Assembly: GCA_900315245.1 (NCBI GenBank)
Contig: OMYJ01000001.1
Span: 1-64,000, forward strand
Source of the DNA: an uncultured Bacteroidales bacterium
Lineage (GTDB): Bacteria; Bacteroidota; Bacteroidia; Bacteroidales; WCHB1-69
Reading direction: 5' to 3'
Length of the DNA: 64,000 bases
Positions 1-64,000 of this stretch are shown here, in pieces. A program made the translations under genes and the position numbers. The number at the start of each line of letters is the position of its first letter. Within the stretch, counting starts at the first letter, position 1. The notes beneath the pieces were generated by a model, which made no database searches, had not been told where the DNA came from, and saw only the letters and a list, made by a program, of their open reading frames with translations.

Positions 1-3000
1 CTGGTTGTCCGCGTTGTCGTTGTTATCGTTGTCCGCGTTGTCGTTAACCAACGCCAATTTCATCGCATGGAATTCCGCGTAGTTGGCCATTTCCGCATCG
101 TCCACGTCTGCCGTGAACGTTTCCACATAACCCTCCATGAACCGCGTCTCCGTCAGAGAATACGGATCGCCTATATTCACATAATTCGCCAAATTCGCCG
201 ACTGGGCCGCCGTGTGCCACTGTTCCAGTTCGTTGAGATCCAACACGGTGTCGGACATGAGGGTGCGCACGGCGGCGTAATAGGTATCGGCGTCCGCATC
301 GGACTGGAACTGGGCCAACGACTTCGGCGTTCCGCCGCCGTCACACAACGTAGAGGCACAGAGGTTGGCTGCAGCTCCAGAATGCGTAGTTACTTGGTAC
401 GGAGAGATAGGAGCACTGCCGTTTCCGTAATAGTAGTTGATAACGTCCATACTCTCGTTAAAGATGCTGCTGGTTATGGTGCTGACGAAAATGTTGTCCG
501 CACCTTTGACGGCTGTACCTTGATTGTGGGCCACATTCGCTTTCGCGGCGATATGAATGTCGTATTTCCCGTTGGAGAAATCGTTGCAGGTCATGCGAAG
601 CCCTGTTGTTCCCGAACCGTTTATCCCTATCACATGGATGCCTTTGGTGAGCTTCTCGAAAACATTGCGGTACAGACTGTTGGCTGTTATTCCTGACGTG
701 CGGACACAGATTCCCGTGCTGTTGTCCGTGGTGAGCGGCGAGGTCGGATAGAAGGTCCTCATGAAGGTGTTCTCCTCCACCGTGTAGCCTGAGCAGCCGT
801 TCAGATAAAGTCCTATGTTACCTTTGGAGGAAACCGGCCATTGGTCCAAATTGAACTGGCAGCGGGTCACTGTGGCGAAATGGTTGCCGTAAATACTGAC
901 CCCGGTGCTGTTGTTGCTGAAACGAACCTCGTCCGTTCTCACGGCGTATGGATTACCCGATGTGTTGACCTCTACCGCAGTGGTAAAGCCCGAGAAAAAG
1001 CTGTATGTGGCATCCGTTTCTGGACATTCACAAACGGATGTGGGTTGCGGCGGACAGTAGGTGTTGACCAACACCCCCGCGTCTGCAGCATATATACCCC
1101 TGCCTTTTCCAAGGGCACTGCTGGTCAGATCGTTGAATGTGCAACCTTCAAATGTCACCCCCTTTACATCCCACAGCCTCACATGTTCGGCGAACGCGGT
1201 GTTGTTGGCGGCAAAGAGGTTGTTGTTATCTTTGGTAAAAGTACAACGGGAAAATGTGGAGTTGTAATTGGCAATGCTACCCGACGGTGTGGTATAGGCG
1301 TACGAATTGATCATCACAGACTGTCGGTTGTTTTTGAAGATGGTGTTGGTGGCAGAGATTATGCCGCCCGTGGTAGCATAGACGGTATCTCCGTGTAATC
1401 CCGTATAGATTCCGCACAATGCATTCTCTATCACCGCACCGTTCCTCAACTCCACCGTTCCTTGAAACTTCTGCAGTTGCCGCTTGGTGCGGTCGCCCAC
1501 CACCTCGATGCCCTGCCACATCTCGTTGGGGCAGGCGGAAGTCAGCGTGCCGCCATCAACCACGAGCTTGCCGCCGGGACGGACGATGAGGCGGGCAGAG
1601 GAGGTACTATGAACAGTTCCCGTAATAGTTAAAGTGGATAAAGGTTCAACCGATATGATCCCGTTGATCGTACACGTATTAGACCATGTTGTATTGGCTG
1701 TAATAGAAATATTGTCGTATAAGGTCTCTGATGAATTGTAAATAACAGTAACCTGCTTCCCCGAAGAGACACTGTCTCCCAAATGATAAACAGTGCATTT
1801 CAGCCATCCAGTGCCAATCCCACTGCCTTTCACCGAAACAGACGCTGCATTTGCTCCAGAAAGAATATGAAGATTCTCTGAACAAGTCCAAGAAAAGGTG
1901 ATGTTACTTATATTTTCATTGTGTGTGTTCTGAACAGTAAATGTCTGTACATCACAATAAGACATCGTTGAACTCCCGTAAATGGAATTGAAAGCAGCCT
2001 TTAGTACTGCACAATGCGCATCCACAAGACCGTAACCCATGTATTTGTTCCATTCGCCGTTAGGATGACCAATCGTATCAGTATAATAGTAAACATCCTT
2101 TCGTGTTTTTTTGGCAGTTTGTTCTATAATGTCACGAACTTCTTGAGACGTAAGATTAGGATTTATGGAAAGCATTAATGCGGCCACTCCTGAGACATGC
2201 GGACAGGCAGCAGATGTTCCCCCAAAAGAAGCGTAGTAATTACCATTTGCTCCTATGCTATGATTGAAACCCTTTGTACCTTGTCTATCTGTGGTATATA
2301 TATTAGTACCGGGAGCCACAACGCTTAACCCTTCTCCGTAGGAACTTCCTGGACGAGCATTATCATCCCACGGGTCGCAGGGTTGTGTTTCCAATATTGC
2401 ATCTACTCTTCCTGACCTCACACCACATCGATCTATTGCTCCTACTGAAATGACATCATATAGGTTTGATGGGTAGTCCACATTTGATGAATTATTGTTG
2501 CCAGATGCAGCAACGATAACGCAACCCTTGCCATTACGTCCGTCTGAGTTGGCATAATTAATGGCTAAATCCAAGATGTCCAAAGGTGTTCCTCCTCCCC
2601 ACGAGACGTTTATGACATCTGCACCGTGTTGGCACGCCCAAGATATACCGTTAGAGGCAGAATAAGGATCATTACCTCCTTCTGAAGAACCACTGTGTAT
2701 AGGAATTATTTTACTATATGGGGCTACACCTACAACACCAATATTATTAGCTGTAGCAGCTATTATCCCAGCGCATGCAGTGCCATGTTTCTCAAAGTTC
2801 CAAACATGATCACCCGCCGAATTGTTACCTGTAGGGTCATAACCCGATAACAAATTCAAAACAAGATCCGGATGAGTCAAATCAACGCCATCGTCAACCA
2901 CAGCCACTTTGATATTGGCACTGCCTTGTGTGATAGTCCAAGCTTTTTCAATATTTATATCTATTCCTAAAGTTCCACCATCTTGCCCCGTGTTTTTCAA

Positions 3001-3615
3001 CGCCCATTGTTGGCTGTAATAGGTGTCATTGCTATTGAAAGCATTTACCCATAAGAAGTTCGGTGCTGAATATTCAAAAAGGCCGCTTTCGAAAAACAGA
3101 TTGGATATATTTATAAGGTCATCATTTCTGTTTCCTACAGATATCACGTATTGTCTTTCAAGCCAAGAGCAAACCTCCGTTATTTGACAAGCATTATCAT
3201 CCAACAATCTCTCAAACTCATCCCATGTGATATTTTCCTTTAATCTCACTATGAACAAGTTTTTCGTATAAAATAAGTGACCGTTACGCTCAAGTGTGTA
3301 ACCGACATTTGCAAAACGGGAGTCAGACATGTATTTGTTCAAAACGGATTCGGGAATAGGAGAGAATGGTTCATAATTTTCGAGCAAAATTTCAGAACCG
3401 TTGGGCTGGTGGTTCCGATAATAATGTAGGTCGTCTGCATGAAGATCATTCTCATTTATTGCGCAGTCCGACTTTAGGGTAAGATGTATGACAGATTTGT
3501 TGTAATGAAGATAAATTTTACCCCCTTGATAGTAATAAAACGTGCTGTCTGTTTGCGCGTTGGCAATAACAACAAATAGTATCAAATAAAGTCCTATAAA
3601 GAATAGCTTTTTCAT
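1..3615 (-). CDS. Secreted subtilisin-like (S8) serine protease with beta-helix-like C-terminal part; partial at left edge
   Basis: The frame opens at the ATG at 3615-3613 and stays open to base 1, so about 1205 codons are present and the C-terminus is missing. A signal peptide (residues 1-20, ending VIANAQ) is followed by a propeptide-like segment. The subtilase domain shows the full triad: Asp241 in VVDDGVDLTHPD, His277 in HGTACAG and Ser468 in GGTSAACPHVSG. The oxyanion Asn is in VAASGNN. After about residue 600 the sequence is Thr/Asn/Gly-rich with short strand-like repeats, as in right-handed parallel beta-helix proteins. The last visible residues are an Asn/Asp/Ala repeat encoded by a 24-base tandem repeat at the window edge. 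A T9SS C-terminal sorting domain may lie outside the window; I cannot see it. The next gene upstream is a lipoprotein only 6 bases away, so the two are probably co-transcribed. The substrate is unknown. Confidence 0.9.
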   Translation of the reverse strand, partial: MKKLFFIGLYLILFVVIANAQTDSTFYYYQGGKIYLHYNKSVIHLTLKSDCAINENDLHADDLHYYRNHQPNGSEILLENYEPFSPIPESVLNKYMSDSRFANVGYTLERNGHLFYTKNLFIVRLKENITWDEFERLLDDNACQITEVCSWLERQYVISVGNRNDDLINISNLFFESGLFEYSAPNFLWVNAFNSNDTYYSQQWALKNTGQDGGTLGIDINIEKAWTITQGSANIKVAVVDDGVDLTHPDLVLNLLSGYDPTGNNSAGDHVWNFEKHGTACAGIIAATANNIGVVGVAPYSKIIPIHSGSSEGGNDPYSASNGISWACQHGADVINVSWGGGTPLDILDLAINYANSDGRNGKGCVIVAASGNNNSSNVDYPSNLYDVISVGAIDRCGVRSGRVDAILETQPCDPWDDNARPGSSYGEGLSVVAPGTNIYTTDRQGTKGFNHSIGANGNYYASFGGTSAACPHVSGVAALMLSINPNLTSQEVRDIIEQTAKKTRKDVYYYTDTIGHPNGEWNKYMGYGLVDAHCAVLKAAFNSIYGSSTMSYCDVQTFTVQNTHNENISNITFSWTCSENLHILSGANAASVSVKGSGIGTGWLKCTVYHLGDSVSSGKQVTVIYNSSETLYDNISITANTTWSNTCTINGIISVEPLSTLTITGTVHSTSSARLIVRPGGKLVVDGGTLTSACPNEMWQGIEVVGDRTKRQLQKFQGTVELRNGAVIENALCGIYTGLHGDTVYATTGGIISATNTIFKNNRQSVMINSYAYTTPSGSIANYNSTFSRCTFTKDNNNLFAANNTAFAEHVRLWDVKGVTFEGCTFNDLTSSALGKGRGIYAADAGVLVNTYCPPQPTSVCECPETDATYSFFSGFTTAVEVNTSGNPYAVRTDEVRFSNNSTGVSIYGNHFATVTRCQFNLDQWPVSSKGNIGLYLNGCSGYTVEENTFMRTFYPTSPLTTDNSTGICVRTSGITANSLYRNVFEKLTKGIHVIGINGSGTTGLRMTCNDFSNGKYDIHIAAKANVAHNQGTAVKGADNIFVSTITSSIFNESMDVINYYYGNGSAPISPYQVTTHSGAAANLCASTLCDGGGTPKSLAQFQSDADADTYYAAVRTLMSDTVLDLNELEQWHTAAQSANLANYVNIGDPYSLTETRFMEGYVETFTADVDDAEMANYAEFHAMKLALVNDNADNDNNDNADNQ

Positions 3616-3621
3616 GACCGA

Positions 3622-4071
3622 TTATTTTTTTTCAAAAACATATTCAGTGATTAAACCAGCATAAGCATGAACACTACCAAAATGGGACAAACTCATGGAA
3701 TTGTCAGATTTGGATGTGATTACAAAGCCTGAATTTTTATCTATTCCATTCACCATGACAAAGTCTGTGTGTACGATAACACTACTGTCAGTTCCAACCC
3801 ATTCCCCATGTTCTCCAATTCTGTAGAGCGTATCATTGGAAATGTAAAATTGTTGGTCATCATGAAAAAGATATTCACGGGAAGTGGGTGAAACGAAATT
3901 TTTCGGTCTGACACTTACATTTGCATGTTGTGCGTTTTCGTCAATATTCAGGATGATTTTCAACCCCTTTTCAGGTTTGCACTCCCACATTGAATCGGCA
4001 GTGTTACATCCTGCTAATAAAATAGTCAGAAAACATCCCACAATTGAAATAATAACGTTATTTTTTTTCAT
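3622..4071 (-). CDS. Small lipoprotein upstream of the S8 protease
   Basis: This is a 149-residue protein with a hydrophobic N-terminal segment and a lipobox (LLAGC) near residue 22, so it is a predicted lipoprotein exported by Sec and anchored in the envelope. I do not recognise a family for the mature part, which is rich in beta-strand-like segments and polar residues. It ends 6 bases before the protease start on the same strand. That spacing suggests one transcript and perhaps a linked role, such as inhibitor, chaperone or anchoring partner; this is inference from position only. Confidence 0.75.
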   Translation of the reverse strand: MKKNNVIISIVGCFLTILLAGCNTADSMWECKPEKGLKIILNIDENAQHANVSVRPKNFVSPTSREYLFHDDQQFYISNDTLYRIGEHGEWVGTDSSVIVHTDFVMVNGIDKNSGFVITSKSDNSMSLSHFGSVHAYAGLITEYVFEKK

Positions 4072-4185
4072 TATTTTTGATTTTATTTTGATATTACTTT
4101 TTCACGCCCCACCTCTCGCGTGGGCATCCTCGGTCTGCCGTTATCATGGCGAAACTACAAAATTCCGCCGCACGCTCGGAATCTT

Positions 4186-4219
4186 GGTGCCGCCGCAGGC
4201 AGACTTATGCGGCGGCACC
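4186..4219. repeat. Strong GC-rich hairpin in the 4072-4275 gap
   Basis: An 11-bp perfect stem (4186-4196 with 4209-4219, arms GGTGCCGCCGC/GCGGCGGCACC) encloses a 12-base loop. Flanking CGGA and TCCG can extend it imperfectly. A second small stem, ATTCCG/CGGAAT, sits just to its left. The gap between the two minus-strand lipoprotein genes is much more GC-rich here than its AT-rich surroundings. It could be a terminator-like or RNA-stabilising element or an interspersed palindromic repeat; no long T-run follows on either strand. Confidence 0.55.
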
Positions 4220-4275
4220 GTTCTTGTCCGAATTTCCAGCGTGTTCTGTTGTTGTGTAAATACTCATCTGTCTTA

Positions 4276-4773
4276 TTAATATAACGGCTTACTTGTAAAA
4301 GACAGCCCCGTGAACGTGAACTGCAGGGTGGTTGTGTCCCGATAGACCAGCTGCGAAGGGATGTTTAAATAGGAATAAACCCCTTCATCTATTTCTAAAG
4401 ACAATGACCTGGCCGGCATGTTGAAAATATCCAGATTTGTCAGGTCGAACGTGTCCAATGTCGTAGCACTTAACACACTGTCCACACTATACTGTAACGA
4501 TATTCGGGACACTTTACGACAGGCATCTCCGACACCTTGACAGTCAATATGCACCATTTTGCCGTTTATTATTACGCACCCAGGACATTTTGAGCCATCA
4601 TGACCCATGGCGCAAATCATCCAATACTGGTTGCCGGTCTTTGCTTCCTCTTTTAACGGAACCAGCCTGTTTTCAGACAAAACAGCGCGATTCTCCTTTC
4701 GACAAGAATGAACCGTAAGAAGCATTGAAAACGCGATCATTCCGCAACAAAAATACAATAAACTTTTTTTCAT
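4276..4773 (-). CDS. Cysteine-rich lipoprotein of unknown function
   Basis: The start is set at the ATG at 4773 (MKKSLLYFCC); longer readings would begin upstream of the -7 box at 4799-4806. It has a signal peptide with a lipobox-like VHSC near residue 24, then a mature part of about 140 residues. The segment CAMGHDGSKCPGC, followed by two further cysteines, could hold metal or form disulfides. The C-terminal half is beta-rich. I do not recognise the family. It is transcribed divergently from the LytTR regulator, which makes it a candidate target of that regulator. Confidence 0.7.
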   Translation of the reverse strand: MKKSLLYFCCGMIAFSMLLTVHSCRKENRAVLSENRLVPLKEEAKTGNQYWMICAMGHDGSKCPGCVIINGKMVHIDCQGVGDACRKVSRISLQYSVDSVLSATTLDTFDLTNLDIFNMPARSLSLEIDEGVYSYLNIPSQLVYRDTTTLQFTFTGLSFTSKPLY

Positions 4774-4798
4774 ACCTGATTTTTTAGTTTTAGTTCGA

Positions 4799-4806
4799 CA
4801 AAAATA
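4799..4806 (-). promoter_or_regulatory. -7 promoter box for the cysteine-rich lipoprotein
   Basis: On the minus strand this reads TATTTTTG, a match to the Bacteroidetes -7 consensus TAnnTTTG, 25 bases upstream of the lipoprotein ATG. A palindrome GTCACC/GGTGAC lies just upstream at 4831-4850. Confidence 0.6.
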
Positions 4807-4881
4807 CTCTTTCAACAAATACTTTATTATGTCACCGGCGAGAAGGTGACGTAATTATGACGAATATTTTACGAAATCAAC

Positions 4882-4919
4882 AAATGACACAATAAACGGA
4901 TTGAAATGACACAATAAAC
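4882..4919. promoter_or_regulatory. Two direct repeats with 22-bp period, candidate LytTR operator
   Basis: The 16-base sequence AAATGACACAATAAAC occurs at 4882-4897 and again, identically, at 4904-4919, a period of 22 bp or about two helical turns. LytTR-domain regulators are known to bind paired direct repeats spaced by about two turns. The pair lies between the divergent lipoprotein gene and the LytTR gene, upstream of both -7 boxes. The assignment is inference. Confidence 0.55.
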
Positions 4920-4965
4920 AATCGGAGTTTTGAACAAATCGCCACTGCATTTGCAAAATTTGTTG

Positions 4966-4973
4966 TATCTTTG
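4966..4973 (+). promoter_or_regulatory. -7 promoter box for the LytTR regulator gene
   Basis: TATCTTTG matches the Bacteroidetes -7 consensus. It lies 56 bases upstream of the regulator ATG and about 47 bases downstream of the direct repeats. Confidence 0.55.
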
Positions 4974-5029
4974 CAATTGCATATTTTAGTTCATCCGTCT
5001 TTCGATTAGTCAACAAATAAATATTTGAA

Positions 5030-6142
5030 ATGAAAGAAAAACAAAAGAATATGGTAATCAAGACCGTCGTGTTAGTGCTTTTCACGGTTTTTGTCATATA
5101 TGTTTTCAGCAACTTCTCCATGCTTAGACCTGCCGCTTGTGGGGCTTTATATAAGGAACCCATTACTGCTGCATTCGTCATTTCGATTTGCTTCCTGAAC
5201 TATTTCGTACTTTTCCCTTTTCTGTACAGGAAGAGAAAGTTCCTCCTATATTTTATTTTCACCCTTGTCAGTGTTTTGATAGCCGCAATCGCAGAAGAAA
5301 TAATTGTTTTTCCGCAAGTTAACGGAATTATTAGTCAAATAAGCAACCTGACTTTACGGGAATACTCCCTATTTCTCACGGTCACACTGCTAATCAGAAA
5401 TCTCTGTTTTATTGGTCTGTTTTTTTTAGTCAGCCTGTTGGAGGACTCCATTCGGGAAAATAAGGAAATCAACGACTCCATGAAAAAAATCAACAAACTT
5501 ATCATTGCAAAATGCGAAAATGGTGAAAATAAAAGTAAGATGATTACAATACCCATAAACGATATTGTCTATTGCCAACAAGAGGAAAACTATACCTATT
5601 TTTTCACAACAGATGGCAACAAATATAACCGGAACTGTTCATTGTCGAGTTTTGCAAAAGAGCTTGGCAACCAACTTGTAGTACGCGTATCCCGAGGTGT
5701 CATTGTGTTCTACAAACACATACATTCCTTCGATGAAAACAATGTATATGTTGAATTTATGGATAAAGAAAAACCTATAGGTTTCCTGATATCCAATACA
5801 TATAAAGAAAATGCGATGAGGCTTCTGAAAAAAAACACCACACCACGACCACACCACGTAAACGAGCTTTTACCGAATCCTGAACAAACACAAGGGATAG
5901 AGGAGACAATACAAATTTCCAACGAGATGGAATCCACCTGTCAAACAGAAGAGAGAAATAACATCCAATTCGTTCTCGATTACATCAACGGACACCCTGA
6001 TTGCAAAGGCACAGATATTGTGCAATTCTGCCGCCTTTCGCTCAGCACCGTCAACCGCATCCTCAAGCAGCTCAGGGACGAAGGCCTCATCGAATACTCC
6101 GGCAGCAAGAAGACGGGCGGGTACCGAGTGATGGAAAGGTAG
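5030..6142 (+). CDS. Membrane-anchored LytTR transcription regulator with C-terminal winged helix
   Basis: This 370-residue protein has three parts. Residues 1-140 contain four hydrophobic segments (about 10-28, 47-66, 70-90 and 112-138), predicted as a membrane sensor. Residues about 165-265 match a LytTR DNA-binding domain (ITIPINDIVYCQQEENYTYF and the later RVSRGVIV). Residues about 315-368 look like a winged helix of the type that ends KKTGGYRVM. It has no receiver domain, so the signal probably enters through the membrane part. It lies at the end of the protease/lipoprotein cluster and has an identical direct-repeat pair upstream, suggesting autoregulation and control of the neighbouring lipoprotein. 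Two DNA-binding modules in one membrane protein is an unusual combination. Confidence 0.85.
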   Translation: MKEKQKNMVIKTVVLVLFTVFVIYVFSNFSMLRPAACGALYKEPITAAFVISICFLNYFVLFPFLYRKRKFLLYFIFTLVSVLIAAIAEEIIVFPQVNGIISQISNLTLREYSLFLTVTLLIRNLCFIGLFFLVSLLEDSIRENKEINDSMKKINKLIIAKCENGENKSKMITIPINDIVYCQQEENYTYFFTTDGNKYNRNCSLSSFAKELGNQLVVRVSRGVIVFYKHIHSFDENNVYVEFMDKEKPIGFLISNTYKENAMRLLKKNTTPRPHHVNELLPNPEQTQGIEETIQISNEMESTCQTEERNNIQFVLDYINGHPDCKGTDIVQFCRLSLSTVNRILKQLRDEGLIEYSGSKKTGGYRVMER

Positions 6143-6166
6143 TGCTTTTTGTTTCCCAATTTTTTG

Positions 6167-6174
6167 TACTTTTG
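6167..6174 (+). promoter_or_regulatory. -7 promoter box for ftsX
   Basis: TACTTTTG lies 17 bases upstream of the ftsX ATG, so the 5' leader is expected to be about 10 bases. It is only 24 bases after the LytTR stop codon. Confidence 0.55.
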
Positions 6175-6191
6175 CGGCGCAAAAATTTACT

Positions 6192-7076
6192 ATGGCAAAT
6201 TATCCGGATTCGATAGACAGAATTACGAAAGCGCGGCTCAGACTCTCCGCTTTCGGTTCCATTTTCAGCATCGCACTCACCATGTTCTTCATCGGGGCGC
6301 TGGCGTTTTTCGCTTTTTTCTCGATGAGGTATCTCCAAAATCTCTCCCAGAAAATCGAAATGGAAGTGCTTTTCTATTCCGACATCAAGGAGGCCGACAT
6401 CGACGCCTTAGAGAAGCAAATCAAGCTGAAACCGTACATCGAGTCGTCGCGGGTGTCGTCGCGGGAGGAAAACACACGCACCGCGCAGCAAATCATCGGC
6501 AGCAATTTCACGGAAGTGATTTCCAACCCCATCAACGCCTCCATCATCATCAACGTGAAACCGCAATACGCCAACTCCGACTCCCTCAACAAAATCTCCA
6601 AAGAGCTGAAACGCAATCCGATAGTGCAAGATGTTGACTATCCGGACTTTATCGTGAAATCCATCAGCAACAACTTCCGCAAAATCCAATGGGTGATTTT
6701 GGCCATCTGTGCTGTCTTCATGGTCATCTCCATGCTTCTGGTTGCCAACTGCATCCGCCTCAATATCTTCGCTAAAAGATTTAACATCAAGAGTATGCTG
6801 TTGGTGGGTGCCACACCCAAATTCGTCCGCAGACCTTTTGTCACCAAAGGAATGCTGCAAGGCATCTGGGGTGGTATCATCGCTGTGGCACTGCTGGCGT
6901 TAACACTGCTTTATGGCAATCGGATGGCACCCGATTTCGTGGACTTTTCGGCCATGCTCTATATTGTCATTATCCTGGCTGCCGTATTTGTGTTCAGCAT
7001 GTTGTTCACCATGCTGATTTCGGCTTTTTCCGTGAACAAATACATCCGGGTAAATGACGAAAGATTGTATCTGTAA
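6192..7076 (+). CDS. ftsX: Cell division protein FtsX
   Basis: This is a 294-residue inner-membrane protein with the FtsX layout: a cytoplasmic N-terminus, a first membrane segment near 22-44, a periplasmic domain of about 120 residues, then three further segments near 168-190, 222-240 and 255-280. FtsX pairs with the ATPase FtsE to activate peptidoglycan hydrolases at the division site. FtsE is not adjacent here. An EnvC-like hydrolase activator, the usual FtsX partner, is encoded at 29226-30536. It is probably co-transcribed with the next three genes. Confidence 0.9.
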   Translation: MANYPDSIDRITKARLRLSAFGSIFSIALTMFFIGALAFFAFFSMRYLQNLSQKIEMEVLFYSDIKEADIDALEKQIKLKPYIESSRVSSREENTRTAQQIIGSNFTEVISNPINASIIINVKPQYANSDSLNKISKELKRNPIVQDVDYPDFIVKSISNNFRKIQWVILAICAVFMVISMLLVANCIRLNIFAKRFNIKSMLLVGATPKFVRRPFVTKGMLQGIWGGIIAVALLALTLLYGNRMAPDFVDFSAMLYIVIILAAVFVFSMLFTMLISAFSVNKYIRVNDERLYL

Positions 7077-7095
7077 ACAACTAATAATCAATATT

Positions 7096-7377
7096 ATGAG
7101 TAACAACACTAATAGTGAGAACACGATCAATGTGAAAGGCAACCGCCCACCATTATTCCGCAAGATGAATTACATCCTTATGGGTGTCGGCGCACTGCTT
7201 CTGCTCATCGGCTACATCTGCCTGGGTGGCGGTGATGTTCCGGACGAGGTCTTCGACGGTGAAATCTTTAACACCCGCCGCATTGTGGTGGCCCCGATTT
7301 TGATTTTCTTAGGTTTAGTGGTTGAAATCGTAGCCATCATGTGGCATCCGAAATCCAAGGAAAACGACAACCAATAA
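7096..7377 (+). CDS. DUF3098 small membrane protein
   Basis: This 93-residue protein has two membrane segments (about 25-43 and 66-85) and matches what I know of the Bacteroidetes family DUF3098, which commonly sits between ftsX and uppP. The start is set at the ATG at 7096; an upstream in-frame ATG lies inside the end of ftsX and would add 14 unlikely residues. The function is unknown. The gene order suggests a link to envelope growth. Confidence 0.8.
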   Translation: MSNNTNSENTINVKGNRPPLFRKMNYILMGVGALLLLIGYICLGGGDVPDEVFDGEIFNTRRIVVAPILIFLGLVVEIVAIMWHPKSKENDNQ

Positions 7378-7386
7378 TCTTTCACA

Positions 7387-8211
7387 ATGAGCTGGTTAGA
7401 AGCATTAATCCTGGGTATCATACAAGGATTGACAGAATTCCTGCCTGTCAGCAGCAGCGGGCATCTCACCATTTTATCCAATCTTTTCGGACTTGAAGGC
7501 GAGTCAAATCTGACGATGATTGTCGTCCTGCACGTGGCTACCGTGCTCAGCACACTGACCATTTTGTGGAAGGAAGTCGTTTGGATTTTCAAAGACCTGT
7601 TCACAAAACAGTCGTGGAAAAGCTATTCCGGATTGAACGAGGGCACTAAATTCGCCATCAACATCCTGATTTCCATGATTCCAGTCGCCATTGTCGGCTT
7701 CTGTTTCAAAGACACGGTGGAAGAGATTTTTGGTTCCGGTTTGCTGATTGTCGGCATCATGCTTTTAGTCACGGCCTCGCTATTGGCTTTTTCCTATTAT
7801 GCAAAACCGCGTCAGCGTGAGGACATTTCCCCGCTGCACGCCTTCATCATTGGCATCGGACAAGCTGTAGCCGTATTGCCCGGACTTTCCCGTTCAGGGA
7901 CAACCATTGCCACGGGACTGCTGTTGGGCAACAAAAAGGAGCGGATGGCGCAATTCTCATTCTTGATGGTCATCCCGCCCGTGTTGGGAGAGGCACTGCT
8001 TGACACCCTCGACATTGCCGAACAGGGATTCAGCACTGCCATGAGCGGCATTTCAGCCGTTTCCTTGGCCGTGGGTTTCATCGCCGCCTTCATCACCGGC
8101 TGCCTGGCCTGCAAATGGATGATCAACATTGTGAAAAAAGGCAAACTGATCTGGTTCGCCATATATTGTGTGATTGTCGGCATCCTCGCCATCATTCTCG
8201 GATTATGTTAA
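7387..8211 (+). CDS. uppP: Undecaprenyl-diphosphatase UppP
   Basis: This 274-residue polytopic membrane protein removes a phosphate from undecaprenyl pyrophosphate to recycle the lipid carrier for peptidoglycan and other surface polymers. It is also known as BacA, a bacitracin resistance factor. Both signature motifs are present: [14 protein letters not shown] near the N-terminus and PGLSRSGTT near residue 158. It follows DUF3098 by 9 bases and overlaps the truB start, so it is part of the ftsX operon. Confidence 0.95.
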
Positions 8212-8921
8212 AGAAGATGATCCACGATGTCACCTTCGAGCTTCCGCCCGATTTGGACATCAATGCGGAGGGTGATTTACTGCTATTCGATAAACCTTAC
8301 AAATGTACTTCCTTTGATGTGGTTGGCAAAGTGCGCAAGCAAGTTCAACGCGCTGTCGGTCATCGTGTCAAGGTCGGTCATGCGGGAACATTAGATCCGT
8401 TAGCCACAGGGTTGCTGCTGATATGTGTTGGCAAGATGACCAAGCAGGTTGATGCGCTGCAGGCGCAGGAAAAGACCTACACGGGCACATTCATGATGGG
8501 AGCAACCACCCCAAGTTACGACCTGGAAAAACCGATTGACGCGACATTCCCCTACGAACACATCACCCGTGAGATGGCCGAAGAGGCCGCACAGTCGTTC
8601 ACTGGGGAGATTCAGCAGGTGCCGCCGATGTTCTCCGCCGTGAAACACCAGGGCGAACGCTCCTACGAAATCGCCCGTCGCGGCGAGGAAGCACAACTCA
8701 CCGCCAAAAACATCACAATTTACGAGTTCGAAATCACCCGCTTTGAGTTGCCGGAAATTGATTTCCGAATCCGCTGTTCCAAGGGCACTTACATTCGCGC
8801 TATCGCCCGCGACTTCGGGGTCGCGCTCAACAGCGGCGCACACCTCACGGCTTTGCGGAGAACGAGAATCGGAAGTCTGTGCGTGGAAGATGCGATACAA
8901 CCGGAAATACGGGAACGATAA
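8205..8921 (+). CDS. truB: tRNA pseudouridine(55) synthase TruB
   Basis: This enzyme makes pseudouridine 55 in the T-loop of tRNAs. The motif [14 protein letters not shown] holds the catalytic Asp, and the later [11 protein letters not shown] segment is also typical. It has 238 residues with the chosen ATG at 8205, which overlaps the uppP stop by 7 bases; a second ATG at 8217 is possible. The C-terminal PUA-type extension of some TruB proteins is absent. It is convergent with amn, with an 8-base gap. Confidence 0.93.
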
Positions 8922-8929
8922 CCCCTTTT

Positions 8930-9715
8930 CTATTCGTAGTAGTCGAACCGCAAATGCTTCACCGAAATACCCTTGTTTTGCAACTCTTGCAGCGACTGGA
9001 TGCCGATTTTCAGGTGCGTAAGTGCAAAATTCTCCGTCACTTTCTTGTCCGATTGTTCTGTTTTAATGCCTTCCGGAAGCATTGGCTGGTCTGAGACCAT
9101 CAACAACGCACCTGTGGGAATGCGGTTGTAGAAGCCGACGGAGAAGAGCGTTGCCGTCTCCATATCCACAGCCGTGGCACGAATGCTGCGCAGATAGTCC
9201 TTGAACTTCTCGTCATGCTCCCACACGCGACGGTTGGTTGTATAGACGGTTCCTGTCCAATACTCTAACCCATAGCTACTTACAGTAGCTGAAATGGCTT
9301 TCTCCAAGTTAAAAGCGGGCAGCGCGGGAACTTCTTCCGGGAAATAGTCGCGGGAAGTACCTTCACCACGTATGCCAGCTATGGGCAACAACATAGCACC
9401 CAGCCCGATATAGGATTTCAGACTGCCGCATTTGCCGAGAAACAACACAGCCTTGGGCTTCACCGCTGTCAGCAAGTCCATGATGGTAGCCGCATTCGCA
9501 CTGCCCATCATGAAGTTGATGATGGTGATATTATCGCTCGTGGCACACTGCATCGATTTTTCCATCCCATAGACTTTGGAACCGGTCAGTTCGGCGAAAT
9601 TGTTCACGTATGACTGGAAATTCGTCAGTAAGATATATTGTCCGAATTTTTCCAGCGGCATCCCTGTGTAGCGCGGGAGCCAATTTTTCACGATGTCATC
9701 TTTGGATTTTAACAT
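8930..9715 (-). CDS. amn: AMP nucleosidase (short Bacteroidetes form)
   Basis: This enzyme cleaves AMP to adenine and ribose 5-phosphate. The 261-residue protein matches the phosphorylase/nucleosidase fold. VLFLGKCGSLK and AVDMETATLFSVGF hold the base- and ribose-binding residues, and VSDQP is typical of the family. It lacks the large N-terminal regulatory domain of the E. coli enzyme. A heptamer array lies between it and aroB on the same strand. Confidence 0.85.
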   Translation of the reverse strand: MLKSKDDIVKNWLPRYTGMPLEKFGQYILLTNFQSYVNNFAELTGSKVYGMEKSMQCATSDNITIINFMMGSANAATIMDLLTAVKPKAVLFLGKCGSLKSYIGLGAMLLPIAGIRGEGTSRDYFPEEVPALPAFNLEKAISATVSSYGLEYWTGTVYTTNRRVWEHDEKFKDYLRSIRATAVDMETATLFSVGFYNRIPTGALLMVSDQPMLPEGIKTEQSDKKVTENFALTHLKIGIQSLQELQNKGISVKHLRFDYYE

Positions 9716-9721
9716 TTTATA

Positions 9722-9752
9722 AAGGTTATAGGTTATGGGTTATAGGTTATTG
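9722..9752. repeat. Heptamer array (unit GGTTATA) covering the aroB stop codon
   Basis: About four degenerate 7-base units (GGTTATA, GGTTATG, GGTTATA, GGTTATT) in register. The aroB stop codon at 9740-9742 and its last residues are encoded inside the array. Confidence 0.7.
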
Positions 9753-10747
9753 AGAGTTGAGTCAAGGATTTGGTGATTATACGTGGCATGGCCAATATGG
9801 TCAAGGAGAGTGAAATTGATTTCCGTATGTTGATTTTTTTTGTCATTTTGCATATAATTAATCAACTTTGGCTTGAGTTCTTTTGTAATCGGCATGATCT
9901 CAAAGTGTTTAGTCAGAAAACCTGAGATTTTTTGCCATTCGTCCTGGGGAAGATGACCAAGTTGCGCGGAGAGAAGGCTTTCGTAGTAGAGGCCTTGCGC
10001 CACAGCAATGCCATGTTTTATAGGTTCGCCGATTTCAGCACAATAGCTTTCCATGGCATGACCTATTGTATGTCCGAAATTCAAAATATGCCGGAAACCG
10101 TGGTCTTCAGGGTCTTTACTTACTACTTTTTGCTTAAATTCAATGCAAAAATCAACATATTCCTGTTTGATTTCAGGGAACCGTTCCGTTTTTGACAATT
10201 CCCGGAAAAGTTCTTCAGAACCGATGAGCGCATATTTCACCATCTCGCCGAAACCGCTGAGAAGTTCTTCGTCTGGGAGGGTTTTCAGCAAAGAAACATC
10301 TGCAGGCAACTGAATATCAGGAAAATAAAAAGTTCCAACAACATTTTTCAAATGATGGAGATTGACACCCGTCTTGCCACCAATAGCAGCATCAATCATA
10401 GACAACAGCGTAGTAGGACAATTGGCGAAACGGATGCCACGCTTGTAAGTGGAAGCCACAAAACCTCCAAGATCAGAAACCATTCCACCTCCGAAATTCA
10501 GAAGAAAAACGTTTCTATCATAATGTTTGTCTGCAAAATAATTCCAAACTGAAATGGCCGTTTCGATAGATTTGGAGTTTTCGCCTGCGGGCAACACTAT
10601 TTTGTCCAAGGAAACAATTTCTGACAGCTCAGAAAAGTAATCGGAATAATACTTCTCCACATTCTCATCAGTCAAAACCACCGCTTTTCGGATGTTTTGC
10701 TGCCGAAAATGTTCAGAAAGCTGCCGTATAATGTTTGTTTTTGTCAT
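9740..10747 (-). CDS. aroB: 3-dehydroquinate synthase AroB
   Basis: This enzyme converts DAHP to 3-dehydroquinate in the shikimate pathway, using NAD and a metal ion. Supporting motifs are GGGMVSDLGGFVASTYKRG, CPTTLLSMIDAAIGGKTGVN and NFGHTIGHAMES, which carry NAD, substrate and metal ligands. The ATG at 10747 overlaps the folB stop by one base, indicating translational coupling; an upstream in-frame ATG would extend it into folB. The last four residues come from a heptamer array. It has 335 residues, close to the family length. Confidence 0.93.
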   Translation of the reverse strand: MTKTNIIRQLSEHFRQQNIRKAVVLTDENVEKYYSDYFSELSEIVSLDKIVLPAGENSKSIETAISVWNYFADKHYDRNVFLLNFGGGMVSDLGGFVASTYKRGIRFANCPTTLLSMIDAAIGGKTGVNLHHLKNVVGTFYFPDIQLPADVSLLKTLPDEELLSGFGEMVKYALIGSEELFRELSKTERFPEIKQEYVDFCIEFKQKVVSKDPEDHGFRHILNFGHTIGHAMESYCAEIGEPIKHGIAVAQGLYYESLLSAQLGHLPQDEWQKISGFLTKHFEIMPITKELKPKLINYMQNDKKNQHTEINFTLLDHIGHATYNHQILDSTLNNL

Positions 10748-11103
10748 CACCCCTCCATTTGCACCGCCACATATTCGGTTTTCCCATCCAATGGCGGATT
10801 CAGTTTGCACAATTTCACGGTAACCATACTTACTTGAGGAAAATCATGCTTGATATTGCGAATGATATGGTCTGCGACCGTCTCAATGAGATGTCTCGGC
10901 ACGCCCATCACCCGCTGAATGGTCTTGTAAACCATCTGGTAATTCACGGACTTCTCCACATCATCGGTTGCAACGGCCGCTTCCGCATCATACGTAAGCG
11001 TCACATCCACAATAAAATGCGTACCAATCTGCTGTTCTTCCTCAAAACAGCCGTGATAAGCATAAAACTGCATTCCCTTCAAAAAAATCATCGTATTCTT
11101 CAT
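10747..11103 (-). CDS. folB: Dihydroneopterin aldolase FolB
   Basis: This 118-residue enzyme of folate synthesis cleaves dihydroneopterin to 6-hydroxymethyl-dihydropterin. FLKGMQFYAYHGCFEEE at the N-terminus is the family signature, with the expected His and Glu, and the length is normal. It overlaps aroB by one base and lies downstream of the lptG-like gene, separated from it by a short repeat array. Confidence 0.92.
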   Translation of the reverse strand: MKNTMIFLKGMQFYAYHGCFEEEQQIGTHFIVDVTLTYDAEAAVATDDVEKSVNYQMVYKTIQRVMGVPRHLIETVADHIIRNIKHDFPQVSMVTVKLCKLNPPLDGKTEYVAVQMEG

Positions 11104-11109
11104 ATTCTA

Positions 11110-11159
11110 TTTTATCATTAACCCTCTAACCTTCTAACCTCATAACCTCATAACCCTCA
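11110..11159. repeat. Octamer array (unit AACCTCAT) covering the lptG-like stop codon
   Basis: About six degenerate 8-base units (AACCCTCT, AACCTTCT, AACCTCAT twice, AACCCTCA). The stop codon of the lptG-like gene (11157-11159) is inside. It differs from most arrays in the window by having an 8-base period. Confidence 0.65.
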
Positions 11160-12293
11160 CTTCGGTGTCAGCCGCAGCATCACAATCGTGATTATCAAGA
11201 AGATGATATTCGGAAACCACGTGCCCAGCACAGGAGGGAGACCACCGGAGACGGAGAAGACTGTAGAAACCTGTTGGAGGAATATGAACGAAAAAGCCAA
11301 CCCCATCCCAATAAAGACATGGACTCCAACTCCGCGTGTGGATTTCCGACAAGACACACTCACTCCCAACAGCGTCATGATCAAGATTCCCAACGGATTA
11401 GCAAGGCGTTTGTGCTGTTCTATCTGATAGTTAGCCAGCAGCGATGACCCTCTCAACTTCTCCTCTCTTATAAACTGTCGTAATTCTCTGTAAGACATTG
11501 TTTCGCTGACAAATGCATCCTGATATAGGTTCCTCGGCAAAATATTCAGCGCCGTATCGAATTCCGCCCCTTGTGTGATAATTTCCTCTTTGTCAGGGGT
11601 GATTTCGCGACGGGTGAAACGATGCAGCTGCCACATTTTTTTCTCTTCACTATAATCAACAGTCTGCGCCGAAATTTTCAGTCGAATGGCATTGTTGTCG
11701 AACTCTTCGTAGGTGAAATTATACCCCATCTCTTCCATTTTATCCCATCGTTCCACAAAAACATAGCTGTTTTTGGAATTCTTAATATGCAAATAAGTTG
11801 CTGCAATACTTTTTCTACCAAAATACTGATACTTGAAATCATTCAGCTTGCCATTCGTTTTAGGGACAACAAAATTGGCCAGAACCAAAGAAACCAGCAT
11901 AATGATGACTGCGCCCGTGATGTAGGGAACCAACATCCTATTAAAACTGATGCCGTTATCAAAAATGGAGATGATTTCGTTGCGGGAAGAGAGTTTGGAG
12001 GTAAACCATATCACACTGATGAACGTGAACAAAGGAATGAAAAGATTGATGAAATAGGGAACAAAGTTAAAATAGTAACCGACAATCACTTCCTTGGCGG
12101 AAATGTTGTGGCTCATAAACCGCTGAATGTTCTCCGACACATCAAACACAATCACGATGGTCATAAGCAGTGTAATGGCAAACACCACTGTGCCCAACAT
12201 CTTCCGAAGCAGATAACCGTCAATAATTTTCCAGCCGATCTTCTCCCGAACACGCTCGTTGAATTCCTTTATGCGGCCAAACCCATTCATCAT
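11157..12293 (-). CDS. LptF/LptG (YjgP/YjgQ) family LPS export permease
   Basis: This 378-residue protein has membrane segments near residues 32-52, 70-92, 118-136 and three more in the last 110 residues, around a beta-rich periplasmic domain. LptF and LptG form the permease that pulls lipopolysaccharide from the inner membrane and pass it, with LptB and LptC, to the Lpt bridge. The N-terminal IIDGYLLRKMLGTVVFAI resembles LptG-type starts. I cannot tell F from G. It is followed by folB and aroB on the same strand. Confidence 0.85.
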   Translation of the reverse strand: MMNGFGRIKEFNERVREKIGWKIIDGYLLRKMLGTVVFAITLLMTIVIVFDVSENIQRFMSHNISAKEVIVGYYFNFVPYFINLFIPLFTFISVIWFTSKLSSRNEIISIFDNGISFNRMLVPYITGAVIIMLVSLVLANFVVPKTNGKLNDFKYQYFGRKSIAATYLHIKNSKNSYVFVERWDKMEEMGYNFTYEEFDNNAIRLKISAQTVDYSEEKKMWQLHRFTRREITPDKEEIITQGAEFDTALNILPRNLYQDAFVSETMSYRELRQFIREEKLRGSSLLANYQIEQHKRLANPLGILIMTLLGVSVSCRKSTRGVGVHVFIGMGLAFSFIFLQQVSTVFSVSGGLPPVLGTWFPNIIFLIITIVMLRLTPK

Positions 12294-12382
12294 TAACCAT
12301 TAACCATTAATAACCATTAACCATTAACCATCAACCATCAACCACTAACCATCAATAACCAATAACCAATAACCAATAACCA
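12294..12382. repeat. Heptamer array (units CCATTAA / ATAACCA) filling the lptG-S9 gap
   Basis: About twelve degenerate 7-base units. They begin as CCATTAA, change to CCATCAA and CCACTAA, and end as ATAACCA. The array takes up the whole gap between the S9 peptidase stop and the lptG-like start. Confidence 0.75.
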
Positions 12383-14464
12383 TTATTTCAGCCACTGATC
12401 CAGCCACCTGAAGAACTCTCTTTGCCACAGCATGGAATTTTGCGGCTTCGACACAAAATGACATTCTTCAGGGAAATAGAGGAACCGACTCGGTATGCCC
12501 TGCATCTGCGCGGCGTCGAAAGCCTGCATACCCTCGGTGTAAGGGATGCGGAAATCTTTGCCGCCGTGGATAACCAGAATCGGAGTATCCCAATTGCCCA
12601 CGAACTTATGGGGCGAGAAGCTGTAGCTCTTCGGCACCGGTTTTTGCCAGTACGCTCCCTCGATGTCGTGGTTGGCGAAGAAAAGTTCCTCGGTGGTGCC
12701 ATACCAGCTTTCAAGGTTGAACATGCCGCAGTGTGCGATGAAAGCCTTGAACCGCTTCTGGTGGTGACCGGCGAGCCAATAGACGCTGAATCCGCCGTAA
12801 CTGGCTCCTACACAGCCCAACCGGTCAGCATCCACGTATGGCTCTTTCGCCACATCGTCGATGGCGGCGAGGTAATCCTTCATGTTCTGCCCGCCATAGT
12901 CGCCACTGATCTGGTCGTTCCACTCGTGACCGAAACCGGGTAGTCCGCGGCGGTTCGGTGCCACGATGATGTAGTCGTGCGCTGCCATCATCTGGAAGTT
13001 CCAACGGTAGGAGAAGAACTGGCTCACAGCTGATTGCGGGCCGCCCTGACAGTAGAGCAGGGCGGGGTATTTCTTCGTGGAGTCAAAGTTCGGGGGCAGG
13101 ATCACCCACACGAGCATCTGTTTTCCGTCGGTGGTCTTCACCCAGCGTTTCACAGACTTGGCTGGCGTGATTTTGTCCAAAACGTCCTTGTTGATGAAAC
13201 TCAGCTGTTTCACCGATTTGTCTCTTAATTGCACAGCGTAAATCTCTGACGGACAGGCATGTGTGGTTCTTGTCACAATCAGCTGGTTGCCGTCCACCTG
13301 CACGGAGTTGTAATCGTAGTCGCCATCCGTAAGTTGCTCAATGGCACGACTTTCCACATCAAGCTTATAGACCTGGTGGGTAGCTTCTTTACAGCTGATG
13401 AAATAGACGGACTTGCTGTCCTCACTCCAAGCGAATCCTGTGGCGTCCTGGTCGAAGTCGGTACTGTAGTCTTCCACCGTGGTCGTCTCGAAATCATAAA
13501 TCATCAGACTGTGCTTTTCAGATTCAAAGCCATCGGTTTTCATGTTCCACCACACCATTTTCTTGCCATCGGGGGAAATGACGGGATCCATGTCATAGCC
13601 CTTATTAGGCTCTGTCAGGTTCACGGTGGTCTTTGTATTCAGATCGTAAAAGTAGATATCGGTGTTGGTGCTCTCGGCAAATGCCTTGCCTGTCAGCTTT
13701 TTGCAGCAATAGACAAGCTTGTCGCCGTCGGGAAGCCAGGCCACTTCCTCCATGCCGCCAAACGGTGGGTTCGGGCAGTGGAATTTCTGACCTTCCAACA
13801 AATCAACCTCGTTTTCCATCGACGGGTAGTCAGCTACGAAGAGGTGGCTGTAGGAGCCGTCGGCCCAGTAGTTCCAGTGGCGGTACATCAGATCGTCATA
13901 GATCATAGCATCGGCATCGGGCAGGTCGGGGTAGCGTTCTTCGATAGTCTGCTCTAACTGCACGTTGCGGAAGTAGCAAATGTGCTTCATGTCGGGTGCA
14001 TAGCCGAAACCGTTGATGTCGCCGTCTATGTTGCTGATTGCCTTGGCGTTCGAGCCGTCAGGGTCGGCCTCCCAGATCTGCATTCCTTTGTCGTTGGCGC
14101 GGAGGAAGGCGATTTTCTTGCCATCGGGCCGCCACGCAGGCTGCATCTCGCTCTCCTCTGTCACGGTGATGCGGGTGGGTTCGCCACCGGTGACGGGCAT
14201 CGTGTAAAGCTCCGTGTTGCCCTTGTTGACACGATAGTCATAATAGGTCACCGTGTAGAGCAGCGTCTGCCCGTCTGGCGACACCTGCACATCGCCCAGC
14301 CGTCCGAGATACCAGAGGATTTTCTCGTCCATCACGCCCTTTGAGAAGTCAGGCGTCTCACGGCTTTCTTTGTCAATAACCGCCGTGTTTTTCTCGTTCT
14401 TCGCTTGTTTACAACCACTTACCATTATCATAATCAATGATAAACCGAAAAGGACTTTCTTCAT
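12383..14464 (-). CDS. S9 family prolyl oligopeptidase-like lipoprotein
   Basis: This 693-residue protein has a lipobox signal peptide (IMVSGC), an N-terminal seven-bladed beta-propeller region with WD/TolB-like repeats (SPDGQTLLY, RPDGKKIAF, SPDGKKMVW) and a C-terminal alpha/beta hydrolase. The catalytic Ser is in GASYGG, Asp in GGKDFRIP and His in EECHFV. Such enzymes (dipeptidyl aminopeptidase 5 or acylaminoacyl peptidase type) release dipeptides or blocked residues from oligopeptides. With the S46 enzyme at 35497 it suggests use of peptides as nutrients. The start at 14464 is chosen because a -7 box lies at 14507-14514; a longer reading would start upstream of that box. Confidence 0.9.
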   Translation of the reverse strand: MKKVLFGLSLIMIMVSGCKQAKNEKNTAVIDKESRETPDFSKGVMDEKILWYLGRLGDVQVSPDGQTLLYTVTYYDYRVNKGNTELYTMPVTGGEPTRITVTEESEMQPAWRPDGKKIAFLRANDKGMQIWEADPDGSNAKAISNIDGDINGFGYAPDMKHICYFRNVQLEQTIEERYPDLPDADAMIYDDLMYRHWNYWADGSYSHLFVADYPSMENEVDLLEGQKFHCPNPPFGGMEEVAWLPDGDKLVYCCKKLTGKAFAESTNTDIYFYDLNTKTTVNLTEPNKGYDMDPVISPDGKKMVWWNMKTDGFESEKHSLMIYDFETTTVEDYSTDFDQDATGFAWSEDSKSVYFISCKEATHQVYKLDVESRAIEQLTDGDYDYNSVQVDGNQLIVTRTTHACPSEIYAVQLRDKSVKQLSFINKDVLDKITPAKSVKRWVKTTDGKQMLVWVILPPNFDSTKKYPALLYCQGGPQSAVSQFFSYRWNFQMMAAHDYIIVAPNRRGLPGFGHEWNDQISGDYGGQNMKDYLAAIDDVAKEPYVDADRLGCVGASYGGFSVYWLAGHHQKRFKAFIAHCGMFNLESWYGTTEELFFANHDIEGAYWQKPVPKSYSFSPHKFVGNWDTPILVIHGGKDFRIPYTEGMQAFDAAQMQGIPSRFLYFPEECHFVSKPQNSMLWQREFFRWLDQWLK

Positions 14465-14506
14465 TCTATTATTTATGCTTGTTTGACAATTCCGACAAAC
14501 GGAGGG

Positions 14507-14514
14507 CAAAGATA
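14507..14514 (-). promoter_or_regulatory. -7 promoter box for the S9 peptidase
   Basis: On the minus strand this reads TATCTTTG, 42 bases upstream of the peptidase ATG. It lies between the S9 gene and the stop of the acyltransferase gene. Confidence 0.6.
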
Positions 14515-14526
14515 CACTTTTTTGGG

Positions 14527-15204
14527 TTATGAATGGTGTTCCCAGCGGACATCCCGCTTGAGGACGGCGGGCGGGTTGCCACCGATCACCTGGTCTTCGC
14601 CTTCGAAAGCACTCTTCAGCAGGGTGCCGGCCGCCACCACCGTGTTATCGGGCACCTCAGCACCCTTCAACAACACGCATTTGCAGCCAATCCAGACATG
14701 GTTGCCCACCACAATGGGACGGTTAGGGTTCAGCCGATTACCCGCCTTATCGTATAGCGGATGTTCATCGGTGTCCATCACGAGGATGTCCCAGCCCAAC
14801 AGGCAGTCATTACCGAAAGTGATGCTGTCGGCGCAGACAATCGTGCTCTCCGCCGTCATATTGAAGTTCTCACCGAAACTCAGATTGCCGCGCACCGAGA
14901 GTTTCGAGCCATGACCAATGCCGGCCTTGCCATGGAATGTCACCTTCCCGCTCACCTGCCAGATGCCACGGGAACGCTTGCGGTCGTAGTGCCCCACATC
15001 ACCGAACCCGATCTTCACCATCGCCGTCTCCACCCTTTCCGGCAACATGACCTCGCCGTGCAGTTCCCGCAAATAGGTGCGGCGCGACACGAAAACCGGC
15101 AGTTTCAACGCCGTTTTCAGTGGAAAATAGTGCAAGTTGAAGCGCAACGTCTTCGGCAACGAGCAGAGAACATTCCAAAAATCGGATACGGTCATAACAA
15201 TCAA
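14527..15204 (-). CDS. Left-handed beta-helix (hexapeptide) acyltransferase
   Basis: This 225-residue protein has hexapeptide-repeat sequence from about residue 80 to 205 and the segment GNHVWIGCKCVLLKGAEVPDNTVV, cited here by residues 170-193, that is typical of maltose/galactoside O-acetyltransferase-like enzymes. The acceptor is not evident; a surface glycan sugar is the usual role. An alternative start codon lies three codons downstream. It has its own -7 box at 15216-15223. Confidence 0.8.
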   Translation of the reverse strand: MIVMTVSDFWNVLCSLPKTLRFNLHYFPLKTALKLPVFVSRRTYLRELHGEVMLPERVETAMVKIGFGDVGHYDRKRSRGIWQVSGKVTFHGKAGIGHGSKLSVRGNLSFGENFNMTAESTIVCADSITFGNDCLLGWDILVMDTDEHPLYDKAGNRLNPNRPIVVGNHVWIGCKCVLLKGAEVPDNTVVAAGTLLKSAFEGEDQVIGGNPPAVLKRDVRWEHHS

Positions 15205-15215
15205 GTTTTAACTTG

Positions 15216-15290
15216 CAAAAGTACACTTTTTACTTTTACAACAGCCAAAGGCTAAAAGCCAACAGCCAAAAGCTAAAATTACTATCTTTG
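15216..15290. promoter_or_regulatory. Divergent -7 boxes flanking a heptamer array
   Basis: The minus strand carries TACTTTTG at 15216-15223 for the acyltransferase; the plus strand carries TATCTTTG at 15283-15290 for the radical SAM gene. Between them, at 15239-15280, lie about six 7-base units of the forms GCTAAAA, GCCAACA and GCCAAAA. Confidence 0.6.
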
Positions 15291-15313
15291 CCGCCCGAAA
15301 AACCCCATCCGCA

Positions 15314-16210
15314 ATGATGATATTCTACTTAGGCAGCTGGTATTTCCAGACGAAATTCCTGAAACGGCGCAAACCACTGCAGACGGTGCTGTTCATCACC
15401 AACCGGTGCAACCTGTCGTGCTCGCACTGCAGTGTCTATGACCACGAACACCCGACCGACAAAAGCTACGAGCAGATCCGTGAGGAGCTGCAGTATTCTT
15501 ACGATTTAGGCTCCCGCTTCGTTGATTTCGAGGGTGGCGAACCGACCCTTTGGCGCGACGGTGACCGACGGCTCAACGACCTCATCGACCTCGCGCACAA
15601 AATCGGCTTCTTCACCACCACGGTGACCACCAACGCACAGCAACCCTTCGCCGGACTGAAGGCCAACTCGATATGGGTCAGCATGGACGGCATTCACGAA
15701 TTTCATGATGCCGTACGCGGGCAAGGCACCTTCGACAAACTGGTGAAAAACGTTGACAGTTGCGGACATAAAGCCTTGAGTGCCAACATGGTGATTGATG
15801 CCAACAACTACGTCAACGTGATGGACACGCTACAGTTCGTGAAAGAGCATCCCACTTTCAAGAGCATCGCCTTCAATTTCTACACACCGGCTTTTTTCAA
15901 GGACGAGGATCCGTTGATTCTGGATTGGAGCAAGCGTATCGAATTGATTGACAAGTTAATAGAACAGAAAAAGAAACGAATGCCTATCATGAATTCCGTT
16001 TCCGGATTGAAACGGATGAAAGACTTGTCGTTCGAGAAGGCCTGTTGGATGTGCAACTACATTTTACCCGACGGCACGCGCCTGCCCGAGTGCGTGGGCA
16101 AGAGTGCGGGCATCTGCGACCAATGCGGGTTCTGCATGGCCGGCGAGATGCGCTCCGTCATGGACTTCCGGCCGGATACATTGCTCGCAGGCTTGAATCT
16201 TCGTGGATAG
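15314..16210 (+). CDS. Radical SAM protein with C-terminal cysteine cluster
   Basis: This 298-residue protein has the radical SAM iron-sulfur motif CNLSCSHC near residue 35, then VDFEGGEPTLW and a TIM-barrel-like core. The last 60 residues hold six cysteines (CWMC, CVG, CDQCGFC) that could bind a second cluster, as in SPASM-like domains. A hydrophobic N-terminus (MMIFYLGSWYF) suggests membrane contact. I do not recognise a specific reaction, and no peptide substrate gene is visible nearby. It is preceded by a -7 box and followed by a repeat array and lplA. Confidence 0.8.
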   Translation: MMIFYLGSWYFQTKFLKRRKPLQTVLFITNRCNLSCSHCSVYDHEHPTDKSYEQIREELQYSYDLGSRFVDFEGGEPTLWRDGDRRLNDLIDLAHKIGFFTTTVTTNAQQPFAGLKANSIWVSMDGIHEFHDAVRGQGTFDKLVKNVDSCGHKALSANMVIDANNYVNVMDTLQFVKEHPTFKSIAFNFYTPAFFKDEDPLILDWSKRIELIDKLIEQKKKRMPIMNSVSGLKRMKDLSFEKACWMCNYILPDGTRLPECVGKSAGICDQCGFCMAGEMRSVMDFRPDTLLAGLNLRG

Positions 16211-16284
16211 TCATAGTCACAGTTTATAGTCATAGTCATAGTTATAGTTATAGTCATAGTTTATAGTCACAGTTTATAGTCACA
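16205..16284. repeat. Short tandem repeats (ATAGTC/ATAGTT) between radical SAM gene and lplA
   Basis: A run of degenerate 6- to 7-base units (AGTCAT, AGTTAT, AGTTTAT, AGTCACA) fills the whole gap. The radical SAM stop is at its left end, and the lplA GTG start is formed at its right end. Confidence 0.7.
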
Positions 16285-17280
16285 GTGGAACATATCCGAT
16301 ACATCACCCTCGACACCACCTCCCCCTACCACAACCTCGCAGTAGAGGAGTATCTGCTACAGCAGACCACGGACAATGTGTTCATGTTGTGGCAGAACGA
16401 CAACACCATTGTCATCGGCCGGCACCAGAACACGGCTGCGGAAGTCAACCAGGAATACGTTGACAGCCATCATGTTAACGTAGTTCGGCGATTGACTGGC
16501 GGCGGTGCGGTCTTCCATGATACCGGCAACCTCAACTTCACCTTCATCCAGAATGTGGAGCCCGGGAAGAAGGAAATCGACTTTCTGAGATACCTGCAAC
16601 CCATTGTGGATGCGCTGCAGTCATTGGGCGTTCCGGCCTCTTTCTCTGGTCGCAACGATTTGGTAATCAACGGACAGAAGATTTCCGGCAACGCCATGAC
16701 CTTCTTCGGGAACCGTGTGTTAGAACACGGCACGCTGCTGTTCTCCTCGCAGATGTCGGATTTGGCCAATGCCCTGAAAGTGGATCCCGACAAATTCATC
16801 GACAAGGCGGTGAAATCCGTGCGCAGCCGCGTCACCAACATCTCCGACCATCTCCCCCACCCCATGACCGTATTGGAGTTTAAGGACTATCTGATGGAAT
16901 TCATCATGAAAGACAACCATCTCTCTGGAATTCAAAATCTTACTAAAGAAGAAGAGTCCATTGTCAACCGGTTGATGGAGGAGAAATACCAAACCTGGGA
17001 ATGGAACTACGGCAAGTCTCCGGAGTATTCAATGAACAAGAAAATCCGCACCAAAGGCGGCACCGTGCAGGTGATTGCTGATGTCAGCGAAGGTCTCATC
17101 CGCGACCTCCACTTCTACGGTGACTTTTTTGCCGGGAAAGACCCGCAAGAACTGACCAACCAGCTTCTGGGTGTCCGCCTCGACAAACCATCCATCTCCA
17201 ATGCCCTTGCCGACATCAACATCAACGACTACTTCCACGATGTCACCCTCGAAGATATTGTTAACCTTCTAACCCTTTGA
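16285..17280 (+). CDS. lplA: Lipoate-protein ligase A
   Basis: This enzyme attaches free lipoate, via lipoyl-AMP, to lipoyl domains. The motifs RRLTGGGAVFHDTGNLNF and NGQKISGNA (Lys132 is the expected catalytic lysine) and the C-terminal accessory domain are present. It has 331 residues. The start is the GTG at 16285: an in-frame stop lies 21 bases upstream, and the next ATG would remove a conserved beta-strand. The GTG sits at the edge of a repeat array, so unit changes there could affect translation. Confidence 0.92.
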   Translation: MEHIRYITLDTTSPYHNLAVEEYLLQQTTDNVFMLWQNDNTIVIGRHQNTAAEVNQEYVDSHHVNVVRRLTGGGAVFHDTGNLNFTFIQNVEPGKKEIDFLRYLQPIVDALQSLGVPASFSGRNDLVINGQKISGNAMTFFGNRVLEHGTLLFSSQMSDLANALKVDPDKFIDKAVKSVRSRVTNISDHLPHPMTVLEFKDYLMEFIMKDNHLSGIQNLTKEEESIVNRLMEEKYQTWEWNYGKSPEYSMNKKIRTKGGTVQVIADVSEGLIRDLHFYGDFFAGKDPQELTNQLLGVRLDKPSISNALADININDYFHDVTLEDIVNLLTL

Positions 17281-17290
17281 TGATTTATGT

Positions 17291-17350
17291 CGGGTGTATG
17301 TAATTCTTGCCGGGCGTATGCGATTCTTGCCGGGCGTATGCGATACGCCC
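17291..17350. repeat. Three 20-base tandem repeats ending in a GGGCGTAT palindrome
   Basis: Three consecutive 20-base units start at 17291, 17311 and 17331 and share CGGGCGTATGCGATTC-type sequence. The third ends in the palindrome GGGCGTAT-GCG-ATACGCCC (17332-17350). Such GC-rich palindromic units look like interspersed repeats rather than gene parts. Confidence 0.65.
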
Positions 17351-17354
17351 CTAC

Positions 17355-17430
17355 TAACCATTAACCTTTAACAATTAACCTCTAACCAATAACCCTCAAT
17401 AACCAATAACCTATAACCAATAACCATTAA
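17355..17430. repeat. Heptamer-like array (unit TAACCAT/AATAACC) upstream of gph
   Basis: About ten degenerate 7-base units, beginning CTAACCATTAACC and ending ATAACCAATAACC, run directly up to the gph start codon. Confidence 0.65.
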
Positions 17431-18081
17431 ATGAAACTCATCGTTTTTGACCTCGACGGCACATTGCTCAATTCGTTGGAAGACCTGGCGGATTCGGCCA
17501 ACTGGGTGTTGGAGCAGCACGGATTTCCGACACACCCTGTGGATGCTTACCGTTATTTCGTGGGCGACGGCGTCCGCAAGCTCATTGAGCGCATTCTTCC
17601 ACAAGACGAGCGCACCGAAGAAAGAATTGAGCAATGCCGACAGGAATTCGTGGTTTATTACAAAGTCCACATGGAGGATAAAACATCTGTATATGAAGGA
17701 ATTACAGAGTTGCTTGCCGCGTTGAAAAAACGTGGGCTGAAGATTGCCGTGGCCACGAACAAGGTGCATATTGCCGTGAAACCGCTGATGGAGAAATATT
17801 TTCCCGGAATCCAATTTGATTCGATGATCGGGCAACGCGAAGGTGTTCCCGTGAAGCCTGCCCCACAAATCATGTACGACATTCTGAAAGAGACTGGCTG
17901 CGAGCCGTCGGAGGCTTTGCACGTGGGCGACACCGCCACGGATATGCAACTCGCGCACAACGCAGGAATTGTCCCCGTAGGCGTATTATGGGGCTATCGC
18001 CCTTTGGAAGAGCTACAGGGAGCCGGTGCCCGATATATCATTGAACACCCTCTTGAGTTGTTGGAAATTGTTGACCATTAA
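17431..18081 (+). CDS. gph: HAD family phosphatase, phosphoglycolate phosphatase type
   Basis: This 216-residue HAD hydrolase has motif I VFDLDGTLLNS (nucleophile Asp), motif II VATNK, a lysine in VKPAPQ and motif IV HVGDTATDMQLA. The helical cap between motifs I and II is type C1, as in phosphoglycolate phosphatase and pyrophosphatase PpaX. The exact substrate cannot be read from sequence. It is convergent with ispF, with a heptamer array between them. Confidence 0.82.
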   Translation: MKLIVFDLDGTLLNSLEDLADSANWVLEQHGFPTHPVDAYRYFVGDGVRKLIERILPQDERTEERIEQCRQEFVVYYKVHMEDKTSVYEGITELLAALKKRGLKIAVATNKVHIAVKPLMEKYFPGIQFDSMIGQREGVPVKPAPQIMYDILKETGCEPSEALHVGDTATDMQLAHNAGIVPVGVLWGYRPLEELQGAGARYIIEHPLELLEIVDH

Positions 18082-18096
18082 CTATTGGCTTTCGGA

Positions 18097-18127
18097 CACT
18101 AACTGCTAACTACTAACTGCTAACTAT
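18097..18127. repeat. Heptamer array (unit CTAACTG/CTAACTA) covering the ispF stop codon
   Basis: About four 7-base units, alternating CTAACTG and CTAACTA. The ispF stop (18124-18126) is inside the last unit. Confidence 0.7.
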
Positions 18128-18603
18128 CGGACAAGGCTCACCGCCGCCACCGCTGCGATTCCTTCCCCTGCACCTGTGAAGCCCATCTTCTCATTGGTTT
18201 TGGCCTTCACCGCCACCCGATCAGACTCAACCCCCAGCAACCCCGAAAGCTTGTTGACAATAGCGTCAATATGCGGTTTCATTTTGGGCTTTTCCAAAAC
18301 GAGCGTACAGTCCAAATTGTTGACATGCCAGCCTTTTTCCGAGACCAGCTCTACCACTTTGGTCAGTAGTTTGGTGCTGTCCACATTTTTCCAAGCGGGG
18401 TCGTTGTCGGGGAAATAGGTGCCGATGTCTTTAAGGCCGGCGGCACCCAACAGAGCATCACACACAGCGTGGAGCAGCACATCGCCATCGGAATGGGCGG
18501 CCAATCCTAATTCGTATGGAATGACAATGCCCCCAATGACCAAGGGTCTTTCGGGGGCAAATCTATGGGAATCGTAGCCGAAGCCTACACGAAAATCAGT
18601 CAT
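18124..18603 (-). CDS. ispF: 2-C-methyl-D-erythritol 2,4-cyclodiphosphate synthase IspF
   Basis: This enzyme of the MEP pathway of isoprenoid synthesis converts CDP-ME 2-phosphate to MEcPP. It has 159 residues, the usual length. GYDSHRF holds metal ligands, HSDGDVLLHAVCDALLGAAG is the family signature, and the C-terminal KAKTNEKMGFTGAGEGIAA is typical. It lies 20 bases downstream of porV on the same strand. Confidence 0.95.
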   Translation of the reverse strand: MTDFRVGFGYDSHRFAPERPLVIGGIVIPYELGLAAHSDGDVLLHAVCDALLGAAGLKDIGTYFPDNDPAWKNVDSTKLLTKVVELVSEKGWHVNNLDCTLVLEKPKMKPHIDAIVNKLSGLLGVESDRVAVKAKTNEKMGFTGAGEGIAAVAAVSLVR

Positions 18604-18623
18604 ATTGTTCTCGTTTGATTCAA

Positions 18624-19862
18624 TTATCTCAACCGACCTTGCTGTTTCAGCTCATTTTTGTTGGCAGAAACAAAATCAAAGTTCAGCGTGAAACGAAGCG
18701 TATTTGCCAGCGGGTGATACTGTTTGGTGGCAACCAGATAAGAGACATCGATACCGAAGACACTGTACTTGATACCGGCACCTACAGAGAGGAACTGGCG
18801 GTTGCCTTTATACTGGCTCTCGTGGAAATAACCGAGACGCACAAAGAACAGGTTGCGGTAACTGTATTCCGCACCCAACGCCCAAATAACCTCTCTCATT
18901 TCTTCTTTGAAACCGCCCGGAGCGTCATAGAAAGATTGTATCATACCCATCGGCACGGAAACATCGGGATTTTTACCATAGGCAATCACGGGGTCGCCAC
19001 CTTCATAAATGATTCTTCCCATTGAGTCAGTAGCATAAATAGGATTTGAAGGGACCAACAATTTGTTAATTTCCCCATTGATAGACAACTTGTTATAACC
19101 ATCAAAATCCATCTCATAACCGAGACCGAGTTTGAGGTTCGTGGGCAGAAAGTCACGACGCAACGTTCCTGAAGAATAAGACATCTTGTTGCCCATATTG
19201 GAGATGCACAGTCCTGCACGCAAGGTGCTGTTATTCATACCTCTGGCATCAAAATCCTGTTCGTAGAACAACGAAAGGTCAGCAGCGCCTGCCAAACCTG
19301 CTTTAGTTTCCTCACCGCCCACAAACTGGCCTGCTGTTAAGTTTGAATATATGAAACGCGGTGTGATAGCCAATGACAACTGATCTATCAGCTTACGGGA
19401 ATACGTGAAATCAATGGCGAATTCATTGGGATTCTGATTACTGATAAACTCGCCATACTCATCCATAAAAGAAATCTCACCCAATGAGAAATAACGCAGA
19501 GACGCCCCTATGGCATCCATATCTGTAATTCTCCAATATCCAGCAAGATATGCCAAATTAACATCATTGACCAAATTTCTCAACCAAGGGCTATAGGAAA
19601 TGCCGAATCCGAACTTGTTCTCATTGAACACATACTTGGCAGGATTATAGCTTTGCGAATTGGCATCCGCAGATGTGGCGCATCCGATATCACCCATGGA
19701 ACCCGCACGGGAATCTGGGGCAATGGTCAGGAACGGAACAGCCGTTGTGATTGCATTAAGGGTTTGACCAAGGGGATTATGCCCGTTTCCACCATTTTGG
19801 GCTTTAGTTTGCATTGTGGTCAAAAGTAGAATTAAAGACAAAACAGATACTGCTTTTTTCAT
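18624..19862 (-). CDS. porV: T9SS outer membrane protein PorV (LptO)
   Basis: PorV is an outer-membrane beta-barrel of the FadL type that shuttles T9SS cargo from the translocon to the PorU attachment complex. The 412-residue protein has a signal peptide (ending TKAQ), the typical AVPFLTIAPDSRAGSMGD segment near residues 43-60, and amphipathic strands to the C-terminus. It is downstream of porU on the same strand, as in Porphyromonas gingivalis, but separated by about 200 bases that include a short palindrome (19933-19952). Confidence 0.92.
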   Translation of the reverse strand: MKKAVSVLSLILLLTTMQTKAQNGGNGHNPLGQTLNAITTAVPFLTIAPDSRAGSMGDIGCATSADANSQSYNPAKYVFNENKFGFGISYSPWLRNLVNDVNLAYLAGYWRITDMDAIGASLRYFSLGEISFMDEYGEFISNQNPNEFAIDFTYSRKLIDQLSLAITPRFIYSNLTAGQFVGGEETKAGLAGAADLSLFYEQDFDARGMNNSTLRAGLCISNMGNKMSYSSGTLRRDFLPTNLKLGLGYEMDFDGYNKLSINGEINKLLVPSNPIYATDSMGRIIYEGGDPVIAYGKNPDVSVPMGMIQSFYDAPGGFKEEMREVIWALGAEYSYRNLFFVRLGYFHESQYKGNRQFLSVGAGIKYSVFGIDVSYLVATKQYHPLANTLRFTLNFDFVSANKNELKQQGRLR

Positions 19863-20063
19863 TACTTGATTATTTTTTAGTATTACGGTTTTTATTCTAT
19901 ATTTAATTTCAAAAAAATCTCTAACGGCTTTTTCGTAATTTTATTATTACGAATTGCCAAAAAAAAAGTTTCAAACAAAAAAACAAAATGAAACAGATTG
20001 TTTTACAACATATTAAGGTCTATCACTCCTTTATTATTTCGTCGTTTTATCGCCTCATAGCCA

Positions 20064-23000
20064 TTACAGTTTCACCAATTTTTCTATCACTTCAGCGGTT
20101 TGTCCTTCCTGGTTTTTCACCCGAAGGCGATACAAATAGGTGCCTTTCGCCAATTTATCCCCATAATCATCCAAGCCATCCCACGAAATGGCACGGCAAC
20201 GGTTGCCATCCATATATTGAGAGTCATATATCGTTTTCACCAATTTTCCGGAAACAGTGAAAATCTGAACCTGAATATCGAAAGTTCCTCCCGCTTGATT
20301 ATGCTCGAAATAGAAATCGGTGTGGGTGGTGAAAGGATTCGGATAGTTCAACACATGACTCAGTTCGAACTTCTCTTCGCTCATCACCTTAAATGTAAGC
20401 TCTTGTTCTGCACTGTTGTTGTTGACGTCCCAAGCGCGGACAGTGACGGTGTGATCGCCTGGTTCCAAATCCTGCAGACGATACCTGACAATTCCCCTGT
20501 TAAAACTATCCTTTTCTGTCTGATAATAATCGTTCAGCACAATTTTAGATCCCGTGGCAGGGTCCAGCACCCCCGTCAAATCGTGACCGATGCCATTTCC
20601 GGTAGTATTCACTCCGAAATTGTCCGATATTTTGGCAATCAGCACCGGATTCGGCCCGGTAATACCACCGTTGACGAATTTCTCGTCATTTAAAAACAAC
20701 TCTATCACCGGACTCTCTTTATCCTCAATACCCGTAGTGTCCACACCTCCGATGACAAAGTCCGTGAACGCTCCAGCCGCATCGTCATTCGTGCTCCGGG
20801 CGTAATAGCTTATCTTTCCATTCCCGTAACTATAGTCAATATCCTTGGGAACATAGAACGAAAATTGGAAACGCCCATCCTTGACCGTCACATTCCCCTT
20901 GAAAAGCACGCTCTTCTGAATGTCAAATTCAAAAGGATCAATTTTGGGATTCGGGTCATTGAGCAAGGTCTGCGTGTGTACCTTCTTGTCATAAACTAAC
21001 GGGAAAACAGTTCCGTTAAAATTTGTCATAGGTTGCAAATCGCTGTCCGTCACATGTCCGCTGACCGTCACCATCGATAACGCCCTGACCGTGTCGTTAG
21101 AGGACCCTAACCCCACAGCGTGATGGTTAACGGAATCGGTGACTATATTGTATGTAGGAATCGCCAGCTTGATGGACGGGTCGCCGATATAGACAAACAT
21201 TTCCAGATTCTTTCTGGGGAAGTATCTGTTCTTCGCCTTGCGCTCAATATCGCTGACAGAATAGTACTGGCCAGTTTTGTCTTTCGAAAACATCAGATTG
21301 AATATGTATTCGCCATAGTTATTGTTCGGCAGCGACCATGCCTCGCGAGTGGCTGCAATGACTGAGAAAGCACCCCCGTTGGGATGAAAGAAAATCAGAT
21401 CGGCAGGCGACAAGGTAACCCGGTCATAATAGGCGAACGTGCAGGAGAGTGACAGTAACGCCGTAAGGTTGAACTTGTTAGTCCAATCGTTAATGTCGGA
21501 GTTTTCGAGCACGCGCTCCGCTGCCCATCCATCCTTACCACTATGACCGATATAGGTGTAGAACAAAGCCCCCCTGTTCATTCGGCTGTTAATATCCGCA
21601 GCGGCTGCAGGATAACGTTGTCCGCCTGCATTGGAAACCTGTTGATAGGCATCCAGATATATCTTGTCGAAATTAATATTTGGATTGGCTGTATCCACGA
21701 TTTTGGTGAACAAGTCCGCATGAGACACGAAATCGTTGCTCTCCTCATCGTCAGCCACAAACGCCATCACATTGCGCCAGTCCCCGAAATTGGAGATCTG
21801 CACGGAATTTTCGTCCACCAGATTCCGTTTCTCCGTATAACGAATGCTTTTATCCACTGCTGTAACCGCTTGTGCATTAGTCGTGCATGGGAATCTGCCG
21901 ATAGCCAAGTCGAATAACCCGTAACCATCTTGCCCTTCATCGTCGTCCAAAAGTCCCAACACATCATCGTTGGTATGTTGGCGAGTATCAGAAAGATAGA
22001 AATACGTAGGGTTATTCAGATGGGAATATTCAGTATTGTACTGATAATTGGGAACGAAGATGCTTGTCCCCTGCTCTCTTCCCCGAAAATCATAGCTTGG
22101 ACGTCCAAAAAGCAGGAGATATTTCGGATATTCTTTGCCAGTTTTGTCGTAAATCATCTTCATGTAGTCCCTTATGGCCATCGGATCTTGCGAACCGCTC
22201 GAAAACTCGTTGTACACCTGCTGCACGGTGACCACTTTCACCTTCAAGCCGTTATTCTCAGCACGATAATCGGCTAACCTATTGGCTTGCGCCATGAAAT
22301 CAGGATGCGTGACAATCACCATATCCACTGCGTCCGTGGCGTGCAGATTCTGGTTGGGAACAGAAGAAAGCGGCGTCACAGACTTGTAATTAGAACCGTC
22401 AAAGACAATGAACTCCCGCAACACGTCCGTGGGAGACTTGAAAGACGCGCCTTGCCCGTCCGCAGTCAAGGCGATGCGCACCGTTCGGGCCGGATCCGTG
22501 ACATCCCACAGCGATGCGGAGGCGGCCACCCCTGCAATGTTGAATTTAGCGATATTGCCACTGCCTACCGTTGAAAGGTTACGGAAACATGTCTGTCCGT
22601 CCCTCAATGCCAGGGAACAGGGGATCTCTACCTCAAACCAATCTAAATATGCCGCAGATGAGGTAGTTGGCTTATTGTAAGTCAAAGTGACGTTCAAATC
22701 CTTTGACGAAGTATTCAAGGTCAGATCACTTGTTCTGATGCAGACAATGACACCGCTTGCCGGTCCCATGATGGCATTGCCGATGTTGTTCTGATTGACC
22801 ATAATTTGGAAGACAGAGGATGTTGATGCGGAAGAAGCTCCGCGGACGGAAATACGCCCAGACCCTACGGGTGTCCCAGGAAGTCGCATCGTGTAACTGT
22901 GAGTAAGCGTGGCATCAAAACGGTCTCCAAACCAGGACTTTCCCGATTCACACAGGTTAATCACATCCTTTTCATAGAAGTCGAAAAATTGGAAATCCTG

Positions 23001-23933
23001 AACTGTAATATTCTCTGCAAGCTGTTCATTGTCAACTGTTTGAATCCGTTTTTTTTCACCGACGCCTATGGTTGGCGTGATAAAATAGACAGAAACGTCC
23101 GAGTATATATTATATGAATGAGTGAACCTGTGTTTGGCTGTGTCATACGAGATGCCGTGCGGTGACTCCCCATAAAACAGGAAATAGTCAGCGTTGTCGA
23201 AAGAGCCGTCGCCACCGTCCGAAATCTGAATCGGAATCTCACGGAGATCGTCGATACGTTCAACAGCATTCGATTCGGGCAGCATTCTGCCGCTGTTCCC
23301 GAAAAGTGCCAGCTGCGATGAGGCCACCGGGATAGACAACCCCATTGCTGCCAGATCCCGTCCAGTCACTTTATAGACACCGGTTTCTGACAAGGAGAAG
23401 CTGTACCACTGCCCCGAAGCCAGAACTGACTGATTAGCATGTCCACGCACCCCTTTGGTTTCGGCCATTTTCTTCCCAGTAATTTCCAAAGTGACAGAGA
23501 GCAACTTCTGGTAATGACCTTCAGAGGTCATCACGATGGGTATAAAGGTGAGCAACGCGAAAATCTCTTTCCTGTCATAAGCGGACACCACTTGGTAGTC
23601 AACATTGCTCTGCCGAAACCCGGAAGGCACCAGCCTGCACTCCTCTGCACTCATGTCCGCGAACTCCCGGTCGATGACTTTGACCTCGTATTCGGAAAAA
23701 AAGTTATCAACAGGAATGGCCTCATAAATAGATGGCAACTCGGGGTAGTCACGTCCGAAAACGGCATTTTCAAAATAGAGAAACTTCTCCGAAATGCCAT
23801 TTTCGAAGGTATAAGACTGGGGTTCCCGCCATGTGAAAGTATATTTTTTTTTGATTGTTTGAGACTGACAATCAGATAGTTGTATAAAAATAACAATAAA
23901 AAACAAAAGTCGTACCCAAGAATATTGTCTCAT
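20064..23933 (-). CDS. porU: Type IX secretion system sortase PorU
   Basis: This 1289-residue C25-family (gingipain-like) enzyme removes the C-terminal signal of T9SS cargo on the cell surface and links the cargo to A-LPS. It has a signal peptide, a central C25 domain with His797 in YIGHSGKDGW and Cys831 in LSLSCTFAYYD, a 34-residue spacing like that of gingipains, and several beta domains after it. The last 90 residues form a FlgD-like C-terminal domain (NYPNPF, GTYLYRLRV), consistent with PorU carrying a domain of the cargo type. It is upstream of porV and divergent from porP. Confidence 0.93.
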   Translation of the reverse strand: MRQYSWVRLLFFIVIFIQLSDCQSQTIKKKYTFTWREPQSYTFENGISEKFLYFENAVFGRDYPELPSIYEAIPVDNFFSEYEVKVIDREFADMSAEECRLVPSGFRQSNVDYQVVSAYDRKEIFALLTFIPIVMTSEGHYQKLLSVTLEITGKKMAETKGVRGHANQSVLASGQWYSFSLSETGVYKVTGRDLAAMGLSIPVASSQLALFGNSGRMLPESNAVERIDDLREIPIQISDGGDGSFDNADYFLFYGESPHGISYDTAKHRFTHSYNIYSDVSVYFITPTIGVGEKKRIQTVDNEQLAENITVQDFQFFDFYEKDVINLCESGKSWFGDRFDATLTHSYTMRLPGTPVGSGRISVRGASSASTSSVFQIMVNQNNIGNAIMGPASGVIVCIRTSDLTLNTSSKDLNVTLTYNKPTTSSAAYLDWFEVEIPCSLALRDGQTCFRNLSTVGSGNIAKFNIAGVAASASLWDVTDPARTVRIALTADGQGASFKSPTDVLREFIVFDGSNYKSVTPLSSVPNQNLHATDAVDMVIVTHPDFMAQANRLADYRAENNGLKVKVVTVQQVYNEFSSGSQDPMAIRDYMKMIYDKTGKEYPKYLLLFGRPSYDFRGREQGTSIFVPNYQYNTEYSHLNNPTYFYLSDTRQHTNDDVLGLLDDDEGQDGYGLFDLAIGRFPCTTNAQAVTAVDKSIRYTEKRNLVDENSVQISNFGDWRNVMAFVADDEESNDFVSHADLFTKIVDTANPNINFDKIYLDAYQQVSNAGGQRYPAAAADINSRMNRGALFYTYIGHSGKDGWAAERVLENSDINDWTNKFNLTALLSLSCTFAYYDRVTLSPADLIFFHPNGGAFSVIAATREAWSLPNNNYGEYIFNLMFSKDKTGQYYSVSDIERKAKNRYFPRKNLEMFVYIGDPSIKLAIPTYNIVTDSVNHHAVGLGSSNDTVRALSMVTVSGHVTDSDLQPMTNFNGTVFPLVYDKKVHTQTLLNDPNPKIDPFEFDIQKSVLFKGNVTVKDGRFQFSFYVPKDIDYSYGNGKISYYARSTNDDAAGAFTDFVIGGVDTTGIEDKESPVIELFLNDEKFVNGGITGPNPVLIAKISDNFGVNTTGNGIGHDLTGVLDPATGSKIVLNDYYQTEKDSFNRGIVRYRLQDLEPGDHTVTVRAWDVNNNSAEQELTFKVMSEEKFELSHVLNYPNPFTTHTDFYFEHNQAGGTFDIQVQIFTVSGKLVKTIYDSQYMDGNRCRAISWDGLDDYGDKLAKGTYLYRLRVKNQEGQTAEVIEKLVKL

Positions 23934-24033
23934 TTTTCGTTTATTTGATAAGAAAGCTTATAATTTTCTAAACGAAACTGCGTTAAAAATATTACAGAAA
24001 AATTGTAACAAATCAGAAGTTAAAAGCGTTAAT

Positions 24034-24049
24034 TATTTTTGTATTTTTG
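24034..24049 (+). promoter_or_regulatory. Tandem -7 boxes for porP-porK
   Basis: TATTTTTG occurs twice in a row (24034-24041 and 24042-24049), 20 bases upstream of the porP ATG. The same doubled arrangement precedes lspA. Confidence 0.55.
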
Positions 24050-24069
24050 CCCGCTTAATAGTATATGAT

Positions 24070-25149
24070 ATGAAAAGACGAATTATTGTCATAATGACCG
24101 TTATACTTGCGTTGACAGGATTGCGAATTCAGGCCCAAGACGCTATGTTTTCGCAATACTATGCCAACCCATTGTATTTGAATCCGGCCTTTGCGGGAAC
24201 AAATGTCTGTCCACGCCTTGCATTCCATTTCCGCGACCAATGGCCGTCAATGCCTGGTACATTCATGACATACACCGCTTCCTTTGATGAACACTTCGAC
24301 AAAATCTCCGGTGGTGTAGGAGTGCTGTTGTTCGGCGACCGTGCTGGCGAAGGCGGCATCATCAACACGTACACAGCCAGTGCCATGTATTCCTTCAAAT
24401 TGAAGGTGACCAAGAATTTCAACATGCGCTTTGCACTGCAAGCAACCTACGAGAACCGAGGCCTCAACTGGGATGAACTGACGTTCCCCGACATGATTGA
24501 CCCAAAATACGGCTTTATCTATCAGACTTCCGAGCTACCAGGAAAACTCAACATTTCCTCTTTTGATATGTCTGCCGGTTTCCTCGGCTACACACCACAT
24601 CTCTATTTCGGTGTCGCAGCCCATCATATTGTCCCTATCCACAACGTTTCGGGATTTCTTTCCAACGGTTTGGAAAGCCCCTACGACTACCGTCCTGTTA
24701 AATGGACCGCCCACGTCGGTGGATATTTCGACCTGAAACGCAAAAGTAAAAAAGAGACCTCTTTCGGCGACATCTCCATCAGTCCGAATTTCATCTACCA
24801 ACACCAACAACATTTCAACTATTTCAGCGAAGGATGCTATTTTAATTTCTACCCGTTCACAGTGGGCTTATGGCTCCGTCACGGTTTGACCCTCAAAGGC
24901 GATGTTTGGTCTGGCTTTGACTCCCAAGGAAACCCCATCACCGAAAGAATCTCTTACCACAACATGGACGCTTTTATAGTGATGTTCGGTGTGGAATATG
25001 AGTGGTTCAAAGCGGCTTACTCCTACGATGCCACCATCAGCAAACTGGCCAACTACTCCGGCGGCTCCCACGAGGTTTCCCTCCAATTCCTTCTCCCTTG
25101 TCCCAACAAGCGTAAAGCAATTAAAGACCTCCGTTGCCCGTCATTCTAA
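24070..25149 (+). CDS. porP: T9SS protein PorP/SprF family
   Basis: This 359-residue outer-membrane beta-barrel has a signal peptide (ending IQAQ) and the family start DAMFSQYYANPLYLNPAFAG. PorP is part of the T9SS and is thought to connect the PorK/PorN ring to the outer membrane. It is followed after 49 bases by porK, so the two are one transcript. Confidence 0.92.
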   Translation: MKRRIIVIMTVILALTGLRIQAQDAMFSQYYANPLYLNPAFAGTNVCPRLAFHFRDQWPSMPGTFMTYTASFDEHFDKISGGVGVLLFGDRAGEGGIINTYTASAMYSFKLKVTKNFNMRFALQATYENRGLNWDELTFPDMIDPKYGFIYQTSELPGKLNISSFDMSAGFLGYTPHLYFGVAAHHIVPIHNVSGFLSNGLESPYDYRPVKWTAHVGGYFDLKRKSKKETSFGDISISPNFIYQHQQHFNYFSEGCYFNFYPFTVGLWLRHGLTLKGDVWSGFDSQGNPITERISYHNMDAFIVMFGVEYEWFKAAYSYDATISKLANYSGGSHEVSLQFLLPCPNKRKAIKDLRCPSF

Positions 25150-25198
25150 TTAATCACATAACATCATTCATTATCAAAAAAGAAAAATCATTCAAACA

Positions 25199-26695
25199 AT
25201 GAATACAGCAAAAAAATTATTAGGATTGTTTACCGTAGCAGCTCTGCTGTTAGGAATGTCTTCTTGTAAGAAGGAGAAATCCGCCACCACCGGTTGGAAC
25301 TACAACGATGCCAAGAACGGCGGCTTCGAAGTGGCACCTTTTGAAGAGCAAGCCACCGGTCCCGGCCTTGTCTTCATCGAAGGCGGCTCCTTCGTGATGG
25401 GCCAGATGGAAGAGGATGTCATGAAAGACTGGAACAACACCCCGCGCCGCGTTTCCGTCGCCTCTTTCTATATGGACGAGTGCGAGATAGCTAACGTTGA
25501 CTATCTCGAATACCTCTACTGGCTGGAACGCGTTTTCATCCCGCAGGATTTGAAGGTGGTTTATGACAACGCCGTCCCCGATGAGGCTGTATGGCGTGAC
25601 CGTTTGGGCTATAACGAGCCGCAAGTGGAATATTACTTCCGCCACCCCGCTTTCAGATTCTACCCTGTAGTAGGTGTCAACTGGCTGCAGGCCACCAACT
25701 ATGCCGCTTGGCGTACCGACCGTGTCAACGAACAGATCCTGGTTGACCGCGGCTACATTGAATTTGCGGAAACCCCTTCCGCTGAAGGTTATTTCAACAC
25801 CGACGCCTATCTGACTTACGAGTCTTACGAGGCTGAAGGACAGAAACGTCTCCGTTACATTTCCAGCGGTGAATACCGCAATGTGAAAATGGAAGACGGT
25901 ATCCTTCTGCCAAAATATCGTCTGCCAACTGAGGCTGAATGGGAATATGCCGCATACGCCACCATCGGTAACACACTGAACGAGCGCGTACTGGAACGCA
26001 AAGTGTATCCTTGGAATGGCCAGCAACTGCGTACTGAAGACAGAAAATACTACGGTGACTATATGACGGATATGCGTCGCGGCCGTGGTGACTACATGGG
26101 CGTCGCCAGCGCTTTGAATGACGGCGGTTTCTATACCAAAGAGGTTAAATCCGACTGGCCGAACGACTTCGGACTCTACCAAATGGGCGGTAACGTTTCC
26201 GAATGGGTCATGGATGTCTATCGTCAAACATCCCACGATGACGTGACTGAATACAACCCGTTCCGTGGTAACTACTTTGAAACAAAGAAATTGTTGGAAG
26301 ACGGTACTGTTGCCGAACGTGACAGCGTTGGTAGAATCCCCATGGTTCCCGTTTCTGACTTCAAGAACGACAGACGCCGCAACTATCGTGCTGCCGATAA
26401 CAAGAACTATCTCGATGGTGACTGGCAGTCTCTCAAGAACATGGATGACTGGAAGAACGCCACCACCAACACGGAAGCCACTGACATTATGTATGCCAAA
26501 ACCACAAATCCCTTCGATTTCTCTCTCGTCAGCGACCAAGCCCGCGTCTATAAGGGCGGTTCATGGAAGGATATCCCTTACTGGTCTTCACCTGGCACCA
26601 GACGTTATTTGGACGAAGACGAATCCACCGACTATATTGGATTCCGTTGCGCAATGGCCCGCGTCGGCAGCCAATCGCAAGGTAAACGCAGATAG
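25199..26695 (+). CDS. porK: T9SS ring lipoprotein PorK/GldK
   Basis: This is a 498-residue lipoprotein (lipobox MSSC near residue 23) with a formylglycine-generating-enzyme-like domain: GLVFIEGGSFVMG, RLPTEAEWEYAA, GNVSEWVMD and GFRCAMA in order. PorK with PorN forms the large periplasmic ring of the T9SS under the outer membrane. In most species porL, porM and porN follow; here a terminator and an unrelated gene follow instead. Confidence 0.92.
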   Translation: MNTAKKLLGLFTVAALLLGMSSCKKEKSATTGWNYNDAKNGGFEVAPFEEQATGPGLVFIEGGSFVMGQMEEDVMKDWNNTPRRVSVASFYMDECEIANVDYLEYLYWLERVFIPQDLKVVYDNAVPDEAVWRDRLGYNEPQVEYYFRHPAFRFYPVVGVNWLQATNYAAWRTDRVNEQILVDRGYIEFAETPSAEGYFNTDAYLTYESYEAEGQKRLRYISSGEYRNVKMEDGILLPKYRLPTEAEWEYAAYATIGNTLNERVLERKVYPWNGQQLRTEDRKYYGDYMTDMRRGRGDYMGVASALNDGGFYTKEVKSDWPNDFGLYQMGGNVSEWVMDVYRQTSHDDVTEYNPFRGNYFETKKLLEDGTVAERDSVGRIPMVPVSDFKNDRRRNYRAADNKNYLDGDWQSLKNMDDWKNATTNTEATDIMYAKTTNPFDFSLVSDQARVYKGGSWKDIPYWSSPGTRRYLDEDESTDYIGFRCAMARVGSQSQGKRR

Positions 26696-26720
26696 TGTTC
26701 ATCAACTCATTATAAAACAT

Positions 26721-26746
26721 GACCTCTTTCCCTTTCGAAAGAGGTC
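26721..26746 (+). terminator. Intrinsic terminator after porK
   Basis: A 9-10 bp stem (GACCTCTTTC with GAAAGAGGTC) with a short loop is followed by AATTTTTA. It lies 25 bases after the porK stop and ends the porP-porK transcript. Confidence 0.75.
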
Positions 26747-26761
26747 AATTTTTATATCATT

Positions 26762-28153
26762 ATGCAAACCAGATTATTTTTTCGCCCTGTTGAAATCCAA
26801 CATCGAGAAATTTTTCAGCCATATTTGACCAAAAACTCGCAGACTTGCGACCGTGCGTTTGTCAACACCTTCTGTTGGCAACATCTTTTCCGCACACAAT
26901 GGGCCGAGGCAAACGGCTTTCTCATCATTCGGGCATTCATCAACGGCGAAAGAAGAGCCGCATACATCATTGTTTCCCAAAAAGAGACGCCCTCCTACTC
27001 TGACATTCTCCCCGCTTTGGAAGCCGATGCCGCGGAATTTGGCCAACCTCTGACGCTCATGGGGCTAAGTGAAGACGAATGCGATACTTTGCAACGCCAA
27101 CTCCCCGGACAGTTTTTTTTCGACAAGAACCGGGATTTCGCAGACTATGTCTATAAAGCAGAAGATCTTAAAACCTTAAAAGGCCGGAAATATGCCCAGA
27201 AAAGAAACCATGTGAACAAATTCAAATCGTTGTACAACTATCATTATGAGGCTATTACAAAAGACAATATTTCCGAATGCTTGCAGCTGGAGGAATCCTG
27301 GATCAGCCAACACGCAGAAGACGAGTCCGCGCAATCCGAATACATCACCATTCAAAAGGCGTTTCAGAATTTCGAAGCACTTGGTCTTTTAGGCGGAGCG
27401 CTTTATGTGGACGGCAAGTTAGTGGCATTCACATACGGCTCGGCCATCCGCAACGACATCTTCTGCACCCATGTTGAAAAGGGTGACATCCATTACGAAG
27501 GGGTCTATCAGATGATCAATTATCTGTTTGCACAACATCTCCCTGAACAGTTTACGTTTATCAACAGGGAGGAAGATATGGGACTGGCTGGACTGCGAAA
27601 ATCAAAAACCTCGTACCAACCTGCAATGTTAGCTTATAAACACACCGCACTCAAGCTGAACGATGAGATGAAAGACATCATCCAGGTTTGGAAAAGGTGT
27701 TTCGGCGAGGATGATCCCTCCATTTACACGTTCCTTTCTCGCTACTACTTCAACCACTGCACGTTGATGGAGAAAGTTGACGGCCATGTGGTTTCCACCG
27801 TTTTCATGATTCCTTGCCAGACCCGCTTCGGACTCGCCGCATACCTTTACGGCATCGCCACCCTCCCGGAATATCAGTGCCAAGGCATATCCAGCAAATT
27901 GATTAAAGAAATGCTGGATAGATGTCGGGAAAATGGAGCTGTTTTCACCTTCTTGATTCCAGCGGACGAGCAATTAAACGACTTTTATGCAAAACTTGGA
28001 TATCAACGCACTCAAACGTACGCCATATTCGAAAGTGACATGGATTTGGGAACCGGAGACACAAAAAAAGACAGAATCATGATTCTGCCTTTTGATGAGT
28101 CCTTTCAGATTGAATATCTTTCCGAAACGCTGGAATGCCGACCGATGTTGTAA
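26762..28153 (+). CDS. Fusion of DUF2156-type acyltransferase and GNAT acetyltransferase
   Basis: This 463-residue protein has two acyltransferase-like halves. Residues 1-290 match the DUF2156 family (AEDLKTLKGRKYAQKRNHVN, EESW), which is related to lysyl-phosphatidylglycerol synthase catalytic domains. Residues about 300-460 are a GNAT domain with the acetyl-CoA loop LPEYQCQGISSKLI. The substrates are unknown. It is transcribed after the porK terminator and is convergent with the META lipoprotein, with a 3-base gap. Confidence 0.8.
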   Translation: MQTRLFFRPVEIQHREIFQPYLTKNSQTCDRAFVNTFCWQHLFRTQWAEANGFLIIRAFINGERRAAYIIVSQKETPSYSDILPALEADAAEFGQPLTLMGLSEDECDTLQRQLPGQFFFDKNRDFADYVYKAEDLKTLKGRKYAQKRNHVNKFKSLYNYHYEAITKDNISECLQLEESWISQHAEDESAQSEYITIQKAFQNFEALGLLGGALYVDGKLVAFTYGSAIRNDIFCTHVEKGDIHYEGVYQMINYLFAQHLPEQFTFINREEDMGLAGLRKSKTSYQPAMLAYKHTALKLNDEMKDIIQVWKRCFGEDDPSIYTFLSRYYFNHCTLMEKVDGHVVSTVFMIPCQTRFGLAAYLYGIATLPEYQCQGISSKLIKEMLDRCRENGAVFTFLIPADEQLNDFYAKLGYQRTQTYAIFESDMDLGTGDTKKDRIMILPFDESFQIEYLSETLECRPML

Positions 28154-28156
28154 GGA

Positions 28157-28603
28157 CTACTCAACTTCCTCCAAATTCACCCCTTTGAAACGCATAAGTT
28201 CTTCATCCTCTGAGAATATGAATAACTCGTCATCTTTTAACTCATAACGGGTGACATCGCGTTTCAAAACAGAAAGGAAGCGTCTTTCCACCTCCATTTT
28301 AGAACAGAGACGTTTGGTGGCGCCTTCAAATTGGAGTTTCATCTTTTGTTTTTTAGAGACATCAAATGTGCCAAAAAAAGAGTTGCAGCCGAGATTGCCC
28401 TGAAAACTGCCTGCCGTGTCAAAAACGATAAATGGATGCAAGGCGAAATCCTTGTTGAACTCCTCGCCTTCCAAAGCCACTAACATCCACTGTGTCCCAA
28501 TCAGCGGGAATTTTTCGGTTTTCAGGCTTTTTTTTGATGTTTTGCAGCAGCTACAGGACAAAACAAGTATAATGGCCGTCAGGGAATAGATTACTTTTCT
28601 CAT
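28157..28603 (-). CDS. META domain lipoprotein (HslJ-like)
   Basis: This 148-residue protein has a signal peptide and a lipobox near residue 17 (LSCSC). Its META-domain features are IGTQWMLVALEG near the N-terminus and LGCNSFFGTF. META/HslJ proteins are small envelope proteins of uncertain role linked in some species to stress or antibiotic tolerance. It is 6 bases downstream of engB. Confidence 0.8.
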   Translation of the reverse strand: MRKVIYSLTAIILVLSCSCCKTSKKSLKTEKFPLIGTQWMLVALEGEEFNKDFALHPFIVFDTAGSFQGNLGCNSFFGTFDVSKKQKMKLQFEGATKRLCSKMEVERRFLSVLKRDVTRYELKDDELFIFSEDEELMRFKGVNLEEVE

Positions 28604-28609
28604 AAAACG

Positions 28610-29221
28610 TTATTTGATGTTATAAAACTGTTGATTAATTTCCTCGATATAATCCAGAATTTGATCCTTGCCAAGGCCCGAGAGCGATGAGGATTTAATC
28701 ATGAGAGGAAGTTCTTCCCAAGTCTCATAAAGCCTGTTTTTCATTTTCTGGATATTGCTCATGGCTTTTCCTGTAGATATTTTATCCGCTTTTGTGAAAA
28801 TAATGGCAAACGGTATGCCGTTTTCCCCGAGGTTATTGATAAAATCGACATCAATCTGCTGTGGATCCAGACGGGAATCCACAAGTTCAAAGACCATTTG
28901 CAGATTTTCACGGTGAAGAAGGTAATCGGAAATCATCTTCTGCCATTTTTCGCGGTTGGTTTTGGATGTCCTCGCGAATCCGTAACCAGGCAAATCCACA
29001 AGATACCAAGTTTTATTCATCAGGAAATGATTGATGGTTTGTGTTTTACCCGGTTTGGAAGATGTTTTGGCCAAATTTCTGTTGTTGGTCAGCATATTGA
29101 TAAGCGAGGATTTGCCCACGTTGGACCTTCCGATAAACGCATATTCAGGTTTATCAGGTGCGGGGCATTTTCGCCAGTCAACTTCGCTTTGCAAATATTC
29201 GGCCGTCTTTATTACCATCAC
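28610..29221 (-). CDS. engB: Ribosome biogenesis GTPase EngB (YihA/YsxC)
   Basis: This 203-residue GTPase has G1 GRSNVGKSS, G3 DLPGYGFA, G4 TKADK and the usual start with the conserved CPAPDKPEYAFIGRS. It helps assemble the large ribosomal subunit. It lies between the envC-like and META genes on one strand. Either of the first two Met codons may be used. Confidence 0.94.
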   Translation of the reverse strand: MMVIKTAEYLQSEVDWRKCPAPDKPEYAFIGRSNVGKSSLINMLTNNRNLAKTSSKPGKTQTINHFLMNKTWYLVDLPGYGFARTSKTNREKWQKMISDYLLHRENLQMVFELVDSRLDPQQIDVDFINNLGENGIPFAIIFTKADKISTGKAMSNIQKMKNRLYETWEELPLMIKSSSLSGLGKDQILDYIEEINQQFYNIK

Positions 29222-29225
29222 AGAT

Positions 29226-30536
29226 TTATTTTCTTGCTAACCATTCGTTCGGATTGACGTATCTGTCATTTCTCCATATCTCGAAATGGAGTTCATACGT
29301 GTTGGAGGAGGCACTCTTGGCCACAGTACCGATGGTTTGTTTTGTGGAAACCTTGTCGCCTTTTTTGACACTGGCTGAAGAGAGGTTCTGATAAACAGTA
29401 AGATATTCTCCGTGACGGACCATCACCACCGTAGTTCCCATGATGCTCATCACGCCAGTCACAACACCTTCGAACACCGCGCGCGCCGGTGTCCCGGCCT
29501 CCACCATAATGTCAATACCGTGGTTGTCCACCTGCACGGAAGGCACATCCGGGTGGGGATAGCTGCCGAAATCGCTCACTTTGGCTCCTTTGGCCACAGG
29601 CCACGGCAATCTGCCCTTGTTGTTGATGAACGAGGCATTCAGAGTTTGCTCCTCGGGGGTCAATGAGATGGTTGCGGAGGATTTTGAGGAAGTGGCGGGT
29701 TTGGTGGTGGATGCTGAAGTGCCGGAGGATTTGCCCTTTGATGCCTTTGCTTTTTTCTCACGTTCGGCATTTGCCCTTGCAATCTCCTCTTTCACAGCCT
29801 TTTGTATTGCAGCTTCAATGTTCTTCCGCTGCTGCTGTTGTTTCTTCAACTCCTCGTTCAACTTCTTTGACTCTTTCCTCAGCTTTTCGGCATTTTGGGT
29901 CTTTTTCCGACGATCCACCTCCAAATTCTTAATTTCCTGCTCTTTAGAAGAAAGGGTGTTGAGTTTGTCGTTCTTCAACACGACAATTTCTTCATTCTTT
30001 TTTGTAAGTTCCTCAGTGGTTTTAACAATTCTTTCAGATTGTTCACGGACGTTTCGGGAGAAGATGGTATAATAACGTAACCGACGGAACATCTGTGAGA
30101 AATCGTCGGATGCGAGAATGAACGTGACTTTGTCCATTAGCCGGCGGTTGCGGTAGGCGTTATAGACCACCTGCGCATAATCTGCCTTCATATAGGACAA
30201 TTTCTTTTCCAACTGACTGATTTCCTGTTGGTTTTGCTCCTGTTCATCCTCCATTTGGATGATCTGTGAGTTGAGGTTGGTAATGATTTTCTCACGGTTT
30301 TGTATCTGTTGCCGCAACAATGCCGCCTGTTGGACAGCCGCCTTCTGGTTAGATTCTGTTTTTTTCAACAATTTCTGGGTGTTGGCTATCTCATTTTCAA
30401 TTTTCTGCTTGTCTTTCTGGAGTTGCGTACTGCTTTTCCCGCTCTGCGCAAATCCCTGAGCGGAACAAAGCAACAGCCCAATCAGACATAACAGACCGAA
30501 TGCTTTCTGACCATATCTCAATTGAAAAATCTTCAT
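29226..30536 (-). CDS. EnvC-like murein hydrolase activator (coiled coil plus degenerate LytM/M23)
   Basis: The protein has 436 residues from the ATG at 30536, just below a -7 box. A signal peptide (ending GFAQ) is followed by two long coiled coils (about residues 30-110 and 150-250), a Lys/Ser/Thr-rich linker and a C-terminal LytM domain. Two zinc-ligand positions are changed: the HxxxD motif reads NHGID (Asn in place of the first His), and the HxH motif reads ELH. The domain is therefore probably non-catalytic and activates amidases, like EnvC acting with FtsEX. A related FtsX is encoded at 6192. Confidence 0.87.
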   Translation of the reverse strand: MKIFQLRYGQKAFGLLCLIGLLLCSAQGFAQSGKSSTQLQKDKQKIENEIANTQKLLKKTESNQKAAVQQAALLRQQIQNREKIITNLNSQIIQMEDEQEQNQQEISQLEKKLSYMKADYAQVVYNAYRNRRLMDKVTFILASDDFSQMFRRLRYYTIFSRNVREQSERIVKTTEELTKKNEEIVVLKNDKLNTLSSKEQEIKNLEVDRRKKTQNAEKLRKESKKLNEELKKQQQQRKNIEAAIQKAVKEEIARANAEREKKAKASKGKSSGTSASTTKPATSSKSSATISLTPEEQTLNASFINNKGRLPWPVAKGAKVSDFGSYPHPDVPSVQVDNHGIDIMVEAGTPARAVFEGVVTGVMSIMGTTVVMVRHGEYLTVYQNLSSASVKKGDKVSTKQTIGTVAKSASSNTYELHFEIWRNDRYVNPNEWLARK

Positions 30537-30554
30537 ATTGAATAATATAACCTG

Positions 30555-30562
30555 CAAAAATA
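30555..30562 (-). promoter_or_regulatory. -7 promoter box for envC-like gene
   Basis: The minus strand reads TATTTTTG, 18 bases upstream of the ATG at 30536. This supports that start over an in-frame codon seven residues upstream. Confidence 0.55.
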
Positions 30563-30640
30563 ACAGATATTTACGTATCCTTTTTACCGCATCTGCATTT
30601 TTATGAACACTCTAACGTTAATCGCTTTCGAATTATTTTC

Positions 30641-30648
30641 TATTTTTG
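30641..30648 (+). promoter_or_regulatory. -7 promoter box for pnuC
   Basis: TATTTTTG lies 23 bases upstream of the pnuC ATG. I see no riboswitch-like structure in the short leader. Confidence 0.55.
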
Positions 30649-30671
30649 CGCCCTGATTTTTATGCTCTACT

Positions 30672-31271
30672 ATGTCAATTGATTTAATCATCGAAATAAC
30701 AGGAGCCGTTATCGGACTGATATACCTCTATCTGGAATATAAGGCCAATGTATGGCTCTGGCCTGTGGGTATTGTGATGTCAATCTTTTATGTGGTCATA
30801 TTTTTCCATGGGAAATTTTACGCTGACGCCGCGGTCTATCTTTACTACATTGGGGCGAATGCTTACGGTTTGTTTCAATGGACACGCTCGCGCAAAAAGC
30901 CCTTGGAGGAAACCGGGGGGACAACAGATTTGCCCATCACACACGTACCCGCGAAGCATATCCTGCCGCTGGCTGCAATAACTTTTACGTTATGGATGAT
31001 ACTCTACCTCATTTTGAGAACTGTAACTGACAGTCCGATACCATTAGGTGATGCTTTCACCACTGCGGTCAGCATTGTTGCCACATGGATGTTGGCGCAA
31101 AAGTATCTTGAACAATGGATGTTATGGATTGTGGTAAACATCGTTTCCACCATACTCTATTTTTGGAAAGGACTTTACCCTACCGGAATTCTGTTCACCG
31201 TTTACGTGATTGTGGCCGTGCTCGGATATTTCCGTTGGAAAAAGGAGATGGTGAAAGATGATAATAAATGA
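30672..31271 (+). CDS. pnuC: PnuC family vitamin-precursor transporter
   Basis: This 199-residue protein has about seven membrane segments and the PnuC features YLYLEYKANVWLWPVGIV and AYGLFQW. PnuC proteins carry nicotinamide riboside; close relatives in Bacteroidetes carry thiamine (PnuT) or riboflavin, so the substrate is not certain. No kinase gene or TonB receptor is adjacent. It is convergent with purD. Confidence 0.85.
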   Translation: MSIDLIIEITGAVIGLIYLYLEYKANVWLWPVGIVMSIFYVVIFFHGKFYADAAVYLYYIGANAYGLFQWTRSRKKPLEETGGTTDLPITHVPAKHILPLAAITFTLWMILYLILRTVTDSPIPLGDAFTTAVSIVATWMLAQKYLEQWMLWIVVNIVSTILYFWKGLYPTGILFTVYVIVAVLGYFRWKKEMVKDDNK

Positions 31272-31282
31272 CGATAATTACA

Positions 31283-32545
31283 TTACACCGCCTGCCAACC
31301 AATGTCTTTGCGGTAGAACAAATCAGGATGCTCTAATTCCTTAACCGCCTTATATGCGTCTTGTTGCGCTTCCTTTAGAGTGGCGCCTTTGCCCACCACA
31401 AACAGCACGCGGCCGCCGTTGGAGAACAATTGACCATTTTCCTCTTTCACGCCCATACAGAAAACCTGTTGTTGAAGGTTAGCGGGATTATTCAACGGAA
31501 TATTCTTCGTGTAACTGCCGGGATAACCCTTTGCCGCCATCACAACACCCAAAAAGGCCTCATCATGGAATTCAGGCTTGACTTCTTTATTATCCAAAAT
31601 GTCCAACATCAATTGGACGAGATCTGATTTGAGTTTCGGCAACACCACTTCCGTCTCAGGATCACCGAAACGGGCGTTGAATTCGATGACTTTCGGGCCT
31701 TCTTTGGTCAACATCAGTCCACCGTAGAGCACCCCGCAGAACGGGCTGCCCTCAGCCTTAAGAGCCTTTGCAGTCGGTTTCATGATATGTTCCACCGCCC
31801 AATCGATTTGCTCCTGCGGTATAACAGGCACTGGCGAATAGGCTCCCATTCCGCCCGTATTCGGACCTTTGTCGCCATCGTATGCACGTTTATGATCCTG
31901 TGCAATGACCAGCGGGACCACCTGTTCACCGTTCACCAATGTGAGCAGCGAAAACTCTGGACCCTGCAGAAACTCTTCTATCACCACCTTTCCTTTGCCG
32001 AAATGATTGTCCAACAACATGTCTTTCAAGGCGTTGTCAGCCTCTTCCACAGTCATGGCAACCACCACGCCCTTGCCCGCGGCCAATCCATCGTACTTGA
32101 TGACGATGGGAGCACCTTTTTCATCCAGATAGGACTTCGCATCCTCATAGCAATCAAACGTACGGTAGGCTGCCGTGGGGATGTCGTACTTCTTCATCAG
32201 ATTTTTAGCAAACTCTTTGCTGCTTTCAATTTGCGCGGCGGCGGCGGTCGGCGCAAAAATACGCAATCCGGCGGCGGCAAACACCGTGGCAATGTCATTG
32301 GCAAGCGCAGCCTCAGGACCCACTACCGTCAAATCCACATGGTTTTGCAAAGCAAAATCACGCAAGGCATCCGTTTCGTTTTCGTCAATACCGACCAATG
32401 TGACCGGCGTGCTTGTCTGCCGTGTGATTTCTGTCATGCCGGCATTCCCTGGTGCGATAAAAATTTCCGGCTTCAAAGCCGACTGAGCCATTTTCCAAGC
32501 GATGGCGTGTTCACGCCCACCGCGTCCGATTACCAATATTTTCAT
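31283..32545 (-). CDS. purD: Phosphoribosylamine-glycine ligase PurD
   Basis: This ATP-grasp enzyme makes glycinamide ribonucleotide in purine synthesis. It has 420 residues. GRGGREHAIAWK at the N-terminus, the ATP-grasp segment GLAAGKGVVVA, GPNTGGMGAYSPVP and FNARFGDPETEVVLP are all family motifs. Its ATG overlaps the stop of the mltF-like gene by 4 bases, so translation is coupled. Confidence 0.96.
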   Translation of the reverse strand: MKILVIGRGGREHAIAWKMAQSALKPEIFIAPGNAGMTEITRQTSTPVTLVGIDENETDALRDFALQNHVDLTVVGPEAALANDIATVFAAAGLRIFAPTAAAAQIESSKEFAKNLMKKYDIPTAAYRTFDCYEDAKSYLDEKGAPIVIKYDGLAAGKGVVVAMTVEEADNALKDMLLDNHFGKGKVVIEEFLQGPEFSLLTLVNGEQVVPLVIAQDHKRAYDGDKGPNTGGMGAYSPVPVIPQEQIDWAVEHIMKPTAKALKAEGSPFCGVLYGGLMLTKEGPKVIEFNARFGDPETEVVLPKLKSDLVQLMLDILDNKEVKPEFHDEAFLGVVMAAKGYPGSYTKNIPLNNPANLQQQVFCMGVKEENGQLFSNGGRVLFVVGKGATLKEAQQDAYKAVKELEHPDLFYRKDIGWQAV

Positions 32546-33909
32546 TCTTCTTTTGTTATTGCAAATCCATTATATCGCGACATTACCTCGTCCACATAGT
32601 TAACAGTGTGTTTCCCAGGGTAATAGCCACATTTCACAACCGTATCCCTATAATATTCTTTATGGGATTTCAGAATCAGATACTCCGCCACCTTAGACCA
32701 TCGTGTGCTGTCATCACCGTATTTCTTGCATAAGGCCATGGCATCGAGAATATGACCAGGGCCAGAGTTGTAGGCACCCGACACAAAATAGTAGAGATCG
32801 GAAGCGTCAACCTTGTCCCTGAAGATGTTGCACAGGAAGGAGATGTATTTGGCACCTGCCCATATCTGCTCCTCCACCGTGGAGGAATCGGTGATGCCGT
32901 AACGCTCGCAAGTGACGGGCATCATCTGCATGATGCCGTAACTGCCGCCGAAGCCAACCAAATCGGGGATGAAACGCGACTCTTGGTAGATGATGGAGGA
33001 TATCAACCGCCAATCGAATCCGTGTTTTGCAGCCGCTTTCTTCAACACAGCATCGTACTGGGAGGTGTTGTTGCGGCTCTTGCCGAAAGAGCGGGACAAG
33101 ACATAGGAATGCGGAGAAAGGTATTTCTCACACAACGACTGGTACTTGTTCGTCTCCTTATACTGCTCAAGCCACCGGTTGATGGTGTCGTTCAGCAATT
33201 TATTGTGCGTGTTCAAAATCCATGTCCGGGGGAAATTATCTCCGACACGAGGTCCTATAGTCAACTGCTTATAAAACGGCATCAGCGTGACCGCCTCGTT
33301 GTAATTGCATACCGCGTAGTCAATCTGCTTGTCCACCAACATATCCATCAAATCTTCAATGGCCAAGTCGGGATTATGTTTTATCTTCCAATCCCCATAT
33401 TCATCCAACGAGCTGAAATCCAACTTGTTCTGATATTTTGCAGCTGTATTGACGATGCGTGGCAACGAGTCATACTCACTGTCTTTCTTGCGCATAATCA
33501 GCACGGGGTATGTATAAGCCACCGGATTAGACAATGCGATATAATCCGGTACATAGTTGGTTTTGTCAAAATCGAAACAGACAATATCGTACTGGTTAGA
33601 CAATGCTGTGACAAACATTTTGTCGGCATCTGACTCTATGGTGATGTCCACCGGATGGTTCAGATCCTTTTCCAGCTGTTTGAGAATATCATATTGAAAA
33701 CCAATGACTGATCCCTGATACACAAAATAATCGGCAGCATGATAAAACAGGCACACAGACAATGTATCGCTGTGTTCCACGTGCTTTTTTTCCAACCTGG
33801 GGATATGTATTTTGGGAATGAAACGTCCATGTGAGAGCACACCGACGGCAAGGAGCAGGGAGGCGGCAGCCAAAAACAGATAACTAAGATGTTTCTTCTT
33901 CAAAACCAA
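32542..33909 (-). CDS. MltF-like lytic murein transglycosylase
   Basis: This 455-residue protein has an N-terminal membrane anchor or signal (residues 10-27), a periplasmic solute-binding (SBP_bac_3) domain to about 270, and an SLT domain with the catalytic Glu in IIYQESRF, then YGIMQMMPVT and GAYNSGPGHI. It cleaves the glycan strand of peptidoglycan to anhydro-muropeptides. It is 4 bases downstream of the next lipoprotein gene and overlaps purD by 4 bases. Confidence 0.9.
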   Translation of the reverse strand: MVLKKKHLSYLFLAAASLLLAVGVLSHGRFIPKIHIPRLEKKHVEHSDTLSVCLFYHAADYFVYQGSVIGFQYDILKQLEKDLNHPVDITIESDADKMFVTALSNQYDIVCFDFDKTNYVPDYIALSNPVAYTYPVLIMRKKDSEYDSLPRIVNTAAKYQNKLDFSSLDEYGDWKIKHNPDLAIEDLMDMLVDKQIDYAVCNYNEAVTLMPFYKQLTIGPRVGDNFPRTWILNTHNKLLNDTINRWLEQYKETNKYQSLCEKYLSPHSYVLSRSFGKSRNNTSQYDAVLKKAAAKHGFDWRLISSIIYQESRFIPDLVGFGGSYGIMQMMPVTCERYGITDSSTVEEQIWAGAKYISFLCNIFRDKVDASDLYYFVSGAYNSGPGHILDAMALCKKYGDDSTRWSKVAEYLILKSHKEYYRDTVVKCGYYPGKHTVNYVDEVMSRYNGFAITKEE

Positions 33910-33913
33910 CTAT

Positions 33914-34459
33914 TTAGTTAGTCCTAAGCATATAAATGGGCTTACTGACGGTCTCATTCTCTTTCAACTCCACCTGAATGGTACCTGTATGTCTAACATA
34001 GCCAGTTATACTATCCAAAGAGTCCTTGAGGGCATCCACTTTAATTGCATTGACGATAAGCAGAGCGGGATAAGGGAGTTCATACTTTAACACACCTTTG
34101 CTATCCGCTACCCCATAGTACTTATACGGGAGAACCGTCTCTGTATTACCAATTCTTCTCTTTTTATACAATATGTGGCCATGTTGACACCAGTTATACA
34201 AGCTGTCGTCTGACCAACGATCTATATCTGGCACATTGAAACGAGAGATAAGCGTATCAATATCACCATTATGATATTTGCTCGTGTCGAAGGTGATGAT
34301 GGTAAAGGATGCCGTAGAATCCGGATCAATGCCGTTGGAGGAATAATAGCATGTGACATTCATTTTACAAGGATAGCCATCATTTTTGTTGCACTGAGAG
34401 AGCAACATTGTACATGCCACGGCAACAACTATAAGCAGAAAAAACTTTGATCTTTTCAT
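33914..34459 (-). CDS. Bacteroidetes lipoprotein of unknown function (DUF6452-like)
   Basis: This 181-residue protein has a lipobox (LLSQC near residue 23). The mature part starts with a Cys-containing segment (CKMNVTCYY) and is beta-rich throughout, and it resembles small Bacteroidetes lipoproteins grouped as DUF6452; that match is from memory. It is first in a run with the mltF-like gene and purD, and has its own -7 box at 34487-34494. Confidence 0.7.
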   Translation of the reverse strand: MKRSKFFLLIVVAVACTMLLSQCNKNDGYPCKMNVTCYYSSNGIDPDSTASFTIITFDTSKYHNGDIDTLISRFNVPDIDRWSDDSLYNWCQHGHILYKKRRIGNTETVLPYKYYGVADSKGVLKYELPYPALLIVNAIKVDALKDSLDSITGYVRHTGTIQVELKENETVSKPIYMLRTN

Positions 34460-34486
34460 AACAGATTTCTATTTCAAAACGAAATG

Positions 34487-34542
34487 CAAAAATATAAAAT
34501 ATTTTGTAATACGGGAATTTTTCTGATATTTTTGTATTTTTG
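34487..34542. promoter_or_regulatory. Divergent promoters for the lipoprotein and lspA
   Basis: The minus strand has TATTTTTG at 34487-34494 for the lipoprotein. The plus strand has TATTTTTG twice (34527-34534 and 34535-34542), with a TTTG -33 element at 34503-34506 that is 20 bases before the first box. The plus promoter lies downstream of the first in-frame ATG of lspA, so that ATG cannot be its start from this promoter. Confidence 0.65.
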
Positions 34543-34555
34543 CCGCTTGATAGTA

Positions 34556-35251
34556 TTGTTGTCTAATTCAAAAAAGAAAATCAAATTGAGGAAAAAGTAC
34601 GCTTGGATTGCCATCATAACAGTCATTCTGTTGATTGTCATTGACCAAATCATCAAGTTCTGGGTAAAGACGCATTTAACTGTCGGACAAACGATTCCGT
34701 TGATTGGCCAATGGTTCAATTTGCATTTTGTGGAAAACGAGGGCATGGCTTTCGGTATCAGTTTCGGACAGCAAATCGGGAAACTGGTCCTTTCCATTGT
34801 CCGTATTCTCCTCGTGGGTGGGCTTTGTTGGTATTTCGTTTACCGACTGAAGCGCGACAAGATGGACGGAGTTGTGCTGACCATCTTCTGTCTGGTGATT
34901 GCCGGTGCGTTCGGCAACATTATCGACAGCATGTTTTACGGCCTCCTTTTCACCGAAAGCAACTTTTTGGAGGTGGCGCAATGGTCGCCCGGGCACGGCT
35001 ACGCACCCTTCTTCTTCGGCAAGGTGGTCGATATGTTCTACCTCAAGCTCTTCCCCATCCCCGACAAATTCCCGCTTTGGGGCGGTTCCTACTTCTTCCC
35101 CGCCATCTTCAACTTCGCCGATTCTTGCATCACCATCGGAATTGTGTTAGCCATCATTTTCAACAAACGGATTTTCAACGACTTGGATGACAATTCCGAG
35201 AAGAATGTAGTAAAAGAGGAGGACGTGGCGTCTATAAGTAATAGTGAATAG
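34556..35251 (+). CDS. lspA: Lipoprotein signal peptidase LspA
   Basis: LspA cleaves prolipoprotein signals at the modified Cys. Motifs with the catalytic aspartates are VIAGAFGNIIDS and FNFADSCITIG, and the first segment ITVILLIVIDQIIKFWVK holds the conserved Asp-Gln. The protein has an insertion between the second and third segments, as in other Bacteroidetes. The first ATG is at 34484, but doubled -7 boxes at 34527-34542 lie inside that extension. A TTG at 34556 or 34559, or one at 34586, is more likely. The C-terminal SISNSE and stop run into a heptamer array. Confidence 0.9.
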   Translation: MLSNSKKKIKLRKKYAWIAIITVILLIVIDQIIKFWVKTHLTVGQTIPLIGQWFNLHFVENEGMAFGISFGQQIGKLVLSIVRILLVGGLCWYFVYRLKRDKMDGVVLTIFCLVIAGAFGNIIDSMFYGLLFTESNFLEVAQWSPGHGYAPFFFGKVVDMFYLKLFPIPDKFPLWGGSYFFPAIFNFADSCITIGIVLAIIFNKRIFNDLDDNSEKNVVKEEDVASISNSE

Positions 35252-35458
35252 TGAATAGTGAATAGTGATTTGTGAATTGTGAATTGAATCAAATCACCAA
35301 TCACTGATCACCAATCACCAATCACTGATCACCAATCACCAATCACTGATCACCAATCACTAATCACTGATCACCAATCACTAATCACTGATCACCAATC
35401 ACCAATCACCAATCACCAATCACTAATCACTAATCACTAATCACTAATCACTGATCAC
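35238..35458. repeat. Long heptamer array (units ATAGTGA, ATTGTGA, then AATCACC/AATCACT)
   Basis: About 31 consecutive 7-base units fill the gap from the lspA stop to 38 bases before the S46 gene. The first part reads ATAGTGA and the rest ATCACCA/ATCACTG/ATCACTA in register. It is the longest such array in the window. There are no unique spacers, so it is not a CRISPR. Confidence 0.8.
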
Positions 35459-35496
35459 AAAAAAACAAACAATTCTAACAAATAAACAAACAAACA

Positions 35497-37656
35497 ATGA
35501 AAGTATTAACATTTCTGAAAAAGCAACTGCTGTTAGTGGCAGTTTTGGCGATTACGGCACCTGTTTTTGCCGTGAATCCGCCCGATGAAGGCATGTGGCT
35601 GCCGATGTTCATCAAGAACTACAACTATGCGACAATGCAGAAGATGGGCTTGAAACTGACGGCCGAACAACTGTACAACATCAACAATTCATCCCTGAAA
35701 GACGCCATCGTGCAACTCGGCGACGGTTTCTGCACCGGCGAGATGGTCTCCAAAGACGGTCTGATGTTCACCAACCACCACTGCGGCTACTCTTCCGTGG
35801 TGGAACTCTCCACCGTGGAGCACGACTACCTCAACAACGGCTTCTTCGCCATGAGCAAAGAAGAGGAGCTGCCCGTTGATTTCCACGTGCATTTCCTTGA
35901 AAGAATGGAAGATGTGACCAGCATCGTGCTCGCCAAGGTTGATGAAAAAACCTCCGAAAGCGACCGTGCAAAGTTTGTGGAAGAGGCCATCAAGAAGCTG
36001 CGCAAAGATAACTCCGCCGACGGCCGTTACAAAGTCGTGGTGAAACCCTTCTACGAAGGCAACGAATACTATATGTTCGTCTATACCATGTATGAGGATG
36101 TGCGCCTCGTGGTGGCTCCCCCGAGTGCCATCGGCAAGTTCGGCGGCGACACCGACAACTGGATGTGGCCCCGTCACACCGGCGACTTCACCGTGTTCCG
36201 CATCTACACCGCTCCCGACGGCTCTCCTGCCAAATACTCCAAGGACAATGTGCCGATGCACCCGAAGCACTACCTGCCCATCAGCTTAAAGGGCTATAAA
36301 CCTGGTGATTACACTATGATTTGGGGTTATCCCGGCACCACCAACCGTTTCATGACTTCCTACGAGGTGCAGAACGAGATTGACATCAACGCCCCGGCTA
36401 TCTATGAGCCGTTAGATGTCATCCTGCCCGTGATGCACGACGCCATGGAGGCTTCCAACAAGGTGAACCTGCAATATGCCGACAAACACGCCGGTCTGGC
36501 CAACTACTGGAAGAACCAGCACGGTGAAGTTGAGAGCCTGAAGGCCCTCAAAGTGGTGGAATCCAAAGCAAAGCAAGAAGCTGAACTGACCAAATGGATC
36601 AACGCCGACAAAAAGCGCAAAGAGAAATACGGCAATTGTCTGGCCGAAATCGAAAAAATCTGCAAAGAGGTTGACGGCGCGAAATACAAATCCGCATTAA
36701 ACGGCAACCTGCAGTTCTCCGCTTCCCCAACATTGCTCGCCACCCTTCGTTTGCAAGGACAGCTGAAGCTCAACAAGGGCGAGAAAAAATTCGATGAGAG
36801 CAAAGTGGAGAAACTTTTGAAATCGTTTGACAAGTACAACAACGACACTGATCCCGCTACTGAAGCCAAGATCGTGGTGGCATGCCTCAAGACCTGGCAG
36901 AGCCATTCCGAGACCAATCGTCCCGACCTCACCTTCTTCACCAAGAACTACAAAGGCAACTACGATGCTTTCGAGAAAGCCATGCTCAACTCCATTTTCA
37001 TCAGCAAGGATAATTTCGAGAAATTTGTCAAAAAACCGTCCAACAAGGTTTTGGAGAGCGATCCTTCATACCAGTATTTCCAGGCACTGCTCCAATATGT
37101 CATGTCAGCATCCTCCGCTATGGATGTGGAAGAGAAGTTAGAGGTACCGCGCCGCACCTACATCGCCGCGTTGAAGGAGATGAACGCCAACACGCCGATG
37201 TATCCGGATGCCAACAGCACCATGCGTACCACTTTCGGCACCATCTGTGACTATTATCCCGCTGACGGTGTGCATTACAACTACTACACCACCACAAAGG
37301 GTATCTTGGAGAAAGAGGTTCCCGGCGACTTCGAATTTGACGTGCCCGCCAAGCTGAAAGACCTCATCCTGAAGAAAGATTTCGGCCAATATTTAGACAA
37401 GGACGGCACCATGCATGTCTGCTTCCTCTCCAACAACGACATCACGGGCGGTAACTCTGGAAGCCCGATCATGAATGCCAACGGCGAGCTCATCGGCTTG
37501 GCTTTCGACGGCAACTGGGAGGCCTTGAGCAGTGACATCGTGTTCAACACCGAGCTGCAACGCTGCATCAACGTCGATGTGCGTTACGTCCTCTTCGTCA
37601 TCGACAAGTTCGGCGGTGCCGGCTACCTGCTGAAAGAGATGGATGTGCGGAAATAG
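35497..37656 (+). CDS. S46 family dipeptidyl-peptidase (DPP7/DPP11 type)
   Basis: This 719-residue exported serine peptidase releases N-terminal dipeptides. It has a signal peptide (ending PVFA), the N-terminal DEGMWLP segment, His in TNHHCGYSS (residues 94-95), the segment GKFGGDTDNWMWPRHTGDF, which should hold the catalytic Asp, and Ser654 in GGNSGSP. After the Ser it reads AFDGNWEAL; a Gly at this place fits DPP7 (hydrophobic P1) better than DPP11 (acidic P1, Arg), but I state this with moderate confidence. A strong terminator follows. Confidence 0.92.
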   Translation: MKVLTFLKKQLLLVAVLAITAPVFAVNPPDEGMWLPMFIKNYNYATMQKMGLKLTAEQLYNINNSSLKDAIVQLGDGFCTGEMVSKDGLMFTNHHCGYSSVVELSTVEHDYLNNGFFAMSKEEELPVDFHVHFLERMEDVTSIVLAKVDEKTSESDRAKFVEEAIKKLRKDNSADGRYKVVVKPFYEGNEYYMFVYTMYEDVRLVVAPPSAIGKFGGDTDNWMWPRHTGDFTVFRIYTAPDGSPAKYSKDNVPMHPKHYLPISLKGYKPGDYTMIWGYPGTTNRFMTSYEVQNEIDINAPAIYEPLDVILPVMHDAMEASNKVNLQYADKHAGLANYWKNQHGEVESLKALKVVESKAKQEAELTKWINADKKRKEKYGNCLAEIEKICKEVDGAKYKSALNGNLQFSASPTLLATLRLQGQLKLNKGEKKFDESKVEKLLKSFDKYNNDTDPATEAKIVVACLKTWQSHSETNRPDLTFFTKNYKGNYDAFEKAMLNSIFISKDNFEKFVKKPSNKVLESDPSYQYFQALLQYVMSASSAMDVEEKLEVPRRTYIAALKEMNANTPMYPDANSTMRTTFGTICDYYPADGVHYNYYTTTKGILEKEVPGDFEFDVPAKLKDLILKKDFGQYLDKDGTMHVCFLSNNDITGGNSGSPIMNANGELIGLAFDGNWEALSSDIVFNTELQRCINVDVRYVLFVIDKFGGAGYLLKEMDVRK

Positions 37657-37679
37657 TACAGTTTTGTGCTATAAGACAG

Positions 37680-37712
37680 AAAGAGACACCTTTTTCGGGT
37701 GTCTCTTTTTTT
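37680..37712 (+). terminator. Intrinsic terminator after the S46 peptidase gene
   Basis: The stem GAGACACC/GGTGTCTC (extended by AAA/TTT) with a 7-base loop is followed by seven T residues, 25 bases after the stop codon. Confidence 0.85.
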
Positions 37713-37730
37713 AGTGCGTGCGCCTCGGAC

Positions 37731-37839
37731 AGTTAGCAGTTAGCAGTTGAGTGACATTGACATTCCTGCGGGGTTCTGCAGAGGAAATGGGCTATATGTG
37801 AGGGTGGCGGACATAGGATTTTTTGAAAGGACAAAGATA
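37731..37839 (-). promoter_or_regulatory. Orphan RHS leader (left end of toxin island) with heptamer array
   Basis: Reading on the minus strand: a -7 box TATCTTTG (37832-37839), 17 bases, an ATG at 37814, and a 24-codon frame starting MSATLTYSP. It ends at a TAA inside a heptamer array (unit AGTTAGC, 37731-37749). The same start pattern precedes the RHS modules, but here no RHS core follows, only the S46 gene end. I read it as the remnant of a lost module. Confidence 0.6.
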
Positions 37840-37859
37840 CATAATCCCGTGTTGTTCGT

Positions 37860-38285
37860 TTAAAATTTTGGTTGTGTCAAATAGCGTTTTCTAAATCTCC
37901 TTTTATTCCTTTTTAGCTTATCAGGATAACTATAACCGATGTGAATACGATCTTCTTTAAGCACAATTGTTCCAAAATCAGTGGTGATATGATATCCTTC
38001 TGGAATCCTTGCTCTTCTCATTTCATATTCCTGTAGCAATATCCAATCTCTATTTCTTAAATGATAATAAATCAGACACGAATTATAATTCGCGGAATGT
38101 AGAGAATTGCACATCTCTTTCGACAAATGATATGTCAGTTGAAAAAGACCATACGTGTCAATTTGAACAATATCATTTGACGTTACGTAAATAGTATCGG
38201 CAACAGAACACACTCTAAATATCGTATCTGGAGTACTGGCATTCAGAGATATAACAATTGACAATATCTTAACAAAGTTCATCAT
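37860..38285 (-). CDS. Putative exported immunity protein for RHS module 1
   Basis: This 141-residue protein has an N-terminal hydrophobic segment (VKILSIVISLNAS) that could be a signal peptide and a basic C-terminus (KLKRNKRRFRKRY). Its ATG overlaps the stop of the RHS module 1 gene by 4 bases, so the two are translated together. I recognise no family. A role as immunity protein is inferred from position, which is the same in all five modules. Confidence 0.65.
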   Translation of the reverse strand: MMNFVKILSIVISLNASTPDTIFRVCSVADTIYVTSNDIVQIDTYGLFQLTYHLSKEMCNSLHSANYNSCLIYYHLRNRDWILLQEYEMRRARIPEGYHITTDFGTIVLKEDRIHIGYSYPDKLKRNKRRFRKRYLTQPKF

Positions 38286-39226
38286 CTTCTTCTATTTTTC
38301 CGATTATAGTATCCTTGTCCAGCATTCCCCAATCTGTCACAATTGCCCCCATAACCATTTTCAAACAGCATCCTTTCAGTTGTGGACACCTCTGGACGTT
38401 TCACCCATCCATTTTTAGTGAAGACGTATTCTGTCCCATTCCTGTCGGTTCCCATATAGACAGCTCCATGCGATTTTTCCTCAACATTATTTCCAAATCT
38501 CAAAACGGTCTTCCCAACCGAGGCTGATTCTTGTCCTCCTTGCAAATAACCATTGCTCAAACAATTATCAAAGTCTTCAAGACTATTAAGATGATACCCC
38601 ACTCCTTCAAAGTCATCGGGACCTGCTCCTTGTATTTTTATACATTTGCTTACGGCAATAGCAGCTCCCCAACAATTGTAGTTCTCACTATTTTCAAAAT
38701 CAGGATCATTATAGGCATCATTAATTGCATCTGTCATTATTTGGAATTCTCTCCCGTATGTTTTAGTCAGATTAATGCTGCCGTCTTGTGACATCTGTCC
38801 ATACATGTTGTTTATCTCTTCATCGCTATAGGCTGACCCCATGAACTTTTTAAATGAATTGATGTCATCACCATCTTCGCGAGTTACGATGATGTTGTTG
38901 TCCTCATCCAACCCAGGAATCCACCGCCCATCCGGATCAGTAAGTTTCACCGGGTTATCCGCACAATAAACATACGGACTCAGCGACGGATATTTCGAAG
39001 CCATCGGGTCCACGCTCAGCCACACACTCAAATCGGAGGAGTAATACCGTGAACCAAAGTAACTTAGACCCGTTTCGGAGTCCTTTTCTTTGGCGGAGAA
39101 GGTGTAACTCGGACAATGTACAATGTACAATGGCGGCGTGATACCCTTCCCCGTTAGGGGACACATCTCTGTAAAGGGCTTTGCGGGGATCTTCGACGAC
39201 GGGCGATATGTGGGGGTGGCGGGCAT
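38282..39226 (-). CDS. RHS-core module 1 with CHAP/NlpC-like C-terminal domain
   Basis: This 314-residue protein has a leader peptide (MPATPTYRP), a spacer containing three in-frame heptamer units (39113-39133), then the RHS-associated core (SAKEKDSETGLSYFGSRYY to NPVKLTDPDG, residues about 41-99). The C-terminal domain of about 210 residues has NYNCWGAA (Cys185), SHGAVYMG (His253) and FTKNGW, in the order Cys-His-polar residue seen in CHAP and NlpC/P60 cysteine peptidases or amidases. A peptidoglycan or peptide target is likely but inferred. It has no signal peptide and only the last part of an RHS shell. The upstream box is degenerate (TGACTTCG at 39244-39251). Confidence 0.8.
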   Translation of the reverse strand: MPATPTYRPSSKIPAKPFTEMCPLTGKGITPPLYIVHCPSYTFSAKEKDSETGLSYFGSRYYSSDLSVWLSVDPMASKYPSLSPYVYCADNPVKLTDPDGRWIPGLDEDNNIIVTREDGDDINSFKKFMGSAYSDEEINNMYGQMSQDGSINLTKTYGREFQIMTDAINDAYNDPDFENSENYNCWGAAIAVSKCIKIQGAGPDDFEGVGYHLNSLEDFDNCLSNGYLQGGQESASVGKTVLRFGNNVEEKSHGAVYMGTDRNGTEYVFTKNGWVKRPEVSTTERMLFENGYGGNCDRLGNAGQGYYNRKNRRR

Positions 39227-39288
39227 AGGGTTTTTGATGAAGACGAAGTCACAAAATTCTGTAAGAATTTAGAACTTTTTTGTAGAAA

Positions 39289-39933
39289 TTAAAAAACTGA
39301 ATCCTTAAAATAAGAACCTACTTTTAAATGCTCTTGTTCATAATACTCTATCTCAATAATAATAAGCTCTTTGCGTTTATTGAAGGTTAATGAAATCTGA
39401 GTGTAGCATGGTTCTCCTGTATAAAACACACGTGTGAAATGCCACATTGTTTTGAGATTTTTTCCCATCAAGAGAGGCCCTCTTGTTCCTCCTCCATAAG
39501 TTAAACAAGTTGAATCTTTATTAAAATATTTCAAGACTTTTTCCAATGGAGTTTTATATTGTAAAGTTAATCCGTCTGTCCAACCAAAGCCACCAACATT
39601 CATTTTAAACTTTTTGTGTTTTTTCAGCAAAATATATTCTAGTCTGATTTTTCCCTCATTTTCCAGATACGAGATTTCATAATCATCTCCGTATATTTGG
39701 TTGGCACTATAATAAAATATAGTATCCGTCAATCTTGATGTTGGATAACGTTGGTTTTTCACATTGTAGCAGTAGTGCCATTTTGTAACTTTTGGCACAA
39801 ATTGTAAATCAGCGGTTGTTCCAATGATGGGATAGTTGGCTTTACATTCGGCAAGGGCAATTGTGTCCAGATTCGACGTTTGCGCTATCGCCAAAAAAGG
39901 AACGAATAAGATTGTCAACAAGAAAGTTCTCAT
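39289..39933 (-). CDS. Putative exported immunity protein for RHS module 2
   Basis: The protein has 214 residues from the ATG at 39933 (MRTFLLTILFVPFLAIAQT, a clear signal peptide). The mature part is beta-rich with a few cysteines and several Lys-rich turns; I recognise no family. It begins 23 bases after the stop of RHS module 2 on the same strand and ends about 60 bases before module 1. Export would place it in the periplasm or outer membrane, where the toxin would need to be blocked. Confidence 0.65.
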   Translation of the reverse strand: MRTFLLTILFVPFLAIAQTSNLDTIALAECKANYPIIGTTADLQFVPKVTKWHYCYNVKNQRYPTSRLTDTIFYYSANQIYGDDYEISYLENEGKIRLEYILLKKHKKFKMNVGGFGWTDGLTLQYKTPLEKVLKYFNKDSTCLTYGGGTRGPLLMGKNLKTMWHFTRVFYTGEPCYTQISLTFNKRKELIIIEIEYYEQEHLKVGSYFKDSVF

Positions 39934-39956
39934 CTTTATTATTATCAATTTGGTTT

Positions 39957-41003
39957 TTAAAATGATATGGTAATTGCTGGTATTTTACCGCCCGCCGAGG
40001 AGTTTATAGCACTGTAATAGTTATGCATTCTGTAATTTTCGCCTGTCGCTTGAGAACGCCAATAAATGGGAATTTGCCCGTTTCTGTTCACCAGTCTGTC
40101 TTTTGGCCATATTGTAATGTTTACAGTTGTCATAATAACCGAACCTCCTTCTCGTATTGGGATATTAACACCATTTAGTTCCATTGCACTATACCCTGTG
40201 GAGAAACCATGAAAGAAGTCATTAAGATTGATTGCGAAGTCCTGTCCAATTGAAGAATTATTCTTTTTCCCGTAATCAAATGCGAATTTTATTTGATAAG
40301 CTTTCTGATTATCTGTCATATTCGACCAATCTCCTTTAAGGACATCGCTACCCATTGCATCATAAACTGCTTTGCCTGTTATCACATCACCTTCCTTTAC
40401 TACAGCATGTTCTCCCCCCTTATAGCCCGCATTTTCAAAAATTTCCAAACTTTTATCCTGAAGTTTATTGTCCTTTCCTTTTTTATAACAATAAAATTGA
40501 TCCGCGAAAGTACGATAATTGTCGCCTTTTTCTGCCGTGTAAGTCACATTTCCGTCCTCATCCAACCCTGGAATCCACCGCCCATCCGGATCAGTAAGTT
40601 TCACCGGGTTATTAGCACAATAAACATACGGAGAAAGCGACGGATATTTGTCACTCATCGGGTCCACGCTCAACCAGATGCTCAAATCGCTGCTGTAATA
40701 CCGTGAGCCAAAGAAAGATAGGCCGGTTTCGGAGTCGCGTTCTTTGGCGGAGAAGGTGTAACAATGCATAATGCATGATTCATAATTCATAATTGGTTGG
40801 GGAACAACGGGATGCGTGGCAGTGATTCGGAACGGCGGACTATCCCCGTCAGGGGATGAATGCCTGTAGCCGGGGTGGTTACGGTGCGAGGGATAAATCC
40901 CCGCGAGGGGATTCATGGGGCTCCGCGGATCGCGCGAATCGCACGGATCTCCGCGGAGAGGGTCTGCGGGGATAGGCGGGCGATATGGTTGGAGGCGGTT
41001 CAT
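39957..41003 (-). CDS. RHS-core module 2 with unknown C-terminal domain
   Basis: This 348-residue protein has the leader MNRLQPYRPPIPADPLRG and a spacer of about 55 residues encoded by a repeat that also occurs inverted at 46800-47040. Four heptamer units follow (40767-40794, in frame), then the RHS core (SAKERDSETGLSFFGSRYY to NPVKLTDPDG). After WIPGLDED, shared with module 1, comes a C-terminal domain of about 180 residues that I do not recognise; it has DNYRTFADQF early, IKFAFDYGKKN in the middle and a Ser/Gly-rich end. The box upstream is TACCTTCG, one base off consensus. Confidence 0.75.
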   Translation of the reverse strand: MNRLQPYRPPIPADPLRGDPCDSRDPRSPMNPLAGIYPSHRNHPGYRHSSPDGDSPPFRITATHPVVPQPIMNYESCIMHCYTFSAKERDSETGLSFFGSRYYSSDLSIWLSVDPMSDKYPSLSPYVYCANNPVKLTDPDGRWIPGLDEDGNVTYTAEKGDNYRTFADQFYCYKKGKDNKLQDKSLEIFENAGYKGGEHAVVKEGDVITGKAVYDAMGSDVLKGDWSNMTDNQKAYQIKFAFDYGKKNNSSIGQDFAINLNDFFHGFSTGYSAMELNGVNIPIREGGSVIMTTVNITIWPKDRLVNRNGQIPIYWRSQATGENYRMHNYYSAINSSAGGKIPAITISF

Positions 41004-41029
41004 CGGTGGTTATTGACGCGGCGAAGGTA
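40795..41029 (-). repeat. Leader repeat of module 2 (inverted copy of 46769-47041)
   Basis: About 210 bases from the box TACCTTCG (41022-41029) through the ATG at 41003 to the heptamers. The sequence contains small palindromes such as CCCCTCGCGGGG and CCCCTGACGGGG. A closely similar copy lies in the opposite orientation at the right end of the island. Confidence 0.75.
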
Positions 41030-41118
41030 CAAAATAATCGGGTTGGTTTGGCGTTTGAAATTTGGAGACCATTGTACTAAAATTTGCCAGTTGGCACATT
41101 TTCAAGTGGACTCACAAA

Positions 41119-41844
41119 TTAAATATCATAAACAATATTATCGCCAACGTGATGGCTTTTTGGACGAATCAAATATCTGAAACACAAGCGGATCATGGCT
41201 ACATATTCGCCCATTTCCCGTTTGTGGAAATAGTTGAGAATTCTCTTGCGATCCTGCTTGGGAATGGTGATTCGACGTTTGGTTTCCCTCTTTTTCCCTT
41301 TGAAAGCAGCAAACGGATTATGTACCGCGAGGCCGTCGGTGACAAACGATCTGAACAGGCTTTTCAGGAATTGAAGCATGCTGTTATATGCGTAGGTGCT
41401 TCTTCCTCCCCCTCCGTACTCGTCAAGGATATTCGCGGCATGACTGCTGGTGAATCGTCCGCAGAGCCAGTCCGATATGCCGGCCTTTTCGCACCATCTG
41501 GTGAAAAACGACAGTTTTGACCGATAACTACGAACAGAATCCTTTCGAAGTTCTTTTCCCTTCTTGTGAACATAGTTAGTGGCTGCTTCCACAATAGAGA
41601 CTCTTTTCTTGGATGTGGAATCCTCTCCCATCAGCGGGTTCCACCCATTGTAGAGTTTCCGGTTGATTTCGCCACAGAGCAGTGTAGCGTATTTTGTCCG
41701 CTCACGAGGGTTTTTGATACGGTTGCAGCGTATGCGCATGCGTTTGAGTTTGTCGTTAGTCGGGTCAAGGACGTAGTAACAGACATAGACTTCCTTGTCT
41801 CCCATGATTTGTGCGGGTCTGAAATCGACGAATGGAGTTGCCAT
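41119..41844 (-). pseudogene. Truncated tyrosine recombinase
   Basis: This 241-residue reading frame matches the N-terminal two thirds of a Bacteroidetes phage-type integrase: an arm-binding region (residues 1-65), a SAM-like core-binding domain (about 80-190, with YNSMLQFLKSLFRSFV) and the start of the catalytic domain up to CFRYLIRPK, where the first catalytic Arg lies. The sequence then switches to 11 unrelated residues and a stop. The catalytic Lys, HxxR, His and Tyr are all missing. It lies between the two oppositely oriented groups of RHS modules and has a -7 box at 42011-42018. Confidence 0.8.
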
Positions 41845-42003
41845 AACAAATTAACAATGAAATTAAAAATATTGTATATATGAAATCAATGTTATATTTC
41901 CCGAAAAAGTCGTGATTTCATGGTTCATGGCACGTTTCTGGCGCAGTTCAATTAACAGAAAGTCTTAATATCAAAGATATTTCAAACGATTGTTGAAAAA
42001 CCC

Positions 42004-42061
42004 GATGGCGCAAAGATAACCTTTTTACGCATTACGAAAAAATGTTACCTTTGCGCCGTCA
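42004..42061. promoter_or_regulatory. Inverted repeat containing two divergent -7 boxes
   Basis: GGCGCAAAGATAAC (about 42007-42020) and GTTACCTTTGCGCC (about 42044-42057) are inverted copies with one mismatch, about 23 bases apart. The left arm holds the minus-strand box TATCTTTG (42011-42018, for the recombinase) and the right arm the plus-strand box TACCTTTG (42046-42053, for RHS module 3). Outer CCCGAT and ATCGGG extend the symmetry with a small offset. Confidence 0.6.
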
Positions 42062-42072
42062 AACAATCGGGT

Positions 42073-42963
42073 ATGAACCAGCATATTACATATTCAACAA
42101 CACCCCTGCCCACTTTCTTTGCGGACATTTACACCTTCTCCGCCAAAGAACGCGACTCAGAAACCGGCCTATCCTACTTTGGCTCAAGATATTATTCCTC
42201 CGACTTGAGTGTGTGGCTGAGCGTGGACCCGATGAGTGACAAATATCCGTCTTTATCGCCGTATGTTTATTGCGCGAATAACCCGGTGAAGGTGGTGGAC
42301 CCGAATGGGGAGGAGATATGGATAATTGGTGAAGACGGCTCTCGTATCAAATATGTTCAAGTAATGACGTATGAAGGTCATGATAAAGGTATTTCAAATA
42401 AGGTTGATGTTCTGAATCAAATGAATTCAACTAAAAATGGAAGGAGATTATTGGATAAACTCACATCATCTAATAACTTTTATTCTATTACAGACAACAT
42501 AGATGATGGTTCAGACACCAAAGATGCGTATTTCTGTGCAAATGATTTAACAAATGGAAAGGCGGGAGGTGCCATTATTACCCAAGGCACAAATGATTTA
42601 CGTACTATTTCTCACGAACTCTTTCATGCTTACCAGGATGAGTGTGGACAAGGCGGGAGTTCTATTCACAACGAAGTTGAAGCCATGTTGTTTCAACCAA
42701 GTGTAATTACTGAATATGGATGGAACAATAAGACATATTATCCAGCAAGTCCACTTTTAGGTAATGTAAAAGCATATAATAATATTGTGGATGATCTCTT
42801 AGACGGTTATTCGTCAAGAAATATAAACAAAGTTGTTAATTACTTCAAAAATTATTCTGGAGCCAACAAAGCTGGAACATACAAAAACTATCCCCCTAAA
42901 CTTTCTAATCAGTCAAGAGATATAATACAAGATTTTTACCCTTTACTGCCATGGAAAAAATAA
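42073..42963 (+). CDS. RHS-core module 3 with HExxH metallopeptidase-like C-terminal domain
   Basis: This 296-residue protein has a short leader MNQHITYSTTPLP, then the RHS core (residues about 20-79, ending NPVKVVDPNGEE). The C-terminal domain of about 215 residues has ISHELFHAYQ, a zincin HExxH motif (His181, Glu182, His185), and NEVEAML about 18 residues later, whose Glu could be the third ligand. Zinc peptidase activity is therefore likely but inferred. No heptamer array lies between leader and core here. The stop overlaps the next gene by 13 bases. Confidence 0.8.
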   Translation: MNQHITYSTTPLPTFFADIYTFSAKERDSETGLSYFGSRYYSSDLSVWLSVDPMSDKYPSLSPYVYCANNPVKVVDPNGEEIWIIGEDGSRIKYVQVMTYEGHDKGISNKVDVLNQMNSTKNGRRLLDKLTSSNNFYSITDNIDDGSDTKDAYFCANDLTNGKAGGAIITQGTNDLRTISHELFHAYQDECGQGGSSIHNEVEAMLFQPSVITEYGWNNKTYYPASPLLGNVKAYNNIVDDLLDGYSSRNINKVVNYFKNYSGANKAGTYKNYPPKLSNQSRDIIQDFYPLLPWKK

Positions 42964-43418
42964 CATGTACTATTTATTTTGTTATCATTAACTTAGTGAT
43001 TTGTTTTGGCCAATCTCACAAAACGTCAATTCCTATTAATACAATAAAAGATACGTCTGTTGAGATAGACAATGCTTTCTTGACATTAAATTTCGGGGAT
43101 TTTTTCTTATATTACAGTCCGGATGAGCCCTTTGTGTTGCCCATTCACAATATAACGGATTCTTCTAAGATATTGCTTTCTGTGGTATTTTGTTTGAAAA
43201 ATTCAGCAAAGAAAGATTACCTCAAAATTAAATCTGTTAAATTTCAATATATAGATGATAATTTGGAGTTGTCAAGAAAAGACAGGTTAAAAATCATAAA
43301 TCATACTCTTACATCATTAAAGGAAAAAAATTACTATATAAAGTATCATGATGATGTTAAACAAGATTGGAATTATTTCATGTGTATACCTGTAATTATT
43401 ATTCCTCAGGACAAATGA
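42951..43418 (+). CDS. Putative exported immunity protein for RHS module 3
   Basis: This 155-residue protein has a signal peptide (MEKITCTIYFVIINLVICFG) and a mature part with no recognised domain. It overlaps module 3 by 13 bases, so the pair is translationally coupled. It ends 19 bases before module 4. Confidence 0.65.
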   Translation: MEKITCTIYFVIINLVICFGQSHKTSIPINTIKDTSVEIDNAFLTLNFGDFFLYYSPDEPFVLPIHNITDSSKILLSVVFCLKNSAKKDYLKIKSVKFQYIDDNLELSRKDRLKIINHTLTSLKEKNYYIKYHDDVKQDWNYFMCIPVIIIPQDK

Positions 43419-43437
43419 AACATAAGTCATTATCATT

Positions 43438-44523
43438 ATGCTCCACTCAATAGAAAATTCTGACACTCTCCGCAAGGTGCGTCGCGCCGACAGCCTTGTG
43501 CTGGTGCTCAACCCTGCCATCACGGACACCACTGCACAGCTTTCCTACCTCGCCGCCTTCACCAACCGTCAGAAGGACGCCTGCGAAGACTACTGGTACC
43601 ACCCCGACCACCTGGGCAGCAGCAGCTGGGTGACGGATGCCCATGGCGAGGCCGTGCAGCATCTGCACTACCTCCCCTGGGGCGAGGATTTCGTGGACCA
43701 GCGTGCCAACTCCTTCGACGGGGTGCGTTACACGTTCTCCGCCAAAGAAAAGGACTCCGAAACGGGCCTATCCTACTTTGGCTCACGCTATTACAGCAGC
43801 GATTTGAGTGTATGGTTGAGCGTGGACCCGATGAGTGACAAATATCCCTCTTTGAGTCCGTATGTTTATTGCGCGGATAACCCGGTGAAGTTGGTGGATC
43901 CGAACGGGGATACTATTTCTTTGTTAGGCGATGATTGGGAGAGTGCATTAGCGCATATGCAAAAACATTGTCCCAATCTTGAAATATCAAGAGGGGAAAA
44001 CGGATGTCTTAGTTACTCGTATAAAAAAGGTGTCAAATTCAATCAAAAAGGAGCAGCAATAGTATCCGATGAAGAAACAATGTTTTGTAAGGTTATCGAC
44101 AGCAAAGAAGTAAAAGTGTCGCTAACAGCCAATTACAAAAACGTCTATACGGCTAAGAATGGAAAACAATACAAATCGAATATGGGAGGTGGTTTTTTAG
44201 GAAGCACATACAATGGAAATAAAACAGCTGATGCAGAACAGTTTGTGTCAATGATACTATTGAACAAATACTATGCATCAGAAGACATAGGGAGGCTTCT
44301 TTTGCATGAAGCCACAGAAGCATATTGGGGAGGTGAACGAGCAATTGAATTGCAGAGAAACACATGTGTCCCGCAATCAAATATTTTCGGACAATATGAA
44401 GAATGTGGTGATTACAACTATGCACATAACAAAGCTATTTCACAACCGACAACTCGTTTTGAGAAGTTTATGTCACGAACCTCATATGATTTGTTGTTAT
44501 ATCATTTAGGGAAAGGTCATTAA
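43438..44523 (+). CDS. RHS-core module 4 with HEATEAY C-terminal domain
   Basis: This 361-residue protein has the longest RHS part of the five: besides the core it keeps the upstream RHS segment YHPDHLGSSSWVTDAHGE and LPWGEDFVDQ. It begins MLHSIENSDTL and has no leader of the M-x4-[PT]-Y type, so it looks like the tip of a longer RHS gene cut directly. The C-terminal domain of about 200 residues contains LLHEATEAYWGG (His290, Glu291, Glu294), which could be a metal-binding helix without a second His in HExxH spacing; the activity is unclear. The partner gene starts 15 bases later. Confidence 0.78.
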   Translation: MLHSIENSDTLRKVRRADSLVLVLNPAITDTTAQLSYLAAFTNRQKDACEDYWYHPDHLGSSSWVTDAHGEAVQHLHYLPWGEDFVDQRANSFDGVRYTFSAKEKDSETGLSYFGSRYYSSDLSVWLSVDPMSDKYPSLSPYVYCADNPVKLVDPNGDTISLLGDDWESALAHMQKHCPNLEISRGENGCLSYSYKKGVKFNQKGAAIVSDEETMFCKVIDSKEVKVSLTANYKNVYTAKNGKQYKSNMGGGFLGSTYNGNKTADAEQFVSMILLNKYYASEDIGRLLLHEATEAYWGGERAIELQRNTCVPQSNIFGQYEECGDYNYAHNKAISQPTTRFEKFMSRTSYDLLLYHLGKGH

Positions 44524-44538
44524 TATATAGTACGATAT

Positions 44539-45189
44539 ATGAAATACTATTTGCGCATTTTACTGCTTATATACGCTTTGCAGTCTTTGTGTATGAACAC
44601 TAGCTCCCAAAGTTTGACAAATATGTCTGAGCCATATATTGAAACAAAAACGTATGTCTTTGAAGGTGTAAACAAGACCACGTCTCTTGTGTTTAGGTTG
44701 GTCAGAGATAGTATTGTCAATCTATCTGGTTATTATTATAGCTATAACAATGTATTGATATTTGAAGATGATACAATTGACGAGTGTTATGGCGGACCTG
44801 TTCTTTTCATGGATTCTATCATGCAGAAATATGAAGTGGTAAATATACGTAAAAATCCCATGAAGCCATGCCCGAAGCCACAACAGCCTCATAATCAAGG
44901 AACTTTGTATATTATTGATTTGGCAGACACATTGCATTATAATATTTTCAGCCTCTTTTCCTTCAAGAAAGGAAGAGTGAAAAAAGCTGGTTTAAAACGT
45001 ATCAGAATAGGAGAGGTATATGATATGGTTTTGTATCGTATCGATTATCCACCTAAATTGACCGGAATCTCAACCAAAGATTGGATATACGTTCCTTCTT
45101 TGCATCTTAATTTCGACAGGAATTACTGTAAATCTTATCCAATTGTGACATCTCCTAATGTCATAGGCATCTTTTATAAATGTCCATGA
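44539..45189 (+). CDS. Putative exported immunity protein for RHS module 4
   Basis: This 216-residue protein has a signal peptide (MKYYLRILLLIYALQSLC) followed by a Ser/Thr/Tyr-rich mature part with the run MKPCPKPQQPHNQG. No family is recognised. It starts 15 bases after module 4 and ends shortly before the leader of module 5. Confidence 0.62.
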   Translation: MKYYLRILLLIYALQSLCMNTSSQSLTNMSEPYIETKTYVFEGVNKTTSLVFRLVRDSIVNLSGYYYSYNNVLIFEDDTIDECYGGPVLFMDSIMQKYEVVNIRKNPMKPCPKPQQPHNQGTLYIIDLADTLHYNIFSLFSFKKGRVKKAGLKRIRIGEVYDMVLYRIDYPPKLTGISTKDWIYVPSLHLNFDRNYCKSYPIVTSPNVIGIFYKCP

Positions 45190-45233
45190 TAAGTGAGGGA
45201 ATAATTAAGTACTCCAACTAGCAAATTTCGCCG

Positions 45234-45400
45234 ATGAACCACCGCCGAACATATCGCCCGTTCTCCATGCGCCCGCACACCTCCGGGGTGCGCTCCCGGC
45301 TGCACACCTCCATCGCCACCGAGCCCTGCAGACCTACGGCCTGCGTGTGTGCGGGTTCGTTTACGGTCGTAGGCATTCCTCATTCCTCATTCCTCATTCC
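45234..45400 (+). promoter_or_regulatory. Leader of RHS module 5 with heptamer array, out of frame with the core
   Basis: The ATG at 45234 opens a frame beginning MNHRRTYRPFSMRPH that continues to a heptamer array (45374-45400, unit CATTCCT, nearly four copies). The RHS core starts at 45412 in a frame shifted by one base. Removing one unit, or adding two, would join leader and core in a single frame. No good -7 box is present upstream, unlike most other leaders. Confidence 0.65.
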
Positions 45401-45486
45401 AGATTGGATGTTACACCTTCTCCGCCAAAGAAAAGGACTCCGAAACGGGCCTATCCTACTTTGGCTCACGCTATTACAGCAGCGAT

Positions 45487-46200
45487 TTGAGTGTATGGCT
45501 GAGCGTGGACCCGATGGCGGTGAAATATCCTTCGCTTTCGCCTTACGTTTATTGCGCGGACAATCCGGTGAGGGTGGTGGATCCGGATGGGGAGGAGATA
45601 GGGGAATATAGGGATTGGAATGGTAATTTATTGGGGACCGATGGAAATGATGATCTTAACGTTTTTTTTGTTTCAGATGAGGAAAGTATCAATACAATAA
45701 GAAACAATGACGTTTCAGGTAAAACAACCAATCGTTCCGATGTAAAAATTGATTGGGAAACAAATAAAATAGTGACACATACAATCGTATCCGTGTATGA
45801 TATGACTGTGAACAATGGTGGGAATCGTGAAGAAGCTGCTTCTTTTCCAAGAGAATGCGGGCTGCCTAAATTTTATCCAACAGGGGGTGATAATGGAGAA
45901 ATTGAAATAGATTCTAAAGGATATATGTCCATACACTCCCATAAACTGAATTATTTCGATTGTCCTGATGGTACAGAAACCTGTGTACAGACGCCATACG
46001 ATTTGTCCGATAAAGACAAAGCCGTTTTCCCAAATTACAACTATAACGTTGTTGTCGGAAACAGTTATCAATCGGTGCCAAATTTCAGTACAGGAACTGT
46101 GTATGAAAAGAGATTGGGAACCGCCGTGATTTACGATTCGGGAAAGAATAAAGTTGGTGAAATAAGTATAAATAATTTGAGAAAAATCAAATATTTCTAG
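45487..46200 (+). CDS. RHS-core module 5 with JAB/JAMM-like C-terminal domain, out of frame with its leader
   Basis: The core frame is open from 45373 to 46200, but no ATG precedes the core. The first possible start is the TTG at 45487 inside it, and the next ATG is at 45514. The core itself (from 45412) is nearly identical in DNA to that of module 4. The C-terminal domain of about 200 residues has SIHSHK (45934-45942), then DLSDKD (Ser at 46006, Asp at 46015), an HxH...SxxD pattern like JAB/MPN (JAMM) zinc peptidases, with a longer loop that includes CPDGTETC. Function is inferred. It is probably silent in this genome state. Confidence 0.7.
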   Translation: MSVWLSVDPMAVKYPSLSPYVYCADNPVRVVDPDGEEIGEYRDWNGNLLGTDGNDDLNVFFVSDEESINTIRNNDVSGKTTNRSDVKIDWETNKIVTHTIVSVYDMTVNNGGNREEAASFPRECGLPKFYPTGGDNGEIEIDSKGYMSIHSHKLNYFDCPDGTETCVQTPYDLSDKDKAVFPNYNYNVVVGNSYQSVPNFSTGTVYEKRLGTAVIYDSGKNKVGEISINNLRKIKYF

Positions 46201-46208
46201 TTTTCAAC

Positions 46209-46733
46209 GTGAAAAAGTTAAGTTTGTTTGTTTTTGTGGTTATGTTTGCCAATATAGTTTTGGCACAGAAGGTAGTTCCCGCAATAGTTGTCGTTGATGG
46301 AACTCTTCCTGAATCTATAGGTTTCACGTGTGTTACTAGTTCTGGCGATACACTGTCTTTCTCCTATTTTAGAAGTCATTTACAAATAGAAGGTCTAACC
46401 TATCAGAAATTGCAAAACCTCCCTGATACGGCAGCTTTAAATATCACAATGATTTACACCGAATGGTATGAAGGACCACCCCACAAGAAGACGTATGAAT
46501 TTAAATGTGATATGTGGAAAGAAGTTCTATTGAGTGGGAACGTTCTCATAAGTGTTACCACATTTGACAGAAAGAAGACCATATACTATGTTGATTATTC
46601 AGGAGGCCTTTGGGTGAAAAAATATGAATATGACAAACGTTTCGGCAACCGCAAGAAAGCCTTCCAAAGAGTTCACGCCATATATCCAAAACGTTATACG
46701 AATAAAAAAAATGTAATTATCTATAGCCGATGA
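46209..46733 (+). CDS. Putative exported immunity protein for RHS module 5
   Basis: The protein has 174 residues starting with GTG at 46209, with a signal peptide (MKKLSLFVFVVMFANIVLAQ). The mature part has no recognised domain; it ends in a basic segment (RYTNKKN). It starts 9 bases after module 5. Confidence 0.65.
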   Translation: MKKLSLFVFVVMFANIVLAQKVVPAIVVVDGTLPESIGFTCVTSSGDTLSFSYFRSHLQIEGLTYQKLQNLPDTAALNITMIYTEWYEGPPHKKTYEFKCDMWKEVLLSGNVLISVTTFDRKKTIYYVDYSGGLWVKKYEYDKRFGNRKKAFQRVHAIYPKRYTNKKNVIIYSR

Positions 46734-46768
46734 AAAGAAATGGGCTATACTATTTGTCGTTATTTTTA

Positions 46769-47048
46769 TACTTTTGCCCCTCAAATATTCACCAATGGTC
46801 CGTCGCCAACCATATTCCCCCGCCGCTTTCGCCGATTCCCGCAGACCCTCTCCGCGGAGATCCGTGTGATTCGCGCGATCCGCGGAAACCCATGAATCCC
46901 CTCGCGGGGATTCGGGCTACGCATCGGATCACCCACGGCTACAGAGAGGCATCCCCTGACGGGGATAGCCCGCCGTTCCGAATCACCGCCACGCATCCCG
47001 TTGTCCCCCAACCAATTATGAATTATGAATCATGAATTATGAATTACA
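46769..47048 (+). repeat. Orphan RHS leader (right end of toxin island) with heptamer array
   Basis: The -7 box TACTTTTG (46769-46776) is followed 18 bases later by the ATG at 46795, which opens a frame beginning MVRRQPYSP. The sequence then closely follows the module 2 leader repeat but in opposite orientation. The ATG frame stops after 24 codons, while the matching IPADPLRGDPC segment is in another frame, so the copy is decayed. It ends in five heptamer units (AATTATG, 47014-47048) that encode the last residues and stop of coaE on the other strand. No RHS core follows. Confidence 0.65.
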
Positions 47049-47593
47049 ATCCCTTCCCGATACGTCTCCCCTGTGCAGACCACCAGATCCGCGCGGGAGC
47101 ATTTCTCTTCCTGCGACATCTGCCGCGACATGCGCTGACGGATGTCCGCTTCGGTCAGATGGGGATTCCGCGCCAAGATGCGTCTGATGCGCAATGCCTC
47201 CGGCGCGTCCGCGACAATAATCTTGTCGAAATAGGAAACCAGATCATACTCGAACAGAATGGCTGACTCCATCATCACTGCAGGCGCGTTCTGCAGAGCC
47301 GCCCATTGTTCAAAGTCGCGCATCACAAACGGGTGCACGAAACGACTGAGCCGCTGCAGGAAGACCTCATCCTGAAATGACTTCGCCAACTCGTCCATGT
47401 CAAGCGTTCCGTCGGGAAGCCAAAGCCGCTCATCGGGAAACGCTCGGTGCATCTCCGGCAAGAACTCGGGCTGCCGATAAAGCTTTTTCGCCTCCTCGTC
47501 GGCATAATAGACCGGAATGCCCATATCGCGGAAATGAGCAGACAGGTAGGTCTTCCCCGTTCCTATCCCTCCGGTAAGCCCGATTTTAACCAT
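47030..47593 (-). CDS. coaE: Dephospho-CoA kinase CoaE
   Basis: CoaE catalyses the last step of coenzyme A synthesis. It has 187 residues with the P-loop GLTGGIGTGKT at the N-terminus, HPFVMRDF and MMESAILFE, all typical. The last residues (IVIHNS) and stop are encoded by the heptamer array at the island edge, and the usual C-terminal helix seems about 10 residues short. The rest is intact, so it is probably functional. Confidence 0.93.
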   Translation of the reverse strand: MVKIGLTGGIGTGKTYLSAHFRDMGIPVYYADEEAKKLYRQPEFLPEMHRAFPDERLWLPDGTLDMDELAKSFQDEVFLQRLSRFVHPFVMRDFEQWAALQNAPAVMMESAILFEYDLVSYFDKIIVADAPEALRIRRILARNPHLTEADIRQRMSRQMSQEEKCSRADLVVCTGETYREGIVIHNS

Positions 47594-47595
47594 TT

Positions 47596-48018
47596 TTAAC
47601 GCAAATAGAATGTAATCACCTCTGGCGATGACACAGCCACCAGCTCCGGACCGAAATTGTGGGTGGAGAGGAAATCGTACATTTCCTTATTCGTAAAAGT
47701 GTAAACACTCACCTTATGTTTCGGTTTGATCAAATCACTGACGGATATTGTCACCTCCTTGTCTTTCTTCGTGAACGGTTTTGAAAGATAACGCAACCCT
47801 TTCTGATTGAAAGTCAGCTCAATAACAGTATCCGACACCGTCACGGACTTGCGGCCTTCTGGGAGATTGTCACAGACCAGCTTATACTCGTATGTCATTT
47901 TGTAATCTTTGGAGAAGGTGACAAGCACCCAGCACGATATGGAAATCAGCAGGCACACCATAAACGCCAACGACGGCAATTTGACAGGGATTCTATGTTG
48001 CTTATTGTCTTCTGCCAT
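47596..48018 (-). CDS. Short YbbR-like protein
   Basis: This 140-residue protein has one membrane segment (about residues 15-33) and a beta-rich domain after it. Position between yajC and coaE is the usual place of a YbbR-domain protein in Bacteroidetes. It is much shorter than the usual form of about 300 residues, and only one domain is visible. YbbR (CdaR) proteins regulate c-di-AMP cyclase in other phyla; the role here is not known. Confidence 0.65.
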   Translation of the reverse strand: MAEDNKQHRIPVKLPSLAFMVCLLISISCWVLVTFSKDYKMTYEYKLVCDNLPEGRKSVTVSDTVIELTFNQKGLRYLSKPFTKKDKEVTISVSDLIKPKHKVSVYTFTNKEMYDFLSTHNFGPELVAVSSPEVITFYLR

Positions 48019-48021
48019 TGT

Positions 48022-48393
48022 TTACTCGTTTTCCTTCTTTTCCTCCGCCTTGTTGTCGCTCTTGGATTGGTTCAGCGTGGCTTCGTTGAAAGAAATGGCG
48101 GCCTTATCGACTTCAATGCGGACATCGTGGGCTATTTCAATGGTGAACGTGTTGTCCTTGATATCAGTGATTTTGCCATGAATACCACCGATGGTCACCA
48201 CTTTGTCGCCTTTTTGGAGACTGTTGCGAGCCTCTTCAATTTTCTTTTGTTTCTTCTGCTGTGGGCGAATCATGAAGAAATAGAAAATGAGTATCATCAA
48301 CAGGATGAAAATAAGCATGGAGGATCCTCCTCCAACTCCGGGCTGACCTGTGGCCGGTGCCCCGTCTAATAAAGGAAATAAAATGTTCAGCAT
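48022..48393 (-). CDS. yajC: Preprotein translocase accessory subunit YajC
   Basis: This 123-residue protein has one membrane segment (about 28-46) followed by FFMIRPQQKKQKKIEEARNS and GDKVVTIGGIHGKI, both YajC signatures. YajC joins SecDF in the Sec translocase. The acidic C-terminus is typical. It is followed by the ybbR-like gene after 3 bases. Confidence 0.93.
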   Translation of the reverse strand: MLNILFPLLDGAPATGQPGVGGGSSMLIFILLMILIFYFFMIRPQQKKQKKIEEARNSLQKGDKVVTIGGIHGKITDIKDNTFTIEIAHDVRIEVDKAAISFNEATLNQSKSDNKAEEKKENE

Positions 48394-48461
48394 ACGTTCG
48401 TTGTTTGATTAATTGTTTGTTTTAATGTTTATTTGTGATTTGTGGTTTGTGAATTGATATT

Positions 48462-48497
48462 CAAGACTAATCACTAATCACTGTTCACTGTTCACTT
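48462..48497. repeat. Heptamer array (units ACTAATC, ACTGTTC) covering the DUF1573 stop
   Basis: About five 7-base units. The stop codon of the DUF1573 gene (48492-48494) lies inside. Confidence 0.65.
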
Positions 48498-48965
48498 ATT
48501 TGATGACACATTTGCGGTGATGGTCAGGATGGTTTCCACGGGATAGGTGTTAGCACCGACCAAAATCCGTTTTTCCACATGACCTTTCTGTCCTTTGGAA
48601 TCAAACGTCACAAGAATCTCATCGCTTTCGCCCGGACGGATGGGGGCTTTGGGCGGCTGCGAGGTGGTGCATCCGCAAGTGGCTTCAGAGGAATAGATGA
48701 TCAAGTTTGATTTCCCCGTATTTTTGAACTTGAACGAATAGGTAAGTCTCTCTCCTTCAATCACATCCCCGAAATCATACGTTTTGGTCTCAAATTCAAT
48801 GACCGGCAACTTTTCGGCTTCCTTGGCTGACAATCCTTCGGCGGTCTGCGGAATATGTACATCCTTCACCGAAAAATCGCCTTCCTTGGCGGGTTTCCGA
48901 TGACACCCGCCAAACATCATCCCAATGGACAATAACAATGTAATTATCGTGATTTTATTCATCAT
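48492..48965 (-). CDS. DUF1573 domain lipoprotein
   Basis: This 157-residue protein has a lipobox (MFGGC near residue 21) and a DUF1573 Ig-like domain (YSFKFKNTGKSNLII, TCGCTT, PIRPGESDEILVTFDSKG). This family is common and multi-copy in Bacteroidetes; its role is not established. It follows nusB by 16 bases. Confidence 0.85.
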   Translation of the reverse strand: MMNKITIITLLLSIGMMFGGCHRKPAKEGDFSVKDVHIPQTAEGLSAKEAEKLPVIEFETKTYDFGDVIEGERLTYSFKFKNTGKSNLIIYSSEATCGCTTSQPPKAPIRPGESDEILVTFDSKGQKGHVEKRILVGANTYPVETILTITANVSSNK

Positions 48966-48981
48966 TCTACATTCTTAATTC

Positions 48982-49929
48982 TTAATTTTGATACAGCCCC
49001 CTACCCGTCTTCACAATGCGTCCGTTGTCGCGCAAATCCACAATCAGGCGGTCGAGAATGCCGTTAACGAACACTTTGCTCTTGTCGGAACTGTACCACT
49101 TCGCCAGTTCGATGTATTCGTTCAGCGTCACTTTGATGGGTATCTGAGGAAACTCGAGCAGCTCGACCAACGCCATCTGCATCAGCAGCATATCGAGGTT
49201 GATGACCCGCTCCAACTCCCAGTTCTGAAGTTTCTCTTCAATCATTTGCGTGTATTCCGCCGCATGTTCAATGGTTTTGCGGAAAAGCTGTTTGCAGAAA
49301 AGCTCGTCTTCGTTACTTTTATACAAGGAGTCTATTCTGCATTCATCGCCTTTGGATTCCTTGAATTCTTTCACATTCTGATAAAGCATCATCATCGCCT
49401 CATCGTAGTCGTCAATCCAATGCGTGTTTTTTTCGCCAAGATACCAATGCAGCAAGTCATTTTCTGGGAAGACTTTTTCTATCACCGTCAGCACAAACTT
49501 TTTGTCTTCCTGATAATCATTCTCACGATTAGCCATATAAACCTCATAATCAGGAAGTTGTTCTATTTCATGGAATAGTTTGGCAATCAAATCAGTCTCA
49601 TCTTCCCAGAGAATATGGTATTTCGGCCAGAGAATCTGGAGCTCCTTGTTGTTTTCAATTTGCCGGATTACCGCGTTATTCACAAACTTGGTGTTGGGAT
49701 TCAAATCTTCAGCCGTAGGATTGTACTTTTCTTTCAGACTGTCCAATTTTTTGGTCCGATAGAAGGCAATCTCAGGCAGCAAGGCAAAAAGCCACAGGAA
49801 AAGCGCGTAACAGCTGCGAACCGATTTCAGCAGATCCGTCTCAGCACTCGCCACATTTGCTTTTGGATTGGCATTATACGCATATAATGCCTGCATGGTC
49901 TTGATTCTCAAATATCGCCTACTAACCAT
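48982..49929 (-). CDS. nusB: Transcription antitermination factor NusB (long form)
   Basis: The protein has 315 residues from the ATG at 49929 (MVSRRYLRIKTMQALYAY). The NusB fold is in the last 140 residues (EDELFCKQLFRKT, NWELERVINLDMLLMQMAL, EYIELAKWYSSDKSKVFVNGILD). Bacteroidetes NusB has an N-terminal helical extension, as here. It acts in rRNA antitermination with NusE, NusA and NusG. Confidence 0.92.
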   Translation of the reverse strand: MVSRRYLRIKTMQALYAYNANPKANVASAETDLLKSVRSCYALFLWLFALLPEIAFYRTKKLDSLKEKYNPTAEDLNPNTKFVNNAVIRQIENNKELQILWPKYHILWEDETDLIAKLFHEIEQLPDYEVYMANRENDYQEDKKFVLTVIEKVFPENDLLHWYLGEKNTHWIDDYDEAMMMLYQNVKEFKESKGDECRIDSLYKSNEDELFCKQLFRKTIEHAAEYTQMIEEKLQNWELERVINLDMLLMQMALVELLEFPQIPIKVTLNEYIELAKWYSSDKSKVFVNGILDRLIVDLRDNGRIVKTGRGLYQN

Positions 49930-49958
49930 ATTGCACAATAGATTTTATGTATGAGCCA

Positions 49959-50906
49959 TTACTTCAGAGTGAAGTAAGTTTCGCCAAGGAACTGGTCATC
50001 CGTATATACTTGCACGCTGTACTGGCCTTTGATAGCCTTGTCGTCAGACATCAAATCCCAGTTCAGGTCAATATTTTCAGCTTTGTTGTTGTAGTTGACC
50101 ACCGTTTTACAGGAATACTGCAACCGCTGTCCGTTGTGCACGAAGGAATAGGTGTCGCCTGTTCCCATAGTCAGCACCTTTCCTGTTTCAGGGATGGCGA
50201 TACGGCAATAAATGTTCACGGGACCGGGTTCAATCAGGGAGTTTTCACCCAACATCAAGGTAGTTTTAATCCGCTTCACCTTACTGGCTTTTTCAGTCGG
50301 CTCCTCCGTGCCTTTATTACGCACCAAGTAGCCGGAGCTCTTGATATTGTAAGCCTTGAACGTGGCGGCATTGCTGATTTTTTGAGACAAATCTTCGTTG
50401 GATTTCTGGATATTGCGGGTCACCTCTCGTTCTTGCTCCAACGTGGCGCGAACTTGCTGGTTTTCCTCCTTCAAGGCTTGGTTTTCCTGATAGAGTTTGT
50501 CCATCTCCTGAACATATTCTTGAGAAATGTTCTGCAGGCGAGCCAACTGCTTTTTGATGCGGTTGTAGTCGGCTTGCGAATTGATCAGCTTCTCAATTTC
50601 CGCTGCGCCAGCCATGATGATACTGTCCTTTTCACTCAGTTGTTCGGAAAGCTCGCCATATTGCTCTTTAATGCGTTCGTGCTCAGCCAAAAGAGCATCC
50701 AACTCGCTTTGCAGCTCCACATTTTTCGTCTCCACTTCCGTATATACCTTATTCATTGTCGGTTTTGCGAAGCGAGCGAAATAAATCGTGGTGCAGAGGA
50801 AAATACCCGCCAGAGCACCTAAAATAATCACCCATTTCTTCAGCGGATTGTCCTGATTGGCATTCTGATTCTGACCTCCGTAATTCATTGAACTTGTAGT
50901 TTCCAT
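49959..50906 (-). CDS. Membrane-anchored coiled-coil protein of unknown function
   Basis: This 315-residue protein has a short N-terminal tail rich in Asn/Gln, one membrane segment (about 25-46), a long coiled coil (about 55-175) and a C-terminal beta domain of about 130 residues. I have no name for the family; similar proteins occur in Bacteroidetes. It lies between nusB and the alkaline phosphatase gene on the same strand. Confidence 0.75.
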   Translation of the reverse strand: METTSSMNYGGQNQNANQDNPLKKWVIILGALAGIFLCTTIYFARFAKPTMNKVYTEVETKNVELQSELDALLAEHERIKEQYGELSEQLSEKDSIIMAGAAEIEKLINSQADYNRIKKQLARLQNISQEYVQEMDKLYQENQALKEENQQVRATLEQEREVTRNIQKSNEDLSQKISNAATFKAYNIKSSGYLVRNKGTEEPTEKASKVKRIKTTLMLGENSLIEPGPVNIYCRIAIPETGKVLTMGTGDTYSFVHNGQRLQYSCKTVVNYNNKAENIDLNWDLMSDDKAIKGQYSVQVYTDDQFLGETYFTLK

Positions 50907-50969
50907 ATCTTTTTTTTCTTTTTTGAACGTGTTTAACGTATTTCTTTTAAAAAAATTTTATCCCTGACA

Positions 50970-52616
50970 CTATTTTAATTCTATAAAATTTCTTAAATTC
51001 TTTGGCAAATAAAACGTCTTGTTTTTGTCCATATAAACAATCACAGACTCCAAGTCAACTTTCTTGTTATTGATCATGAAATAGTTCTCATAACTATCCG
51101 CCACCAGCACATTCCGTTTGTTTTTGACTGTCAAACGGTAATGATATTTGTCCAAACTGTCGATCTTCATATCATAACCTTCAAAAACTTGATGATGATC
51201 AGCATAGATATCCTCTGTCAACTGTTTCATCTCGCCGGTCAAGCCCATCTGGCGGCACAGGTAGTTGAAAACATCAATGTTGGTGGGGACACCTTTAAGT
51301 ATGTCATTTTGTGGATGATATACAGCAAGGAAGACATTTTCAACGGTATGTCCGAAAGTGGTGAACCCGAAGTAGGTGCGATTGTAAAGCACCTGGCTGA
51401 GCATCTTGCACATAGAAAGGTTGCCCTGGCGTTCCTCTTTGGAGAACGGGGATTTGTCGTAATCCTTAGCGGTAGTGAGATAAGTGATTTCAGCGGATTG
51501 CGGGGTAAAACCGAAGTAAGTTTCAAAGATTTTCGGCCATTCAGTGGTATCAGCCGCTTTGAGTTTCTCGCCCATCGTCCAGTTTGAGAGCTGGTAGTCG
51601 TCGATGGGGCTCATGAGTTGTTTCAGCGAAAGTTTGTCATAGCCATCGCGGCTGGCTTTCGGGTTACCGAGAGTGACCGCACCGGTACCGTGGTCGGGGA
51701 GAATCACCACGACTGTTTCACCGTTCTTTTTCGCGAAGTCCAGAGCCACGCCGCACGCCTTGTCGAATTCAATGAACTCGATGATGGCGTTTTTGGCATC
51801 GTTGTCATGTGCGGCCCAATCGACCTTGCTGCCCTCCACCATCAGGAAAAATCCATCCTCATCTTTGGAAAGCATATCAATCGCCTTTTGGGTCATTTCT
51901 GCCAATGAAGGCGTTTTTTGTTTGTCGGCTTCCAGCCAATAAGGCATGGACGTTTCACCGAACAAAGCCCAGACAGGGGCTTTCGTGCAACTTCTAAAAC
52001 CCTGAATATCATCAAGACAAATATTATATCCGGCTGATTTCAGGTCGTTTTGCAGTTTATCGGAAAGATATTTGACGCCTCCGCCCATCACCACATCCAG
52101 ATGGTTGTGGGCCATTTGCGGGGCAATCATGCCGTATTTGCCACGACTATAAGTGTGTGCGGAGCAGTCGGCGGGAGTAGCATGCGGGAATTCGCACGTG
52201 AAGACAAGACCAGTGGATTTGTGTTGCAGAATTTTCGCTGCTTCGAGTACGGTAGCGAGGGGCTGGTACGCGCGAGAGGCATCCACGGGAACCAAATCGT
52301 GATCAGTGGCCACGGGGTATGTAGAGATAAAACCCGTTTGCGACGGCTGGCCGGAAACGTAACAGGAAGTGGTGGGTGCCGAGTCACCTATAGGCGCATC
52401 TGAGGAGTGCGTGCGCACGAGACCGCAAATATAAGGGTCTATATTCAAAGTGGTTTGTGTGGGGTCAAGATAGGTTTGATACCAGCGCGCGGCGGAGAGC
52501 AGACTTGTGGAAGTGCCGTCGGGAATCATCAAGATGACATTTTTGACAGCTTTAGGCTGCGCCATAGCGCATAACATTGTGAAAGTCAGAAGACTGTAAA
52601 GAACGAAGCGTTTCAT
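50970..52616 (-). CDS. Alkaline phosphatase (PhoA family)
   Basis: This 548-residue exported enzyme hydrolyses phosphomonoesters in the periplasm or at the surface. It has a signal peptide (ending CAMAQ), NVILMIPDGTS with a metal ligand, IGDSAPTTSCYVSG with the Asp-Ser nucleophile pair, VEGSKVDWAAHDND and ILPDHGTGAV with further ligands. An insertion and a beta C-terminus are typical of Bacteroidetes forms. It has a -7 box at 52639-52646. Confidence 0.9.
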   Translation of the reverse strand: MKRFVLYSLLTFTMLCAMAQPKAVKNVILMIPDGTSTSLLSAARWYQTYLDPTQTTLNIDPYICGLVRTHSSDAPIGDSAPTTSCYVSGQPSQTGFISTYPVATDHDLVPVDASRAYQPLATVLEAAKILQHKSTGLVFTCEFPHATPADCSAHTYSRGKYGMIAPQMAHNHLDVVMGGGVKYLSDKLQNDLKSAGYNICLDDIQGFRSCTKAPVWALFGETSMPYWLEADKQKTPSLAEMTQKAIDMLSKDEDGFFLMVEGSKVDWAAHDNDAKNAIIEFIEFDKACGVALDFAKKNGETVVVILPDHGTGAVTLGNPKASRDGYDKLSLKQLMSPIDDYQLSNWTMGEKLKAADTTEWPKIFETYFGFTPQSAEITYLTTAKDYDKSPFSKEERQGNLSMCKMLSQVLYNRTYFGFTTFGHTVENVFLAVYHPQNDILKGVPTNIDVFNYLCRQMGLTGEMKQLTEDIYADHHQVFEGYDMKIDSLDKYHYRLTVKNKRNVLVADSYENYFMINNKKVDLESVIVYMDKNKTFYLPKNLRNFIELK

Positions 52617-52638
52617 CTTACCTGTTTTTTAAAACGCG

Positions 52639-52646
52639 CAAAGATA
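52639..52646 (-). promoter_or_regulatory. -7 promoter box for the alkaline phosphatase gene
   Basis: The minus strand reads TATCTTTG, 22 bases upstream of the ATG. Confidence 0.6.
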
Positions 52647-52669
52647 CAATTTTTTGGGATGTGTACGAA

Positions 52670-53728
52670 TTATTCCGTCAATTTCGCGGCAGCCATGTAG
52701 GGCGAAATCTGCTTCGACTGAATCTTCGGAATCAGCTCATCAATTTTGGATTGCGTGGCTTCATTGTTGTAGAAGCGGTTATGCAAAGTATATTCAATCC
52801 AATGATAGAAAATATTGATTAGCTGTTCGTTACGAGTTCTTTCAAAACTACCGTTTCCTTTGGTGAGCGTGACAAAATCCTGAATGATCTGCCACACCTT
52901 GTCCAAGGCGAAACATTCCCGCGCGGAGCAGACCTCCACAGGCACGTCCCAGCCATTGTCGCTCTTGGGGAAGAGTTTCAAAGCGGCACGATACTGAGAT
53001 GCAGCACCCTTTGCCTTGGGCAGATTATCGCCATCGGCTTTGTTAATAACCAGTGCGTCAGCCATTTCCATTATTCCACGCTTGATGCCCTGAAGTTCAT
53101 CGCCGGCACCAGCCAACATCAGCAAGAGGAAGAAATCGACCATGGACTTGACCACTGTTTCCGACTGTCCCACACCCACAGTCTCCACAATGATGGTGTC
53201 GAAGCCGGCGGCCTCACAGAGGATGATGGACTCGCGGGTCTTGCGGGCCACGCCACCCAATGCAGAGCCGGAGGGCGAAGGGCGAATGAAGGCGTTCGGA
53301 TCAACGGAAAGCGTCTCCATACGGGTTTTGTCGCCCAGAATACTGCCTTTCGTGCGCTCGCTCGACGGGTCAATAGCCAAAACCGCCAATTTATGGCCTT
53401 GTGCAGTCAACATTCCGCCAAAAGATTCAATGAAGGTGCTCTTTCCCACGCCTGGCACGCCAGTGATACCGATACGCAATGAGTTTCCCGAATGGGGAAG
53501 ACAACGCTCTATGATGTCCTGAGCCATTGCGATGTGTGTGGGATTCTCGCTCTCAATCATGGTTATGGCGCGGCTGAGAATGGTGCGGTCGCCAGCTAAT
53601 ATTCCCTTAACAAAGTCATCAACAGAAAGTTCCGATTTCTTATGCCGTTTGAAATTCGGATTCACCTGCATGGGTTGCTCCACGCCAGCGCGTTCTGTCA
53701 ATGCCGATTCGTAATAGGGATTTGCCAT
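52670..53728 (-). CDS. meaB: Methylmalonyl-CoA mutase-associated GTPase MeaB
   Basis: This 352-residue G3E-family GTPase has P-loop GVPGVGKSTFIE, AIDPSSERTKGSILGDKTRM, VETVGVGQSE and NKADGDN. MeaB loads and protects the B12 cofactor of methylmalonyl-CoA mutase, used in the succinate-propionate route. The mutase genes are not in this window. It follows lon directly (2-base gap). Confidence 0.92.
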   Translation of the reverse strand: MANPYYESALTERAGVEQPMQVNPNFKRHKKSELSVDDFVKGILAGDRTILSRAITMIESENPTHIAMAQDIIERCLPHSGNSLRIGITGVPGVGKSTFIESFGGMLTAQGHKLAVLAIDPSSERTKGSILGDKTRMETLSVDPNAFIRPSPSGSALGGVARKTRESIILCEAAGFDTIIVETVGVGQSETVVKSMVDFFLLLMLAGAGDELQGIKRGIMEMADALVINKADGDNLPKAKGAASQYRAALKLFPKSDNGWDVPVEVCSARECFALDKVWQIIQDFVTLTKGNGSFERTRNEQLINIFYHWIEYTLHNRFYNNEATQSKIDELIPKIQSKQISPYMAAAKLTE

Positions 53729-53730
53729 GA

Positions 53731-56154
53731 TTATTGCTGATCAAAGTTGAACCTTACCGCATCTTTCATCTCTTCGAAGTAATGGAAACGCATCCCTTCG
53801 ATGAAATTCTCCTTGATGTCGTCTATATCTTTTTTATTTTCCTTGGACATCACAATGTCGTAAATGCCGCAGCGTTTGGCCGCGAGAATCTTCTCCTTGA
53901 TGCCGCCCACAGGGAGCAGCTTTCCGCGTAAAGTAATCTCTCCAGTCATCGCAACCTTCTCTCGCACAGGAATTTTCGTGTAAGCAGAGACTAATGCAGT
54001 GAGAATGGTGATGCCCGCCGAAGGACCGTCTTTCGGAGTCGCGCCTTCGGGCACATGAATATGTACTTTCTTCGTGTTGAAATTTTCGGAATCGATGCCG
54101 TAGTCCTGAGCATGAGCCTTCAGGTACTCGAATGCGATAGTCGCCGACTCTTTCATCACATCACCGAGGTTGCCAGTGAGGGTCATCTCCCCTTTTCCTG
54201 CACTCGTAAGCGCCTCTACAAAAAGGATTTCCCCACCCACAGCCGTCCAAGCCAAACCGGTGGCAACGCCATAGACATCCTTGTCCAAAGCTTTCTCCAT
54301 CTGGAAAATTGGCGAACCCAAAATCTCTTTCAGATCAGCGGGTTTCACATCGGGTTGCATGGTGCCGTCCTGTACGAACTGCGCCGCGCGTTTGCGAATG
54401 ATTTTCGCAAGGGTGCGTTCCAATCCGCGCACGCCCGACTCCCGTGTGTAATCGCTGATGACAGCCTTGATGGTATCTTCTGGAATAGCCAATTGTTCAG
54501 CAGTCAACCCATTGTCTTTCAATTGTTTCGGAATGAGATGCTTCATTGCAATGGCTAATTTCTCTTCTGCCAAATAACCTGGTATGTCAATGATTTCCAT
54601 ACGGTCCAAGAGTGCCGGATGGATGCTGTTGAGGTTGTTGGCGGTGGCGATGAAAAGCACTTTGGAGAGGTCAAACGGGGTTTCGAGGTAGTTGTCGTTG
54701 AAGGTGCTGTTCTGTTCGGGATCCATCACCTCGAGAAGAGCAGCTGACGGGTCGCCGTTAACACCCATACCGGACACTTTGTCGATTTCGTCCAGCACAA
54801 AAACGGGGTTGGCGTAGCCCACCTTGCGCATATTCTGGATAATGCGGCCGGGCATGGCACCGATGTAGGTTTTACGGTGGCCACGGATCTCCGCCTCGTC
54901 GTGTACACCGCCAAGGGAAATGCGCACATACTTGCGACCGATAGCTTCCGCGATAGAGCGTCCAAGGGAGGTCTTACCGACACCTGGAGGGCCTGCCAGA
55001 CAGAGAATCGGGGACTTCATGTCGCCTTTCAGCTTCAAAACCGCTAAATATTCTAGGATGCGCTCCTTCACCTTTTCCAAGCCATAATGATCCTTGTCGA
55101 GCACTTCACGGGTCTTTTTCAGATCGAAATTGTCCTCGCTATATTCGTTCCACGGCAGATCCAACAGCAACTCCAAATAGTTGAGTTGCACGGAATAATC
55201 CGGGGACATGTAATTGGTACGCTGCAGTTTCTTGAACTCTTTTTCGAAAAGGTCTGCGGTTTCCTGATTCCATTTTTTCTTGGCGGCACGCTCGCGCAGC
55301 TCGTCGAAATCCTTTTCCGTGGAAGGGCCGCCCAGTTCCTCCTGGATGGTCTTCATCTGCTGGTTCAGGATATACTCGCGCTGCTGCTTCTCCATCTCCT
55401 GATGGGATTTGGTATGAATCTGATGCTTGATTTCCACCACCTGCAGCTCGTGCGACAAAAAAGAGAGCACCTTGTCGGCACGAAACATAATATTCTGCGT
55501 TTCCAGAACATCCTGTTTTTCCTCCACAGTAAGGGTGAGGTTGGAAATGATGAAATTGAGCAGAAAAGTGTTGCTTTCGATATTGTTCACCGCAGCCATG
55601 GCGTCGCGAGGAGTCCCGGGAGTCAATTGCATGATATTGCTCATCGTTTCCCGAATCATCATCATCTTTGTCTTAAACTCCTCGTTTTCAGTCACTTTAG
55701 GATCAAGGTCGTTGGTTGGGAACGGATGCGTGCAACATCTGTAGTAGGGACGCGAATGCACAACCCGGCCTACCTCGAAAACCTTGATGCCCTGGACGAC
55801 CATCATCACATTGCCGTCAGGGATGTTTAGGGTTTTGAGGATGCGGGCGATGGTGCCCACACGGTACATATCCTTGATGGTTGGATCCTCTATGCTGTTG
55901 TCGCGCTGGGCAACAACCCCAATGGGTTCATCGCTGTTGGCACAGTCTTTTGCCAGTTTCAGCGATTTTTCCCGCCCCACGGTAATCGGAATGACCATAC
56001 CCGGGAAGAGCACAGTATTCCGTAGAGGGAGAAGGGCTACCTCATCCGGCACATATTCTTCGCTGAGTTTGATCTCATCTTCGACCGAAAGGATGGGGAT
56101 GACATTCGACTCGCCATTCAGAAAACCGCCCGCAGCTATTATATCTTTCATCAT
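53731..56154 (-). CDS. lon: ATP-dependent protease Lon
   Basis: This 807-residue protein has an N-terminal LAN domain ([20 protein letters not shown]), a coiled region, an AAA+ module with Walker [10 protein letters not shown] and Walker B FVLDEIDK, and a peptidase domain with the Ser in PKDGPSAG and Lys in [12 protein letters not shown]. It degrades misfolded and regulatory proteins. The first or second Met may be the start. Its promoter lies at 56209-56216. Confidence 0.96.
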
Positions 56155-56177
56155 TTCATTAGGTTACAATAAAAAAA

Positions 56178-56216
56178 CTGACCTTTTTCGGGTTACAAAA
56201 AAGGTCAGCAAAAGTA
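56178..56216 (-). promoter_or_regulatory. rpmE terminator hairpin next to the lon -7 box
   Basis: On the minus strand the box TACTTTTG (56209-56216) is followed at once by a hairpin with an 11-bp stem (CTGACCTTTTT/AAAAAGGTCAG, 56178-56208) and a run of seven T residues. The hairpin would end rpmE transcripts, but it also covers the expected start point of lon transcripts. Confidence 0.6.
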
Positions 56217-56229
56217 CAAAATATATGGA

Positions 56230-56499
56230 TTATTTCGTCTTGCCAGCATCAAAATGGCGGGCATATTTGTTGCGGAATTTATCCACACGGCCAGCCGTGT
56301 CAACCAACTTCATCTTACCGGTGAAGAAGGGGTGTGAGGTGCTGGAAATCTCTAATTTTACGAGCGGATATTCATTTCCGTCTTCCCATACAATCGTATC
56401 TTTCGTGTTGACCGTTGACTTTGTCAAGAACGCATAATCGTTTGACATGTCCTTGAAAACCACGGTTCTGTACTCCTTAGGATGGATGTCTTTTTTCAT
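56230..56499 (-). CDS. rpmE2: 50S ribosomal protein L31, type B
   Basis: This 89-residue protein has the type B pattern ([38 protein letters not shown]). It lacks the zinc-binding CxxC of type A, so it works without zinc. It has its own -7 box at 56538-56545. Confidence 0.95.
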
Positions 56500-56799
56500 A
56501 CTATTGTTATATTTTTTTAGTCATTAAAATTGGACGGCAAAAATACACTTTTTTTAATATCAAACGTGCGGTGTTGATTTTTTTTACCAAAGCAATGCAA
56601 TTGATTATCCATCAATAACTTGCAATAAATTGATAATTGATAATGGATAATTGATAATTGTTGGGATAGTAGTTACCTCTCCCTCATTCTTCATTCTTCA
56701 TTCTTCATTCTTCATTCTTCATTCTTCATTCAGCATTCAGCATTCAGCATTCTTCATTCAGCATTCATCATTCAGCATTCTTCATTCTACATTCTGCAT
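56500..56799. other. Gap between rpmE and ruvB: promoter plus two heptamer arrays
   Basis: This stretch holds the rpmE -7 box (minus strand TATTTTTG, 56538-56545), an AT-rich stretch, a short heptamer array (unit ATAATTG, about 56632-56660) and a long one (56685-56801). No gene is visible. Confidence 0.7.
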
Positions 56800-56801
56800 T
56801 C
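56685..56801. repeat. Heptamer array (unit CATTCTT/CATTCAG) covering the ruvB stop
   Basis: About 17 units in perfect 7-base register. CATTC is constant, and the last two bases vary (TT, AG, AT, TA, TG). The ruvB stop codon (56800-56802) is formed at its right end. Confidence 0.8.
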
Positions 56802-57825
56802 AAAACAGTTCCCCCTGCCCCGACACATACCTCGACTTCCCCAAGTGCGTGAATGCCAAGTCGGTGGCTTCGCGCCCGCGAGGGGTGCGCATCAGGTAGC
56901 CCTCCTGGATCAGGAACGGCTCATAGACCTCCTCGATGGTGCCGGGGTCTTCGCCCACGGCGGTGGCGATGGTGCTCAAGCCCACCGGACCGCCTTTGAA
57001 CTTGTCGATGATGGTACTCAAGATACGGTTGTCCATCTCGTCCAAACCATGCTTATCGACATTCAACGCCGTCAAGGCAACCTGCGTGATGGGCAGCGTG
57101 ATGGTGCCGTCGCCCTTGATCTGGGCGAAGTCGCGGACGCGACGCAACAACAGGTTGGCGATACGCGGCGTGCCACGGCTGCGGGAAGCGATTTCGTAGG
57201 CGGCATCCTCGTCAATGGGGATGTCCAAAATGGAAGCCGACCGTTTAATGATGTTGCCAAGTGTCTGGGCATCATAGTATTGCAGGCGCAGGTTGATGCC
57301 GAAACGCGACCTCAACGGCGCTGTCAGCAAGCCCGACCGCGTGGTGGCGCCCACCAGCGTGAACGGGTTGATGGAAATCTGCACGCTACGCGCACTCGGC
57401 CCGCTGTCAATCATGATGTCGATTTTATAATCCTCCATCGCAGAGTAGAGATACTCCTCCACCACCGGCGACAAACGGTGGATTTCGTCGATGAAGAGGA
57501 CATCGTGCGGCTCCAGGTTGGTGAGCAGCCCGGCCAAATCGCCAGGTTTGTCAATGACAGGGCCGGAGGTAACCCGCACGTTCACGCCCATCTCGTTGCC
57601 AATGATGTGCGACAAGGTGGTTTTGCCCAGTCCTGGAGGCCCGTGCAGGAGGACGTGGTCCAGAGCCTCACCGCGACCTTTGGCGGCATGCACAAAGACC
57701 ATCAGATTCTCCAACACTTGTTTTTGCCCCTGAAAATCAGTAAACTGTGCAGGGCGTATGGCGCGTTCAAACTCCTTGTCCGAGGCGGAAAGATGTTGTT
57801 GGGTAGGATCTAAATTCTCGTTCAT
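56800..57825 (-). CDS. ruvB: Holliday junction branch migration helicase RuvB
   Basis: This 341-residue AAA+ motor acts with RuvA on Holliday junctions. It has Walker [11 protein letters not shown], Walker [10 protein letters not shown], sensor GATTRSG and a C-terminal winged helix ([20 protein letters not shown]). ruvA begins at 63855, at the other end of this stretch. Confidence 0.96.
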
Positions 57826-57831
57826 ACGCGT

Positions 57832-58833
57832 CTAATGTTGCAGTTTGTCCAAACGGTTAAGTCCCTTGATGGCCGGCTCGAAGTTAGTGGAGAGCTTCAG
57901 CGTTTCTTCATAATCCTTGCGGGCGGCTACATAATTGCCCAGATACTCATACGCAACCCCCCGGTTACAGATGGCATACACGAACTGCGGGTTGATTTGC
58001 AGCACTTGCGTAAAAAGTTTCACCGCTTCGTCGTATTTTTTGATATTGTCATCCAAGTATAAATAACCCAGATTGTTAAGTGATGGGATATGCGTAGAAT
58101 CAATGGCAATGGCCGTCTTGTATTCCTGCTCCGCCTCTTCATACTTGTCCATGTCCTGGAACATCTTGCCCAAATTGTAATGCAGCTCAACATTGTTGGG
58201 ATCGGCCTTCAAACCGTTTTGATAATAGGAAATCGCTATCGGGTCGTTTTTCTGCTGGTAGAAGTAGCCGAGCTCAAGGAACGCCTTGGTCTCCCGCGGA
58301 TTCTGGTCAATAACAAGCTGTAACATACGCAAATAACCGACTGTATCCTGCATGTCTTTCAGCATGAAGGCCTTGATGAGGTACGCTTTGGGGTTGTGCG
58401 GCTGACGTTGAACAGCCTCGTCTATAGTTTTACCGCAATCCTCATACTGACGTGTATAAAATTGCAACTCAGCCAGTTTCAGGCGGGCTTCATTGTTGTT
58501 CTCGTCCGTGGAAATGGCTTTCAACAGCATTTCCTCTGTCAAGTCGGTCTCGTGCTGCGCGAAATAGAGATCGGAGAGCATCACATAATATTTGCTGCTG
58601 TCGGGTTGCAACTTGATGGCCGTCTGCATGTCGGCGATACCCTTGTCAATACTTTCGTGTAAGTAATAATATTGTGCTCGTTTGTAATAGTTCTCAGGCT
58701 TTTTAGGGTGTTTGTCGATGTTGAGGCACAATTCGGCCAGCTCCGGCGGCAGGTCGGCGTACTTGTTCTTGTTGTGGCAACCGTAACCGAAGAACAACAA
58801 CAAGGCCAGTAGGAAAGTGATAATTCTTTTCAT
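57832..58833 (-). CDS. TPR-repeat lipoprotein
   Basis: This 333-residue protein has a lipobox-like GYGC near residue 18 and about eight tetratricopeptide repeats covering residues 30-325 (for example PNNVELHYNLGKMFQDMDKY). TPR lipoproteins act as scaffolds in the envelope; the partner is unknown. It is 6 bases upstream of ruvB on the same strand. Confidence 0.85.
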   Translation of the reverse strand: MKRIITFLLALLLFFGYGCHNKNKYADLPPELAELCLNIDKHPKKPENYYKRAQYYYLHESIDKGIADMQTAIKLQPDSSKYYVMLSDLYFAQHETDLTEEMLLKAISTDENNNEARLKLAELQFYTRQYEDCGKTIDEAVQRQPHNPKAYLIKAFMLKDMQDTVGYLRMLQLVIDQNPRETKAFLELGYFYQQKNDPIAISYYQNGLKADPNNVELHYNLGKMFQDMDKYEEAEQEYKTAIAIDSTHIPSLNNLGYLYLDDNIKKYDEAVKLFTQVLQINPQFVYAICNRGVAYEYLGNYVAARKDYEETLKLSTNFEPAIKGLNRLDKLQH

Positions 58834-58843
58834 TATATCTTTT

Positions 58844-58897
58844 GCTATTAGCTGTTGGCTGTTGGCTGTTAAAATATTTTGCTAAAAGCCAAAAGCT
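58844..58897. repeat. Heptamer array (units GCTGTTG, GCTAAAA) at the recA 3' end
   Basis: About six degenerate 7-base units (GCTGTTG repeated, then GCTAAAA, GCCAAAA, GCTCTTA) directly after the recA stop. The same unit family occurs at 15239 and at 61569. Confidence 0.65.
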
Positions 58898-58898
58898 C

Positions 58899-59921
58899 TT
58901 ATTTCATATTCTCTTTGATGGCTTCGCGGATCTTAGCCTCGATTTCGTCGGAGAGCTCGGGGTTGTCGTTAAGCAGCTGTTTCACGCTGTCGCGACCTTG
59001 GGCGAGCTTGGAGTCGCCGTAGGAGAACCAGGAGCCAGACTTCTTAATAATATTGTATTCGACACCGAGATCGACAATTTCGCCCGACTTGGAGATGCCT
59101 TCGCCGAACATGATGTCAAACTCCGCCGTGCGGAACGGGGGCGCGACTTTGTTCTTTACCACCTTGACTTTCACATGGTTACCGATGGCCTTGTCGCCGT
59201 CCTTGATTTGGGTCTGACGGCGGATGTCGAGACGTACGGAAGCATAGAACTTCAGTGCGTTACCGCCCGTGGTGGTCTCCGGATTGCCGAACATAATGCC
59301 GATTTTCTCACGCAACTGGTTGATGAAGATGCAGCAACAACCTGTCTTGTTGATAGTTGCCGTCAGCTTACGCAAAGCCTGTGACATCAGGCGCGCCTGA
59401 AGGCCGACTTTGGAGTCGCCCATGTCGCCTTCGATTTCGCTTTTCGGGGTGAGGGCGGCCACGGAGTCGATGACGATGATGTCGATGGCGCCGGAGCGGA
59501 TGAGGTTGTCGGCGATTTCGAGCGCCTGCTCACCGTTGTCGGGTTGGGAAATCAGCAGTTCAGCAGTATTCACGCCTAATTTTTCGGCATAGAAGCGGTC
59601 GAAGGCGTGTTCCGCATCGATGAAAGCGGCGATACCGCCCTGTTTTTGCGCCTCCGCGATGGCGTGGATGGCCAATGTGGTCTTACCGGAGGATTCAGGG
59701 CCATAGATTTCAACAATACGGCCTTTCGGGAATCCGCCGACACCGAGTGCCGTGTCCAGGCCAATAGAACCGGTAGATATGACGTCCATCTCTTCAATAT
59801 GGGTCTCGCCCATACGCATAATAGAGCCTTTTCCAAAGGTTTTTTCGAGTTTTTCGAGCGTGGAGTTGAGCACTTTCAGTTTCTCAGCATTCACATTGTT
59901 TTTAATTTCTTCTTTTTCCAT
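58899..59921 (-). CDS. recA: Recombinase RecA
   Basis: This 340-residue protein has the P-loop GPESSGKT (residues 74-81), the segment [15 protein letters not shown], Walker B VIDSVAAL and loop L2 around [16 protein letters not shown]. RecA carries out strand exchange and SOS induction. It could drive recombination between the near-identical RHS cores of the toxin island. A -7 box lies at 59950-59957 (minus strand, TACCTTTG). Confidence 0.97.
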
Positions 59922-59949
59922 TCTTGATAGGTTTAATGATTTCAGGGGG

Positions 59950-60123
59950 CAAAGGTACGCTTTTTTTCAATCGTTCAAAGCCCGAAATCACAAAAATATT
60001 TCATTGGAAACTAATTGTTTACGATTATTTTCACTATTGATAGTTAAGGTTAAATCACCAATTTCGCAAGATTCAAGGTTTGAATCCCAAAACTTCGATG
60101 TAATGTTATTTTGTTTACTTTTG
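59950..60123. promoter_or_regulatory. Divergent -7 boxes for recA and the fucosidase gene
   Basis: The minus strand carries TACCTTTG at 59950-59957, 28 bases before the recA ATG. The plus strand carries TACTTTTG at 60116-60123, 17 bases before the fucosidase ATG. I see no clear LexA-type palindrome between them. Confidence 0.55.
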
Positions 60124-60140
60124 CGCTTTCAATTTAAATA

Positions 60141-61568
60141 ATGATATTTATGGCTTTCAGAAAAAACAACCTCCTCCGTTTTTTGTTATTGACATTCGCA
60201 GTAATCTCATTTTCAATATCTTACGCACAAGACGAACAGAAGTTTGAAACCGACCCTGTCATCCTGAACCGCATTGACCAGTGGCAGGACTTGAAGTTCG
60301 GGCTGATGATGCACTGGGGTATTTACGCACAATGGGGCGTGGTGGAGTCGTGGTCCATCTGCAATGAGCCGTGGATCAGCCGCGACGGCGTTCCATATAC
60401 AGAATATAAGGCCAACTACCAGGCACTTAACAAAACCTTCAATCCGACAAAATTCGATCCGGAATCTTGGGCAAAGCTGGCCAAAGATTGTGGCATGAAG
60501 TACTTCGTGTTCACCACCAAGCATCACGACGGCTTCTGCATGTATGACACTAAAGAGACCGACTACTCCGTCACGGGAAAAGATTGTCCATTCTCCAAAA
60601 ACCCTAACGCCGACGTGACCGGCGCCTTGGTGAAAGCTTTCCGGAGTCAAGGTCTTTGGACAGGACTTTATTTCTCGAAACCCGACTGGCACTGCCCCGA
60701 CTACTGGGCGCCGGAATGGGCCACCCCCGACCGCAACGTGAACTACGACCCCGAGAAACATCCCGAACGGTGGGCGAAATACTGCGACTTCACCCGCAAA
60801 CAGCTACACGAAATAGCCAACAACTACGGCGACATTGACATCCTGTGGCTTGACGGCGGCTGGGTGCGCCCCGCGTGGAGCGTTGACGAGGAGGTCCGCG
60901 ACTGGCTCGGATGCCAGGGCTGGATCCAGGACATCGACATGCCGCGGGTGGCAAAAGATGTGCGCGCCAACAACCCCGACCTCATTATCGTGGATCGCAG
61001 CGTGCACGGCAAATACGAGAACTACCGCACCCCCGAGCAGCAAGTCCCCGACACGCTGCTCCCCTACCCCTGGGAAACTTGCATGTCAATGGGCGATTCC
61101 TGGTCGTACGTGGCCACCGACAACTACAAGTCCACCAACCGGCTCATCCACCTGCTGATCGACATCGTGGCCAAAGGCGGCAATTTCCTGCTGAATGTGG
61201 GACCATCCCCTGAGGGCACCCTCCCGCAAACCGCCGTGGAACGCTTGCAAGACATGGGCAAATGGCTGAGCGTCAACGGAAAGGCAATTTACAGCACCCG
61301 TCCTTGCCTCCCCTATTGCTACGGACAAGTTCGTTTCACGCAGGGCAAAGACGGGCAACGCTACGCTTTGCTGCTATTCCCCGAAAACGAACTCGCCCCC
61401 GCCACCTATACTTTCAAAAACCTTGAGAAACCTGTGAAAACGGGCAAAGCCACCATTTTGGGTTCCTCCGAGAAGGCCACCATCTCCAAAAAAGGTGACG
61501 AATACACTATCACGCTGCCAAAAAGCGTGCGCCAGAAAGCAAAAGACGCGGTGGTAGTGGTGCTGTAA
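60141..61568 (+). CDS. GH29 alpha-L-fucosidase, exported
   Basis: This 475-residue exported enzyme removes terminal fucose from glycans, such as host mucin or plant polymers. It has a signal peptide (ending ISYAQ), MHWGIYAQWGV and YFVFTTKHHDGFCMYDT, both GH29 features, and the catalytic nucleophile Asp238 in ILWLDGGW. The C-terminal 100 residues form a beta domain. A second in-frame ATG three codons in is also possible. It stands alone, without a glycan-uptake locus, in this window. Confidence 0.93.
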   Translation: MIFMAFRKNNLLRFLLLTFAVISFSISYAQDEQKFETDPVILNRIDQWQDLKFGLMMHWGIYAQWGVVESWSICNEPWISRDGVPYTEYKANYQALNKTFNPTKFDPESWAKLAKDCGMKYFVFTTKHHDGFCMYDTKETDYSVTGKDCPFSKNPNADVTGALVKAFRSQGLWTGLYFSKPDWHCPDYWAPEWATPDRNVNYDPEKHPERWAKYCDFTRKQLHEIANNYGDIDILWLDGGWVRPAWSVDEEVRDWLGCQGWIQDIDMPRVAKDVRANNPDLIIVDRSVHGKYENYRTPEQQVPDTLLPYPWETCMSMGDSWSYVATDNYKSTNRLIHLLIDIVAKGGNFLLNVGPSPEGTLPQTAVERLQDMGKWLSVNGKAIYSTRPCLPYCYGQVRFTQGKDGQRYALLLFPENELAPATYTFKNLEKPVKTGKATILGSSEKATISKKGDEYTITLPKSVRQKAKDAVVVVL

Positions 61569-61602
61569 CGGCTTTTGGCTGTTAGCTTTTGGCCTTTGGC
61601 TT
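61569..61602. repeat. Heptamer array (unit GGCTTTT/GGCTGTT) at the fucosidase 3' end
   Basis: About five degenerate 7-base units (GGCTTTT, GGCTGTT, AGCTTTT, GGCCTTT, GGCTTAC) directly after the stop codon. Confidence 0.6.
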
Positions 61603-61644
61603 ACTTTTTTTGTTTATATTTGATTTTCGTGTAACAAAAATTTT

Positions 61645-61652
61645 TATTTTTG
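61645..61652 (+). promoter_or_regulatory. -7 promoter box for comEC
   Basis: TATTTTTG lies 83 bases upstream of the comEC ATG, implying a longer leader than in most genes here. Confidence 0.5.
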
Positions 61653-61735
61653 CTGCATGGAATCTTAGTATGTATTAACCTCGAAAACAATATATAAAAC
61701 ATTGAAAACAAAACTATTACAAGATACTTATTACC

Positions 61736-63802
61736 ATGAAGATTGAAAACTATCCTGTTGTGAAACTGCTTTTCCCGTATGTAATCGGCATTCTTATTGC
61801 TTACAACGCCGATTTTGGAGAACAGTTCAGACCATTGCTGCTAACCTTAACAGGCGCATCTTTTCTGATGACCTTTTCTTTGACGTTTGTTAAATCGTAT
61901 CGCTGGCGAATCGTGAAGACTCTTATGATGGTCATAGCCTTTATTATGACAGGTATATTGCTGACAAACATACGGTTATATCCGACATTGCATTCTGAAT
62001 TGATGACGAGCAACACTGACTGGGTGGTTCGCGTGGCAGAAGAGCCCACTCTGCGCCAAAAGAGTGTGAAAATCCCGGTGGAATTATTGCAGGTCAACCA
62101 CAAACAGGACGTAAAAGCAAAAGTTCTGTTCTACCTGAAACCCTCCGCCGATGCCAAGGGGCTACATTACGGCGACCTTCTGTTTGTTCACGCGAAACTC
62201 TCCCGCATCCCGCCGCCATACAATCCGGACGCTTTCGACAACCAGCGTTACATGCAACGGCGGGGCATCCACTATACTGGCTTCGTGAACGAGAACGCCT
62301 GGGAGCGTATTGGCAACAGACCCGAAAACAGGGTGAAATACCTGGCGCAAAAAACTCGTAATAGACTGACAAACATCTATATATCTGCAGGAATGAGCGG
62401 CGAGGAATTGGACATCCTGAAAGCCATCCTGTTGGGCGATGACGACACCTTGGATCCCGAACTGAAGGCCTCCTATTCATCTGCGGGGGTAAGCCACATT
62501 CTGTGTGTTTCCGGAATGCACGTGGGCGTTATCTTCATGATTATCAACTTTCTGCTGAAGCCGTTGGACTTTTTCCGCCGCTCAAGAATCCTCAAAACTA
62601 TTTTGGTTATGCTGATTGTTTGGCTGTATGCGCACATCACGGGATTAGCTCCGTCTGTAACGCGCTCCGCCACCATGTTCACGTTTGTGGCCATAGGGCA
62701 GCTGCTGCGACGGAACACCAACGTCTTCCACAGTCTGTTTGCTTCCATGTTCATCCTCCTGATTGTCAATCCACTGCTATTATTCGAGGTGGGTTTCCAA
62801 CTCAGCTACCTTGCTGTTGCGGGAATTGTGCTCTTCCAGCCAAAGTTGTCGGCATTGTACACGTGCCGGACCCGCATCGGAAACTATTTTTGGGAGTTGG
62901 TTACGGTTTCCGTGGCGGCGCAGATCGGCACATTCCCCATCTCCATCTACTATTTTGCGAAATTCCCCAACTACTTCCTGCTCTCCAACCTGTCCGTAAT
63001 CACCCTCTCCTTCGCCGTCATCATCACAGGCATCTCCTTGCTGCCGCTTTCGCTAATTCCTGTCATCGCGCGTCATGCCTCTTGGATACTGACCAAGGAA
63101 ATCAGCATCATGAACTGCATCATCCGATTCATCGAGCAACTCCCTCACTCCGTAACGGAAAACATTGATTATCACGTCATTCAAGCAATTCTTTTGTACG
63201 CCGTTATCGGATGTGTGTGTTTGCTGCTTTATCGGAGAAGCCGTAAAACATTCTGGACAACCTGCACCCTATTCACCTTGTTCTGCGTCTCCTTTGCCGT
63301 GCGGAAAGTCCAATTGGCCGATGAGACGGGATTTATAGCCTACCATGTCCGGAAAATCAGCGCTATGGGATTTCAGTGTCAAGGCAACATGGTGCTTTTC
63401 TCAGATTCCATCCGGGACGAGAAGGACGATTTGTACCGTTACAACATCAGCAACTATGCAAGGAAACATCACTTGAAAGTCGTGGTAGTGCCGATTGACA
63501 CTTCCGATTTTGACACACCGTTTCTATGCAAACGCGGGGACTTCATCCGATTTAATGGAAAGAATTTCTTTATTCTCAATAAAAAACAGAAAAACATGGC
63601 TCGAAACAAAAATGACGGTCTGAGTGTTGATTGTCTGCTTTTACGCCAAAATCCGAAGATAGCGCCCGACGAAATAATGTTGAAGCTTCCTTTCAGAGAA
63701 GTGGTGGCAGATGGGTCCAATTCTGCTTATTATGTAGAAAAATGGCGCAGTTTCTGTGTTGAAAAAGGGATTCCGTTCCATTATACAGGAGACGAAAAAT
63801 GA
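61736..63802 (+). CDS. ComEC/Rec2-family membrane protein
   Basis: This 688-residue protein has an N-terminal DUF4131-like part (about 1-190), then the ComEC channel domain with about ten membrane segments (HILCVSGMHVGVIFMIINF, residues about 250-500). The C-terminal part (about 530-688) has no HxHxDH metallo-beta-lactamase motif, as in many Bacteroidetes members. ComEC carries single-stranded DNA into the cell in competent species; no other competence gene is in the window. Confidence 0.87.
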   Translation: MKIENYPVVKLLFPYVIGILIAYNADFGEQFRPLLLTLTGASFLMTFSLTFVKSYRWRIVKTLMMVIAFIMTGILLTNIRLYPTLHSELMTSNTDWVVRVAEEPTLRQKSVKIPVELLQVNHKQDVKAKVLFYLKPSADAKGLHYGDLLFVHAKLSRIPPPYNPDAFDNQRYMQRRGIHYTGFVNENAWERIGNRPENRVKYLAQKTRNRLTNIYISAGMSGEELDILKAILLGDDDTLDPELKASYSSAGVSHILCVSGMHVGVIFMIINFLLKPLDFFRRSRILKTILVMLIVWLYAHITGLAPSVTRSATMFTFVAIGQLLRRNTNVFHSLFASMFILLIVNPLLLFEVGFQLSYLAVAGIVLFQPKLSALYTCRTRIGNYFWELVTVSVAAQIGTFPISIYYFAKFPNYFLLSNLSVITLSFAVIITGISLLPLSLIPVIARHASWILTKEISIMNCIIRFIEQLPHSVTENIDYHVIQAILLYAVIGCVCLLLYRRSRKTFWTTCTLFTLFCVSFAVRKVQLADETGFIAYHVRKISAMGFQCQGNMVLFSDSIRDEKDDLYRYNISNYARKHHLKVVVVPIDTSDFDTPFLCKRGDFIRFNGKNFFILNKKQKNMARNKNDGLSVDCLLLRQNPKIAPDEIMLKLPFREVVADGSNSAYYVEKWRSFCVEKGIPFHYTGDEK

Positions 63803-63829
63803 ATATGAGCAAGGTAACCCCAAATTTTG

Positions 63830-63837
63830 TATCTTTG
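63830..63837 (+). promoter_or_regulatory. -7 promoter box for ruvA
   Basis: TATCTTTG lies 17 bases upstream of the ruvA ATG and 27 bases after the comEC stop. Confidence 0.6.
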
Positions 63838-63854
63838 CCGCTTGTTTTTTAAAT

Positions 63855-64000
63855 ATGATAAACCACATCAAAGGCAGAATTGAAGAAGTGAATCCCGCGT
63901 ATGTCATCATTGAGACCGCCGGCGGGATAGGATACTACATTAACATCTCTTTGGCTACATTCTCTGAGATCAAGGACAAGCAAGAAATCAAGTTGCTCAC
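63855..64000 (+). CDS. ruvA: Holliday junction DNA helicase subunit RuvA, partial at right edge
   Basis: The first 48 codons are visible: MINHIKGRIEEVNPAYVIIE and then TAGGIGYYINIS, which match the N-terminal OB-fold of RuvA. RuvA binds the four-way junction and loads RuvB. The rest lies beyond the window. Confidence 0.85.
   Translation, partial: MINHIKGRIEEVNPAYVIIETAGGIGYYINISLATFSEIKDKQEIKLL

Follow-up and report, generated by a model that had tools for sequence, protein, structure and literature searches.

Membrane LytTR regulators with 22-bp repeats are already known in Bacteroides, as described in passages of PMC6193735, and CoxC, the subject of passages of PMC11347149, is a membrane-bound LytTR repressor that has three repeats. 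In LytTR regulatory systems, the repeats are placed ~4-11 bp upstream of the -35 element, according to one part of PMC6193735. Given the Bacteroides and CoxC precedents, the idea of such an operator is not new. The repeat described here lies in a window of 64,000 nucleotides (the whole stretch of DNA that was analysed), from an uncultured Bacteroidales bacterium, and is a predicted LytTR-type operator of a membrane-anchored one-component regulator, found in a new architectural and genomic setting.

The repeat and its flanking genes

The 16-mer AAATGACACAATAAAC occurs exactly at 4882-4897 and 4904-4919 on the forward strand, with a start-to-start distance of 22. The original prediction had proposed a direct repeat with a 22-bp period between a regulator gene and a divergent lipoprotein gene, and both points are borne out by the two exact 16-nt copies and by the ORF coordinates (5030-6142 and 4276-4773), the whole intergenic region between the two genes being 4774-5029. 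The features of the locus are as follows.

1-3615, reverse strand: exported subtilase-domain protein of the divergent operon, truncated at the contig start
3622-4071, reverse strand: ORF of a second small lipoprotein
4276-4773, reverse strand: divergent lipoprotein with invariant cysteines C24, C63, C66, C78 and C85
4799-4806, reverse strand: -7-like box of the lipoprotein promoter, TATTTTTG; CAAAAnTA (forward strand) invariant in five loci
4822-4834, reverse strand: weaker copy, TGACATAATAAAG, pointing at the lipoprotein gene and beginning 28 nt before the -7-like box of that promoter
4847-4851: additional TGACG
4858-4871, forward strand: conserved element of the TATGACG type, TGACGAATATTTTA, present in many of the loci inspected
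4882-4897, forward strand: half-site 1 of the putative operator, exact repeat pointing at the regulator
4904-4919, forward strand: half-site 2 of the putative operator, the identical 16 nt 22 bp further along
4966-4973, forward strand: -7-like box of the regulator promoter, TATCTTTG; TATnTTTG invariant in five aligned loci
5030-6142, forward strand: regulator with four transmembrane helices (residues 2-155), LytTR domain (~157-269) and winged helix (~308-367)
6087-6142, forward strand: 3' tail of the regulator gene (SGSKKTGGYRVMER codons), recombination junction, near-identical to the site in genome G006
6192-7076, forward strand: ftsX-like gene adjoining the insertion site on the right

The gene at 6192-7076 presumably encodes FtsX; downstream of the regulator come this ftsX-like gene, a small ORF and a putative UppP-like ORF.

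None of 20,000 dinucleotide shuffles of 4774-5029 (256 nt) contained an exact 16-nt direct repeat within 40 nt, and repeats of at least 14 nt arose in five of 20,000. The two window copies of the 16-mer are the only exact ones in the whole genome of 3,047,119 bases. With two mismatches allowed, four additional places were found, the backwards control pattern giving 2 forward and 0 reverse matches, and the 22-bp pair pattern with up to three mismatches had a single match in the genome and none for the control. The search for further copies, suggested at the outset as a way of defining a regulon, thus returned the window pair alone, and the repeat is not common at unrelated sites. Since the pair is found once in the genome, a wide regulon based on the AAATGACACAATAAAC motif is unlikely, and a regulon defined by repeat copies was rejected. 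No RNA family reached its gathering score in 3000-7500.

When the intergenic regions of five loci were aligned, 75 of the 256 window positions were invariant, including 11 of 12 in the core of half-site 1 (4885-4896) and 10 of 12 in that of half-site 2 (4907-4918). The half-site copies are 21 bp apart in three of the five loci and 22 bp apart in two. Conservation across the five also extends to parts of the lipoprotein-side copy, to TGACG elements and to both -7-like boxes. The pair ends 46 nt upstream of the regulator's -7-like box, and hence ~20 nt before the expected -33 element; no clear -33 element was seen at the regulator promoter. TTTG at -33 was present in only 3 of 15 background promoters. 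A missing -33 as proof of activation was therefore dropped, and the strength of a promoter cannot be judged from its -33, because background promoters mostly lack a clear one as well.

The regulator protein matches LytTR (PF04397, 43.9 bits, cut-off 22.6) as well as MarR_2 (28.4, cut-off 27) and HTH_24 (25, cut-off 21.9); no Pfam or NCBIfam model spanning the whole architecture was matched. Its AlphaFold2 model (mean pLDDT 89.9) has long N-terminal helices at 2-28, 42-66, 71-104 and 109-155, followed by the LytTR beta domain and then by the winged helix at ~308-367. The second DNA-binding domain and four membrane segments of the original prediction are thereby confirmed, and with transmembrane segments and a DNA-binding domain in one chain the protein is a transmembrane transcription regulator. 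Foldseek recovered the LytTR fold (3d6w, TMt 0.75, E 3.6e-5, and also ComE, 4cbv; both E <= 0.001) and, less significantly, MarR-like and Z-alpha-like winged helices. A LytTR match (E <= 0.01) is present in all 64 members of alignment A2, and the strongest residue conservation of the soluble part falls in the winged helix. A conserved LRPxA...KE loop, with R33 invariant and E43 nearly invariant, is located around the TM1-TM2 loop. An even number of membrane helices and a cytoplasmic C-terminus would make this loop periplasmic, and we infer that the signal is periplasmic too.

The divergent lipoprotein has an N-terminal hydrophobic stretch and cysteine, and matched no Pfam family; its relatives gave scattered weak matches, the best with E 0.0047, in 2 of 27. 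No PDB entry was matched by fold at E <= 0.001 or by sequence profile at E <= 1. Five cysteines are invariant across the family, in which the N-terminal half varies and the C-terminal half is strongly conserved. The second lipoprotein probably belongs to the same operon.

Upstream arrays in an expanded regulator family

A single uncultured Bacteroidales genus harbours an expanded set of these regulators. Among the matches listed, 35 of 36 genomes of the window's genus, including its own, had family members (up to 11 per genome), and 1 of 24 genomes from other families of the order had a regulator match (E 6.7e-6). Profile searches matched 8 of 295 genomes of the order, three of them from the window's genus and only one other nearly full-length, and, among 395 genomes of the phylum, the window's own genome alone; five or six candidates were scored per genome in these searches, so copy numbers there are lower bounds. 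In a separate set of named relatives, the 260 pattern stretches included 183 coding for a relative, and the best 80 of these were kept, corresponding to 79 loci. These come from metagenome assemblies of uncultured Bacteroidales or Bacteroidetes, and the sources, where an animal or organ is stated, are ruminant, deer and horse.

The lipoprotein accompanies the regulator. Among the 43 lipoprotein matches with at least 100 of 165 positions covered, at least 39 are divergent beside a regulator among the matches listed, by a hand count; one of the others is convergent and three are without a listed regulator, one of which (L198) has an unlisted divergent regulator-like ORF when the locus is read. 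At L199 (G006:C109), the lipoprotein and a regulator-like match are adjacent yet convergent, by coordinates. The partners at 55 nonredundant named loci comprised 30 cysteine lipoproteins, 21 other exported proteins (assigned by a crude signal-peptide rule, several being doubtful), two proteins of neither kind and two loci with no candidate. Nine partners not of the lipoprotein type were searched: a type IX secretion sorting tail is present in two, together with SprB repeats in one of them; a FISUMP domain and fn3 domains occur in one partner each, and five had no match. Concerted evolution of the lipoprotein tails within genomes was considered and rejected, the within- and between-genome medians being nearly equal (19 within-genome pairs). 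One lipoprotein, from G013, looks recombinant.

The repeat survey covered 79 nonredundant loci, left from 147 regulator genes after removal of those at >=80% identity or with <320 nt upstream, and counted direct repeats matching at >=11 of 14 positions. Period 21 was found upstream in 33 of the 79 (1.8 expected) and period 22 in 15 (2.1 expected); the remaining periods occurred in 0-9 loci, with the exception of period 12 (13 loci). In the subset below 50% identity, the counts were 11/32 for period 21 and 4/32 for period 22. Coding-window controls gave 1/79 for either period, and downstream control windows gave 20/176 for period 21, 2/176 for period 22 and at most 17 for other periods. Tandem sequence such as AACCTTAAACC, seen between genes downstream of regulators, may add to the downstream period-21 counts. 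As 42 of the 79 loci reach 11/14 at period 21 or 22, a clear pair is not universal.

Divergent promoters were aligned on a -7-like box, TAnnTTTG, at 70 loci. Units 21 bp apart emerged, the nearest starting ~30 nt before the box, with a period-21 identity of 0.56 over 7 nt, the boxes having been chosen by position alone, some of them wrongly (at the window's own divergent promoter, the match chosen falls inside the lipoprotein gene). Across the family, the divergent unit overlaps the -33 region. The weaker copy at 4822-4834 corresponds to the promoter-proximal unit of these arrays and is the single clear copy on the lipoprotein side of the window. In the gene-facing orientation, arrays of the same locus matched each other at 7.80 of 10, versus 7.20 for other loci (69 loci, boxes likewise chosen by position), and 7.80 was reached by none of 10,000 permutations; in the wrong orientation, the values were 7.04 and 6.82, and the former was reached by 8 of 10,000. 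The two promoter-facing arrays of one locus carry a common locus-specific motif. The motifs differ among loci of the window's genome (TGACACAATAAA at the window, GTGAAGGGATAAA at contig C8 and GAGACGGAATAAA at contig C10), and some of them resemble one another, so insulation is at most partial.

The spacing of 22 bp, the position, the four related loci, the family-wide period of 21 or 22 and the uniqueness in the genome support the predicted LytTR operator, and the repeat is very probably the binding site of the neighbouring membrane-bound LytTR regulator. The earlier account holds for the repeat and the operator; it had not included the inverted lipoprotein-side copy, the regulator family or the recombinant locus.

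Junctions at the window locus

The window regulator is 26% identical to the regulator beside ftsX in G006 (locus L132). The two sites agree almost completely from ~50 nt before the stop codon, at the SGSKKTGGYR codons, with 0 mismatches in the first 204 nt after it. L132 in turn has 96% protein identity to a regulator encoded elsewhere in the window's genome, G000 (contig C8, L048). DNA identity per 50 nt between L132 and L048 is 80-100%, mostly 90-100%, across the lipoprotein (the part inside the G006 contig, which starts within that gene), the operator and the regulator, and drops to 62% over the gene's last 40 nt and to 28-50% beyond. Of 22 genus genomes, only G000 and G006 have the regulator tail upstream of ftsX (520 nt examined; 116 nt in G009); the other 20 do not. 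G010 and G014 have an ABC-transporter-like gene next to ftsX, at distances of 78 and 77 nt. The window's genome has this gene on contig C19, behind what by eye appears to be the 3' end of an exported-protein gene. The C-terminus of the subtilase protein resembles, also by eye, that protein end on C19, which is possibly the far side of the window insertion.

Junctions in the same parts of the two genes recur at other sites. G000 and G010 have a 5.2-kb right flank in common at the C8 site (92.9%), beginning inside the regulator 3' end, and their left sides do not match except for 190 nt of lipoprotein tail. The left flanks of G000:C16 and G013:C50 are 82% identical, ending inside the lipoprotein gene ~300 nt from its stop, and no match was found beyond that point. 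Among 54 pairs with similarity in the downstream flank, the regulators are <=30% identical in 13, 42-61% in 15 and >=70% in 26; plain descent would explain the last group. Of the 13, several have weak flank similarity (68-74%), match out of register or come from two genes on a single contig. In the clear cases, the similarity begins near the stop codon: L018/L132 (89%), L144/L158 (90%), L136/L154 (94%) and L070/L102, which is short (252 nt, 85%).

In G015, a 787-bp block (L200 933-1719, and L201) occurs at two places with 97.5% identity and unmatched outer flanks; its two ends are a lipoprotein tail and a regulator tail, and no regulator core was found inside it. Three contig pairs, each from the same assembly (L088/L089, L091/L092 and L093/L094), have end overlaps of exactly 141, 141 and 99 nt and diverge inside the winged-helix 3' end, as at assembly-graph forks; this is as expected if the sample contained a single gene body with either of two 3' ends. 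High DNA identity of the regulator 3' ends among six paralogues of the window's genome was looked for and rejected (mean ~0.6, highest 0.80 per segment).

The window locus is recombinant; the junctions computed are one-sided, and two-sided replacement at one site was not seen outright. Regulator, operator and lipoprotein appear, from these comparisons, to travel together as a swappable unit in an uncultured Bacteroidales genus. With junctions within the conserved 3' parts of both genes, each reader would travel with its own sites. We tentatively extend this, as something possible rather than probable, to a genus-wide set of insulated, exchangeable cassettes, each with a membrane reader, private operator arrays and a signal-related lipoprotein, swapped by 3' recombination. 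If true, cassette swaps among chromosomal sites would put existing exported-protein operons under new signals. This suggests that gut Bacteroidales may rewire the control of surface proteins via swaps of whole units rather than point changes. Because reader and site have changed together from locus to locus, the regulator/operator pairs also make up a natural library from which the recognition codes of LytTR and the winged helix could be worked out.

Proposed control and relation to known systems

We consider it highly likely that the repeat is the operator of the adjacent LytTR-winged-helix regulator, bound for autoregulation together with a weaker site on the lipoprotein side, and that core, operator and lipoprotein are exchangeable. 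Copies of the regulator would bind both 22-bp-spaced half-sites before their own promoter and also the weaker copy before the divergent lipoprotein operon; with binding at both promoters, a membrane signal would govern how strongly both the regulator and the lipoprotein operon are expressed. Binding and direction of control are what we infer here. Positive autoregulation would be favoured by analogy with LytTR regulatory systems, and the lipoprotein promoter may be either activated or repressed, since the site there extends over the -33 region. Exchange would involve the regulator core, the operator and the lipoprotein core as one unit.

That the repeat instead belongs to an unlinked regulator or to a DNA structure, and lies near a LytTR gene by chance, is very improbable: LytTR binding is a prediction from sequence, but the pair is unique in the genome, is conserved together with the regulator in related loci, and has a motif that varies among loci yet agrees between the two arrays of one locus. 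The C-terminal winged helix (MarR/Z-alpha-like) might read the pair, with LytTR on the constant AT-rich part or the TATGACG-like element; the winged helix holds the most conserved residues of the soluble part, and its partial Mantel correlation with operator divergence is above that of LytTR (0.36 vs 0.18 at 37 loci; 0.32 vs 0.19 in a repeat test at 35 loci). It is, however, favoured in only 79% of subsamples, shared ancestry confounds the comparison, and a direct repeat of 21-22 bp is the LytTR signature in the passages drawn on from PMC11347149 and PMC6193735. We rate the winged helix as the less probable reader of the pair.

As to direction, it is quite possible, if somewhat less likely than not, that the regulator represses the lipoprotein promoter in the manner of CoxC rather than activating it. 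The family's divergent unit overlaps -33, much as the CoxC operator overlaps -35 (PMC11347149, in part), whereas the forward pair sits upstream of its promoter, the repeats of the Bacteroides LRS-like systems, 11 bp upstream of the promoter, are presumed activating in the relevant passage of PMC6193735, and the lack of a clear -33 is common to most background promoters (TTTG in 3 of 15). Cassette exchange could also be an artefact of assembly or binning, given that the named relatives are metagenome-assembled genomes and that several contigs end inside these genes, including the G006 contig that starts within its lipoprotein gene. We think this improbable: the junction lies ~6 kb into the 478-kb window contig and ~1.7 kb into the 137-kb G006 contig, the same cassette occurs at another G000 site >5 kb inside a 75-kb contig, and G000:C8 and G010:C29 have the 5.2-kb right flank in common, yet the G010 regulator is 30% identical to the G014 copy, which is itself 95% identical to the G000 regulator.

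Other membrane-linked regulators resemble the window system in part. In the HdrRM/BrsRM LytTR regulatory systems, direct-repeat operators and autoregulation are alike, but a soluble regulator is paired with a separate membrane protein gene, whereas the window regulator is itself a membrane protein (PMC6193735, in passages); the forward pair of the window also lies farther from its promoter than HdrRM-type repeats, outside their distance from -35. CoxC (MHYT-LytTR, Afipia carboxidovorans) likewise has a membrane sensor fused to LytTR in one protein, and CoxC/RcoM use three direct repeats about two helical turns apart, like the three-unit divergent arrays of the relatives; CoxC differs in its MHYT/7-TM sensor and in repressing cox genes, and no winged helix is described for it in those passages of PMC11347149. 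Transmembrane transcription regulators, which are abundant in Bacteroidia, also combine a membrane part and a DNA-binding domain in one protein; LytTR appears there twice, in a single passage on Alphaproteobacteria, and the passages concerned do not mention a LytTR-winged-helix architecture (PMC10269533). Literature titles and abstract openings, the broadest topics being sampled in small part, named no LytTR-winged-helix membrane regulator or such cassettes.

A close likeness is to the Bacteroides LRS-like systems, as partly described in PMC6193735, with transmembrane segments ahead of the LytTR domain, presumed autoregulation and 11-bp repeats separated by 11 bp (a 22-bp period) upstream of a TATCTTTG promoter. 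Their partner, NfeD/DUF2154 in the same passages, had no match among the four proteins searched, namely the regulator, the two lipoproteins and the subtilase protein. Compared with these systems as described there, the window has an extra C-terminal winged helix, a divergent exported partner and arrays at two promoters, and its family shows expansion in one genus and cassette exchange. What sets this system apart from prior work is the winged helix, together with arrays in front of both promoters and the exchange of entire units.
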